A stretch of DNA of 45,030 nucleotides from Bryobacteraceae bacterium (lineage in GTDB: Bacteria > Acidobacteriota > Terriglobia > Bryobacterales > Bryobacteraceae), in contig JAIEPW010000035.1 in NCBI GenBank assembly GCA_019748195.1, positions 1 to 45,030 on the forward strand, given 5' to 3'. The translations under genes were made by a program, and so were the position numbers. The notes beneath the pieces are model-generated. The model was not told where the DNA came from. It searched no databases and saw only the letters and a program-made list of their open reading frames with translations. Below are positions 1-45,030 of the stretch, piece after piece (position 1 is the first letter of the stretch; every line of letters begins with the position of its first letter).

Positions 1-75
1 AAAGCAGGTTCTGAGTGCTTTGGGGGTGGGGAATTTTGGACCGGAACTGTGAGGAATTTTCAGCCGGTATTGACA
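1..75. mobile_element. IS21-like terminus, left copy (75-bp inverted repeat with the right end)
   Basis: The first 75 bases are the exact reverse complement of 44956-45030, and the match stops at base 76. The inner edge ends in TTGACA, the complement of a 5'-TGT terminus. Two degenerate 15-base units sharing an AAAATTCC core sit 23 bases apart inside it. A TGT...ACA edge with internal tandem repeats is typical of IS21-family ends. No istA or istB gene is present, so only the end of the element lies in the window. That the repeat runs exactly to the window edge suggests a contig break at a multicopy IS. Confidence 0.7.
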
Positions 76-379
76 GTCTGCACGATCCCGCCGAACATCC
101 CAAAGAAAACCAACCATTTGCGCCGCTCCGGCATTCTGCGTCCTCAATCTCCAGAGCGGCATGACGCGAGCCGAGGCGGCGCATTTCTCGTCTCTGACGG
201 CCTATTTCTCGCCCGGCCGTTTCTCCGCCCAGAGAGTGCTCCGCCAAATCGTTTCCATCGCCCGGAAACCTACGAGTCCTGACGCCTGTTTACCAGGTGT
301 GTTCGTCTCGCCCATCCTGGAACGCGCGCCAGATGGGCTTTCCCGCGCTCCCTTCCCTTCTCTGATCGAGTACCTCGGG
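76..379. other. Non-coding stretch between the IS end and the leader element
   Basis: About 300 bases with no ORF I can support. Short open frames (161-427, for example) have no credible start signal and no recognisable sequence. I see no tRNA, terminator or obvious repeat here. It may hold flanking DNA left by the IS insertion. Confidence 0.4.
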
Positions 380-502
380 TTTACCGTTTTCGCGGCCCTT
401 GCGTATGTTTACATCGGAGGACAATAGCAGCGCTCAACGCGCGTCCTCCGAGACCAGACAGACCGCGAGACGACCGCAAGGCGGACTCTCGCCGTGGTCC
501 CA
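380..502 (+). promoter_or_regulatory. Promoter plus structured leader element, copy 1
   Basis: A promoter-like pair TTTACC (380-385) and TATGTT (404-409), spaced 18 bases, leads straight into a foldable leader. The predicted start near 416 falls at the first stem. Stems: TCGGAGGAC (414-422) with GTCCTCCGA (443-451); an outer GACCA (452-456) with TGGTC (495-499); GCGAGA (465-470) with TCTCGC (487-492); and an inner CCGC-AAG-GCGG. The element ends 22 bases before the TTG of the next small ORF. A diverged copy with the same layout lies at 27628-27760. Function is unknown: a cis-regulatory leader or a small RNA would both fit. Confidence 0.5.
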
Positions 503-524
503 ATCCACAGCGAGGTGAACCGTC

Positions 525-701
525 TTGCCGATCCCATCCGAGGATCTTCAAACCATCGCGCGCATTCTCGCCGCCGGCTACCTCCGGTTGCGTTATCCGG
601 GGCGCAGCAGATCTACACTTGATACTCCCGAGAAGTCGAGCCCTCATGTACACGAGGTTGACGACTCCAAGAAAGGAGAACCACGTGGAAGACACGATTG
701 A
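525..701 (+). CDS. Small hypothetical protein, first gene of the recombinase cassette
   Basis: A 58-residue frame starting at TTG (525), with a GAGGTG ribosome site at 512-517. The product begins LPIPSEDLQTIARILAAGYL, has an amphipathic N-terminal helix and a charged tail, and matches no family I know. It overlaps the DUF2924 gene by 17 bases, and the same kind of overlap links every gene in this cassette, which supports it being translated. It could be a small accessory factor for the recombinase. The start codon is uncertain because no ATG is available. Confidence 0.45.
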   Translation: MPIPSEDLQTIARILAAGYLRLRYPGRSRSTLDTPEKSSPHVHEVDDSKKGEPRGRHD

Positions 702-1194
702 GCAGCAGATCGCCGAACTCGGCCGCATGACCGTCGGGCAGCTGAAACAGAAGTACATCGAGGTGTTCGGTGAGGAGACCCGGTCGAACAACCGGCAGTT
801 TCTTTTCCGGAGGATCGCCTGGCGCATCCAGGCACTGGCCGAAGGAGGGCTTTCCGAACGCGCGCGCCGCCGCGCCCTCGAGCTCGCGAACGATGCGGAC
901 ATCCGGGTCCGCGCCCCAAACAAGAAGGCCCTCGATCCGGAGGCCTTTCTGAAAGTGACAGCAAGGCTTCCGAAGCCGCACGATTCGCGACTGCCACCTC
1001 CGGGCGCCTGGCTGGAGCGGAACTATCGGGGCCAGCGGATCGCGATCAAGGTCCGCGTCGATGGATTCGAGTTCGAAGGCCGTTTGTACAAGACGCTCAC
1101 TGCCGCGGTGAACCAGGCGACCGGTGGACGGTGGAATGGTTTTGCGTTCTTTGGGCTGCCAGCCCCTGGCGAGGTGAATCATGCCCAGGAATAG
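685..1194 (+). CDS. DUF2924 family protein
   Basis: A 169-residue protein starting at GTG (685), with AAGGAG at 672-677 seven bases upstream. That start is better supported than a TTG 66 bases earlier. The N-terminal half has a helical region with LKQKYIEVFGEETRSNNRQF and RRIAWRIQ. The C-terminal half has the DUF2924 signature: LPPPGAWLERNYRG, a short beta-rich segment, then TAAVNQATGGRWNG and a hydrophobic end. The family is commonly found directly upstream of large serine recombinases in environmental bacteria. Its biochemical role is unknown; DNA binding next to the recombinase is a reasonable inference. It overlaps the recombinase start by 14 bases. Confidence 0.85.
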   Translation: MEDTIEQQIAELGRMTVGQLKQKYIEVFGEETRSNNRQFLFRRIAWRIQALAEGGLSERARRRALELANDADIRVRAPNKKALDPEAFLKVTARLPKPHDSRLPPPGAWLERNYRGQRIAIKVRVDGFEFEGRLYKTLTAAVNQATGGRWNGFAFFGLPAPGEVNHAQE

Positions 1195-2773
1195 CTCGGT
1201 CAACCGGGGCTTGGGCACCACCACCGTACCGGTCGAGCTAGCCAAGCCATCGACAGTCCGGTGCGCGATCTACACGCGCAAGTCGACCGAGGAAGGTCTG
1301 CAGCAGGAGTTCAACTCGCTCGATGCGCAACGCGAGGCGGCCGAGGCGTTCATCCGGAGCCAGAAGCACGAAGGATGGGAGTTGCTGCCGGACCTTTATG
1401 ACGACGGCGGCTACACGGGCGGCAACATGGACCGGCCCGCGCTCCAACGGCTGATCGACGATATCAACCGGCGCACCATCGATTGCGTGGTGGTCTACAA
1501 GGTGGATCGCCTCAGCCGATCACTCCTCGACTTCGCGAAGATGATGGAGCTCTTCGACAAGCGTGGCGTCAGCTTCGTGTCGGTCACCCAGCAGTTCAAT
1601 ACGACGAACTCACTCGGCCGCCTCACTCTGAACATCCTCCTGTCGTTCGCCCAGTTTGAGCGGGAGATCATCTCGGAGCGGACCCGCGACAAACTGTCGG
1701 CCGCGCGCAAGAAGGGCAAATGGATCGGTGGCCACCCGGTTCTGGGATACGACATTGATCCCAAGGGCGGCAAGATCGTGGTCAACGCCGACGAGGCGCA
1801 ACGCGTCCGCGCCATGTACGACCTGTACGTCAAGCTGGGCACCCTCAACGCGGTTTGGGAGGAGATCAGCCGCCGCGACTGGCGATCGAAGCAGTGGACA
1901 ACCGAGGCCGGCATCACGCGTGGTGGCAAGCCGATCAGCAAGAGCGGACTGTACGGGATCCTGACCAACGCTCTCTATAACGGGATGGTGGATCACAAGG
2001 GTACCCTATATCCCGGCGAGCACGAACGCATTGTCGACCCGAAGGTGTGGGAGCGCGTCCAGGAAGGTCTGCGCGAGAACGGGCGGACGAATGGCGCGGT
2101 CGTCAAGAACAAGTACGGCGCCCTCCTCCGCGGCGTGCTGTTTTGCAGGCACTGCAACACGGCGATGATGCACACCTACACGCACAAAGGACCACGACGA
2201 TACCGCTACTACGTCTGCTACAAGGCCCAGCAGAAGGGCTGGAAGAACTGTCAAACCAAGTCCGTCGGGGCGGAACAGATAGAAGGCGCGGTGCTCACCA
2301 GCATCCGCCGGTTGGCTACAGATCGAGATCTGGCCGAGGCGGTGCTCGCCGAAGCTATGACGCAGTTGGAAGGGCGGACGCACGAACTCGTGGCCGAACG
2401 GACCGCGGCGAAGCGGAACCTCCGGCAATTGAACCAGGATCTGGCGAAGCTCGCCGCTGATACCGGGAGCGACACCGGGCTCCGATTCGAGCGGATCAAA
2501 AGCCTGGAGGAATCCATTCGCGCAACCGAGCGCCGCATGGAAGAGATCTCGCGGGAACTGGCGCACCTCGAGCAAGAGCCTCTCGATGTTGACCACCTGC
2601 GGCGGACCATCCGCGAGTTCGACGACGTCTGGGGCACGCTGACGGTCCGAGAGCAGGAGCAGATGGTGAAGCTGCTCGTGTCGAAGGTGGTTTACGACGG
2701 CGTCACCGGCAAGGTGACGATTAGTTTTCGAAGTGCGGGAGCGAAGGAGCTATGCCAAGGAAAAAGCGAGTAG
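1181..2773 (+). CDS. Large serine recombinase (resolvase/invertase fold)
   Basis: A 530-residue site-specific recombinase. The resolvase domain (about 25-180) carries the catalytic serine in YTRKS (Ser35), then DRLSRSLLDF and the helix FAQFEREIISERTRDKL. The recombinase domain follows (about 190-300), then a zinc ribbon with CRHC and a later Cys pair (YVCYK, KNC). A coiled coil covers about 390-470 and precedes the C-terminal segment. This layout is that of large serine integrases, which cut and rejoin att sites through a phosphoserine intermediate. It overlaps DUF2924 (14 bases) and the HTH gene (22 bases), so the three are probably co-translated. It may be the integrase of this island or a separate small cassette; no att core is visible. 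Confidence 0.93.
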   Translation: MPRNSSVNRGLGTTTVPVELAKPSTVRCAIYTRKSTEEGLQQEFNSLDAQREAAEAFIRSQKHEGWELLPDLYDDGGYTGGNMDRPALQRLIDDINRRTIDCVVVYKVDRLSRSLLDFAKMMELFDKRGVSFVSVTQQFNTTNSLGRLTLNILLSFAQFEREIISERTRDKLSAARKKGKWIGGHPVLGYDIDPKGGKIVVNADEAQRVRAMYDLYVKLGTLNAVWEEISRRDWRSKQWTTEAGITRGGKPISKSGLYGILTNALYNGMVDHKGTLYPGEHERIVDPKVWERVQEGLRENGRTNGAVVKNKYGALLRGVLFCRHCNTAMMHTYTHKGPRRYRYYVCYKAQQKGWKNCQTKSVGAEQIEGAVLTSIRRLATDRDLAEAVLAEAMTQLEGRTHELVAERTAAKRNLRQLNQDLAKLAADTGSDTGLRFERIKSLEESIRATERRMEEISRELAHLEQEPLDVDHLRRTIREFDDVWGTLTVREQEQMVKLLVSKVVYDGVTGKVTISFRSAGAKELCQGKSE

Positions 2774-3207
2774 ACGAAGCCCACGCCGGCTTTGAGGTGG
2801 AGATGACGATCCCGGTGAACCACACCCGTCGCGCGCGCAGCATGGAGGAGCGACTCGGGCCGCCCGAACCGCCCAACACTCCGAAGCCGGGCCCGCGCAT
2901 CCCGCGCATCACGCGGCTGATGGCGTTGGCCATCAAGCTCCAGGAGATGATCGATCGTGGCGAGATCCAGGACTACGTCGATGTCGCCCGGCTCGGCTAT
3001 ATCACGAGGGCACGGGCGTCACAGATCATGAACCTGACGCTGCTGGCGCCGGACATCCAGGAGGAGGTCCTCGGATGGAGTTCGGAAGTCGGTCGTGTCT
3101 TCAGTGTCACCGAACGCGAGGTTCGCACGCTGGTGAGGCATGCGTTCTGGGAGCGTCAGCGAGAGGTTTGGAAGCAGCTTGGCCACCAGAACTCGAAGCC
3201 AGTCTGA
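2752..3207 (+). CDS. Helix-turn-helix protein, recombinase partner
   Basis: A 151-residue basic protein overlapping the recombinase gene by 22 bases. The first 55 residues are Pro/Arg-rich and probably disordered. Residues about 57-105 (RLMALAIKLQEMIDRGEIQD, then DVARLGYITRARASQIMNLT) form a helix-turn-helix resembling the HTH of ParB/KorB-type proteins. The C-terminus is helical with many Arg and Trp. In similar cassettes a third small DNA-binding protein follows the recombinase. A recombination directionality factor or regulator is a plausible role, inferred from position only. Its stop codon directly abuts the convergent Mrr gene's stop. Confidence 0.65.
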   Translation: MPRKKRVDEAHAGFEVEMTIPVNHTRRARSMEERLGPPEPPNTPKPGPRIPRITRLMALAIKLQEMIDRGEIQDYVDVARLGYITRARASQIMNLTLLAPDIQEEVLGWSSEVGRVFSVTEREVRTLVRHAFWERQREVWKQLGHQNSKPV

Positions 3208-4239
3208 TTACTGGCTGAGGTCCGTCTCGGCATCTTCCTCGATTTCGAAGAGATCATGGGCCTGCCGCTTGATCCCTACCTGGTACTCAGCCAGCAGTTC
3301 GACGAGCTTCTCGCCGTTCATCAGGGCAACAGGAAGTGCGTTGGGGCGCTCGGCTTCCCGTTTGGCCCCACTGCTGAATTCGCTCGTGGTGATAATGAGA
3401 CCCTGCTCGTGCGTGCCCAGGCTGCCGCGAACCTGCTGAACCACGGGCGCCTGGACGTGGTTCTTCGATTTCCACCGCTTCACCTGCACGGCCATCTGCG
3501 TCCGAATGACGTCACCCACCACCAGAGTCCCTCTGACATCAATGCCGCCGTCCTGGCTGCGCCGGGTCACCTCAACGCCTTCAAAGCCGAGCTCCGCGAG
3601 TAACCGCCCAATCAGATCCTCGAACTCGCCCGGATCCATCTTAAGAAGGTGCGCGTGAAGCCTCTGGCGTACTCGTTTGTTGTGCTGCTCGATCTCGAAG
3701 GCCAGCCCCCGCCCCATCCATCGGCTCAGACCGAAGAACCCTTGTCCGTGTTGAACGAAGCGGGGCAGCTTCCCACGGTTCTTGTCGCGCCGGATCTCGG
3801 TGATCAGTTGCGAGTACATGCTGGCCTGAGGCGTTTTGCCGCTTGTAGAGATCCATCCCTGCTGGAGCGCCTTCGCGGTGATCTCGCGATAGTGCATCGG
3901 CGACTTATGGCCGTACTCGTTCAGCACACGCTCCGCGGCCTCCGTGAACGAAACACCCGCAATGCTCCCCGAACCGTTGTTTGACACGGTAGGAACTGGC
4001 TCAACAGTCTGCGCTGCTGGATTTCGAAGGGCGAAGGTGCGAGGTGCTGTTCGCACAAAAGGAGAGGCGGCACCCCTCTTCTGCATGTCGGTGCAGATTT
4101 GCGCCTCAATCGTGGCACCAGGCGTCTTCCCGTTGGTGGCCCAAAGCCGGTTCGCCAGGATCCGCTTCGTAATCTCTTTGGCGTGTAGCGGCTCTCCAGC
4201 TTCGCTGAGAACCTGAATAGCTGCTTCGCGCGCGGACAT
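3208..4239 (-). CDS. Mrr-type restriction endonuclease with two HARE-HTH domains
   Basis: A 343-residue protein. I chose the start at 4239 (MSAREAAIQVL) because GGAGAAGGGG lies just upstream; a start 20 codons earlier lacks this. Two HARE-HTH winged-helix domains (about 1-75 and 95-175) share the pattern of AA-x-VL, H-x-K/R-EI and W-x(4)-GKTP. The C-terminal Mrr_cat domain (about 205-325) has FEDLIGRLLAELGF, SQDGGIDV and VQVKRW, supplying the Asp and Gln-x-Lys of the PD-(D/E)XK site. Mrr-like enzymes cut modified DNA; HARE-HTH domains are thought to sense modified bases or local DNA state. A role against modified phage DNA is therefore likely. It has its own promoter. Confidence 0.88.
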   Translation of the reverse strand: MSAREAAIQVLSEAGEPLHAKEITKRILANRLWATNGKTPGATIEAQICTDMQKRGAASPFVRTAPRTFALRNPAAQTVEPVPTVSNNGSGSIAGVSFTEAAERVLNEYGHKSPMHYREITAKALQQGWISTSGKTPQASMYSQLITEIRRDKNRGKLPRFVQHGQGFFGLSRWMGRGLAFEIEQHNKRVRQRLHAHLLKMDPGEFEDLIGRLLAELGFEGVEVTRRSQDGGIDVRGTLVVGDVIRTQMAVQVKRWKSKNHVQAPVVQQVRGSLGTHEQGLIITTSEFSSGAKREAERPNALPVALMNGEKLVELLAEYQVGIKRQAHDLFEIEEDAETDLSQ

Positions 4240-4279
4240 CGGAATCCCCTTCTCCGTCTTTGACTTACCGCAATTCGCG

Positions 4280-4309
4280 ATTATAGCCGACCTTAACAAC
4301 CGCTGTAAT
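4280..4309 (-). promoter_or_regulatory. Promoter of the Mrr-type gene
   Basis: On the minus strand, ATTACA (4304-4309) and a perfect TATAAT (4280-4285) are spaced 18 bases. The predicted start near 4273 leaves a leader of about 34 bases carrying the purine-rich ribosome site. An inverted repeat CCGCT...AGCGG (4300-4320) spans the -35 box and could be an operator. Confidence 0.6.
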
Positions 4310-4397
4310 GTAATAAGCGGGGTGCTTCTCCCTCACCGGTACATGTCCCTGGAATAGTGGTGTCCGCCGACCCGATTCCTTGGTCTACTCTTGATGG

Positions 4398-4615
4398 ATG
4401 AGCTTCAGACGGAAGGACGGAAAACGCATCTTCTCTTCCGAGCAACGCGGGATTTTGTAGATCGGTAAGAAGCTCTGCGCTTCCTGCCGACGGCCGCTCA
4501 TCTGGGAGAACTCACCGTGGATCACCTCCTGGCCCATTCCAAGGGAGGCGCCACATCGCTGAAGGACGCGCAGTTGATGTGCATAAGCTCCAACAGCAAG
4601 AAAGGGGCCCGGTAA
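4398..4615 (+). pseudogene. Decayed HNH endonuclease fragment
   Basis: The plus strand reads MSFRRKDGKRIFSSEQRGIL, then a TAG stop (4458-4460), then IGKKLCASCRRPLIWE in the same frame. It continues in another frame as LTVDHLLAHSKGG...AQLMCISSNSKKGAR and stops at 4613-4615. The pieces match the HNH layout (CxxC, then VDH and SKGG, then a C-x2-S/C-N region) found alone or at the end of DUF262-type proteins. With one nonsense codon, one frameshift near 4506-4517 and a Cys-to-Ser change in the second zinc pair, it is almost certainly inactive. Confidence 0.7.
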
Positions 4616-4619
4616 TCAG

Positions 4620-5879
4620 CTACTCTTTCGATCGCCGCCGCATTGACATCAGGATGAATGCGCCAGCTTCAGGCGAGAGCCGCTTGAGTGCCGCGCGGTA
4701 GCCCTCCTTTTCGTCCGGTTCTTCCCTCCGCCGTAGCCCGGTCACCCGATGCCAAGGGAGGTGCTCGGGTGGGACCAACTCCAGCGCCTCAAAACGGTGC
4801 GCGTACTCGCCTTGAGGCTTGATCTCTTGTTCCCGGTCGAAGATCGGTTCGAACGCGGGCCTCGCCCTCTCGAAAAGGTACTCGAAGTCGCCACGGACAT
4901 CCCGGTAGGCCTTCACACGTACCTGTTGCATGTCGCTCGCCGGACGAGGCCTGAACGGTCGCGGTGCCCGGCGGAGGATGGGCCTGACACCATCAATGTG
5001 CCATGAAGCTTCCAACTCCCGTCCGCCACGATCGTCTTCGACGCCAATAGTCTTGCACCAGATGGACGTCTTCGCCTGGCTTAGCGTGCCAAGCGCCTGA
5101 AATGGCGACGCCGGCAGTGTATCAAAGACGTACAGGTGCACCTCGGCAGAAAGGGACTGCACCTTCCCTATTGCGGCCGGGAGTTCGAAGTAGAGAACAT
5201 CGCCGGAGTTCGGCAAGCCTTGGCCGCCGTCCTCAGCAAGAATGATAATTGTCTTCTTGTTCTCGCCATCGCGGGGATAGTCGTCGAACTTGTCGGCCAA
5301 TCCCTCCATGAACTGCCCTGCCCACCAGGCGTACGCATCGCGCAGCGCCGGATCGTACTGGACGGACTCCGAGACCGCCGAGCTGATGTGCTGACGGATA
5401 TCCGCAAATGGAGCTGCGTCGCCCGTGCCTTCCATAAGCACACCCGCCTCGCCGTTCAGACCACAGAGCGCGAATCCAGTCAAATTATGCGATCCGACGA
5501 ATGCGGCGGATGTTCCGTCCGGCCTATCGAACAAGTACACCTTGCTGTGGAGCATGGGGTGGTAGCGATAGAAGGGGTGTTTCGCCTTCGCTCCCGTCTG
5601 CCGGCTGTGACCGAGATGGACGCGTAAGCGGTCCGGCGGCACGCCCAGGGCGAGCAGTTGGTCGAAGGCATCGAACGCGCGCCACGTGCCAGCCCCGATG
5701 ACCAGATTGGTCAGCTTCTGCGGATTACTCCGGATCGGCGCGAGAATGGCATCAATTCCCTCGACTGTCATAAAGCCGGCGAGGAGTGCCGCGTTGGCAC
5801 TACCGAGATACGCTCCGCTCAGCAGCGTTGCGATCTCCCGTCGTGGGGTGTCATAGATGAATCGGACAGCTAGGCTCAT
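4620..5879 (-). CDS. Phospholipase D-family protein (PLD-like nuclease)
   Basis: A 419-residue protein. About residues 110-140 hold an HxK(x)4D motif (HSKVYLFD) followed by GSHNLT, the PLD signature. Only one clear HKD motif is visible, so it may act as a dimer, as single-motif bacterial PLD nucleases do. The C-terminal half is unrecognised. Single-HKD proteins occur next to restriction genes and as nuclease parts of defence systems. It is the last gene of the hsd operon, 24 bases after the YgjP-type peptidase gene, and probably works with it or is simply co-transcribed. Confidence 0.75.
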   Translation of the reverse strand: MSLAVRFIYDTPRREIATLLSGAYLGSANAALLAGFMTVEGIDAILAPIRSNPQKLTNLVIGAGTWRAFDAFDQLLALGVPPDRLRVHLGHSRQTGAKAKHPFYRYHPMLHSKVYLFDRPDGTSAAFVGSHNLTGFALCGLNGEAGVLMEGTGDAAPFADIRQHISSAVSESVQYDPALRDAYAWWAGQFMEGLADKFDDYPRDGENKKTIIILAEDGGQGLPNSGDVLYFELPAAIGKVQSLSAEVHLYVFDTLPASPFQALGTLSQAKTSIWCKTIGVEDDRGGRELEASWHIDGVRPILRRAPRPFRPRPASDMQQVRVKAYRDVRGDFEYLFERARPAFEPIFDREQEIKPQGEYAHRFEALELVPPEHLPWHRVTGLRRREEPDEKEGYRAALKRLSPEAGAFILMSMRRRSKE

Positions 5880-5903
5880 AGAAGCGTCGTGCCTTTCAGA
5901 AAC

Positions 5904-6616
5904 TTACGCGAGAATCTGCTCCAGCCTCTGTTTTCGCTTTTCCCAATCGCTCATCGCGCGCTTGAGAACTCGAAAATACTTCGGGCTATGACTCGGCTCA
6001 ATCCGATGACAGAGTTCGTGTGTAATGACGTAGTCGACTGCATCGGCGGGAGCTTGAATCAAACGCAGATTCAGTGAGAGACGGCCCCCACGTGACATCG
6101 ATCCCCAGCGCTTCGGCATCACCCGAATCGTCAGGCCCTGTGGGGTAACAGCCGCAGGCCGGGCGAACCTTCCCAGGCATGCGTCAATCCGTTCCAGGAA
6201 CTTTGTCCGGGCCTTTGCCTTATACCACTTGTCCAGTAGCTCTTTTGTCTGTTCGCTATTTTCTGGGTGGGTGCTCTGGATCTCAATCGCCCCGCGCATC
6301 AGCTTTACTGAATTGGACTCAGCTTTCACCACCCTGAGCCTGTACTGGCGCCCGAGATACAGATGAGTTTCTCCAGCCAAATACCGTCTCGCCGGTGTAC
6401 GCGGGTTGAACTGGTCGAAGTATCGTTGCTGTTGCAGGATCCAAGCGGCTCGCTTGCGCACTTTGGCTGCGATGCTCTCAGTGCTCGCGGAGATCGGCGC
6501 GGCAACAGACACGGTGGAGTCGGGCTCGACGGCGATCTCCAGTGTCTTCCGTGTCCCCCTTGCTACGGTGTAGCGGATGGAGTGCTTCCCGTACTCGACG
6601 CTGTACACCTCTGACT

Positions 6617-6620
<4 letters not shown>
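5904..6620 (-). CDS. YgjP-like zinc metallopeptidase (DUF45)
   Basis: A 238-residue protein with the DUF45/YgjP layout: an N-terminal beta-rich part (YSVEYGKHSIRYTVARG), a central KWYKAKARTKFLERI helix, then WGSMS and the zinc site HELCH (within YVITHELCHR) with a following SHSPKYF that supplies the third ligand. The family is a minigluzincin-type peptidase often encoded beside type I restriction genes. The substrate is unknown; turnover of HsdR, as ClpXP does in E. coli, is a speculation worth stating only as such. Its start overlaps the hsdR stop by 4 bases. Confidence 0.88.
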
Positions 6621-9828
<3,208 letters not shown>

Positions 9829-9832
<4 letters not shown>

Positions 9833-10908
9833 ATTCCCTCCACGACCGCCTGCACAAAACGCCCGATGTACTTCGCGGACTGCGCGCCGGTAAGGCCGGA
9901 CTTGGAATACTTAGCAATGCGCGTCTCGCGACCCGAGGTCTTGCTTTTCCTGAAAGCAACGACGTTGAACTTTCCGCTCGCTGATTTCTGCTGCTCGAAC
10001 CGGAATTCGGCAGTGGGGCTATGCCCCACGAATTCGCCCGATGCAGCAACAGTCCAATAGCCGGGATAGTTCAGTTTTTCCAGGTCGCGCCGCATGTCGA
10101 GCGCCGACACATACCGGTCAGCAGTATTCGGGTCCAGCGCCTTGAGTACGATGCGCCTGAGTCTACTCGGGACCCAGGCGGGGAAGTCGCCTGCCGTGAC
10201 AAGCTTGGCGTCGCAGATCGCCTGATAGTAGTTGGCTTCGCCCAACTTAACGAACTTGTCACGCAGCACACCCAGACCGACGAGCATCCGAAACAGGGTC
10301 ATCCCTGCTTGGAAAACGTCCGTTTGAGCATTAATGCCAATGTTCCTTACGATTTCCGGTGCGCAATGAATCTTGTAGATATTAGGCGGGGGCACCGGCG
10401 ACCCGTCCGCCGAAATGCCGACGATTCCGTAGTCGCCCAGCATGCCCCTGCGGCCTGGGCCCACTAGCACGTTTTCCGGCTTGACGTCGTTGTGAAAGAA
10501 ATTCTCGCCGTGCAGGTATTCCAGCCCGCGCAGAATGTCGATGCCGATGCGAACGACCTCCGGAAGTGCGATGTAGCCTGAAGGGTTCGCGAGTTTCGTG
10601 ATCGACCCTTCGGGAAGGTAGTCCATGGCAATGATCACGAGATCATTGCCAGCGATATTTACGACATCGGCCTGGTGCACACGTACCAGATTGTTGTGCA
10701 CGAGGCGATGCCCAATATGCGCTTCTCTCAGGCGCTCATGCACAGGGACGCCAGGGCGGAGGATCTTGATGGCGTAGTCATGACCGACAGCATTGTCCGT
10801 CGCGAGCCACACCTCCCCGAAGCTACCGGTGCCGATCCGGTACTTGAGCGTATACTTGTACACCTGCAGGCCCGGCAGCAGAGTGGCTATAGGGACACCA
10901 GTGCTCAT
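9829..10908 (-). CDS. Ser/Thr protein kinase embedded in the type I R-M operon
   Basis: A 359-residue soluble kinase with a full catalytic set: glycine loop GTGSFG (26-31), Lys48 in YAIKIL, Glu62, catalytic loop HNDVKPEN (Asp141, Lys143, Asn146), Mg-binding DYG (159-161) and APE-like CAPE. The usual HRD is HND, so it lacks the Arg that couples activity to activation-loop phosphorylation. No membrane segment or PASTA repeat is present. After the kinase domain (to about 280) is a short basic beta-rich tail (YWTVAASGEF...RFEQQKSASGK). It overlaps both neighbours by 4 bases, so it is translated with HsdR and the RuvC-like protein. Phosphorylation of a restriction subunit or of an invader protein is an inference. 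Confidence 0.9.
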
Positions 10909-11366
10909 ACTGACTGCGCTCCACTCCAGGCGGCGATAACGGCATCAGCCATTTTCCCGTCCCAGTACTTAGCGGAGCGGCCGACGCGTGCTTCCGCATT
11001 CTCCTTCACCGATCCGCTATTGGTGCCAAGCGATGCATAGGTCTTTACCTCGACCGGTACCTGGTGCTGCGCGCAGTAGAGCAACAGCATGGCTTCCGCG
11101 TATGAGCTTTCCCGCTTGGCCTTCGAGTCAGACTGCGTGTACTCGTTGGTCTTAATGACCACATGCGAGATGTCAGGGTTGTCGCGGAAGATGCGTTCGA
11201 TCTCCCGGTAGAGCCAACCCGACTTCTCCGCTGCGGAAATAATGCTTGCAGGATACGAAAGACGAGTCTCGCCATCGGCATTGGCAAGGACTAACGCAGT
11301 CGCGTCCTTTCGAACAAGGGCGTAGCGTGGGGAGGCGGGGTCCGACCGAAAACCTAGCACCGTCAT
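10905..11366 (-). CDS. RuvC-like (RNase H-fold) small protein
   Basis: A 153-residue protein with the alternation of a short RNase H-fold nuclease: a first strand (MTVLGFR), a strand SHVVIKTNEYT, a helix EAMLLLYCAQH, a strand VPVEVKTYASLG, and a C-terminal DGKMADAVIAAW helix. The last matches the acidic end motif of RuvC/DUF3010-type proteins. The usual first-strand Asp is not obvious, so catalysis is uncertain. It sits between hsdS and the kinase gene with 4-base overlaps on each side. It could be a nuclease, or a pseudo-enzyme adapter read by the kinase. The assignment rests on pattern only. Confidence 0.5.
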   Translation of the reverse strand: MTVLGFRSDPASPRYALVRKDATALVLANADGETRLSYPASIISAAEKSGWLYREIERIFRDNPDISHVVIKTNEYTQSDSKAKRESSYAEAMLLLYCAQHQVPVEVKTYASLGTNSGSVKENAEARVGRSAKYWDGKMADAVIAAWSGAQSV

Positions 11367-12568
11367 ACTGCACCTCCGTCAGTCTTGACGCGCCACTGGC
11401 CGGTCAGCAGTTTCTGCATGAGACCGCGCTTTTGGCGGTTCAGGGCCGCTAGATACTTCTCTTCAGCGGCGATGGCGTTTTCTGCATCATCGAGAATCGT
11501 CGAGATTCGCCGTTGTAGGTCCAAAGGTGGTAATGGAACCATCAATTCCAAGAAGTCAGACTTGCTAAGAACGCGATTCCGGCCTGCGCCACCCGGAGAG
11601 ACAATTCCGAGGAGATACGTGAAACGAGCCATACGCAACATGTGCCGTAAGTAACGCGCATCTACTTTCTCGGTCTCCGGGACAAATACCGGGAATCGAT
11701 GAGAGACCAAGCACCCATCGTGGTCGCGAGGCACAAGGGCCACCGCTCCCTCCCATGCGAATGTGATGTTGACAATTATGTCTCCCGCTTTGGCGACATA
11801 TAGAGTGTCCATCTCGACGCTCTCTGGATTCTCTACGAACCGATCGAATGTCCCTTTTCCATGGCTGCGAATACTCAAGGCACGGTACCCCGATGTCGGC
11901 TTAGGAACGGGACGAGAAACCGGCTTCAAAAAGCTCTTTATTGCGCGCTGATTGTTGGACCAATCAATGAGGTAATCTCGCAACCCTAAATATTGCTTTT
12001 CTCGCATCTGGCTTAGTCGCAAGACGTTCTCAGCCGCTTCATCCCACGTCCGTAGGATCGCGATGAGCCTCTTCTGCTCTGCAAGCGGTGGAAGGATGAC
12101 GGGGAAGTTCTTCAGTTGGCTCGAGTTGATGCTCGCAAGATTCGTGCTCTGCTTGGACGCCGATTGAAAGTAGCGCTTCCCGTGTGGTGCCGCGGCAAGA
12201 TAGGCCAAGTAGTCGGGTACCAAGAGATCGGGGTTTGGCCGAACTGCAAAAACATGGTTCTGATGCAAGCAGTTCTGGACCTCCCCGCGCCAGACCGTGC
12301 CGCGCCCCAACTTGTCGAAATCCCCGCCCTCTGTAAAGAGAACGTCGCCAATCTTCAGCCTGTAGCGCTCTGCATCCTTCTCGTCAACGACCATAGTCTT
12401 GATCTCATTCAGGTCAAGATGGCCATCCTGCACGTTCGCGACGCGCAAATAGGGCAACGAAACGCTCCGAGATGTGATTCTTTTGCCTTTGGCGAGTCCC
12501 GTCTGAACATCGGCGATCCTCGATAGTCGGGTCGTTGACCAATCGGATGGGATGTGGGATCTATTCAT
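11363..12568 (-). CDS. hsdS: Type I specificity subunit HsdS (two target-recognition domains)
   Basis: A 401-residue subunit that sets the recognition sequence. Two tandem repeats are visible, each a target-recognition domain followed by a long helix. The first opens IPSDWSTTRLSRIADVQTG and reaches LPPLAEQKRLIAILRTWDEA. The second (about 200-400) ends LPPLDLQRRISTILDDAENA with a helix and QKLLTGQWRV, a classic HsdS ending. It starts inside the truncated RhuM remnant, 83 bases after the hsdM stop. Its stop overlaps the RuvC-like start by 4 bases. Confidence 0.95.
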   Translation of the reverse strand: MNRSHIPSDWSTTRLSRIADVQTGLAKGKRITSRSVSLPYLRVANVQDGHLDLNEIKTMVVDEKDAERYRLKIGDVLFTEGGDFDKLGRGTVWRGEVQNCLHQNHVFAVRPNPDLLVPDYLAYLAAAPHGKRYFQSASKQSTNLASINSSQLKNFPVILPPLAEQKRLIAILRTWDEAAENVLRLSQMREKQYLGLRDYLIDWSNNQRAIKSFLKPVSRPVPKPTSGYRALSIRSHGKGTFDRFVENPESVEMDTLYVAKAGDIIVNITFAWEGAVALVPRDHDGCLVSHRFPVFVPETEKVDARYLRHMLRMARFTYLLGIVSPGGAGRNRVLSKSDFLELMVPLPPLDLQRRISTILDDAENAIAAEEKYLAALNRQKRGLMQKLLTGQWRVKTDGGAV

Positions 12569-12665
12569 GATTTCCTCTTCGCGCCACCGTACCCCCTTCG
12601 GCTCGCAATTGAATCATGGCCCCGCCCTCCTCGGACGTGTAGAGGATCAGTTCACCGTTCGACAT
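12561..12665 (-). pseudogene. Truncated RhuM-family N-terminus between hsdM and hsdS
   Basis: In the gap between hsdM and hsdS a 34-codon frame reads MSNGELILYTSEEGGAMIQL and then RAEGGTV, the start of RhuM-family proteins, which often sit between hsdM and hsdS. After GGTV it departs into ARRGNHE and stops. The ATG lies inside the hsdM 3' end, and the stop lies beyond the hsdS ATG. The frame bridges the two genes and may keep translation coupled even though the RhuM function is lost. A deletion joined the RhuM start to the hsdS start. Confidence 0.75.
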
Positions 12666-14175
12666 GGATGCCCAACTCCTTCAGGTAACCGGTCATGCGA
12701 CTGCGTACTTCCGTAAGGTCGTTCTCCAATCGATTGATCTCCTTCTGTAGCCCTGCGACGTCGACCTCCTCTTCGGGTTCGAAGGTGTCCACGTACCGGG
12801 GAATGTTGAGGTTGTACTCGTTCTCCTGGATCTCCGCAGGGGAGGCGAGGTGCGAGTACTTGTCCAGTTCGGCGCGCGTGCGGTACGTGTCGATGACCTT
12901 TTGAATGTGCTCGTCGGTCATGAGGTTCTGCGTCTTACCCGGCGTGAACTCCTTACTAGAGTCGATGAAAAGGATGTCCTTGCGGGCCTCGTTCGAGCCG
13001 CCCTGCTCGCGAGAGCGGTCGAAGACCAGGATGGCGACAGGTATACCCGTGGTCGTGAAGAGATTGGCGGGCAGGCCGACTACAGCGTCGAGCAAATTCT
13101 CCTCGATGAGGGCCTGGCGGATCTTGCCTTCGCTGCCACCGCGGAAGAGGACACCATGTGGAACGATCACAGCCACCCGGCCACTCCGCGGCCGCGCTAT
13201 CTCGATCATGTGAGAGATGAATCCGTAGTCGCCTTTGGACTTCGGAGGAATGCCCCGCCAGAAGCGTTTGTGCTTGTCCTTTTCTGCGTTTTCCGCGCCC
13301 CACTTATCGAGTGAAAAAGGCGGATTGGCTACGACGACATCGAACTTCATCAAGCGGTCGCCTTCGATCAGGGACGGGCTGTTGAGCGTGTCGCACCACT
13401 CGATGCGGGCGGCGTCCTTGGAGTGAAGGAACATGTTCATGCGGGCCAGCGCCCACGTTGCGCCGTTAACCTCCTGACCGTAGAGCGCGTAGTTGTCCGA
13501 GCCGACCTCTTCGGCCGCGCGGATCAGCAACGAGCCGGAACCGCAGGCGGGATCGCAGATGGTGTTGCCGGGCGCCGGCCCCGCCAAACGCGCGAGGAGG
13601 CGCGAGACGGCGGCGGGCGTATAGAATTCACCGGCCTTCTTGCCCGCGTCGGAAGCGAAGCGTGAGATCAGATAGATGTAGCACTCGCCGATGATGTCTT
13701 CACTGACGCGCGAGGGACGAAGATCGAGTGCGGGCTTGGCAAAGTCCTCCAGCACGTTCTTGAGGCGGCGGTTCCGGTCTTTCACGCGGCCAAGATTCGA
13801 CTCGGAGTTGAAGTCGATATTGCGAAAGACCCCTTCGAGCTTGGCGCGGTTCTTGTCCTCGATCTTCTCGAGCGCGATATTGATGAGTTCGCCAATGTTC
13901 GCTTCATTCCGCTGGGCGTGGAGATCGTAGAAACTGCATCCCTCGGGAAGAATGAAGCGCTCACGCTCAAGGCGTCGGCGCATCCGTACATCGTCGTTTC
14001 CGTACTGCCGGCGATAGTTCGCGACGTGGTCATTCCAGAGGTCGGAGATGTACTTCAGGAACAGCATCACCAGGATGTAGTCCTTGTATTGTGCCGGGTC
14101 CACAGCTCCACGGAATGTGTCGCATGCCGCCCATGCTGCCTGATTGATTTGGCTCTGAGTGAGTTGATCGGTCAT
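12652..14175 (-). CDS. hsdM: Type I modification methylase HsdM
   Basis: A 507-residue adenine-N6 methyltransferase subunit. The HsdM N-terminal helical domain (1-150) precedes the catalytic domain with SAM motif DPACGSG (208-214) and motif IV NPPF (284-287). FYTPAAVSRLLA comes just before motif I, as in the family. The C-terminus (EINRLENDLTEVRSRMTGYL) is a coiled coil for HsdS contact. With HsdS it methylates the host site and forms the core to which HsdR binds. It overlaps the half-HsdS stop by 4 bases. Confidence 0.96.
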   Translation of the reverse strand: MTDQLTQSQINQAAWAACDTFRGAVDPAQYKDYILVMLFLKYISDLWNDHVANYRRQYGNDDVRMRRRLERERFILPEGCSFYDLHAQRNEANIGELINIALEKIEDKNRAKLEGVFRNIDFNSESNLGRVKDRNRRLKNVLEDFAKPALDLRPSRVSEDIIGECYIYLISRFASDAGKKAGEFYTPAAVSRLLARLAGPAPGNTICDPACGSGSLLIRAAEEVGSDNYALYGQEVNGATWALARMNMFLHSKDAARIEWCDTLNSPSLIEGDRLMKFDVVVANPPFSLDKWGAENAEKDKHKRFWRGIPPKSKGDYGFISHMIEIARPRSGRVAVIVPHGVLFRGGSEGKIRQALIEENLLDAVVGLPANLFTTTGIPVAILVFDRSREQGGSNEARKDILFIDSSKEFTPGKTQNLMTDEHIQKVIDTYRTRAELDKYSHLASPAEIQENEYNLNIPRYVDTFEPEEEVDVAGLQKEINRLENDLTEVRSRMTGYLKELGIHVER

Positions 14176-14777
14176 TTCTTTATCGTTTCCTTTCGGGTAG
14201 CTGCAGCGCGTTTCGAAGCGCGCTCTACGAGCATTCGGCGAATCAGTTCGTGCCGCTTGAGCGAGAGTTGGTCTGCGAGATCGCGCTCCTGCTCGGCCAG
14301 AGCGGCAATTTGCAGAATTCTTTCCTGCGTATCGAGGCCGGGAACTGCGATTTCCAAGTTCTCAAGGCTGGAGCGGGAGACCATCCGCAGGCTAGTACCC
14401 TGCGCACTCTCCTCGAAGTAGCGCTGGGCCGGTTCCTGATTAATGGCCCAGGCCAGATAGGCGCCGGAGAGGACTTGCGGATCAGGTCGAAGAATCATCA
14501 GCGGCAAGACCGCTAGCGCCGGCAGCGGGAGAGGTGTATCGATCACCGCCGCAGACATGCTCGCGCTGCGGGAGCGAAACACGACATCCCCAGCGCCGAC
14601 CAGATACTTCTCCGGTATAGGGTCAAGGTAGATGCGCGTTAAGTTGTTGAAATTAATAGTTCCGTTGGCAGCTACATCCCGCAATTGCAGCGCTAAGATG
14701 TTGCCGTGCTCAGCGGGATCCAATCTTCCGCGGGCGGTAAAGCCGGTCTGGATCGTGCATGCCCGGGCCAGCCTCAT
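14172..14777 (-). CDS. Half-length HsdS-like specificity protein (single TRD)
   Basis: A 201-residue protein with one target-recognition domain (MRLARACTIQTGFTARG, then LALQLRDV, GDVVFRSR and YLAWAINQEPAQRYFEESAQ) and one conserved helix (VPGLDTQERILQIAALAEQE). It ends in a basic tail. Full HsdS has two such units; half subunits can dimerise and give a symmetric recognition site. Being the first gene of the operon, with a full HsdS downstream, it could give the methylase a second specificity. The start follows the promoter by about 20 bases. It could also be an old duplicated fragment, but it shows no internal break. Confidence 0.75.
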   Translation of the reverse strand: MRLARACTIQTGFTARGRLDPAEHGNILALQLRDVAANGTINFNNLTRIYLDPIPEKYLVGAGDVVFRSRSASMSAAVIDTPLPLPALAVLPLMILRPDPQVLSGAYLAWAINQEPAQRYFEESAQGTSLRMVSRSSLENLEIAVPGLDTQERILQIAALAEQERDLADQLSLKRHELIRRMLVERASKRAAATRKETIKK

Positions 14778-14803
14778 AAGATGCTCAGTAGCTCCACGTA
14801 CAG

Positions 14804-14833
14804 ATCATATTCCACCGCATAATCGCGTGTCAA
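14804..14833 (-). promoter_or_regulatory. Strong sigma70-like promoter of the hsd operon
   Basis: On the minus strand TTGACA (14828-14833, 6/6) and TATGAT (14804-14809, 5/6) are spaced 18 bases. Transcription would begin near 14797, only about 20 bases before the half-HsdS ATG at 14777. It is the only clear promoter upstream of the nine-gene minus-strand run. Confidence 0.75.
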
Positions 14834-15061
14834 CAGAAAAAACTCTGTAGCCGTGTGTACAGACGTTCTGCTACGCTTATTTGCAGCGCAGGTCTGCTCG
14901 TTGACCGGGACTGATCTGCGCTGTGCAGGAGATCGTCGCTCAGGTGCCCTGCCGGCTGCGGTTCCTTCCGTGGACGAACAGGGCCGTTGATAAATGACGT
15001 GTTTCCGGCGCAAAGCAAGCACCAGGAACGCAGAGTAGAAGGAGGAGCCGCCAAGGTCAAT

Positions 15062-16228
15062 ATGCGGATCGAATACAATCCACGCAAATTCTTGCTTCTC
15101 ATTCCGATCGCGATGCTACGGCAGTACTTCGAGCGGCGGGGTATGCTTGGCGATCTGGCGTGGGATGAGCTGAACGATAAGGACCACGAGGTCGTCTACG
15201 CCGCATGGCAAGCGCTGCCGCAGCGATCACGGGACTCGGTCGGAGTCGACTTCCAAAATGTTGCGGGGCTCGCGACCAAGCAGGGAATCCAGATCATCAT
15301 CGAAGAGGGAAAGTTCCACGGTGTGGACTTGGTGCCTGAGCTCGTGGTCCACCGAAGCCACAGTGAGAAGGCTTTCCATGTCCTGCTCAATCACCCGCGA
15401 GTCTTCCGCGTTGCCAGCCAGTTCAACTACGCTGACAACCTCACCCGCTACTGGCATCCTCGCCACGATTTGCCGGCAAAGCCGCCGAACCTCGGCCAAG
15501 AAGCGCGGACGGCACTGAAGCAGGCCGTCTCCGATTACTACGTTCAGAATCAGGGACGCGGCCAGTACAGCGATCTCGACGTGTACCTCCGGCACGACAC
15601 CGTCCACTACTTCATGGTGTACCTATCGGATTATCCGGACACCTTCGTCGGCTACAACGACGACGGCGCACTGGACCGTCACCCCCAGACGCCAGCGTTT
15701 GACGTTGTCTTTCGGTACGACGAGAGTTGTGGGCATCTGGACCTCTATGCCGAGGGTCCGCGGCAACTTCGGCGCGATCTGGAGGCCATCTTCGGAAAAA
15801 CTGCTCTTGCAGAAGACCTCTCACTGGAGCCGCCGCCTGGCGCGGCTTTCAAACTCGACCATCTGAAGGACCCGACATTTGAATTCGCCACAGAGGCCGC
15901 AGATGGCATATTCAATGTGCAGGTTCGCACCATGCAGTTGTCGGTGCCGGATAAGAAGTCCGGGCGGATCACTTTTGAATTGCTGCCGTATTCGAACGGC
16001 GGCAACATCCACGATCTGATCGCCGACGCACTGAACCAGGTCAACTGGCAAATGGAGGACCTCCGGGTTGATCAGGTTAGGTTGAAGGTTACTTTCCTCC
16101 ATGGGAAGCCACGCGCCAAGACGGTGACGTTCAACATCTCGCCGTATTCTTGTCCGCTGAAAGACCATGTGCCAGAGCACGTCACGATCCGGCGCTGCCT
16201 CAAGAAATGGCAGATCGAAAGTGAGTGA
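15062..16228 (+). CDS. Hypothetical protein, first of an unrecognised two-gene unit
   Basis: A 388-residue soluble protein from the internal ATG at 15062 (MRIEYNPRKFLLLIPI), preceded by GGAGGAG about 17 bases upstream. A start 25 codons earlier is possible. I recognise no domain. The N-terminal part is helical (LRQYFERRGMLGDLAWDEL); the middle is rich in aromatic and His residues (SQFNYADNLTRYWHPRHD, YLRHDTVHYFMVYLSDYPDT); the C-terminus is beta-rich (ITFELLPYSNGGNIHDLIAD). No membrane segment is seen. It is divergent from the hsd operon, and the next gene overlaps its end by 8 bases, so the two are probably made together. Confidence 0.7.
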   Translation: MRIEYNPRKFLLLIPIAMLRQYFERRGMLGDLAWDELNDKDHEVVYAAWQALPQRSRDSVGVDFQNVAGLATKQGIQIIIEEGKFHGVDLVPELVVHRSHSEKAFHVLLNHPRVFRVASQFNYADNLTRYWHPRHDLPAKPPNLGQEARTALKQAVSDYYVQNQGRGQYSDLDVYLRHDTVHYFMVYLSDYPDTFVGYNDDGALDRHPQTPAFDVVFRYDESCGHLDLYAEGPRQLRRDLEAIFGKTALAEDLSLEPPPGAAFKLDHLKDPTFEFATEAADGIFNVQVRTMQLSVPDKKSGRITFELLPYSNGGNIHDLIADALNQVNWQMEDLRVDQVRLKVTFLHGKPRAKTVTFNISPYSCPLKDHVPEHVTIRRCLKKWQIESE

Positions 16229-17141
16229 AGCACTCGATCTGGTCTGGCGGCGTGCAGATGTCCAGGGGCACGTGATCTCCCAGGCCGAACTTGCGGTCTG
16301 GCCGTCTGGCGACCGCGAGACGATTATCGACCTCGGTCTCATTCGCCGAACCACTGATGCCACGGCACTGATTTGCGAGGACTGCGGCGAGCCTCATTCT
16401 GCCGAGATTGTTCGGGACGCGCGGCGCCCGGAATTGCCGTACTACTTATGCCCCAGAATCGGGCGTGTTCCCGTCGCGGAGGAGGCAACGCATCAGTGGG
16501 AGGTAGACTTCGACGGCCTGGCGGCTCTGATACGGAAGGCTCTCGGGCTAGGCGGAAAAGCCTCTATGCTCACACCGTCGCGGATTTGGTTACTCGGTCG
16601 GCAACAGCACGCTGGGGGCTTCTGGGAACTATTTCTGGTACGCGGCATATGCTGGCCGGATGGAGTTGGCTTGCTGGATCAGTGCCTGCGCCTGCAGCAA
16701 TCGCCGGCACCAGTCCTGCTGGCCCCGCGGCGAGTGCCGTCGGCTGAGATCCTCGGCAAGAGGTCGTGGGCGATTCGCTCTCTTTCCGAGGTGGCCAGCA
16801 TTGACGAGTCAAAGCTGGCGATGGACGATCAGGTCCTGATTGCTGCTGGTGCGACGGTGTTGCTCGGGGCGTCATCGTCGCGTTCCGGCTCCACGGCCAA
16901 GCGGCTACCCCGATCTATCGGAACTCCGGAGGCTGTGGCCGCCGCCATCAAGTACATGGAATCCAAGGGGCTCACGGAAACCCAGTTTGGAAATCAGTTT
17001 CAGAGCACCGACAGAACCGTGCGCAGTTTTCGCAAATCCGGGAAGATGCGGCGGTCCACTTTCGAAGCGATGGCCAAGAGCATGGGACTCACAATTGAGG
17101 AACTTCTCCGCGGCGAATTGGCGAAATCTGATCGCCGCTAG
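16221..17141 (+). CDS. Hypothetical protein with Cys pair and C-terminal XRE-like HTH
   Basis: A 306-residue protein starting at GTG (16221), inside the preceding gene's stop region, which implies coupled translation. The N-terminal third holds ICEDCGEPH, with a later LCP that may complete a metal site. The middle is unrecognised (RIWLLGRQQHAGGFWELFLV). The last 65 residues (AAAIKYMESKGLTETQFGNQ, then a turn and SFRKSGKMRRSTFEAMAKSM) resemble an XRE-type helix-turn-helix. It may be a regulator or DNA-targeting partner of the upstream protein. No family name can be given. Confidence 0.65.
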   Translation: MSEALDLVWRRADVQGHVISQAELAVWPSGDRETIIDLGLIRRTTDATALICEDCGEPHSAEIVRDARRPELPYYLCPRIGRVPVAEEATHQWEVDFDGLAALIRKALGLGGKASMLTPSRIWLLGRQQHAGGFWELFLVRGICWPDGVGLLDQCLRLQQSPAPVLLAPRRVPSAEILGKRSWAIRSLSEVASIDESKLAMDDQVLIAAGATVLLGASSSRSGSTAKRLPRSIGTPEAVAAAIKYMESKGLTETQFGNQFQSTDRTVRSFRKSGKMRRSTFEAMAKSMGLTIEELLRGELAKSDRR

Positions 17142-17251
17142 CCTTCCAGTTTTCTTCCAGATCACTTCCGCCTAAGTTCGTATCAGGAAAAAGCTATCTC
17201 GGGCATTCTCGATGCAGAGGTTGCGGGAAACACGCCGCAGCAAGCATCGAG

Positions 17252-17467
17252 ATGAAGCTCAACACACAACAGCGACTCCTTAACGAACACGAGGTAGCGG
17301 ACTCCTGCTCGATCAGTGTCTTAACGCTGCGGAAGTGGCGCAGCCAGAGGCGCGGCCCTCAGTACGTGAAGATCGGCGCGCTGGTTCGCTACCGCCCGGA
17401 GGATGTTGACTCCTGGATTGCCGCTCAGAAGGCCCCCTCGGGTGAATCCTGCGGGGTGGCGCAATGA
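17252..17467 (+). CDS. AlpA/excisionase-like MerR-fold DNA-binding protein
   Basis: A 71-residue helix-turn-helix protein of the excisionase/AlpA (HTH_17) type: LLNEHEVADSCSISVLTLRK, then RRGPQYVKIGALVRYRPEDV and SWIAAQK. Such proteins bind DNA to regulate early phage genes or bend att DNA for excision. It is the first gene of the prophage block and overlaps the next gene by 4 bases. The 110 bases upstream hold no clear promoter match. Confidence 0.85.
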   Translation: MKLNTQQRLLNEHEVADSCSISVLTLRKWRSQRRGPQYVKIGALVRYRPEDVDSWIAAQKAPSGESCGVAQ

Positions 17468-17799
17468 AGCAGCCGGTGACGGTGCAGGATCTGCTGCCAA
17501 GCGAGGCAGCATTCGTGGCCGTGCTGCATGCTCTCGGCTTCGGGCGCTTTGAGTATCTGCAAATCCGCGGTGGCGAACTGGTACTCGACCCTTGGCCCGT
17601 GATGGTCCGGGACATCAAGTTCGCCGCCGGCCAGCACACGGGCAAGCCTGCCGAGCCCAATTCAGACCTCCGGCCGCAGGTCGCCGAGTTCTTCGCCTAC
17701 GTGCGCGAGGTCGAATCGGGCGAGATCCGCGAACTCGAGGTTCGGCACGGGCTGCCGTTCTCTATGGAGATCGAGCTTCCTGGAGGGCGCCGTGGCTGA
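17464..17799 (+). CDS. Hypothetical early phage protein
   Basis: A 111-residue acidic protein with no recognised domain (MKQPVTVQDLLPSEAAFVAV; later VREVESGEIRELEVRHGLPF). It overlaps the AlpA-like gene by 4 bases and the sigma-like gene by 8, which supports translation as part of the early operon. Confidence 0.6.
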   Translation: MKQPVTVQDLLPSEAAFVAVLHALGFGRFEYLQIRGGELVLDPWPVMVRDIKFAAGQHTGKPAEPNSDLRPQVAEFFAYVREVESGEIRELEVRHGLPFSMEIELPGGRRG

Positions 17800-18310
17800 T
17801 CTCACTCTTGACCAGGCGCTGCCCACCGTCCAACATCTCGCCGATCGCAAAGCGAGCGCATTCGTTCGGCGTTGTGGCATCGCACCTGACGAGCGGGAGG
17901 ATGTCCGCAGTCAACTGGTGCTTTCCTTCCTGCTTCGCTGGCCCAAGTACGACGGCGAGCGCGCATCCGTCCAGACCTTCGCCTCGCGGGTGATGGACAA
18001 AGAACTCACGTCGATCCTCCGGTACCGCCTCGCGCCCTCCCGCCGGGAACAAGAAATTCCGGCACCGGGGCCGAGCTTGCCGGCGGCGGCGCGCGGAGGC
18101 TTCCGGGTTGACGTTGAGCGAGCGCTTATCGAACTGCCCGCCGCCGTTCAGGAAACCGCCCTCGCCCTGTTCTGGTGCTCGACAGTGGAGGCTGCCGAGG
18201 AACTGGGCTGCTCCCGTCAGATCATCCATCTTCGAAAGAGGCAGATCCGCGCTGCACTGGAGTCCGCTGGGATCGGCCCCCAATATTTCGCGGCGGGAGG
18301 TGCGCTGTGA
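17792..18310 (+). CDS. Phage sigma-70-like factor
   Basis: A 172-residue protein from GTG (17792) with GGAGGG upstream. The N-terminal part resembles sigma region 2 (ADRKASAFVRRCGIAPDERE, then QTFASRVMDKEL). The C-terminal part resembles region 4: LPAAVQETALALFWCSTVEA, then EELGCSRQIIHLRKRQIRAA as the helix-turn-helix. A linker rich in Pro/Ala joins them. Small sigma-like proteins occur in early modules of phages of this type; a role in switching on phage genes is likely but not shown. Confidence 0.65.
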   Translation: MADLTLDQALPTVQHLADRKASAFVRRCGIAPDEREDVRSQLVLSFLLRWPKYDGERASVQTFASRVMDKELTSILRYRLAPSRREQEIPAPGPSLPAAARGGFRVDVERALIELPAAVQETALALFWCSTVEAAEELGCSRQIIHLRKRQIRAALESAGIGPQYFAAGGAL

Positions 18311-19317
18311 CGACCCACCCGAAGGTTTCTACCTACTCCATGTGGTCGCTTTTCCGGAATTGCCGGAAGGCGTGCGAATACCGATACGAGTTGGGGCTCA
18401 CTCCGCGTGAAAAGGATCCGAACCTCAGCTTCGGATCGCTCATCCACGACGCCTTGCAGACCTGGCACAGCACTCGGGATCTGACGGCGGTCCTTGAACT
18501 GATCGACCGCGCCTGCGGCACGCGCGCCAGTGACGAAGGTGTTCGGCGAGACTGGCATCTTGCTCGCGCAATGATGACCGGCTACGCCGGGCGCTACCCA
18601 ACCGAGGATTTTACGGTGGTCGCCCTGGAGAAGACCTTCGAGGGTCCGATCACCAACCCGGCCACCGGCGCGGCGTCCCGCAGCTTCGTCCTCGCCGGGA
18701 AGGTGGACGGCATCGTCCGGATCGACGGGGACCACTACATCCTGGAACACAAGACCGCTGCGACTATCGATGCCGACTACCTCGAGCGCCTCTGGACCGA
18801 CTTCCAGATCGCCATCTACTCCCATTACGTCGAGCAGTCGCTGGGGATTCCGATTACCGGCGTGATCTACAACGTCCTGGGGAAGGCGCGCCTCCAGCAA
18901 GGCAAGGGAGAGACGGAAGAAGAATACCAGGTGCGGCGCGCGGATCTGATCGCAAAATCGAAGACCGGCACCACAACCGCGAAGCGCAAGCTCCCGGAGT
19001 CGGACGACGAGTTTCAAACTAGGCTCATCGAGAAGTACGCCGACCCGGCGATGTTCCACCGCGAGATGCTCTATCTGTCGCGGGATCGCTTCGCCGTGCT
19101 GCGGGCGGAGCTTTGGGAACTGACCCAGGCATTTCTCGATGCGCGCCGGCGCAACGTGTTCTACCAGAACACGGCGTTCTGCTTCCACCACAACCGGCCC
19201 TGTGCCTACTTCCCGATCTGCCGTTCCAACGGCAATCCGAACGTGATCGACAACCTCTACACCATCACGCCGCCACACGAGGAACTCCGCGCGGCGGCCA
19301 ACGAACCAGCTTTCTGA
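18307..19317 (+). CDS. RecB/Cas4-like PD-(D/E)XK exonuclease
   Basis: A 336-residue nuclease from GTG (18307), overlapping the sigma-like stop by 4 bases. The start region has a conserved phage-type TYSMWSLFRNCRKACEYRYE with LSFGSLIHDALQ. The core is GKVDGIVRIDG then YILEHKTA, giving the Asp and Glu-x-Lys of the PDDEXK_1 fold. A cysteine cluster near the C-terminus (CFHHNRPCAYFPIC) could hold an iron-sulfur or zinc site, as in Cas4-like nucleases. It probably resects phage DNA ends for recombination together with the next gene. Confidence 0.85.
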   Translation: MTTHPKVSTYSMWSLFRNCRKACEYRYELGLTPREKDPNLSFGSLIHDALQTWHSTRDLTAVLELIDRACGTRASDEGVRRDWHLARAMMTGYAGRYPTEDFTVVALEKTFEGPITNPATGAASRSFVLAGKVDGIVRIDGDHYILEHKTAATIDADYLERLWTDFQIAIYSHYVEQSLGIPITGVIYNVLGKARLQQGKGETEEEYQVRRADLIAKSKTGTTTAKRKLPESDDEFQTRLIEKYADPAMFHREMLYLSRDRFAVLRAELWELTQAFLDARRRNVFYQNTAFCFHHNRPCAYFPICRSNGNPNVIDNLYTITPPHEELRAAANEPAF

Positions 19318-19327
19318 AAGGACACTG

Positions 19328-20095
19328 ATGCCTCTACTACCGACCACGAAAACCGCACCCAAGAACAGCTTGGCCGACCTGACAGTGCTCGTTTACGGCC
19401 AGACCAAGATCGGCAAGACGACCCTCTGCTCCCAGGCCGAAGGCGCCCTCTTCTTGGCTACCGAGCCGGGATTGAATGCTCTGGACGTCTACCAGGTCCC
19501 GATCCTGAGTTGGGACGATCTGCTCAACGCCTGCGCCGAGATCAGCGAAGGCAATCACCCGTTCAAGACAGTTGTGATCGACACGATCGACAACGCCTAC
19601 AAGTTCTGCGTCGATTACATCCTCCGCAAGTTCAAGGTTGAGCACGAGTCCGACCTCGCCTACGGCAAGGGCTACGCGATTGTGAACAACGAGTTCCAGC
19701 GGGTGCTCACCAAGCTCGCCTTCCTGCCCTGCGGGTTGTTCCTGATCTCCCACGCGAAGGAGATGGAGATGGACTCGCGCACCGGCAAGTACACGCGCGT
19801 CGTGCCGACCCTGCCGGACAAGGCTCGCAAGATCGTGCTAGGCATGGCCGACATGGTGTTGTTCTGCGACCTCGACGTGCAGACCGGCGGTGATGGCGAA
19901 CCCCGGGTGCGCCGCGTGATCCGCACCAAACCGAGCCTCTACTACGAAGCCGGCGACCGCACCGGGCGTCTGCCCGAGACTCTCGACCTCGACTTCCCCA
20001 GCTTCCTCGAAGCATTCAATGCGGCGACCGCCGCGAAGTCCGCCACCAAGCCGCAGTCCGCGGGCAAGCCCGCTCCGGCCGCGGCAAGCAAGTAG
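19328..20095 (+). CDS. Sak4-like RecA-fold ATPase (AAA_24)
   Basis: A 255-residue ATPase with Walker A YGQTKIGKTT (about 23-32), Walker B-like VVIDTIDN and a LFLISHAKEMEM segment, the layout of phage AAA_24/Sak4 single-strand annealing ATPases. The last 30 residues are Ala/Lys/Pro-rich and probably flexible. It lies between the RecB-like nuclease and the DUF669 protein, the usual place for a phage recombination mediator. Confidence 0.85.
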   Translation: MPLLPTTKTAPKNSLADLTVLVYGQTKIGKTTLCSQAEGALFLATEPGLNALDVYQVPILSWDDLLNACAEISEGNHPFKTVVIDTIDNAYKFCVDYILRKFKVEHESDLAYGKGYAIVNNEFQRVLTKLAFLPCGLFLISHAKEMEMDSRTGKYTRVVPTLPDKARKIVLGMADMVLFCDLDVQTGGDGEPRVRRVIRTKPSLYYEAGDRTGRLPETLDLDFPSFLEAFNAATAAKSATKPQSAGKPAPAAASK

Positions 20096-20125
20096 TCAAA
20101 TTCCAAGGAATAAGGAGAACACCCC

Positions 20126-20581
20126 ATGGGTAAGCAATCGATCGATTTGGCGCAGTTTGATGATGACTTTCAGAATGAAGCGACCGAGGAGCGCGGAGAT
20201 TTCGAAAGCGTCCCGGACGGCAAGTACCAGGTCGCGGTGGAAAAGGTGGAGTTGACCCAGTCGTCGACGGGCAACCCGATGCTGAAGTGGACGCTGCGTA
20301 TCCTGGCGCCGCGATTCATCAACCGGTTTCTTTGGCGCAACAGCGTATTCACGCAAAACACCCTGAAGTACGTGAAGACGGACCTGCACCTGTGCGGGCT
20401 CGATCTGGAGCGGCTGTCGGAACTGCCAAAGCATCTCGACAAGCTCCTGGACGTGAAGTTGGAGGTGACCAAGAAGACCAAGGGCGACAACGAGAACATC
20501 TACTTCAACCGCCGGATCGAGACCGCGGGCGGCGCGAATCGCTATCAGCGGGAGGCGGGAGATGCCCTCGTTCCGTTCTAG
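20126..20581 (+). CDS. DUF669 family phage protein (probable ssDNA-binding)
   Basis: A 151-residue protein with the DUF669 pattern: FESVPDGKYQVAVEKVELTQ, GNPMLKWTLRIL and LWRNSVFTQNTLKYVKTDLH. Members often follow Sak4-like ATPases, and several behave like single-strand DNA-binding proteins. AAGGAATAAGGAG lies just upstream of the ATG. It overlaps the ERCC4 gene by 20 bases. Confidence 0.82.
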   Translation: MGKQSIDLAQFDDDFQNEATEERGDFESVPDGKYQVAVEKVELTQSSTGNPMLKWTLRILAPRFINRFLWRNSVFTQNTLKYVKTDLHLCGLDLERLSELPKHLDKLLDVKLEVTKKTKGDNENIYFNRRIETAGGANRYQREAGDALVPF

Positions 20582-21032
20582 CCCGTCGCCGGTCACGATC
20601 GTTGTCGACACGCGTGAGCAGGAGCCGTATGGATTCAACCCCCAGCTGGTGACGCAGGTTCGCCGCGCTTTGCCGGCTGGGGACTACTCGATCGCCGGAT
20701 CGGAACAGACGATCGCGGTGGAGCGGAAGACACTCGATGATTTCGTCGGCACTGTGATCCGGGCGCGTGGGCGGTTTCATCGGGAGCTGCGGTGCCTCGA
20801 GCGATACGAACGGGCATGCGTGGTTGTCGAGGCGGATTTGGCAGATGTGCTTGCCGGGCGGTATCGCGGCGACGCACATCCGCATTCCGTGCTCGGCAGT
20901 GCTCTCGCGATCTCGGTCGATTTCGGTATCCCCGTCTTTTTCTGTTCCACAAGGCAGATCGCCTGCAGGTTCGTCGAGGGATACCTGCTGCGCGCGGCAC
21001 AAAGGAGGAGTGATTGGCAAGGTCAGCCGTAA
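20562..21032 (+). CDS. ERCC4/XPF-type nuclease
   Basis: A 156-residue single-domain nuclease. VVDTREQEP, GDYSI and VERKTLDDFVG form the ERCC4 active site (Asp, Glu-Arg-Lys). The C-terminal VEGYLLRAAQ part is short and lacks the HhH domain seen in XPF. It would cut branched DNA (flaps, forks) during phage replication or recombination. It overlaps both the DUF669 gene and the helicase gene. Confidence 0.88.
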   Translation: MPSFRSSPSPVTIVVDTREQEPYGFNPQLVTQVRRALPAGDYSIAGSEQTIAVERKTLDDFVGTVIRARGRFHRELRCLERYERACVVVEADLADVLAGRYRGDAHPHSVLGSALAISVDFGIPVFFCSTRQIACRFVEGYLLRAAQRRSDWQGQP

Positions 21033-23206
21033 CTCAACAAGCAGCCAGCCTTCGAGGTGTCGTACAGGCGATCTTCCACGCCGGCGCAAACTTCTCGGCG
21101 GGGCGCCTGCGGACGGATGAGGGCGAGTCGGTCCGGTTCGCTGGCAAGGTGTTCGTTCGGGAGAATGATCCCGTCTCCCTTCGTGGCCACTGGGAGGACC
21201 ACCCGAAGTACGGATGGCAGTTTGCGGTCGATTGGCTCGATGCCCAAGTCGAACTGGATCCGGCGGGGCTCGCGAACTACCTCGCCAACCACCCCGCTAT
21301 TTCGGGAATCGGGCCGGCGAAGGCGAAGCTGATCGCGGATGCCTTTGGCCAGGACTTCGACAGCGTCATTCGCCACAACCCAAGAGCCGTGGCCGCAGTC
21401 GCCAAGGTTCCAATGGAGGCAATCCACAATCTCCAGCGGATTTGGATTGAGGCCAGCGGTGTGAATGCCGCGCTGACCTATCTCGCCGCATATGGCCTGA
21501 CTCACTTCCAGGTCACGACGCTGGTGGAGAAGTTCGGCAACCACGTGGTGCCGATGCTGCAGGCTGATCCGTACATCCTCATCAGCGAGGTTCCCGGCTT
21601 TGGTTTCAAGCGAGTGGACAAGATCGCCCGCCGCCTGGGAACCCCCAAGGAACTTCCTTCGCGGCTACAGGCGGGGCTCCGGTACACCATCCAGGCCGCA
21701 CTCGACGATGGCCACTGCTGGGTCGAATACGAGGATCTGCTCGACAGAGCAAACGCGCTACTCGTGCTCGACAACCTGGACAGCCGGGAACTCATCGAGC
21801 ACGAGTTGGAGGAATTGATCGGCGCGAAGCGTTTGGTCTGCTGCCCGTATGAGCGCCTGGTAGTCGCCGATCCAGAGATCCACAAGATGGAGGAGTACCT
21901 GGCGGGCGTCTTCCAGAATGCTTGGAGCCAGAACCCGAACGGGACTGGCTCGATTCCGCAGGAACGCTACTTCGCCGAGCCGCTCAACGAGGATCAGCGT
22001 GCGGCAGCCCGGAACGGATTCCGGTACTCGATCTCGCTCATGACGGGAGGCGCCGGGAGCGGCAAGACGTTCACCATCGAGTCGCTGATCGCCGCCTGCG
22101 AGGATCTGGGCCTCAGCTACGAGTTGGCCGCGCCCACCGGCAAGGCGGCAAAGCGGCTGGAGCAATCGGTCAAGCGCAAAGCGAAGACGGTGCACCGCCT
22201 GCTCGGCTTCAATGGGCACACCTTCTCGAAAGGCGACGAAGACAAGCTCGAAATCGACTTCCTAGTCGTCGACGAAGTTTCGATGGTCGATGTCCCGCTG
22301 ATGTACCAGCTTTTCCGGGCCATCGATCTGTCTCGGACTGCGGTTCTGCTGGTCGGTGACCACAACCAATTGCCGCCGGTTGGCCCGGGCAATGTGCTCC
22401 GCGATCTCGTGCAGTCCGGTGCGATCCCGACCACGGTCCTCACCAAGATCATCCGCCAGGCCGGCGTTCTCAAGGAGAACTCGACAGCGATCCTTGGCGG
22501 TGAAGTTCGGCCCACATGCGATCTCAAGGTCGACGGCTATCGCCCCTGGTACGTGGTCAACAACTTCACCGATCGCGAGCACGTCCGCTTCTTCCTGGAA
22601 AAGCTGTTCAATGAGGTTCTCGACGAGCGCTTGGGATTCAACTTGCTGCAGGACGTGCAGGTCCTGACGCCAACTCATAAGGGCCCGTTGGGGACCGTCG
22701 AGCTGAACATCACGCTCCAACGCCTGATTCAGAAGAAGCTGTTTGGAGTCGAGGCCCCGGACGTGGAGCTTGGCCGGCGGCCGGAGTTTCTACCGGGCGA
22801 CAAAGTCATCCAGACCAAGAACGACTATGACCTGGGCGTGATGAATGGAGCCCTCGGCTTTGTCATCGACAACGATCCGAAGCGGGGCCTCTCGGTCGAC
22901 TTCGAGGGGCATGTCGTCGAGATCCCGAGAGACAGCGCGAAGGAGTACAACCTGCAGCTGGCGTATGCGACCTCGATCCATAAGATGCAGGGCTCCGAGT
23001 TCCCGTGCGCCATCGTCATCACCCATAAGTCGCACTCGTTCATGCATCACCGGAACCTGCTCTATACGGCGGTGACGCGCGCGCAGAAGTCGGTCATCCT
23101 CCTCGGCGACCACTGGGGCATTGAGAACTGCGCGAAGAAACAGCAGGTCGATAAGCGGAATACCTTCCTCTCCTTCCTGCTCCACGGCGCGCGGAGGCCT
23201 GCGTGA
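21014..23206 (+). CDS. RecD2-like SF1 helicase
   Basis: A 730-residue helicase. I place the start at TTG (21014) because a full AAAGGAGG lies 5 bases upstream; the frame has no nearby ATG. The N-terminal part has RecD2-type HhH segments (ISGIGPAKAKLIADAF, VPGFGFKRVDKIARRL). The motor has GGAGSGKT (345-352), VVDEVSMVD, LLVGDHNQLPPVGPGN and, at the end, SIHKMQGSEF. It unwinds DNA 5'-3'. It overlaps the ERCC4 gene by 19 bases and the primase by 4, completing a replication module. Confidence 0.92.
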   Translation: MARSAVTQQAASLRGVVQAIFHAGANFSAGRLRTDEGESVRFAGKVFVRENDPVSLRGHWEDHPKYGWQFAVDWLDAQVELDPAGLANYLANHPAISGIGPAKAKLIADAFGQDFDSVIRHNPRAVAAVAKVPMEAIHNLQRIWIEASGVNAALTYLAAYGLTHFQVTTLVEKFGNHVVPMLQADPYILISEVPGFGFKRVDKIARRLGTPKELPSRLQAGLRYTIQAALDDGHCWVEYEDLLDRANALLVLDNLDSRELIEHELEELIGAKRLVCCPYERLVVADPEIHKMEEYLAGVFQNAWSQNPNGTGSIPQERYFAEPLNEDQRAAARNGFRYSISLMTGGAGSGKTFTIESLIAACEDLGLSYELAAPTGKAAKRLEQSVKRKAKTVHRLLGFNGHTFSKGDEDKLEIDFLVVDEVSMVDVPLMYQLFRAIDLSRTAVLLVGDHNQLPPVGPGNVLRDLVQSGAIPTTVLTKIIRQAGVLKENSTAILGGEVRPTCDLKVDGYRPWYVVNNFTDREHVRFFLEKLFNEVLDERLGFNLLQDVQVLTPTHKGPLGTVELNITLQRLIQKKLFGVEAPDVELGRRPEFLPGDKVIQTKNDYDLGVMNGALGFVIDNDPKRGLSVDFEGHVVEIPRDSAKEYNLQLAYATSIHKMQGSEFPCAIVITHKSHSFMHHRNLLYTAVTRAQKSVILLGDHWGIENCAKKQQVDKRNTFLSFLLHGARRPA

Positions 23207-25647
23207 AAGCTGCGGAATTCGCTCCTTCTGAAGTCGCCAGTTACTACCGGACCCGGCTGCCCGATCTCAAGCAGACGGGGCCCGAGTGGCGAGGACCCTG
23301 CCCGGTTCATCAGGGCGATGACGCCAATTTCTCGGTGAACCCGGAAAGCGGCCTCGCTTATTGCCACTCGCAGTGTGGCCGCGGATGGAGCATTCTGCAG
23401 TTGGAACAAGAACTGACCGGACGGCCTTGGAAGGAATGCCGCCAGGAGATCAACGCCATCGTGGGGCGGCCCGTTCGCGGGCCCGCGAAGCTGACGGAGG
23501 TTGCGACGTACGACTACACCGATGCGAACGGCGAGTTTCTGTTCCAAGTGGTGCGCTACGAGCCGAAGACGTTCCGGCAAAGGCGGCGCGTCGTCAAGAT
23601 GGATGGCACGAGCGCCGGGATTTCGTGGGAGTACAACATCAAGGGCATCAGCCGGGTGCTGTACCGTCTGCCCAAGGTGAAGGCCGCCGACCAGGTCTTG
23701 ATCGTCGAAGGTGAAAAGGACGTCGAGAACCTCGAGCGGCTCGGCTTCTTCGCCACGTGCAATCCGGGCGGAGCCTGCAACCACGCGGGCAAATGGCTGA
23801 AGAACTACACGGAGAGCCTTGAGGGCAAGCGGGTCGTGATCCTCCCCGATAACGACCCGCCCGGCCAGAAGCACTCCGAGATTGTCCGTCAGGCGATCCG
23901 GCACCGCGTGAAGGAACTGCGGATCGTGGCAGTCCCAGTCGGCAAGGATGTATCGGATTGGATCGCGGGCGGCGCCACGCGAGAGGCAATCGAACAGGCA
24001 ATACGCGATGCTCCGGTGATCGCCGGCCAGGAGGCTGCCGGTGACGGGGCGCCCGCAGCCGATGCCGCAGGCAGTGCTGGCGCCGAGGGCTCCACGATCC
24101 CACAAATTCAGGTGAATGACCGCCCGTTCCGGAACGTCTGCCAAGACAGTTTTGACGCGCTGACCGCATCGAACTCGCCGCCCCACCTCTTCGTCCGGGC
24201 CTGCCGCATTGCCTGCATCGAGGCAACGGAACTTGGCCGGCCATTCATCGCGGACCTGGATGAAACGAAGCTACGCCATTGCCTGACGCAGGCGGCCGAT
24301 TTCTACGAGCTCTCGGCCCGAGGCATTCGCAAGGAAGTGCCACCGCCGATGGACGTCGCGAGGAACATCCAAGCCCGCAATCCTGCCACTTGGGGCTTTC
24401 CGGTTCTGGAAGCTGTCGTCGAAGCGCCAACGCTGCGGTCGGATGGAACAGTGCTTGCACAGCCTGGTTACGATGCCACCAGCCGCCTGTACCTCGTGCC
24501 TTCGTCCGGCCTAGAGAACATCGACGTGCCAGACGAGCCATGCCGCGACCACATCGAAGTAGCTTTGGAGGTGATCCGCGACGCGATCGGGGATTTCCCG
24601 TTCGTCGATCAAGCCAGTTACGCGAATGCCATCGGAGCAATGGTCACGTCCGTCTGCCGCCACATCATCAGCGGACCGGTGCCGGTGGCGCTGTTCGACG
24701 CAACCACCCAGGGCACGGGGAAGACGCTGCTCGCCGAAGTGATCGCGATCATTCTCACCGGACGTGCGGCGGAACTGATGTCCGCGCCCACCGACCCGGA
24801 CGAGTGGCGAAAGCAATTGACGAGCATCCTGATCGAAGCGCCTCCGCTCGTAGTGATCGACAACGTCACGACCACTTTGGACTCTGGAGACCTCGCCAAA
24901 GTGATCACCGGCGAGATGCATCGCGACCGCGTGCTCGGCAAGTCTCAGACCGTGTCGGTGCCCGTTCGGTGCTCGTGGATCGCAACCGGCAACAACCTGC
25001 AGCTTGGTGGCGATATGGCGCGGCGCTGTTACTGGATTCGCATGGACGCCGGTTGTTCCGATCCGTTCCGGCGCACGGGTTTCAAGCATGATCGGCTGAA
25101 GGAGTACCTGGTCGAGCATCGTAGGGAGCTCTTGGTCGCACTGCTGACGCTGGCACGGGCGTGGTTCGCCGCGGGCCAGCCCCGGTCAACCGTACCGCCC
25201 GTCGGCAGCTTCGAGCGGTGGACGGAGGTCGTTTCCGGCATCCTGCAATACGCTGGCGTGGACGGATTCCTCGCCAACAGCGAGAAGCTCTTCGAACAGT
25301 CCGACATTGAGCGTTCCGATTGGGAGACGTTCCTCGAAGCAGTGGAGGACACGTTTCAGGGCGCCGCGTTCACCATCGCCGAGTTTTGGGAGCGGCTCAA
25401 CGAGAAGTCGTATGAAGAACTGATCCGGCAGTCTGTCCTCACGGATCGCGCCGAGGAACTGCGGAACGCGCTGCCCACTGACCTTACCCGATGGATGGAT
25501 CGCGAGGGCCAGTTCAAACAACGGCTCGGCGTCGCCTTCAACTCGCGCCGTGGGCGGCGATTCGGGAAGCGCCAGATGCGTGTCGAGCGCGCCAGCGCAG
25601 ACGCGCACGGCAAGGTCGCGCGGTGGAAGGTGGTGGCCGATGCGTAG
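23203..25647 (+). CDS. Phage primase with CHC2-like zinc finger, TOPRIM and ATPase domains
   Basis: An 814-residue protein from GTG (23203). A zinc-finger start has Cys33, His36, Cys54 and Cys58 (CPVH...CHSQC). The TOPRIM region (about 165-250) has VLIVEGEKDVENL and VVILPDNDPPG. A C-terminal ATPase has TQGTGKTLLAE (near 500), VVIDNVTTT and SWIATGNN, as in phage primase-helicases. It likely makes primers and opens the origin, which may be the repeat array just after its stop. The middle (about 300-400) is unrecognised. Confidence 0.88.
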   Translation: MKAAEFAPSEVASYYRTRLPDLKQTGPEWRGPCPVHQGDDANFSVNPESGLAYCHSQCGRGWSILQLEQELTGRPWKECRQEINAIVGRPVRGPAKLTEVATYDYTDANGEFLFQVVRYEPKTFRQRRRVVKMDGTSAGISWEYNIKGISRVLYRLPKVKAADQVLIVEGEKDVENLERLGFFATCNPGGACNHAGKWLKNYTESLEGKRVVILPDNDPPGQKHSEIVRQAIRHRVKELRIVAVPVGKDVSDWIAGGATREAIEQAIRDAPVIAGQEAAGDGAPAADAAGSAGAEGSTIPQIQVNDRPFRNVCQDSFDALTASNSPPHLFVRACRIACIEATELGRPFIADLDETKLRHCLTQAADFYELSARGIRKEVPPPMDVARNIQARNPATWGFPVLEAVVEAPTLRSDGTVLAQPGYDATSRLYLVPSSGLENIDVPDEPCRDHIEVALEVIRDAIGDFPFVDQASYANAIGAMVTSVCRHIISGPVPVALFDATTQGTGKTLLAEVIAIILTGRAAELMSAPTDPDEWRKQLTSILIEAPPLVVIDNVTTTLDSGDLAKVITGEMHRDRVLGKSQTVSVPVRCSWIATGNNLQLGGDMARRCYWIRMDAGCSDPFRRTGFKHDRLKEYLVEHRRELLVALLTLARAWFAAGQPRSTVPPVGSFERWTEVVSGILQYAGVDGFLANSEKLFEQSDIERSDWETFLEAVEDTFQGAAFTIAEFWERLNEKSYEELIRQSVLTDRAEELRNALPTDLTRWMDREGQFKQRLGVAFNSRRGRRFGKRQMRVERASADAHGKVARWKVVADA

Positions 25648-25651
25648 TACT

Positions 25652-25958
25652 AGTCCCCGCAGGTCCCCGCACTTTTGCGGGGACTCAAAAACGGAGTCCC
25701 CGCAGGTTAAGCGCTTGGGCAGGAACACGTTACAAGGTTTTGCGGGGACTTGCGGGGACTCTTTCCATCCCTTACGTGTACGAGAATTCCAGCCATCACA
25801 TCATGAGTTCCGCGTGTTTCGCGCTCACGCGTACATGGGCCGCAGGGTGAAAAGTCCCCGCAAGTCCCCGCAAATCCCGCTATGCCTCTGACACAGAACC
25901 AGTTAAGGTGCGGGGACTCGCCCAAATCAGTCCCCGCAGAGTCCCCGCGAGTCCCCGC
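25652..25958. repeat. GTCCCCGC repeat array, possible phage replication origin
   Basis: Twelve copies of the 8-mer GTCCCCGC lie in 306 bases: eight on plus (25653, 25663, 25696, 25854, 25864, 25930, 25941, 25951) and four on minus (25677, 25742, 25752, 25910). Neighbouring same-strand copies are 10 or 11 bases apart, one helical turn. One pair forms a 9-bp hairpin with a 4-base loop (25663-25685). The array begins 5 bases after the primase stop. In-phase iterons beside a primase gene suggest an initiator-bound origin; a regulatory site is an alternative. Confidence 0.6.
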
Positions 25959-26643
25959 AAATCGCCCGGAGCATGCGGACCTGTGGGTATCGACCGATCT
26001 GGTCCTCTGGCGGCCGAAGGATCCGAGCTTCATCGCGCGGGACTGCCAGATCAACGACCGCTGCTATCGACGGCTCGATCCGGAATACTTCGCCTGGTTG
26101 AAGCTCCGCATGCATGTCGTCAAGGATGCCGTCGACGCCGGCCGCATTTTGAAAGAGGCCTTCGAGGAAGTCCGCGCGCGGTTCAACGCCATGCAGGCGC
26201 AGGCAGTCGCAATCTTCGGATTGGAGACGCTACTCGAGGCAGTCCGCGGGCTCGATCTCGACGGATACCGCCCGCCGCTGCCTGAGGAATGGGAGCCGGT
26301 CAAGACGCCGGCGGTTCCGGTTCAGCGCCGTGCGGAGTCCGAACGCCTGGCGCGTGCCCGGGCTTTGGTCGATGAGATTCGCGACCAAGCTCTCAGGCTT
26401 GGCTGGTCCGAAAGTCGGCTTTACGCTTGCCAGGGCGACGACCGCCATCCGATCCGGGCGGAGTATGGGCTCATCTGTTACATCGGCGTGGATCAGCGGA
26501 TCGGGGAGGTCACCCGGCAGTCCATCGAGCTGATCGGTCCCCCGCCGAGGGAAACGCGCACGCGCTTCTACAACCCCGATGTCGAACAGCCTTGGATCAG
26601 GCGCACTCGGCCCGACGTCGGACCAACCCAACCTAGATCTTGA
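25882..26643 (+). CDS. Hypothetical phage protein after the repeat array
   Basis: A 253-residue protein (shorter if a later start is used). From the ATG at 25882 the first 30 residues are encoded by the GTCCCCGC repeats and are unlikely to be conserved; no ribosome site precedes this ATG. The main body begins near WVSTDLVLWRPKDPSFIARD and is helical and charged, with no recognised domain. The C-terminus has YGLICYIGVDQRIGEVTRQS. Its end overlaps the convergent DUF3825 gene by 11 bases. Confidence 0.6.
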   Translation: MPLTQNQLRCGDSPKSVPAESPRVPANRPEHADLWVSTDLVLWRPKDPSFIARDCQINDRCYRRLDPEYFAWLKLRMHVVKDAVDAGRILKEAFEEVRARFNAMQAQAVAIFGLETLLEAVRGLDLDGYRPPLPEEWEPVKTPAVPVQRRAESERLARARALVDEIRDQALRLGWSESRLYACQGDDRHPIRAEYGLICYIGVDQRIGEVTRQSIELIGPPPRETRTRFYNPDVEQPWIRRTRPDVGPTQPRS

Positions 26644-27538
26644 GCCCAGATACGGCATCCATAACGTCCGTCCTGAAGCCACCAAGCCATTCGCTGTTCG
26701 GGCGGGCCAGTAGTCTCGCATGCTTGTAGGCCCAGTCAGTGTAGAGAACTGTCGCCGCGCGATACCACCCACCATGGCGCTCCAGCGTAAGCGCTAGATC
26801 GGGTCGTTTCGAATCTCTCAAATACAACGGCAGGAGCAATTGAATGCGCCCTCGATAGAACTGGGGGACTGCTATTCGGTAACTCCGTTGGGCAAGCCGT
26901 ATGCTGTGTTTCATTGCTCCCTCCAACGCGTTCCGGGTGGCAAGCGGGATGGTCGGAGAGTCTGCGCTTCCCTCTGCGATCTCTGAGTCTTCTTCATCGG
27001 CTTGATCTTCAAGGTCGGTGGGAACTCCATTCTTGTCGACTTTGCCGCCAAGCTCCTCTGGGAATCGATTCAGATTGTCTTTGACTATGTGGTCGAGGTT
27101 CAGCTGCACCTGGAGTTTGGGATCGAAGATCAGTTCCCTCGAATCGTTCCAGTACTCTGAGAGCCTCGGGAACTCCATGAACTCAGTGAGAAGTCGATCG
27201 CCGGAACGCGCCCAAGATTTTAGCCACCATTTCTTGTTCGCTGCAGAGATAGGCTGCGTTCTGTCGTAACTCTCCGATATGGTGAAAACACCGAAAATCT
27301 CTTCCTGCCCAGGGGTTAGAAGACCTGTGTTAAAGCAGGCCAGTCTTTCCGTCTCGACGATCTTCTGCTGATCGAATACCCTCGAGAACGTGTACTTGAT
27401 ATAGCTGTCGAGCACCGGCAACGGAGATTGTGATGGCGCTTGAAGATAGGTCCAGCGTTCTGGTTCAGCTAGTTCCGCAAGAGACCGCAAACGGTCGTCC
27501 CAATCTGCCACTTTGGCAAAGTCAAAGATTCTGGCCAT
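26633..27538 (-). CDS. DUF3825 family protein on the reverse strand of the prophage
   Basis: A 301-residue protein with the DUF3825 pattern: RLACFNTGLLTPGQEEIFGV, then a helical middle with an acidic stretch (DLEDQADEEDSEIAEGSADS). The conserved end is RGRIQLLLPLYLRDSKRPDL, then TDWAYKHARLLARPNSEWL. The family's function is unknown. The gene stands alone against the direction of all neighbouring phage genes and its bases look less GC-rich, typical of a moron acquired by the phage. GAAGGG precedes the ATG. An anti-phage or host-modifying role is inference. Confidence 0.8.
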   Translation of the reverse strand: MARIFDFAKVADWDDRLRSLAELAEPERWTYLQAPSQSPLPVLDSYIKYTFSRVFDQQKIVETERLACFNTGLLTPGQEEIFGVFTISESYDRTQPISAANKKWWLKSWARSGDRLLTEFMEFPRLSEYWNDSRELIFDPKLQVQLNLDHIVKDNLNRFPEELGGKVDKNGVPTDLEDQADEEDSEIAEGSADSPTIPLATRNALEGAMKHSIRLAQRSYRIAVPQFYRGRIQLLLPLYLRDSKRPDLALTLERHGGWYRAATVLYTDWAYKHARLLARPNSEWLGGFRTDVMDAVSGLKI

Positions 27539-27627
27539 ATTCGCCCTTCAGTTTATCTCCGCCGACATCCCGTCGACCAATCCTTGAGTCGGGGAACCCA
27601 CGGTCCTCGGCGAAATGCGCATCAGCG

Positions 27628-27760
27628 TTTACGCTTTCTGCGCTGCTCGCGTATATTTACATCGAAGGTTTCAGTTCGCTCAGGCGAGCGCAAGGCGCAC
27701 CCTCCGAAGGACTCCCACTAAGCAATCACGAGAGACGGGACTCTCGCCAATCTCCTTCCC
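27628..27760 (+). promoter_or_regulatory. Promoter plus structured leader element, copy 2
   Basis: TTTACG (27628-27633) and TATATT (27652-27657), spaced 18 bases, head a leader with hairpins. CGCTC (27677-27681) pairs with GAGCG (27686-27690); CGAGAG (27729-27734) with CTCTCG (27741-27746); and an outer GAAGGA (27706-27711) with TCCTTC (27753-27758). The first 41 bases match copy 1 (380-420) at about 31 positions. Outer stems differ in sequence but keep their pairing. It ends 28 bases before the ATG at 27789, as copy 1 ends just before a start. Confidence 0.5.
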
Positions 27761-27788
27761 TGTGCTGTTGAACCCGAAGTGTGCCTCG

Positions 27789-28124
27789 ATGAAGCCTGAC
27801 CAGAAGATCCCCTACTATGCGCCGGATGGACGGTCGCTTGGATTCCGCACCGCCGAAGCCGCCAAGCGGTTGATCGACGGTGGATTTGTGAAGCCGTCCT
27901 ACGGGCGCAAGGGACACTTGAAGGCGATCTGGTTGCGACGCGACGACGGCACGAGTCCCGTTGAAGCCCGGGTGAAGCTCGGCACACGCTATAGCTTCAT
28001 CGAGACGCTGGAGAACGGTCGCTGCTGGAGGCTTCGGAAGCTCCGGTTGCGCGATGAGGACGGCGTCGAGTTCAACATCGAGCCGGCGTTCTTCTCGGTG
28101 GTCCAGGGATGCGTAGCCCGATGA
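27789..28124 (+). CDS. Hypothetical phage protein controlled by leader copy 2
   Basis: A 111-residue protein from the ATG at 27789. An upstream in-frame start would lie inside the leader element and give a low-complexity Arg-rich N-terminus, so I reject it. The product (MKPDQKIPYYAPDGRSLGFR, later GTRYSFIETLENGRCWRLRK) is basic and beta-rich with no known domain. It ends in an ATGA overlap with a 37-residue ORF. Confidence 0.65.
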   Translation: MKPDQKIPYYAPDGRSLGFRTAEAAKRLIDGGFVKPSYGRKGHLKAIWLRRDDGTSPVEARVKLGTRYSFIETLENGRCWRLRKLRLRDEDGVEFNIEPAFFSVVQGCVAR

Positions 28125-28234
28125 CGAGCCGCAAGCCCAAACAAGGTGGACGCTTCATTGCCTGGATGCGCGGTGCGTTCACGAGCCGGTCGGCAAGTCG
28201 GCCCAAGCGGCGGCCGCGCCGTAAGGCACGTTGA
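28121..28234 (+). CDS. Very small basic protein (37 aa)
   Basis: The frame starts in an ATGA overlap with the previous stop and reads MTSRKPKQGGRFIAWMRGAF, then a run of Arg/Ser/Lys. The product is strongly basic and could bind nucleic acid. The overlap is the main support; it may be a chance frame. Confidence 0.35.
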   Translation: MTSRKPKQGGRFIAWMRGAFTSRSASRPKRRPRRKAR

Positions 28235-28315
28235 GGTCCATTGGGTCCTCGGAAGAGGCTCTGGTCGGCGGGTGTTCCGATTGCACGCTAAGGCTAGCGT
28301 CTGGACTGAATTTCA

Positions 28316-28342
28316 GGTTGACAGGTTGACACTCCGGTTGAC
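28316..28342 (+). repeat. Three GGTTGAC direct repeats at the methyltransferase start
   Basis: GGTTGAC occurs at 28316, 28324 and 28336 (spacings 8 and 12), ending directly at the GTG start of the methyltransferase gene. The copies contain TTGAC, the core of a -35 box. A binding site for regulation of the methylase gene is possible; chance cannot be excluded. Confidence 0.35.
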
Positions 28343-29800
28343 GTGGCGATGACAGCGTTGGCACAGCGGATCGAGGTCTGGCCGTTGGAGCGGCTCGTGC
28401 CGTACGCCCGGAATCCGCGGACCCACAGCGAGCAGCAAGTGGCGCAGATTGCCGCTTCGATCATGGAATTTGGCTTCAACAATCCGATCCTGGTGGATTC
28501 CCATGCCGGCGTGATTGCGGGCCATGGACGGTTGCTCGCGGCCCGGAAGCTGGGCATGGGGAGCGTGCCGGTGATCGTGCTGGACCACCTGGATGAGAAT
28601 CAGCGGCGAGCTTACCTGGTCGCGGACAACCGGCTGTCGGAGCTTGCGGGTTGGGATTCGGAGTTGCTGGCGCAGGAACTGAAGGAGCTTTCGGAAGCTG
28701 GGTTCGACGCGACGCTCGCCGGATTCGACGCCAAGGAGATCGACGACTTCATCGCGTCGCTGGAACGAGGAAACGACGTCGTCGAGACGCAGCAGGCCGA
28801 GGCACCCATTCCGGAGGTGCCGGAAGAGGCGGTGACGCGCCCCGGTGATCTGTGGCTAATTGGGCCGCATCGGCTGATCTGCGGCGACTGCCGGGACGCC
28901 GCTACCGTCGAGCGGCTGTTCGAAGGACGGAAAGCGAGTGTGGTGATTACGTCGCCACCCTATGCGACGCAACGGCAATACGACCCGTCGAGCGGCTTTG
29001 AACCCGTGCCGCCGGAGAAGTACTCCGCCTGGTACCGGGCCGTTGCTTCGGCGATCGAATCCGTGCTGGCGCCTGACGGATCCTACTTCCTGAATATCAA
29101 AGCGCATGCCGAGGACGGCGAGCGGCACACCTACGTCATGGATCTGGTGCTGGCTCACAAGCGGCAGTGGGGTTGGCGGTTCGTCGATGAACTCTGCTGG
29201 CGGAAGACGGACGACGGAGTGCCCGGCGGCTGGAACAACCGCTTTAAGAACGCCTGGGAGCCGATCTTCCACTTTTCGCGCGGCCGCATGATCAAGTTCA
29301 ACCCGCGAGCGGTTGGGCACTGGTCGGATGACTGCTTCGACTACTCGTCGGAAAACCCGAAATCGACATCCGGCAGCGGACTCCTGGGCACCGGTCCTCG
29401 TGGTGCGGCTGCCGACAAGGGCAAGAACCAGGCTGCGTGGCTAACGACGCGCCGCAGCGACGCGGATGGCCGGCGCGGCGGCGTCGCCCGGCCATCCAAC
29501 GTGATCGAGGCCAAGACCGAGTCGAGCCAGGGATCGCACTCGGCGCCGTTCCCGCGGGCCATCCCGGACTTCTTCATCAAAGCATTCTCTGATCCTGGTG
29601 ACGTGGTCTTCGACCCGTTCACCGGGAGCGGGACCACCCTCGTCGCTGCCGCGCAACTTGACCGCGTGGGCCACGGCGTCGAGATCAGCCCGGCCTACTG
29701 CGACGTGATTCTGCGGCGGCTACAGGAAGCGCTCAACCTTACGCCTGTCCACGCCGCGACTGGACAACGTTTCTCAACTCAAACCCCTTCGAAGGAGTAA
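28343..29800 (+). CDS. DNA methyltransferase with N-terminal ParB/Srx domain (probable N4-cytosine)
   Basis: A 485-residue protein. Residues 10-105 are a ParB-type domain (LVPYARNPRTH, GVIAGHGRLLAARKLG). The methylase domain starts near 165 with motif IV TSPPY (203-207) and has the SAM motif DPFTGSGTT near the end; this order marks a beta-class enzyme. SPPY is more common in N4-cytosine than N6-adenine enzymes. The start is GTG 28343 or ATG 28349. Phages use such enzymes to protect their DNA from host restriction. A second ParB-methylase with a near-identical N-terminus follows at 30977. Confidence 0.9.
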   Translation: MAMTALAQRIEVWPLERLVPYARNPRTHSEQQVAQIAASIMEFGFNNPILVDSHAGVIAGHGRLLAARKLGMGSVPVIVLDHLDENQRRAYLVADNRLSELAGWDSELLAQELKELSEAGFDATLAGFDAKEIDDFIASLERGNDVVETQQAEAPIPEVPEEAVTRPGDLWLIGPHRLICGDCRDAATVERLFEGRKASVVITSPPYATQRQYDPSSGFEPVPPEKYSAWYRAVASAIESVLAPDGSYFLNIKAHAEDGERHTYVMDLVLAHKRQWGWRFVDELCWRKTDDGVPGGWNNRFKNAWEPIFHFSRGRMIKFNPRAVGHWSDDCFDYSSENPKSTSGSGLLGTGPRGAAADKGKNQAAWLTTRRSDADGRRGGVARPSNVIEAKTESSQGSHSAPFPRAIPDFFIKAFSDPGDVVFDPFTGSGTTLVAAAQLDRVGHGVEISPAYCDVILRRLQEALNLTPVHAATGQRFSTQTPSKE

Positions 29801-29806
29801 TCACAC

Positions 29807-30265
29807 ATGCCCGAAGTTGCTACCCCGAACCAGGCCGAGCGGGAGTTCGAAACCGCCTCGGACGAGTTCTTCAAGAACCAGAGCCAGGTCAACGCCGGTT
29901 ACGGCAATGTCCTTTTCGCCAACATCAAGCGGACGTACGACGAGTACCAGCAGGAATCGCTGGAGTCGATCAAGCGCAACCGCACCATCGTGGACAAGCT
30001 GGTCTCCGACGCCCAGCAGTTCGACAACCAACGTCAGGTGATCGCGAACCAGGCGCTTCAGAACGCCGTCGAGACCTCCAACATGGTGGCCAAGCAGGCC
30101 GTGCGCCACTCGGACATCGCCATCGACAACCAGTGGAATCCGGTCCAGCAGGGCGCCGCCGACACGATGCTCGCGCGCACGATGACCATCGATGACGCGA
30201 GCCTCAAGGCGATCGGCTCGGTGGTCGCCGCGGCTGTCGCCGAAGCGCTGTCCAATCGCAAGTAG
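29807..30265 (+). CDS. Hypothetical helical phage protein
   Basis: A 152-residue acidic, almost fully helical protein (DEFFKNQSQVNAGYGNVLFA, YQQESLESIKRNRTIVDKLV), with a coiled-coil-like middle and a short Ala-rich end. GAAGGAG lies 11 bases upstream. No family recognised; a structural or packaging accessory is possible. A hairpin at 30287-30323 follows. Confidence 0.65.
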   Translation: MPEVATPNQAEREFETASDEFFKNQSQVNAGYGNVLFANIKRTYDEYQQESLESIKRNRTIVDKLVSDAQQFDNQRQVIANQALQNAVETSNMVAKQAVRHSDIAIDNQWNPVQQGAADTMLARTMTIDDASLKAIGSVVAAAVAEALSNRK

Positions 30266-30286
30266 ACCTTCTCCCCCGCCGCCAGA

Positions 30287-30323
30287 GAGGGGCGGTCCTG
30301 ATTCCTCCGCAGGGCCGCCCCTC
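30287..30323. terminator. Terminator-like hairpin
   Basis: GAGGGGCGG (30287-30295) pairs with CCGCCCCTC (30315-30323), a 9-bp GC stem with a 19-base loop. It lies in the 78-base gap between two genes. No strong T run follows, so it would be a weak or rho-assisted terminator. Confidence 0.4.
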
Positions 30324-30343
30324 GCCCCTTCTGAGATTCACCT

Positions 30344-30706
30344 ATGGCTGACACAAGCCGCTTTGCCGTTGAAGCCCGCTCGTTCGGGAAGGTCGCCGTC
30401 TCCGTTCCCGGCACGCCGGTGCGGTTGGCCGTTGACGAGAATCTGCGCGCCGTGCGGATGCGATTCGCTCCCTTGATTGGGGAGACCGGGCGCATGTTCC
30501 TGGGCGTCGCCGGGATGAACAAGGCGACGGGTGCGGGCGTGATCAAGGAGTTCTGGCCCACAGGCGTCGGTGGAGGGGTGGCCGACGAGTTGATTCTCGA
30601 ATCGGCGCATGGGCTCCGGCCAGCGGACTACTGGATCGATGCCAACGTTGCCGGCGAGGGGCTGCTCGTAGCGTACTGGGTCCCGACGCCATATTGGGCG
30701 CCATAA
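30344..30706 (+). CDS. Hypothetical phage protein
   Basis: A 120-residue beta-rich protein (MADTSRFAVEARSFGKVAVS, later GETGRMFLGVAGMNKATGAG and LLVAYWVPTPYWAP). No domain recognised. The Gly/Val-rich pattern would suit a small virion or decoration protein. Confidence 0.55.
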   Translation: MADTSRFAVEARSFGKVAVSVPGTPVRLAVDENLRAVRMRFAPLIGETGRMFLGVAGMNKATGAGVIKEFWPTGVGGGVADELILESAHGLRPADYWIDANVAGEGLLVAYWVPTPYWAP

Positions 30707-30710
30707 TCCC

Positions 30711-30959
30711 ATGCTGCGCGAACTGCGGATTTGGCTGCGGCTGCGGCCAATGATGAACAAGTTTCAGGAGTTGACCAGGATGAAGTTCTCTGTGAATGTT
30801 GCCATCCAGATGCTGGCGCTCGCGGCGCAAGGCCTGAACGCCACCGTGGAATTGCTGCCCGGACGCGGGAAGTTCTGGGCGATGGTCGGGCTGTCCGCAG
30901 TGCAGGGCGTGACGGCTGTGCTCGCCCATTTCGCCAATCCCGACGGCACGCCGGCGTAG
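30711..30959 (+). CDS. Small membrane-associated phage protein (holin-like?)
   Basis: An 82-residue protein with one hydrophobic stretch around residues 28-70 (VNVAIQMLALAAQGLNATVE, then AMVGLSAVQGVTAVLAHFA) and a basic N-terminus. It has the size and layout of class II holins or small membrane proteins. No lysis gene is nearby, so the role stays open. Confidence 0.45.
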   Translation: MLRELRIWLRLRPMMNKFQELTRMKFSVNVAIQMLALAAQGLNATVELLPGRGKFWAMVGLSAVQGVTAVLAHFANPDGTPA

Positions 30960-30976
30960 GTTGCCTACCTGAAGAA

Positions 30977-32236
30977 GTGAACACCGATCTCCAAATCGAG
31001 CGCTGGTCCGTCGATCGGCTGATTCCATATGCGCGGAATGCGCGCACACACAGCCCGGAGCAGGTGGCGCAGATTGCTGCGTCCATCGCCGAGTTCGGCT
31101 GGACCAATCCCATCCTCGTCGGTGCCGATGGCGTCGTGATCGCCGGCCATGCCCGGCTGCTGGCCGCGCGGAAACTCGGAATGTCCGACGTTCCGGTCAT
31201 CGTTCTCGATCATCTCAGCGATTCGCAACGCCGCGCGCTGGTCATTGCTGACAACCGCCTCGCGTTGAACGCTGGTTGGGATGAGGAGATGCTGCGCGTC
31301 GAACTCGAGGCGCTGCGCGAGGATGAGTTCAATCTGGATCTGCTGGGCTTCGGCGTCGATGAGATGGATGCACTGCTCGCGGAACCGGAAGCCGCAATCG
31401 CCGGCAACACGGACGACGATGCGGTCCCGGAGACGCCCGAAACAGCGGTGACGGTGCCTGGCGATGTCTGGCTGCTGGGTGACCACAGGCTGCTGTGCGG
31501 CGACGCCACGCAGATCGATTCCGTGGAGAAGGTGCTGGCCGGGGGACTCGCGGACATGGTCTTCACCGATCCGCCCTACAACGTGAACTACGGGGCGACG
31601 ATGAAGGACAAGTTGCGCAGCAAGAAACGGAAGATCGCCAACGACAACCTGGGCGACGGCTTCGAACAGTTCCTCCGCGATGCGTGCACAAACATCCTGA
31701 CGGTCACCAAGGGCGCGGTCTACATCTGCATGTCCTCGTCCGAACTGCACACGCTGCAAAAGGCATTCCGCGAGTCGGGTGGCCACTGGTCGACCTTCGT
31801 TATCTGGGCCAAGAACACCTTCACCATGGGCCGCTCCGATTACCAGCGGCAGTACGAGCCGATCCTCTATGGCTGGAAAGAAGGCTCGGACCACTTCTGG
31901 TGTGGCGCCCGCGATCAGGGCGATGTCTGGTTCGTGAAGAAGCCGGTGTCCAATGACCTGCATCCGACGATGAAGCCGGTCGAACTCGTGGAGCGCGCGA
32001 TCTGGAACAGCAGTAAGAGCCGGGACACTGTGCTCGATCCGTTTGGCGGTTCGGGATCGACGCTCATTGGCTGCGAGAAGGCGGGCCGCCAGGCGCGGCT
32101 GATCGAATTGGAGCCGAAGTATTGCGACGTGATCGTCCGGCGCTACCAGGAGTTCAGCGGGAAAGACGCCACACTCGAGGCGAATGGCCGGCGGTTCGCG
32201 GATCTGGCGGCCGAACGCCTGGGAGTGGCGGCATGA
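30977..32236 (+). CDS. DNA methyltransferase with N-terminal ParB/Srx domain (probable N6-adenine)
   Basis: A 419-residue protein from GTG (30977). Its first 110 residues closely match the methyltransferase at 28343 (LIPYARNARTH, VAQIAASIAEFGW, VVIAGHARLLAARKLGM). The catalytic part differs: motif IV is TDPPYNVNYG and the SAM motif is DPFGGSGST, again beta-class order, and DPPY fits N6-adenine. WCGARDQGDVWFV and HPTMKPVEL are typical of this group. It probably protects phage DNA at a second sequence. Shared N-termini with different catalytic parts suggest domain exchange. Confidence 0.92.
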   Translation: MNTDLQIERWSVDRLIPYARNARTHSPEQVAQIAASIAEFGWTNPILVGADGVVIAGHARLLAARKLGMSDVPVIVLDHLSDSQRRALVIADNRLALNAGWDEEMLRVELEALREDEFNLDLLGFGVDEMDALLAEPEAAIAGNTDDDAVPETPETAVTVPGDVWLLGDHRLLCGDATQIDSVEKVLAGGLADMVFTDPPYNVNYGATMKDKLRSKKRKIANDNLGDGFEQFLRDACTNILTVTKGAVYICMSSSELHTLQKAFRESGGHWSTFVIWAKNTFTMGRSDYQRQYEPILYGWKEGSDHFWCGARDQGDVWFVKKPVSNDLHPTMKPVELVERAIWNSSKSRDTVLDPFGGSGSTLIGCEKAGRQARLIELEPKYCDVIVRRYQEFSGKDATLEANGRRFADLAAERLGVAA

Positions 32237-32395
32237 ATCGCCCGTTGCCGCCGGGAGATTGCGGCTATCGAGGCGGAGATCCGGGCCGGGAATCCGGATC
32301 TGCAAGGCCTCTGCTTGGGGTTATCGGACTGGTCAACTGAACTGCGCATTCTGGAACGTCTACCGTGGAAAACCACATTCTTCTTCAAGTCGTGA
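32233..32395 (+). pseudogene. Small phage ORF with an apparent frameshift
   Basis: After an ATGA overlap with the methylase, the frame from ATG (32233) starts MNRPLPP and then loses sense. In another frame the same DNA reads REIAAIEAEIRAGNPDLQGL, then CLGLSDWSTELRILERLPW, a coherent acidic helix like that of small phage proteins, ending at TGA (32393-32395). That frame has no start codon. A one-base indel near 32250 would join the two. It is a broken gene or a sequencing error. Confidence 0.4.
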
Positions 32396-32643
32396 TTCCG
32401 GCCATCGGACTTGTCTCCGGCCTGATCGCGACCTACGTGAGCCTTCAAAACCGGGCACTGTTGGCCGAGGTCCGCAGGGAACTGGCCGAGTTGGAAAACA
32501 GGATCATCCTGCGGATCAACGGGACGTACGTGAGAGCCTCCGAATGCCGCCTTCGCGAGGATCTGGTCCACGCACGGCTCAACACATTCGTAGAGGAGAT
32601 CCGGAACAGAGAAACCGCCGACCGTGAGATCGGCGGTGTGTGA
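32365..32643 (+). CDS. Small single-pass membrane protein
   Basis: A 92-residue protein from GTG (32365) with an N-terminal membrane segment (ILLQVVIPAIGLVSGLIATY) and a long charged helix (EVRRELAELENRIILRINGT). The layout resembles phage spanin-like or holin-associated membrane proteins, but no lysis genes are next to it. It overlaps the end of the preceding broken ORF. Confidence 0.55.
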   Translation: MENHILLQVVIPAIGLVSGLIATYVSLQNRALLAEVRRELAELENRIILRINGTYVRASECRLREDLVHARLNTFVEEIRNRETADREIGGV

Positions 32644-32658
32644 GGAAGGATGTTGCAG

Positions 32659-33228
32659 TTACGCCTTGATCCGGTAGGCGCGGGCGCCTTCGGACGTCTT
32701 CAGCGATTCGACTGCCAGCCCCATCTTCTTGGTGAGCGCGCCGGAGATGAAGCCGCGGACGCTGTGAGCCTGCCAGCCGGTCGCAGTCATGATGTCGGCG
32801 AGCGTGGCGCCTTCCGGGCGGTGGAGCATGTCGAGGACGATGGCCTTCTTGCTGCCCTCGCGCGCGGGTTTCGCGCCGTCGGTCGGGGTCGTGTCCTTGG
32901 CCGCCTTGGCCTTCTTCGGCGCGGCTTCGGCGGCGTGTTGCGCCGGGGTGGGCGTCAGGGCTTGGATGGCGCGCCAGATCCGCCCAACTGCCGTCTTGCG
33001 GTCCGTGAACTTCTTGACCGGCTTGAGGTCGCCGAAGGGCGGGACGCCGGCGAAGCTGTTCCAGGTCTCGACGAAGCGCCCGATGGGCCACTGGCTGGTG
33101 AGTTTGGCGAGTTCCTTCTCGGTGGCGAAGGTGCCTTCCGTGGATCCGACGCGGTAGTTCAGCGCGTCCTCGAGGGCGGCAAACGCCGTGATGTTGTTGT
33201 CGGTGTCGATTACGAAGGTGGTGTTCAT
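32659..33228 (-). CDS. DUF3489 domain protein
   Basis: A 189-residue protein. The last 60 residues (SKKAIVLDMLHRPEGATLAD, TGWQAHSVRGFISGALTKKM and ARAYRI) are the DUF3489 winged-helix-like domain, probably DNA-binding. The first 85 residues are unrecognised (TFVIDTDNNITAFAALEDAL), and an Ala/Lys-rich linker joins them. It belongs to a three-gene minus-strand run placed between the methylase and terminase genes. A regulatory role is inferred. Confidence 0.8.
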   Translation of the reverse strand: MNTTFVIDTDNNITAFAALEDALNYRVGSTEGTFATEKELAKLTSQWPIGRFVETWNSFAGVPPFGDLKPVKKFTDRKTAVGRIWRAIQALTPTPAQHAAEAAPKKAKAAKDTTPTDGAKPAREGSKKAIVLDMLHRPEGATLADIMTATGWQAHSVRGFISGALTKKMGLAVESLKTSEGARAYRIKA

Positions 33229-33243
33229 GGGTGAGTCTCCTGT

Positions 33244-33471
33244 CTATCGGGTCATGCCGGCGATCTTGTCGTCCGGGGTGATGCTGAGGTTCTTGAGATA
33301 GCCGCTGGCGAGGCGAGCCCAGCCAAACGGCGTCGAGATTTCGTGGCGAGCGGCAATGCGGCTCAACTTGATGCGGTGCGTGCCGTTGTCGAACTCCTTC
33401 TTGAGGTGGCCCCAGCGGTCGAGCTTCCAGCCGTTCCGCGTGGCCCAGGTGATCAGTTCGTCGCGGGTCAT
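33244..33471 (-). CDS. Small hypothetical protein (75 aa)
   Basis: A compact basic protein (MTRDELITWATRNGWKLDRW, then FDNGTHRIKLSRIAARHEIS) with possible helix-strand pairs. No family recognised. It is 15 bases upstream of the DUF3489 gene and 2 bases after the next gene upstream, so the three form one operon. Confidence 0.6.
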   Translation of the reverse strand: MTRDELITWATRNGWKLDRWGHLKKEFDNGTHRIKLSRIAARHEISTPFGWARLASGYLKNLSITPDDKIAGMTR

Positions 33472-33473
33472 GC

Positions 33474-33737
33474 TCAGTACTCCAGTCCTTTGGCGTCGAC
33501 CGCGCTGCGATCGCCAAGGTCGGCGAGGACGTAGGCGAGCTGCTCGGTGATCCGGCCGAGGTCGCCCGGGTAACCCCAGTTGGTGGGCTCGGCGGCCTGC
33601 TCCTTCTGGTGGGCAGCCAGGCGGCTGGCGATTCGCTTCAGCAGGTCCTGAGCTTCCGCGTGGCGTTCGGCGTAGCAGGCTGCGGCGGTCTGTTTGGTGG
33701 CTTGTGATTTGGTGTTCCTCATCGCGAACCCATTCAT
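33474..33737 (-). CDS. Small hypothetical protein (87 aa)
   Basis: A helical, Ala/Gln-rich protein (YAERHAEAQDLLKRIASRLA, later LGRITEQLAYVLADLGDRS). The start is uncertain: ATGs at 33761, 33737 and 33722 are in frame; I chose 33737. It heads the three-gene minus-strand run and diverges from the terminase genes. Confidence 0.5.
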   Translation of the reverse strand: MNGFAMRNTKSQATKQTAAACYAERHAEAQDLLKRIASRLAAHQKEQAAEPTNWGYPGDLGRITEQLAYVLADLGDRSAVDAKGLEY

Positions 33738-33812
33738 CACTTCGTTCCGCCGAACAAGCAAGCAGAATCGAACAACTGAATCTCTCGACGTTTCAAACAG
33801 ATCGAGGCATAA

Positions 33813-34301
33813 ATGTCGGATGGGCTAATGACACAGGCGGAGTACGCGCGGCACCGGGGCAAGAGCCGCCAGTACATCAGCCGCTTGGCCAAGGCTGGCG
33901 TGCTGGTGATGCGGGCGGGCAAAGTGGATGTCGCCTCATCCGACGCGGTACTGGATGATCGCCCGGAGCCGGTTTCGGAGCGCGTAACCTCCAGCCCGAC
34001 CGAGGTTGCGCCAGCCGGGACGACCTTCGCCCAAGCTAAGACCGCCGACATGGTGTTCAAGGCCAAGCTGCGAAAGATGGAATACGACGTCCGGATGGGC
34101 AAGCTGGTTGAAGCGGAGCTGGTCAAGCAGCGCTGGTCGGCGGTTCTGCGGCTGATCGTGGACCGGATCCTGGCCTGGCCGAACCGGCTGGCGCCCGAAG
34201 TGGCAGCTTTGACGGACGAACGCCAGGTGCGCGAAGCAATCCTGCGCGAAGCCCGCGCGTTGATCAACGATCTGCGGTCGGAAGTTCAGTATGCGCGTTG
34301 A
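33813..34301 (+). CDS. Phage terminase small subunit (Nu1-like)
   Basis: A 162-residue protein with an N-terminal helix-turn-helix (TQAEYARHRGKSRQYISRLA, AGVLVMRAGKVDV) and a helical C-terminus (KAKLRKMEYDVRMGKLVEAE, then VREAILREARALINDLRSEV). The shape matches lambda Nu1-type small terminases, which recognise the packaging site. GAGG precedes the ATG. It overlaps the large subunit by 11 bases. Confidence 0.82.
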   Translation: MSDGLMTQAEYARHRGKSRQYISRLAKAGVLVMRAGKVDVASSDAVLDDRPEPVSERVTSSPTEVAPAGTTFAQAKTADMVFKAKLRKMEYDVRMGKLVEAELVKQRWSAVLRLIVDRILAWPNRLAPEVAALTDERQVREAILREARALINDLRSEVQYAR

Positions 34302-36123
34302 GGAGATCCAGATTCTGGCGGCCGAGGTGCTGGCGCCTCCACCGGATCTGACGGTATCGGAGTGGGCGGACCAGAACCGGCGGCTGTCATCGGAATCCGC
34401 GGCTGAGAAGGGGGAATGGCGGACCGATCGGGCGCCGTATCAGCGCGCGGTGATGGATGCGATGGGCCCGAACAGCCCCTTCGAGACGATCGTGATGATG
34501 TGGGCGGCGCAGTCAGGCAAGAGTTCGCTGCTCGAAAACTTCCTTGGGTACGTGATCGAGTTGGATCCGGGCCCGGTGCTGCTGGTAGAGCCGCGTGAGG
34601 TCGACGCCGAGGCGTTTTCCAAGGACCGGCTTGCCCCAATGCTCCGCGATACGCCGTCGTTGGGCGGCAAGGTGGCGGATGCGCGGTCGCGCGACTCGAA
34701 CAATACGATTCTGCACAAGAAGTTTCTGGGCGGCAGCATCACGCTTGCGGCGGCCAACTCGCCGGCGGGCTTGGCCATGCGGTCGATTCGCTACTGCCTC
34801 CTCGACGAAGTGGACCGGTATCCGGCGAGCGCTGGCAGTGAAGGCGATCCGGTCAACCTTGCCATCACGCGCACGGCGAACTTCTGGAATCGAAAGGTCG
34901 TGCTGTGCTCGACGCCGACCACCAAGGGCGCGTCGCGCATTGAGCATGCATGGCTGAACTCGAATCAGCAGAGCTACTGGGTGCCCTGTCCGCACTGCGG
35001 CGGTTTCCAGATCCTGCGTTGGGAGAACCTGATCTGGCAGAAGGGCGATCCCGAACGCGCGCACTACCGTTGTGAGCATTGCTCGGGCGAGATCCACGAC
35101 TGGCAGAAGCATCAGATGCTGAAGGCCGGTGAGTGGCGGGCAGCGCGGCCGGAGGTTACGGACGTAGCGGGCTTCTGGATCAACGGGCTGTACTCGCCGT
35201 GGCGCAAGTGGGGTGCGTTGGCAAAGAAGTTCCTGGTCGACAAGCAGTCGATCGAGACGCTGCGGGAGTTCGTCAACACCGTGTTGGCCGAGCCGTGGGA
35301 CGACGCCGCGGAGACGTCGGTTGATCAGGCGACTGTTATGGCGCGCCGCGAGCATTACCGTGCGGCAGTGCCGTTCGGCGCGGTGGTGTTGACCGTCGGC
35401 GTTGACGTCCAAAAGGACCGCCTCGAGATGGAACTCGTCGGCTGGGGCCGAGGTGAGGAGAACTGGTCGATCGAATACAGAGTGCTGCCGGGTGATCCTT
35501 CCGGCGCGTTGGTCTGGCAGGAGCTGGATACTTACCTCGAACGTAGGTGGCCGCATGAGACTGGGATCTCGTTGCCGGTTGCCGCATGTGCGATCGACGC
35601 AGGGTACGAGTCGCAGGCTGTCTACGAGTTCTGCCGGACGCGCTATCACCGGCGGATCTTCGCCGTGAAAGGCAAGGGTGGACCGCTGCCCGTTTGGCAA
35701 CGAAAGCCGACGTCGAAGAACATCCGTGGCGAGAAGCCGTGGATCGTCGGCACCGATACGGCCAAGGAGACGGTCTATGGCCGGCTGAAGAATCCAACGC
35801 CTGGAATGCCGGGATACTCGCACTTTCCCGCTGAGCGCACGGAGACTTACTTCGAACAACTTCTTGGTGAAGTGCTGGTCACGACTTACGCGAAAGGCCA
35901 GCCGAAACGGGAATGGCGGCCGAAGCCGGGCGTTCGGCAGGAAGCCTTGGATGCGCGCGTATATGCCTACGCCGCTCTGCGGGCGCTCATCTCAATGGGG
36001 CTGTCGCTCGACAACGAAGCCGATCGGATCCTGGCCACTGGGCGTCCGCAGCCGGTGCCCGACGACGATCCCGATCGCGTGCGGTGGTTGGGCGATCGCA
36101 GAAAGAACTGGTTGTCTCGATGA
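34291..36123 (+). CDS. Phage terminase large subunit (GpA family)
   Basis: A 610-residue DNA-packaging motor. The ATPase has Walker A AAQSGKS (72-78) and Walker B-like YCLLDEVDRY. A zinc site lies in CPHCGG and CEHCSGE (about 233-270). The nuclease domain has VGVDVQKDRLEMELVGWG and CAIDAGYESQAVYEFCRTR. This is the GpA type of lambda-like phages. It cuts concatemers and fills the capsid through the portal. Confidence 0.95.
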   Translation: MRVEEIQILAAEVLAPPPDLTVSEWADQNRRLSSESAAEKGEWRTDRAPYQRAVMDAMGPNSPFETIVMMWAAQSGKSSLLENFLGYVIELDPGPVLLVEPREVDAEAFSKDRLAPMLRDTPSLGGKVADARSRDSNNTILHKKFLGGSITLAAANSPAGLAMRSIRYCLLDEVDRYPASAGSEGDPVNLAITRTANFWNRKVVLCSTPTTKGASRIEHAWLNSNQQSYWVPCPHCGGFQILRWENLIWQKGDPERAHYRCEHCSGEIHDWQKHQMLKAGEWRAARPEVTDVAGFWINGLYSPWRKWGALAKKFLVDKQSIETLREFVNTVLAEPWDDAAETSVDQATVMARREHYRAAVPFGAVVLTVGVDVQKDRLEMELVGWGRGEENWSIEYRVLPGDPSGALVWQELDTYLERRWPHETGISLPVAACAIDAGYESQAVYEFCRTRYHRRIFAVKGKGGPLPVWQRKPTSKNIRGEKPWIVGTDTAKETVYGRLKNPTPGMPGYSHFPAERTETYFEQLLGEVLVTTYAKGQPKREWRPKPGVRQEALDARVYAYAALRALISMGLSLDNEADRILATGRPQPVPDDDPDRVRWLGDRRKNWLSR

Positions 36124-36299
36124 AAGTTCGTAGTCAAACGCAAACTCAGGCGGGCGCCTGGGAATACCTCGTCGTCACAGGCGACGCGGAATCGACGGAG
36201 ATGCTCGCCGAGCATGGTGCCCAAGGTTGGGAGCTCGTGTCCGTTGTTCGGGAGTTCGGTACCCGAGCGACGTTCTATTTCAAGCGGAGGCGAACCTAG
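36120..36299 (+). CDS. DUF4177-like small protein
   Basis: A 59-residue frame from an ATGA overlap with the terminase stop. AWEYLVVTG and GAQGWELVSVVREF with FYFKR match the DUF4177 pattern. Its stop codon is followed at once by the GTG of the next gene. Function unknown. Confidence 0.7.
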   Translation: MKVRSQTQTQAGAWEYLVVTGDAESTEMLAEHGAQGWELVSVVREFGTRATFYFKRRRT

Positions 36300-36503
36300 G
36301 TGGCTTGGACGCAGCAGCAGTTGGATGCGATCGAAGCCGCGATCGCCAGCGGTGAGTTGACCGTCCGCTTCGGCGATCGCACGGTCACCTACCGTTCCAT
36401 GGATGAGCTGCTGCAGGCACGCGCCGTGATCAAGGAGAGCATCAGCGCCTCCGCCGGCACGAGTACCGACCGTTTCAGCTTCGCCCAAACGTCAAAAGGA
36501 TGA
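36300..36503 (+). CDS. gpW-like head-tail joining protein
   Basis: A 67-residue protein starting at GTG (36300) with no space after the DUF4177 stop. The sequence MAWTQQQLDAIEAAIASGEL, then TVTYRSMDELLQARAVI, matches the gpW family, which plugs the portal after DNA packaging. It overlaps the portal gene by 4 bases, the usual neighbour. Confidence 0.85.
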   Translation: MAWTQQQLDAIEAAIASGELTVRFGDRTVTYRSMDELLQARAVIKESISASAGTSTDRFSFAQTSKG

Positions 36504-37987
36504 ACTGGCTCGACCAAGCGATCACCTGGGTCTCGCCGGAGGCGGGACTGCGCCGTTTGCGCGCGCGCCGGGCCGCGGAACTGGTGCGGCTGGCTTATGA
36601 AGGTGCGCGCAATGACCGGCGCACTGGCGGCTGGGTGACGGCGGGCAACTCAGCGAACGCCGAAATCGGTATTGCGCTGTCGAAGCTGCGGGAACGCTCG
36701 CGGGATCTGATCCGGAACAACGCGTACGCGGCACGAGCGGTGGCAGAGATTGTTGGCAATGCGGTCGGCACTGGTATCACCGTGCAGGCTCGCAGCGGAA
36801 GTCCTGACCGGGACCGGCAAATCAACGAAGCCTGGTCCGTTTGGGCGGAGCAATGCGATGCGGATGGGCAACTCGACTTCTCGGGCATCCAGGCGCTTGT
36901 GGCAAGGACCGTATTCGAGAGCGGCGAGTGCCTCGTTCGTTTCCGGCAACGCCGCGCAGGAGACGGTTTGGCGATTCCGCTGCAATTGCAGGTGCTCGAA
37001 CCGGACTTCCTCGACCAGACGAAGACGCAGAAGACAGCCTCAGGCTACATCATCCAGGGCGTAGAGTTCGATCTGGTTGGAAGGCGCGTTTACTACTGGC
37101 TCTTCGGGCAGCATCCAGGCGACATCGTGCAGACAGGCGTCCGCGGTGGGGCAGGGTTGCAGTCCGTTCGCGTGCCGGCGTCCGAGGTTCTCCATGTCTA
37201 TCGCAAGGACCGGCCCGGCCAGGTCCGCGGCGTGCCGTGGCTGGCGCCCGCCATCGTTACGCTCCGCGATCTCGACGAGTATGAGGAAGCCGAGCTGGTC
37301 CGGAAGAAGATCGAGGCGTGTTTTGCCGCATTCGTCACTCAGCCACAGGGACCGGAAGGACCAACGATTGCGCCGGCGACACCGGATCCGGCAACCGGCA
37401 AGCGGGTTGAGAGTTTTGAGCCTGGCATGATCGAGTACCTCAAGCCCGGCGAAGAGATTTCGTTTGCGGCGCCGTCGGCGTCGGCTGGCTACCGCGACTT
37501 CATCGCCGCGAAGCAGGCGCAAATCGCGACGGGCCTGCAGTTGACCTACGAGCAACTCACCGGCGACCTCTCGCGGGTGAATTACTCCAGCTACCGGGCC
37601 GGGCTCCTCAGCTTTCGCAACGGCATCGAGGGGTTCCGCTGGCTGACTTTCATCCCGATGTTCTGTACGCCGGTGTGGCAGCGCTTCGTTCAGATTGCGA
37701 GCGTCGCCGGATTCATCGGTGACCCGGAACCTGTCCCCGCTGAGTGGACGCCACCGGGATTCGGCAGCGTCGACCCCTACAAGGATTCGGTCGCGACGCT
37801 CAACCGGCTGCGCACAGGAACGCTCACCCTGCGCCAGGCGATCGCGGAACAAGGCTACGACCCCGACGCGCAACTTGACCAGATCGCCGAGATCAACCGG
37901 GTACTAGATGAGCGCGGCATCATTCTCGACTGCGATCCGCGGCGAGTGACTCAGACCGGCACGCAACAGAAGGAACTGAACCAATGA
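36500..37987 (+). CDS. Phage portal protein (lambda family)
   Basis: A 495-residue portal that forms the 12-fold DNA gate of the head. Lambda-type marks: RARRAAELVRLAYEGARNDR, LRERSRDLIRNNAYAARAVA, VLHVYRKDRPGQVRGVPWLA and EQLTGDLSRVNYSSYRAGLL. It sits between gpW and the capsid gene with 4-base overlaps at both ends. Confidence 0.95.
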   Translation: MNWLDQAITWVSPEAGLRRLRARRAAELVRLAYEGARNDRRTGGWVTAGNSANAEIGIALSKLRERSRDLIRNNAYAARAVAEIVGNAVGTGITVQARSGSPDRDRQINEAWSVWAEQCDADGQLDFSGIQALVARTVFESGECLVRFRQRRAGDGLAIPLQLQVLEPDFLDQTKTQKTASGYIIQGVEFDLVGRRVYYWLFGQHPGDIVQTGVRGGAGLQSVRVPASEVLHVYRKDRPGQVRGVPWLAPAIVTLRDLDEYEEAELVRKKIEACFAAFVTQPQGPEGPTIAPATPDPATGKRVESFEPGMIEYLKPGEEISFAAPSASAGYRDFIAAKQAQIATGLQLTYEQLTGDLSRVNYSSYRAGLLSFRNGIEGFRWLTFIPMFCTPVWQRFVQIASVAGFIGDPEPVPAEWTPPGFGSVDPYKDSVATLNRLRTGTLTLRQAIAEQGYDPDAQLDQIAEINRVLDERGIILDCDPRRVTQTGTQQKELNQ

Positions 37988-39864
37988 CAGAACAGATCAC
38001 CCGCGAACGGCTGGCGGCCGAGTTTGAAGCGCTGTCGCCAGCCGGGCGCGAAGACCGCACTGCGACGCTCACCTGGTACACCGGCGCTTCCGTGCGCCGC
38101 TTCGATGGGCGTGGCGCCTTCGAGATGCGCTTCTCGATGGAGCCGCAGTCGATCCGCATGGGCCGCATGGCGAGCGGATCGGCGCCGCTACTCAACTCCC
38201 ACCGCGACTTCACCGTCGATGACGTGATCGGCGTGATCACCAAGGCGTGGGTCGAGAACGGACACGGGAAAGCGACGATCCGCTTCTCGAAGCGCGCCGA
38301 CGTGGATCCGATTTGGCAAGACGTGCAGGACGGCATTCTGCGTAATGCCTCCATGGGCGTGGCCATTCATGCCGTCGAGGATGTGACGCCGAAAGGCGCC
38401 ATTTTGCGCCAGGTGCTCGTCACCGATTGGGAGCCGGAGGAGATCTCTCTGGTGCCCATCGGCGCCGACCCGGGCGCTGGATTTCGATTTGGACGGGCCG
38501 AAAGCCCAAAGGAGCAGATGATGGACGAAACCACTGTCATCGACACGGGCGAACAGTCCCGCGCCGAGATCAATATGGATGCAGAGCGCCAGGCCGCAGC
38601 GTTGGCCGAGCGCACGCGCATCCAGGAACTGGAGAAAGTCGGGCGCGCCGCCGGCCTCGACGGGAAGCTGGTCGCGCAGCACGTTGGCGCGGGCACCTCG
38701 ATCGAGGAGTTCCGCCGGATTGCGCTGGACGAACTTGCCAACCGCAGTGAGGCCACGCCGATTCGCAGTGCCGCCGCCGTCGTGACGCGCGACCAGGCCG
38801 ACACGCGCCGCGCGGGCATCACGGCCGCGCTGTTGCACCGCTACGATCCGGCGGTATTCCCGCTGCACGACGACCTGGGTCGGGATTGGACGGGGCAGAC
38901 GCTCCTCGATCTTGCGCGCGAATGTCTGGAGGCTGCCGGCACGGGAACCCGGCGCATGGCGCGTCACGAGGTGGCGAAGCTTGCGCTCTCGACCTCCGAC
39001 TTCCCGAACATCCTCGCCGACGTCGCGAACAAGACGCTGCGTCAGGCGTATGAGGCTTACCCACGCACGTTCCTGCCGTTCTCGCGCCGGCGCTCGGCGG
39101 TGGACTTCAAGAACATCAACGCGGTGCAGTTGGGCGAGGCTCCGTCCCTGCAGAAAGTGAATGAGAAAGGCGAGTTCACGCACGGTTCGATCGCGGAATC
39201 GAAGGAAACCTACAAGCTCGCCACCTATGGCCGGATCGTCTCGATCACCCGCCAGGTGATCATCAACGACGATCTGAGTGCCTTCACCCGCATCCCTGCC
39301 GGTTTCGGCGTGGCGGCGGCGACCCTGGAGAGCGACACGGTGTGGGGCATCATCAGCGGCAATCCGAACATGGGCGACGGTGTGGCGCTGTTCCATGCGA
39401 CGCACGCGAACCTGAACTCTGGAGGCACTAGCGCTCTGGCACTGACGGGGCTCGGCGGCGGTATGGCGACCATGGCCAAGCAGAAGGGCCTCGACGGCAT
39501 CACGGTGCTGAACATTCAGCCGCGCTACCTGGCGGTTCCCGTGGCCCTGCAACTGACGGCGTTCCAGTTGGTCGCCTCCAACCTCGCGCCGGCGCAATCC
39601 TCGAACGTAGTGCCCGAGTACATCCGGGCGTTGACGCCGATTGCCGAGCCGCGCCTCGATGCGGCCAGCACGGCGGCTTGGTACCTCTTTGCCTCGCCGG
39701 ATCAGATCGACACCGTCGAGTACGCCTACCTCGAAGGCCAGGACGGCGTGTACATCGAGACCCGACAGGGCTTCGACGTGGATGGCGTCGAAATCAAGGC
39801 GCGTCTGGACTTCGGGGCGAAAGCCATCGACTGGCGTGGCATGCAGAAGAACGTCGGCAGCTAA
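37984..39864 (+). CDS. Prohead protease/major capsid protein fusion
   Basis: A 626-residue fusion. Residues 1-180 are an HK97-type prohead protease, with His73 in LLNSHRDF and Ser123 in NASMGVAIH as likely catalytic residues. A scaffold-like helical linker (about 200-260) follows, then a Mu gpT-like capsid domain (ADVANKTLRQAYEAYPRTFL, FKNINAVQLGEAPSLQKVNE, GIISGNPNMGDGVALFHATH). Protease, scaffold and capsid thus come from one chain, presumably separated by self-cleavage during assembly. Confidence 0.93.
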   Translation: MTEQITRERLAAEFEALSPAGREDRTATLTWYTGASVRRFDGRGAFEMRFSMEPQSIRMGRMASGSAPLLNSHRDFTVDDVIGVITKAWVENGHGKATIRFSKRADVDPIWQDVQDGILRNASMGVAIHAVEDVTPKGAILRQVLVTDWEPEEISLVPIGADPGAGFRFGRAESPKEQMMDETTVIDTGEQSRAEINMDAERQAAALAERTRIQELEKVGRAAGLDGKLVAQHVGAGTSIEEFRRIALDELANRSEATPIRSAAAVVTRDQADTRRAGITAALLHRYDPAVFPLHDDLGRDWTGQTLLDLARECLEAAGTGTRRMARHEVAKLALSTSDFPNILADVANKTLRQAYEAYPRTFLPFSRRRSAVDFKNINAVQLGEAPSLQKVNEKGEFTHGSIAESKETYKLATYGRIVSITRQVIINDDLSAFTRIPAGFGVAAATLESDTVWGIISGNPNMGDGVALFHATHANLNSGGTSALALTGLGGGMATMAKQKGLDGITVLNIQPRYLAVPVALQLTAFQLVASNLAPAQSSNVVPEYIRALTPIAEPRLDAASTAAWYLFASPDQIDTVEYAYLEGQDGVYIETRQGFDVDGVEIKARLDFGAKAIDWRGMQKNVGS

Positions 39865-39876
39865 GGAGAACTGGAC

Positions 39877-40218
39877 ATGAAGAACTACGTACAGAAGGGC
39901 GAAACCCTCACGCTCACTGCACCCTATGCCGTCAGCTCCGGCGGCGGGGCGCTGGTCGGCTCTGTCTTCGGTGTCGCGGCCAACGACTACGGCAACGGCG
40001 AAGAAGGCGAGTTTCAGGTCGCCGGCGTCTTCGACCTCACGCGCGAGACGGGCGCCAGCACCGGCTTCAGCCAAGGTGCCCTCATCTATTGGGACAACAC
40101 CAACAAGCGCATCACCAAGACGGTCGGCACGAACAAGCTGATCGGCGTGGCGGTGAAGGCCGCCGCCGACGGTGATGCGACGGGACGCGTCCGGCTCAAC
40201 GGAGCATTCATCGCCTGA
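39877..40218 (+). CDS. DUF2190 family capsid decoration protein
   Basis: A 113-residue protein with KGETLTLTAPYAVSSGGGAL, VFGVAANDYGNGEEGEFQVA and ALIYWDNTNKRITK, the DUF2190 pattern. Members stabilise phage heads directly after the capsid gene, as here. AAGGAG precedes the ATG. Confidence 0.88.
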   Translation: MKNYVQKGETLTLTAPYAVSSGGGALVGSVFGVAANDYGNGEEGEFQVAGVFDLTRETGASTGFSQGALIYWDNTNKRITKTVGTNKLIGVAVKAAADGDATGRVRLNGAFIA

Positions 40219-40517
40219 TGAGCTTCGCGGAATCGACAGCCCGGATGGACGAGGCCTGCCTGCGCGTCTTCGGCAAGGACGTCACGTACCTGCCCCAAGC
40301 GGGCGGGCAGACCACCATCCGAGGAGTGTTCGAATCCACGCGAGAGCCCGAGGACGCCTCCCCCGGCGTCTATGCGGTGCTTTTCGTTCGGCTTGCTGAC
40401 CTGCCGGCTGCCCCGCTACGAGGGGACGAAGTAGAGGTCGACGGCACCACCTACAAGGTGTTCGAGATCGAAGCAGACACGAGCGGAAGCGCCGTTTTGC
40501 GGATGCGGCAGGTATAG
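40218..40517 (+). CDS. Head-tail joining protein (gpFII-like)
   Basis: A 99-residue protein in a TGATG overlap with the DUF2190 gene. The pattern GVFESTREPEDASPGVYAVL, then LRGDEVEVDGTTYKVFEIEA, fits the small head-tail connectors that follow the capsid. It probably attaches the tail to the filled head. Confidence 0.72.
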   Translation: MSFAESTARMDEACLRVFGKDVTYLPQAGGQTTIRGVFESTREPEDASPGVYAVLFVRLADLPAAPLRGDEVEVDGTTYKVFEIEADTSGSAVLRMRQV

Positions 40518-40519
40518 CG

Positions 40520-40975
40520 ATGGCAACGGTTCGGGTCTACCAGAAGAAGCAACTCCGGCTCGACCTGCTCAACTTCCGACAGAACCAAATGTTTAAGGTA
40601 GGCAACGTCGGCGTGGCGGCCGTGAAGAACCGGTTGTCCGCGGCGCAGGGCCCCGCTGACAGCCCGGCCAAGCCGCTCACTAAGCGCTACGCCATCCGGA
40701 AGACAAAGCTCGGCAGGGGTAACCGGCGCACGCTGTCGCTCACCGGCGACATGCTGCGCAACTTCATGGTCCGGACCGTGAGCGAGAACAAGGCCAAGGC
40801 GAGCCTCAGCACGCGCAAGGATCGCATCAAGGCTTGGATCAACCAGAAGATCGAGCCTTGGGTGGTGCTGTCGCCCAAGAATCGGTCGGCGGTGACTGAG
40901 GCGACGCGCCGCATTCTGATCGAAATGAAACCACGGATGGTGATCGAACGAATGCTGGGGGGCAAGCAGCGATGA
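40520..40975 (+). CDS. HK97 gp10/gpG-like phage morphogenesis protein
   Basis: A 151-residue very basic protein (FKVGNVGVAAVKNRLSAAQG, KAKLGR-like region RKTKLGRGNRRTLSLTGDML). LSLTGDMLRN is the common motif of phage morphogenesis proteins at this position. It lies 2 bases after the connector gene and overlaps the next gene by 4. Confidence 0.72.
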   Translation: MATVRVYQKKQLRLDLLNFRQNQMFKVGNVGVAAVKNRLSAAQGPADSPAKPLTKRYAIRKTKLGRGNRRTLSLTGDMLRNFMVRTVSENKAKASLSTRKDRIKAWINQKIEPWVVLSPKNRSAVTEATRRILIEMKPRMVIERMLGGKQR

Positions 40976-41445
40976 TTGACCCTTCGGAACTCGTCGATCG
41001 CCTGGTGACGTTGCTGCGGGACATCCCTGACCTCGTTGCGGAAATGGGTGGCGATCCCGAGCGCATCTACGCCTACCATGACCAGTACCCGAAGCGATCG
41101 AGCCTCGCCAATGCCATTCACACCATGCCGGAGCCAGGCATTATGGTCGTCTGGCAGGGCACGCAGCCGGGCAGCTTCGGCACCGTCGATGTTTGGAAGC
41201 ACCAGGTCACGCTGTACCTGCGCGCACCCGAAACCTTCGACGGCGATCCGCCGACCGCCTACTACCGGTTGTTCCGGCTGATCACGAAGGGCATCCCGGC
41301 GTCCGGCACCGCGCCGATGCTCTACACCACAGTGCATCCGTCTTGCCACCCGATGGACCTGCCGCTGATCCAGCGGCAAACGGATGCGGAGGGGCTCGAC
41401 TACTTCGAGGTGCCGCTGACATTTACGGAGATGGGAGATGAGTGA
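40972..41445 (+). CDS. Tail terminator-like protein
   Basis: A 157-residue protein at the place of the tail terminator (gpU/gp11-like). LVDRLVTLLRDIPDLVAEMG at the start, TVDVWKHQVTLYLRAPE in the middle and FEVPLTFTEMGDE at the end give the alpha/beta shape of that fold. It would cap the tail tube and set its join to the head. Confidence 0.65.
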   Translation: MIDPSELVDRLVTLLRDIPDLVAEMGGDPERIYAYHDQYPKRSSLANAIHTMPEPGIMVVWQGTQPGSFGTVDVWKHQVTLYLRAPETFDGDPPTAYYRLFRLITKGIPASGTAPMLYTTVHPSCHPMDLPLIQRQTDAEGLDYFEVPLTFTEMGDE

Positions 41446-41614
41446 AACCGTTTGGATGCTGCCTCCGCACGGGTTGGGTGAGCCACTCGAAGTAGAGGCA
41501 ACGCACACTGTGCTCGTGCCCTTGATGAACGCTGGCTGGAACCAGTGCCCGCCACCGGAGAAAGAAAACCATGTCGACGACGAGACTCCAAGAACTTCAG
41601 ATCTGCTTCGGTAA
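41438..41614 (+). CDS. Small hypothetical protein (58 aa) in the tail module
   Basis: The frame starts at an ATG overlapping the terminator stop by 8 bases and reads MSETVWMLPPHGLGEPLEVE, then HTVLVPLMNAGWNQCPPP. It overlaps the tail-tube start by 44 bases. Short proteins of this form occur between terminator and tube genes in some siphophages. No function known. Confidence 0.6.
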   Translation: MSETVWMLPPHGLGEPLEVEATHTVLVPLMNAGWNQCPPPEKENHVDDETPRTSDLLR

Positions 41615-42611
41615 GCAGAAGCAGGCCGACATCGCGACGGCAAACACCGCCGTGCAGATGTGGCAACTGCGCAAGCTGAACGCCGCGCTCGCGAACCCGA
41701 GGCTCAACACCGAAAGCGACGCCGAGGAGTTTGGCAAAGGCCACGAGTTCCCGACGCAATCGTTCCAGACGTCCTGGGACGTGAACGGGACGCTTGAAAA
41801 GTACCTCGGTGCGGAGATCGGGGCCTGGGCCATGGCCTACGGGCTCGGGAAGGTAGTCAAGTCCGGAACACTCCCCAACCTCACCTACACGTGCACGCCG
41901 CTCATGCCGGCCAACGGCGACTCGGCCGAACTGCCGTACTTCAGCTTCGTCGAGCAGATCCGCCCGGGTGCCGGCGTGGTGGTCGATCGCATGGCGGTCG
42001 GCTGCGTAGTGGAAGGCTGGACGATCACCATCGGCTCGGGCCCGGGGCGCGCCAACTCGAAGATCACCGTCGAATTTGTTGGCTCCGGCAAGTACACGGA
42101 GCCTTCGGCGATCACCATGCCGGCGGCCACTGTGGAGAAGCTGCTCCCGTCGGCATCGCTGTCGCTTTCGATCAACGGCGTCAACTACGTCTCGAACAAG
42201 AACATCGTCTCGCTGGAGGCGTCGTGGAAGAACAACGTCCGGATGGATGGCGGGTTCTATCCGGGCTCCGGTTTCCAGACGCCGGGCGACGGCACGAGCG
42301 GCGCTATCCGCGGCCGCCTCGAGTTCGGCAACCGGCAAGGCATGCTCAAATTCGTCGCGCGGTTTGAGAACGGTTCGACGGAACTGACGAAGCTGAAGAA
42401 CCAGTCCACCGGCACGGCGGTGATCGGCCTCAGCTACGACGCCAACAACGCTCTCGAAATCACCTGGCAGAAGGTCTCCTTCGCAACCGCTGAACTGGGT
42501 GAGACGGACGGCATTGTCACGATTGCGGTCGACTGCCTGCCGATGTGGGACGCAACCAATGGAATCGTCTCCGCCGTTGCGAAGTGCGGCGTGGACGGAA
42601 TCTGCCAGTAA
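41571..42611 (+). CDS. Major tail tube protein
   Basis: A 346-residue protein (MSTTRLQELQICFGKQKQAD, AEEFGKGHEFPTQSFQTSWD, LKFVARFENGSTELTKLKNQ) with a beta-rich pattern and the position of the tail tube between the terminator and the tail chaperone. Repeated Gly/Ser/Thr-rich strands (SLSLSINGVNYVSNKNIVSL) are typical of stacked tube rings. It would form the inner tube through which DNA passes. Confidence 0.8.
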   Translation: MSTTRLQELQICFGKQKQADIATANTAVQMWQLRKLNAALANPRLNTESDAEEFGKGHEFPTQSFQTSWDVNGTLEKYLGAEIGAWAMAYGLGKVVKSGTLPNLTYTCTPLMPANGDSAELPYFSFVEQIRPGAGVVVDRMAVGCVVEGWTITIGSGPGRANSKITVEFVGSGKYTEPSAITMPAATVEKLLPSASLSLSINGVNYVSNKNIVSLEASWKNNVRMDGGFYPGSGFQTPGDGTSGAIRGRLEFGNRQGMLKFVARFENGSTELTKLKNQSTGTAVIGLSYDANNALEITWQKVSFATAELGETDGIVTIAVDCLPMWDATNGIVSAVAKCGVDGICQ

Positions 42612-42623
42612 GGACCACGCTCA

Positions 42624-43244
42624 ATGGAAACTAAGACTGCTGTATTTGACGCGAGCCGTCCGGTGACGGTGAACCTCCGGACGCCAGATGGCATGAAGAC
42701 GATCCGGGTGCGGTTCCCAACGGACGAGGAGTGGATCGACCGTCAACGGAAGCGCAAGGTGATCGTGAAGCAACTCGGACGGGGCGTTTCGGAAACGACC
42801 ATCCCCGATTCCCAGGACGTCGATGGCACGCTGCTCGCCAAGATCCGAGTCGGCGAGGACGACGGGCCGGCGGTCGATCCGTTCGAGGCCAGCCGCGTCA
42901 TTGAACAACTCAGCCAGGCTGAGGTGGATGATGTCTCCTCGATCGGCGACGGATTCCGCGTGACGGTTCGGGTGCTCAGCGGTACGGTCACCCATGAGCT
43001 ACGGATGCCCTCAGCAAAGGATGTGTTTGATTACCGGCGCGGCTTCGCACGCGTGCTCGACTTGCCCTACAACCGCCAGGAATTGGTCATTAACCTCGCG
43101 CCGGCTGCGACGCTGTATAAGAAGCTGATCCAGTCGTCGGAGGGCTACGCGGGCGATGTCCCGATTATCCACCAGGCCGTCGCTGTCAAAGCCGCGATCG
43201 ACGCCCTCGATGCCATCTTCCAGGAGACCAGCGACCCAAACTGA
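42624..43244 (+). CDS. Tail assembly chaperone (gpG-like)
   Basis: A 206-residue acidic protein directly after the tail tube, with no membrane segment. Its start (MKTIRVRFPTDEEWIDRQRK region) and helical end (KLIQSSEGYAGDVPIIHQAV) suit a tail assembly chaperone. The last codons CCA AAC TGA lie in the heptamer CCCAAAC, a -1 slip site that would join it to the next frame, as gpG/gpGT in lambda. Confidence 0.72.
   Translation: METKTAVFDASRPVTVNLRTPDGMKTIRVRFPTDEEWIDRQRKRKVIVKQLGRGVSETTIPDSQDVDGTLLAKIRVGEDDGPAVDPFEASRVIEQLSQAEVDDVSSIGDGFRVTVRVLSGTVTHELRMPSAKDVFDYRRGFARVLDLPYNRQELVINLAPAATLYKKLIQSSEGYAGDVPIIHQAVAVKAAIDALDAIFQETSDPN
43235..43241 (+). promoter_or_regulatory. CCCAAAC -1 frameshift site
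   Basis: Read in frame the heptamer is C CCA AAC, followed at once by TGA. It fits the X XXY YYZ pattern (X=C, Y=A, Z=C). A -1 slip changes CCA AAC to CCC AAA and continues as CTG ACA CAC through a 109-codon open frame that has no start of its own. Confidence 0.7.
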
Positions 43245-43570
43245 CACACGGGGAGTGGCCGGAGCAGCCCTCCCTGCGGTTTCTCATCCACTGGGCACTC
43301 CGCCGCGAGGAACTGTGCGATCCCGGCCTCTGCCCCGATGCTCCGGATGAAGGTGGGAGGTGCGACCACTGCCCGCTGGACAAACTGGATGCCGCACAGA
43401 GTTCCGAAGCCGGGCTGTTGATCCGACGCTCGGTCGACTTGCGAACCGCGCTCAAACTCGGCGTCCGACTCGACCTGTCGGAGATCCGAGCGGATGAGTT
43501 TCTATTGTTGCTGCTACTCGAAGAAGCACGCAGTCGATTGGAACGCGAGCGGCTGGCCATCGCTACGTGA
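43235..43570 (+). CDS. Tail assembly chaperone C-terminal extension (gpT-like, made by -1 frameshift)
   Basis: The frame continues for 109 residues beyond the slip: LTHGEWPEQPSLRFLIHWAL, a Cys-rich segment (CDPGLCPDAPDEGGRCDHC), a helix (LRTALKLGVRLDLSEIRADE) and FLLLLLLEEARSRLERERLA. It has no ATG, GTG or TTG near its start, so the frameshift is the natural way to make it. The full product would be about 315 residues. The long product brings the tape measure to the tail tube in lambda; here no tape measure follows. Confidence 0.68.
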   Translation, partial: PKLTHGEWPEQPSLRFLIHWALRREELCDPGLCPDAPDEGGRCDHCPLDKLDAAQSSEAGLLIRRSVDLRTALKLGVRLDLSEIRADEFLLLLLLEEARSRLERERLAIAT

Positions 43571-43757
43571 AGTCGCGGGGGACAGCTCGTTACGGTGATC
43601 TTGGTCGCCACTGTCCAGTTTGCCGACAATTGGGGAAGTGGCCGTTTTTTGCTTGTTTTTCCCGCACTCCTGCCAGTATCTTGCCAACCCGCACTGGCTC
43701 TTGCACCCGCTTAGTAACGATACCAAGCAGACTCGGACAAGTGTCACAATTACAAAT
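43571..43757. other. Junction between truncated prophage and serine hydrolase gene
   Basis: No supported gene. The coding pattern of the tail module ends at 43570, and the DNA becomes more AT-rich with T runs (43643-43660). A tape-measure gene would be expected here. An IS or deletion scar is likely, but no direct repeat or inverted repeat is visible. The upstream region of the hydrolase probably holds its promoter, which I cannot pin down. Confidence 0.45.
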
Positions 43758-44909
43758 ATGATCAGGTTCTTGGTGCATACGCGGAGGTGCTTCCTCTCAG
43801 CGGCGGCCCTGCCTCTGTGTTTGCATACCGGAAGCGGACAAGTGAAACCCACACAAGAACGGGCCGGCAAGTCTCTAGAAGTTGACCGGCTTTTCGCCGC
43901 CTGGGATTCTCCGTCAGGGCCGGGCGCCGCAGTGATCGTCACGGACCAGAAAGAAATCGTTCATCGTAGAGGGTATGGACTGGCTGATCGCGAGCGAAGG
44001 AGTCCGTTCCGGACAGACACACCGTCATTGATTGGATCAATGGCCAAGCAGTTCGTGGCGATGCCCATTATGATCCTGCGCGATAGAGGCGTTCTCTCGT
44101 ACGACGATCCGGTGGCAAAGTTCCTTCCTGAAACTGGTGCACGCGGGCAGTCCATCAGACTTCGCCACTTGCTCAACCACACCTCGGGTCTTGGTCAATT
44201 TGAGGAGTATCGAGACCGGCGAAACAGCAGCATTCCGAAGACCGAGGAAGAAATCGTGGATGACTACGTGACGAGAGCTACCATTCGATTCTCTCCTGGC
44301 GAGAAATTCGAGTACTGCAATGGCGGCTATGTCGTGTTGGCGTCGGTCGCGGCAAAGGCCGCGAACATGCCGTTCCGCAATCTCATGGACGAGTGGGTAT
44401 TCAAGCGGGTTGGAATGAACCGAACGTTTTTTGCCGAAGATCATGCAAAGCTGACCGCTACGCCAAGGGCGATTGGGTACTCCAAAGAGCGCTTTGGCCT
44501 GAAAGTGAGCGAGACACTTGAAGCCCTACGCCTGTATGGCGGCGCAGCTAGCATCTTCTCCACCGTGGATGACCTGCAGAAATGGGAGCAGGCGCTTCAT
44601 TCGTCGATGCTTGTAAGGGATGAGACACTCGCCGAAGCATTCCGTGGTGGGCGCTTGAATGACGGTAGCCCGCTGGCGTACGGGTTCGGGTGGGAAAACA
44701 TGCGTTATCAGGGTGTGCGCTACATGGTTCATCCAGGCGGCTGGGCGGGTTTCAAATCCTTCATTTTGCGATTTCCCGATCAGGGTTTCTCGGCGATTGC
44801 TTTGTCGAACCACAGCGGGTTCGATTTGGTCGGCCTCCCGCTTTCGATTGCACGCATTTACTTGTCGGATCGGATTAAAGTCCCATCGAGAATGTTCAAT
44901 GTGCAATAG
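43758..44909 (+). CDS. Tat-exported serine hydrolase (class C beta-lactamase/DD-peptidase family S12)
   Basis: A 383-residue protein from the ATG at 43758; an upstream start would hide the signal peptide. The N-terminus (TRRCFLSAAALPL) is a twin-arginine signal, so export folded to the periplasm is likely. The active site has SMAK (Ser94, Lys97), YCN (Tyr186, Asn188) and HPGG (325-328), the three motifs of the S12 family. The substrate cannot be told: peptidoglycan, beta-lactams or small esters are all possible. Base use differs from the phage genes, so it is host DNA or a separate insert. Confidence 0.9.
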   Translation: MIRFLVHTRRCFLSAAALPLCLHTGSGQVKPTQERAGKSLEVDRLFAAWDSPSGPGAAVIVTDQKEIVHRRGYGLADRERRSPFRTDTPSLIGSMAKQFVAMPIMILRDRGVLSYDDPVAKFLPETGARGQSIRLRHLLNHTSGLGQFEEYRDRRNSSIPKTEEEIVDDYVTRATIRFSPGEKFEYCNGGYVVLASVAAKAANMPFRNLMDEWVFKRVGMNRTFFAEDHAKLTATPRAIGYSKERFGLKVSETLEALRLYGGAASIFSTVDDLQKWEQALHSSMLVRDETLAEAFRGGRLNDGSPLAYGFGWENMRYQGVRYMVHPGGWAGFKSFILRFPDQGFSAIALSNHSGFDLVGLPLSIARIYLSDRIKVPSRMFNVQ

Positions 44910-44955
44910 CGCGACGCCTCTAACGGCCTCTAACGAACTGGCATTTCGTCAAATG

Positions 44956-45030
44956 TGTCAATACCGGCTGAAAATTCCTCACAGTTCCGGTCCAAAATTC
45001 CCCACCCCCAAAGCACTCAGAACCTGCTTT
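44956..45030. mobile_element. IS21-like terminus, right copy (inverted repeat of 1-75)
   Basis: The last 75 bases start with TGTCAATACC and are the exact reverse complement of 1-75. Two imperfect 15-base units (44964-44978 and 44987-45001) share the AAAATTCC core, the internal repeat pattern of IS21-type ends. The element itself lies outside the window. It starts 46 bases after the serine hydrolase stop. Confidence 0.7.

Follow-up and report, generated by a model that had tools for sequence, protein, structure and literature searches.

A close described parallel to the locus analysed here is the type Ic operon EcoprrI, in which the gene order is hsdM-hsdS-prrC-hsdR (PMC3014915), and two other papers likewise describe a prrC gene embedded in a restriction-modification (RM) operon (PMC3874165, PMC12707154). 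In C. jejuni, rlo genes have been described as inserts within type I loci, and the relatives of RloC mostly lack a linkage to RM genes (PMC2610378). It has been proposed that type I RM loci couple immunity to genes for suicide or dormancy (PMC3506569), and the same has been proposed for HEPN and RhuM genes (PMC3710099). Protein kinases also have a place in phage defence: Stk of 933W, prophage-borne and termed a tyrosine kinase, is activated by infection with phage HK97 and is involved in phage exclusion (PMC3681748), Stk2 of Staphylococcus is an abortive-infection kinase that defends against phages (PMC12926258), and the PglW kinase of BREX type 2 stands beside DNA-modification defence (PMC12839542). 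These statements, and the comparisons built on them below, follow excerpts of the cited papers.

The window, a 45,030-nucleotide stretch of a Bryobacteraceae bacterium contig, contains a type I RM operon in which hsdS and hsdR are separated by two genes, one for a RuvC-like protein of 153 aa that we name RvcL and one for a Ser/Thr kinase. The locus thus shares with EcoprrI the placement of extra coding capacity between hsdS and hsdR, where PrrC serves as a second line of defence. The cargo is different: PrrC is an ABC-ATPase anticodon nuclease, whereas here, as assessed with Pfam and PADLOC, it is a predicted RuvC-fold protein plus a kinase. PrrC is moreover reported to be silenced by the RM complex, and guardians of its kind are freed from the Hsd complex by an anti-restriction protein, a mode of control that would be hypothetical for the RvcL-kinase pair.

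Results

A RuvC-like gene and a kinase gene within a type I operon

The operon and its associated features, all on the minus strand, are as follows, with the supporting evidence in brackets.

14804..14833, minus strand: promoter-like site TTGACA-18-TATGAT, directly upstream of the operon (consensus scan, 11/12 matches)
14172..14777, minus strand: half-hsdS, 201 aa, hsdS-like, first gene of the operon (PADLOC Specificity_I, E 8.5e-19)
12652..14175, minus strand: hsdM, type I methyltransferase (PF02384, E 4.8e-100; TIGR00497 above cut-off)
11363..12568, minus strand: hsdS, specificity subunit (PF01420, E 1.9e-21)
10905..11366, minus strand: RvcL, 153 aa, RuvC-like (AlphaFold2, Foldseek, VIA-align 2, alignments)
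9829..10908, minus strand: Ser/Thr kinase, 359 aa, with a small C-terminal domain at about residues 280-359 (PF00069, E 1.6e-30)
6617..9832, minus strand: hsdR, type I restriction subunit (TIGR00348, 461.6 bits, above cut-off; PF04313, PF18766)
5904..6620, minus strand: YgjP/SprT-like metallopeptidase (PF01863, E 1.6e-53)

Read along the minus strand, the order is half-hsdS, hsdM, hsdS, RvcL, kinase, hsdR and the YgjP/SprT-like gene. Neighbouring genes overlap by 4 bp at five of the six junctions (half-hsdS/hsdM, hsdS/RvcL, RvcL/kinase, kinase/hsdR and hsdR/YgjP), the sole non-overlapping junction being that of hsdM and hsdS, at a distance of 83 bp. HsdM, HsdS and HsdR all score above curated Pfam and NCBIfam cut-offs, which identifies the operon as a type I RM system. 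The original prediction, made from the sequence of this region, had described the order hsdS, RuvC-like gene, kinase, hsdR with three 4-bp overlaps; the minus-strand open reading frames confirm it, and we regard that observation as practically certain. The promoter consensus scan of the region returns 5 sites against 3.9 expected and lends the site at 14804..14833 weak support.

Two further features recur in related operons. A half-size hsdS upstream of hsdM is present in most of the operons seen in lineages A and B, defined below, and a single RM system with both a half-hsdS and an hsdS may use two specificity proteins. The YgjP/SprT-like gene lies 3' of hsdR, usually with a short overlap, in the surveyed operons with a readable hsdR end, and is constant next to a variable cargo slot.

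By gene content, a large part of the window resembles a prophage. Eight of ten proteins match in a PHROG scan of the window, and positions 1181-37987 encode an integrase, a Sak4-like annealing protein, an exonuclease V/helicase, a primase, a ParB/DNA methyltransferase, a terminase large subunit and a portal protein. The type I operon adjoins the integrase end of this region and, since the window is prophage-like, is probably carried as prophage cargo. Downstream on the same strand, at 3208-5879, are an Mrr-type restriction gene (PDC-S02) and a gene whose weak PLD/NgoFVII-like match falls short of the Pfam cut-offs, both candidates for further defence genes. Divergent from the operon, at 14987-16228, is a gene for a 413-aa protein whose sole match is to a PHROG without known function (E 6e-17); a weak homologue of it (27% over 184 aa) flanks the operon in viral contig L023.

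RvcL has a predicted RuvC fold and an altered catalytic site

Structure modelling of the 153-aa protein, proposed with the original prediction, yields an AlphaFold2 model (12 sequences, pLDDT 90.3) with a RuvC fold over the full length. The best PDB matches are RuvC proteins, aligned over the full length (Foldseek, 7xhj_A, E 1.3e-10, TM 0.80), VIA-align 2 superimposes the model on RuvC with Z 18.4 over 146 residues at an rmsd of 2.5, and when RvcL and eight RuvC sequences from the window's phylum are compared as profiles, the probabilities are 94.8 (global) and 94.0 (local). We find no RvcL match in Pfam at E 1 (PF02075 included), in PADLOC or in NCBIfam, and no useful match among solved structures with RvcL as a single sequence or as a profile, while PHROGs return a weak match (E 0.064) to one PHROG of unknown function. 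RvcL is not the genome's housekeeping RuvC, which is encoded on another contig.

Four acids, D7, E66, D138 and D141, are essential for catalysis in E. coli RuvC. In the RvcL alignment D7 is replaced by R7 and D138 by K138, D141 is kept, and the position of E66 falls in a gapped stretch at about residues 70-75, where the facing residue is K72 or E75. R7, K72, E75 and D141 are invariant in 22/22 rows and K138 is found in 21/22, so that two of the four catalytic acids of RuvC are basic residues in RvcL. Because these two metal-binding acids are replaced by conserved basic residues, resolvase activity is unlikely, and RvcL is very probably nuclease-dead. It shares with the RuvC resolvase its predicted full-length fold and differs in lacking a PF02075 match and in its changed catalytic acids; TEFM, another RuvC-fold protein, is not known to have a nuclease role. 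The earlier label "RuvC-like" therefore holds for the predicted fold (pLDDT 90.3, Z 18.4) and, given R7 and K138, probably not for nuclease activity.

The kinase carries a C-terminal domain that accompanies RvcL

The kinase gene is complete, as originally described from Lys48, Asp141, Asn146 and DYG: residues K48, E62, H139-N140-D141, K143, N146 and D159-Y160-G161 are all present and kept in 22/22 rows. We take K48 to be the VAIK Lys, E62 the αC Glu, D141 the HxD Asp, D159 the DxG Asp and N146 the Asn of the kinase motif. With the motif set of an active kinase complete, activity is predicted from sequence. HND and DYG are marks of the whole kinase subfamily (22/22 rows), and the constitutive activity that the original prediction suggested from HND is a speculative trait.

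The best PADLOC match of the kinase is mad6 (E 2.3e-36), PD-T4-6 also matches (E 2.3e-35), and the kinase of phage contig L025 is 31% identical to phage stk genes; by these comparisons, the kin of the kinase domain include anti-phage kinases. The kinase shares its protein kinase fold with Stk, Stk2 and PD-T4-6, of which Stk and PD-T4-6 count as single-gene anti-phage kinases, and differs from them in that the excerpts describing these kinases name no RvcL partner and in a C-terminal domain seen here only with RvcL, bar one decayed locus. Like MADS and BREX type 2, the locus encodes a kinase together with a DNA methyltransferase and, like MADS, a specificity subunit (judged by the model names MAD6 kinase, MAD2 methylase and MAD5 specificity), whereas its RM genes make up an ordinary type I system, hsdR included. 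Membership of either system is rejected, as scores fall far under the NCBIfam equivalog cut-offs (MAD6, 94.4 bits against 460; MAD2, 54.6 against 720; MAD5, 29.6 against 400; PglW, 31.5 against 990); mad1, 3, 4, 7 and 8 are absent from the matches listed for ten operon-region proteins, for four of which these are the best 25 only. The original prediction held kinase control of restriction, or a phosphorylation-based second layer of defence, to be new in this setting; kinases next to DNA-modification defence genes have precedents in PglW of BREX type 2 (PMC12839542) and in the MAD6 models of PADLOC and NCBIfam.

The C-terminal 80 residues of the kinase form a confidently predicted small domain (pLDDT 80-96 per 10-residue block) within a whole-kinase model of middling pLDDT, 71.6. 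This domain is found in three plasmid records, the same three that carry RvcL (3/3), and in 3/238 and 4/235 genomes of two orders, search centres included. Two of these seven genome matches are the search centres and three others were known from earlier searches; RvcL adjoins the kinase in six of the seven, while the remaining match is to a decayed operon that retains only part of the kinase. Every undecayed locus seen with this kinase domain thus has RvcL adjacent. The joint occurrence of tail and RvcL suggests that the two may touch each other.

The RvcL-kinase pair occurs with and without hsd genes

We find 24 RvcL-kinase pairs, each counted once, of which 18 sit between hsdS and hsdR across two HsdR lineages, a fraction that, like the sample in the HsdR tree below, is biased by the location of most of these loci through RvcL searches. 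Lineage A comprises operons with an HsdR at least 70% identical to that of the window, window included, and lineage B those with an HsdR at least 60% identical to that of L010. The loci are grouped as follows.

Lineage A pairs, 13: window, L011, L012, L017, L022, L023, L034, L035, L108, L112, L114, L147, L148
Lineage B pairs, 5: L010, L013, L014, L016, L019
Pairs elsewhere in bacteria, without hsd genes in the contig DNA, 3: L015, L018, L021
Pairs in phage contigs, without hsd genes in the contig DNA, 3: L024, L025, L026
Decayed pairs, outside the count of 24: L020, L120

Two of these pairs, L147 and L148, stand outside the 22-row alignment and the trees. Three plasmid records with the pair were the starting point, two of which look like one and the same Methylocystis parvus plasmid; ten loci came from a genome-contig scan and five from viral-contig scans, both with exact peptide patterns, and order-wide searches added more. 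The pair is rare, with 4/397 genomes of one order positive for RvcL, search centre included, and a search among relatives of the window's genome returned 1/151, the window's genome itself. Viral contigs searched with the window RvcL alone, and a phage collection searched by tblastn with two RvcL queries, gave no useful match. L012 is an Acidobacteriota MAG, with a kinase frameshifted after residue 284, and the other named pair-bearing operons are from Pseudomonadota; in L034 a truncated hsdM lies beside an intact pair.

The search for the order hsdS, RuvC-like gene, kinase, hsdR that was proposed with the original prediction recovers 13 lineage A and five lineage B operons, and recurrence of the same gene order in both lineages rejects a chance neighbourhood. 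An order bound to this RM system, as had been supposed, is not supported: 6/24 pairs are without hsd genes in the contig DNA examined, three of them in phage contigs. Near these six, tblastn finds no hsd genes or remnants, in contigs that for L018 and L024 end 0.7-0.8 kb upstream of RvcL. The L026 contig carries primase, terminase and portal genes, L025 carries an HNH gene, and L024 and L025 share, by eye, the starts of several proteins with L026. A DUF4917 gene lies directly 3' of the kinase in L013, L015 and L016.

Both genes look to be under purifying selection in hsd-linked, lone and phage pairs, with dN/dS values of 0.035-0.136 for RvcL (ten pairwise comparisons) and 0.035-0.142 for the kinase (eight comparisons, one more being saturated and one omitted for a frameshift), several of them from comparisons with dS >1. 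We are highly confident that RvcL and the kinase form a functional pair.

The hsdS-hsdR position holds interchangeable cargo

A tblastn search of plasmids with the window HsdR yields 12 records at 60-80% identity, the best ten all at least 70%. The slots of these best ten of 12 hold TIGR04141/DUF6119 (4), Shedu plus HAD (2), Shedu plus DUF3800 (1), HAD (1), DUF3800 (1) and RvcL-kinase (1). Sampling of two orders by HsdR only, in 390 and 397 genomes, finds HsdR at E 1e-150 or better in 46/787 (26/390 and 20/397, centres included), 20 of them at 70% identity or more. In the 13 readable genome slots at HsdR ≥70% are RvcL-kinase (5), DUF3800 (3), TIGR04141/DUF6119 (3), DUF4917 (1) and nothing (1), a count that omits the centre G156 and the partial or decayed G818, G905, G680, G854, G451 and G276, and in which L111 appears to be the same record as plasmid L053. 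The decayed G680 slot contains a kinase fragment. PADLOC models of established or candidate defence genes are matched by three of the five other cargo families, namely SduA (E 7e-172), PDC-S21 (DUF4917) and PDC-S34 (HAD); at E 1e-4 PADLOC returns nothing for the commonest other cargo, DUF3800 and TIGR04141/DUF6119. Abi_2 and dGTPase genes occupy the slot in operons at a greater distance (HsdR 36-39%).

DUF4917 (SIR2-like and weakly AbiH-like; L015:11535-12617) is an independent cargo gene, found beside the pair, alone in the L109 slot and as a remnant in L021. A second variable slot, between hsdM and hsdS, holds a RhuM-like gene (PDC-S05), a GIY-YIG/DUF4357 gene (PDC-S14) or nothing, with examples at

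L051:3013-4038
L010:9912-10862

The overlaps that join the pair to its neighbours also join other cargo. In nine of nine lineage A plasmid operons with other cargo the cargo/hsdR overlap is 4 bp, and the hsdS/cargo junction of the same nine is an overlap of 4 bp in two, 1 bp in five and 8 bp in one, and a 1-bp gap in one. Where the slot is empty, in L122 and L127, an ATGA is shared by the stop of hsdS and the start of hsdR, and in L118 the last base of hsdS is the first base of hsdR. Tight overlap is therefore a property of the slot, and we do not accept 4-bp overlaps as evidence that the unit is fixed. Of the earlier argument that coupled order marks a working unit, the conserved two-gene unit is supported, and the overlaps alone are no argument for it.

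On an HsdR tree of 51 proteins, a quick tree with several long branches in which L129 is labelled empty and three more rows "empty or small", RvcL-kinase changes 13 times, at least 11 of these changes being forced by well-supported branches. Shuffled labels give a mean of 14.0 changes, with 162/500 shuffles as low as 13, and the pair is scattered over the tree about like shuffled labels. TIGR04141/DUF6119 is clustered, with 5 changes versus 8.5 in shuffles (2/500 as low), and all ten cargo labels together are somewhat clustered, with 27 changes versus a shuffled mean of 31.9 (3/200 as low), indicating exchange that is frequent and not free. Four pairs of sister operons differ in slot content, L034/L054, L121/L122, L057/L112 and L014/L129, with hsdR DNA identities of 89.8-96.1% and a match whose first base is no more than 7 bases away from where hsdR starts in the first-named operon. 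The L129 slot holds 202 bases, a probable remnant, since their beginning resembles that of the L060 DUF3800 gene.

At greater depth a branch of the pair tree (100/100) separates the lineage A pairs from the phage pairs, the lone pairs and those of lineage B, which fits a partnership of the lineage A pair with that RM lineage, and for lineage A the pair tree and the HsdR tree conflict (p-AU 7e-5 and 0.002, for groups picked after the trees were seen). Modules are swapped within one operon lineage, and deep lineages of pair and RM system have stayed together. That the hsdS-hsdR position is a cargo slot subject to swapping is a conclusion we hold with little doubt.

Discussion

We favour the reading, with a probability of roughly 0.55, that RvcL and the kinase are a self-contained two-protein anti-phage module, carried as exchangeable cargo in the hsdS-hsdR slot and here probably within a prophage. 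This reading is preferred because of the pairs outside hsd operons, the varying slot content of close relatives, the defence matches among the other cargo, the joint occurrence of kinase tail and RvcL and the anti-phage kin of the kinase, together with the prrC-like position, the proposals of coupling in type I loci and the kinase precedents. Against it count the 18/24 pairs that do sit with hsd genes, the branch that sets the lineage A pairs apart and the missing PADLOC match of the commonest other cargo. A defence role for the pair is probable, and the suggestion of a second layer of defence is thereby kept as a possible one, with slot cargo that is in part known or candidate defence (SduA, PDC-S21, PDC-S34). 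In the literature searched, open-licence papers, we find no description of a RuvC-fold/kinase pair.

In the mechanism that we envisage, RvcL is the likely sensor or latch and the kinase the likely effector. Having kept its RuvC fold and lost its nuclease site, RvcL would recognise branched or phage DNA, or else a phage protein, in the role of sensor or adaptor, and would bind the kinase, probably via the C-terminal domain, so as to keep it latent. Infection, possibly with restriction blocked, would release the kinase, which might then phosphorylate host (or phage) proteins and impose a growth stop of the kind reported for Stk of 933W and Stk2. That the kinase stops growth of the infected cell we consider an even bet, and gating of the pair by the RM complex is doubtful. 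The full proposal, in which branched phage DNA, or else the condition of the restriction complex, is read by a catalytically dead RuvC resolvase that in turn controls a kinase able to shut the infected cell down, all from a plug-in slot through which type I operons exchange entire defence modules, is a tentative one to which we give less than even odds.

The original prediction raised kinase control of restriction, in which the pair would phosphorylate HsdR, HsdM or HsdS and so act as an on/off switch of restriction, for instance once DNA has been damaged. The placement of 18/24 pairs between hsdS and hsdR and the confinement of lineage A pairs to one side of a branch (100/100) are what such control would lead one to expect, but six pairs are without hsd genes in the contig DNA examined, and the operon has very close relatives in which the slot is empty or filled with unrelated cargo. 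Kinase control is accordingly not supported as stated; it is possible and not favoured, and we judge it rather unlikely. A toxin-antitoxin-like addiction cassette, with the kinase as toxin and RvcL as antidote, would stabilise the operon or prophage and contribute little direct defence. The compact two-gene unit with its small first gene, and the presence of pairs on plasmids, in phage contigs and in a prophage-like region, would suit such a cassette, yet the company that the pair keeps in the slot, where models of known or candidate defence genes match 3/5 of the other families, makes it quite improbable. It is very improbable that RvcL is an active junction nuclease regulated by the kinase, the pair cutting branched phage DNA directly: the full-length RuvC fold (Z 18.4) and the invariant D141 and E75 are compatible with this, but the positions of RuvC D7 and D138 are R7 (22/22) and K138 (21/22).

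Where PrrC is a single effector that provides a restriction operon with its second defence, the exchangeable two-protein module extends the idea to a slot open to many effectors, and adds a pair of which we find no description, a RuvC-fold protein without a nuclease site plus a kinase. The phage-borne two-gene copies make this pair testable apart from the rest of the operon. If RvcL does sense DNA structure and gate the kinase, the pair would connect the detection of DNA with the phosphorylation of proteins as steps of one phage defence, and such a gated kinase would represent a new class of restriction-guarding immunity.
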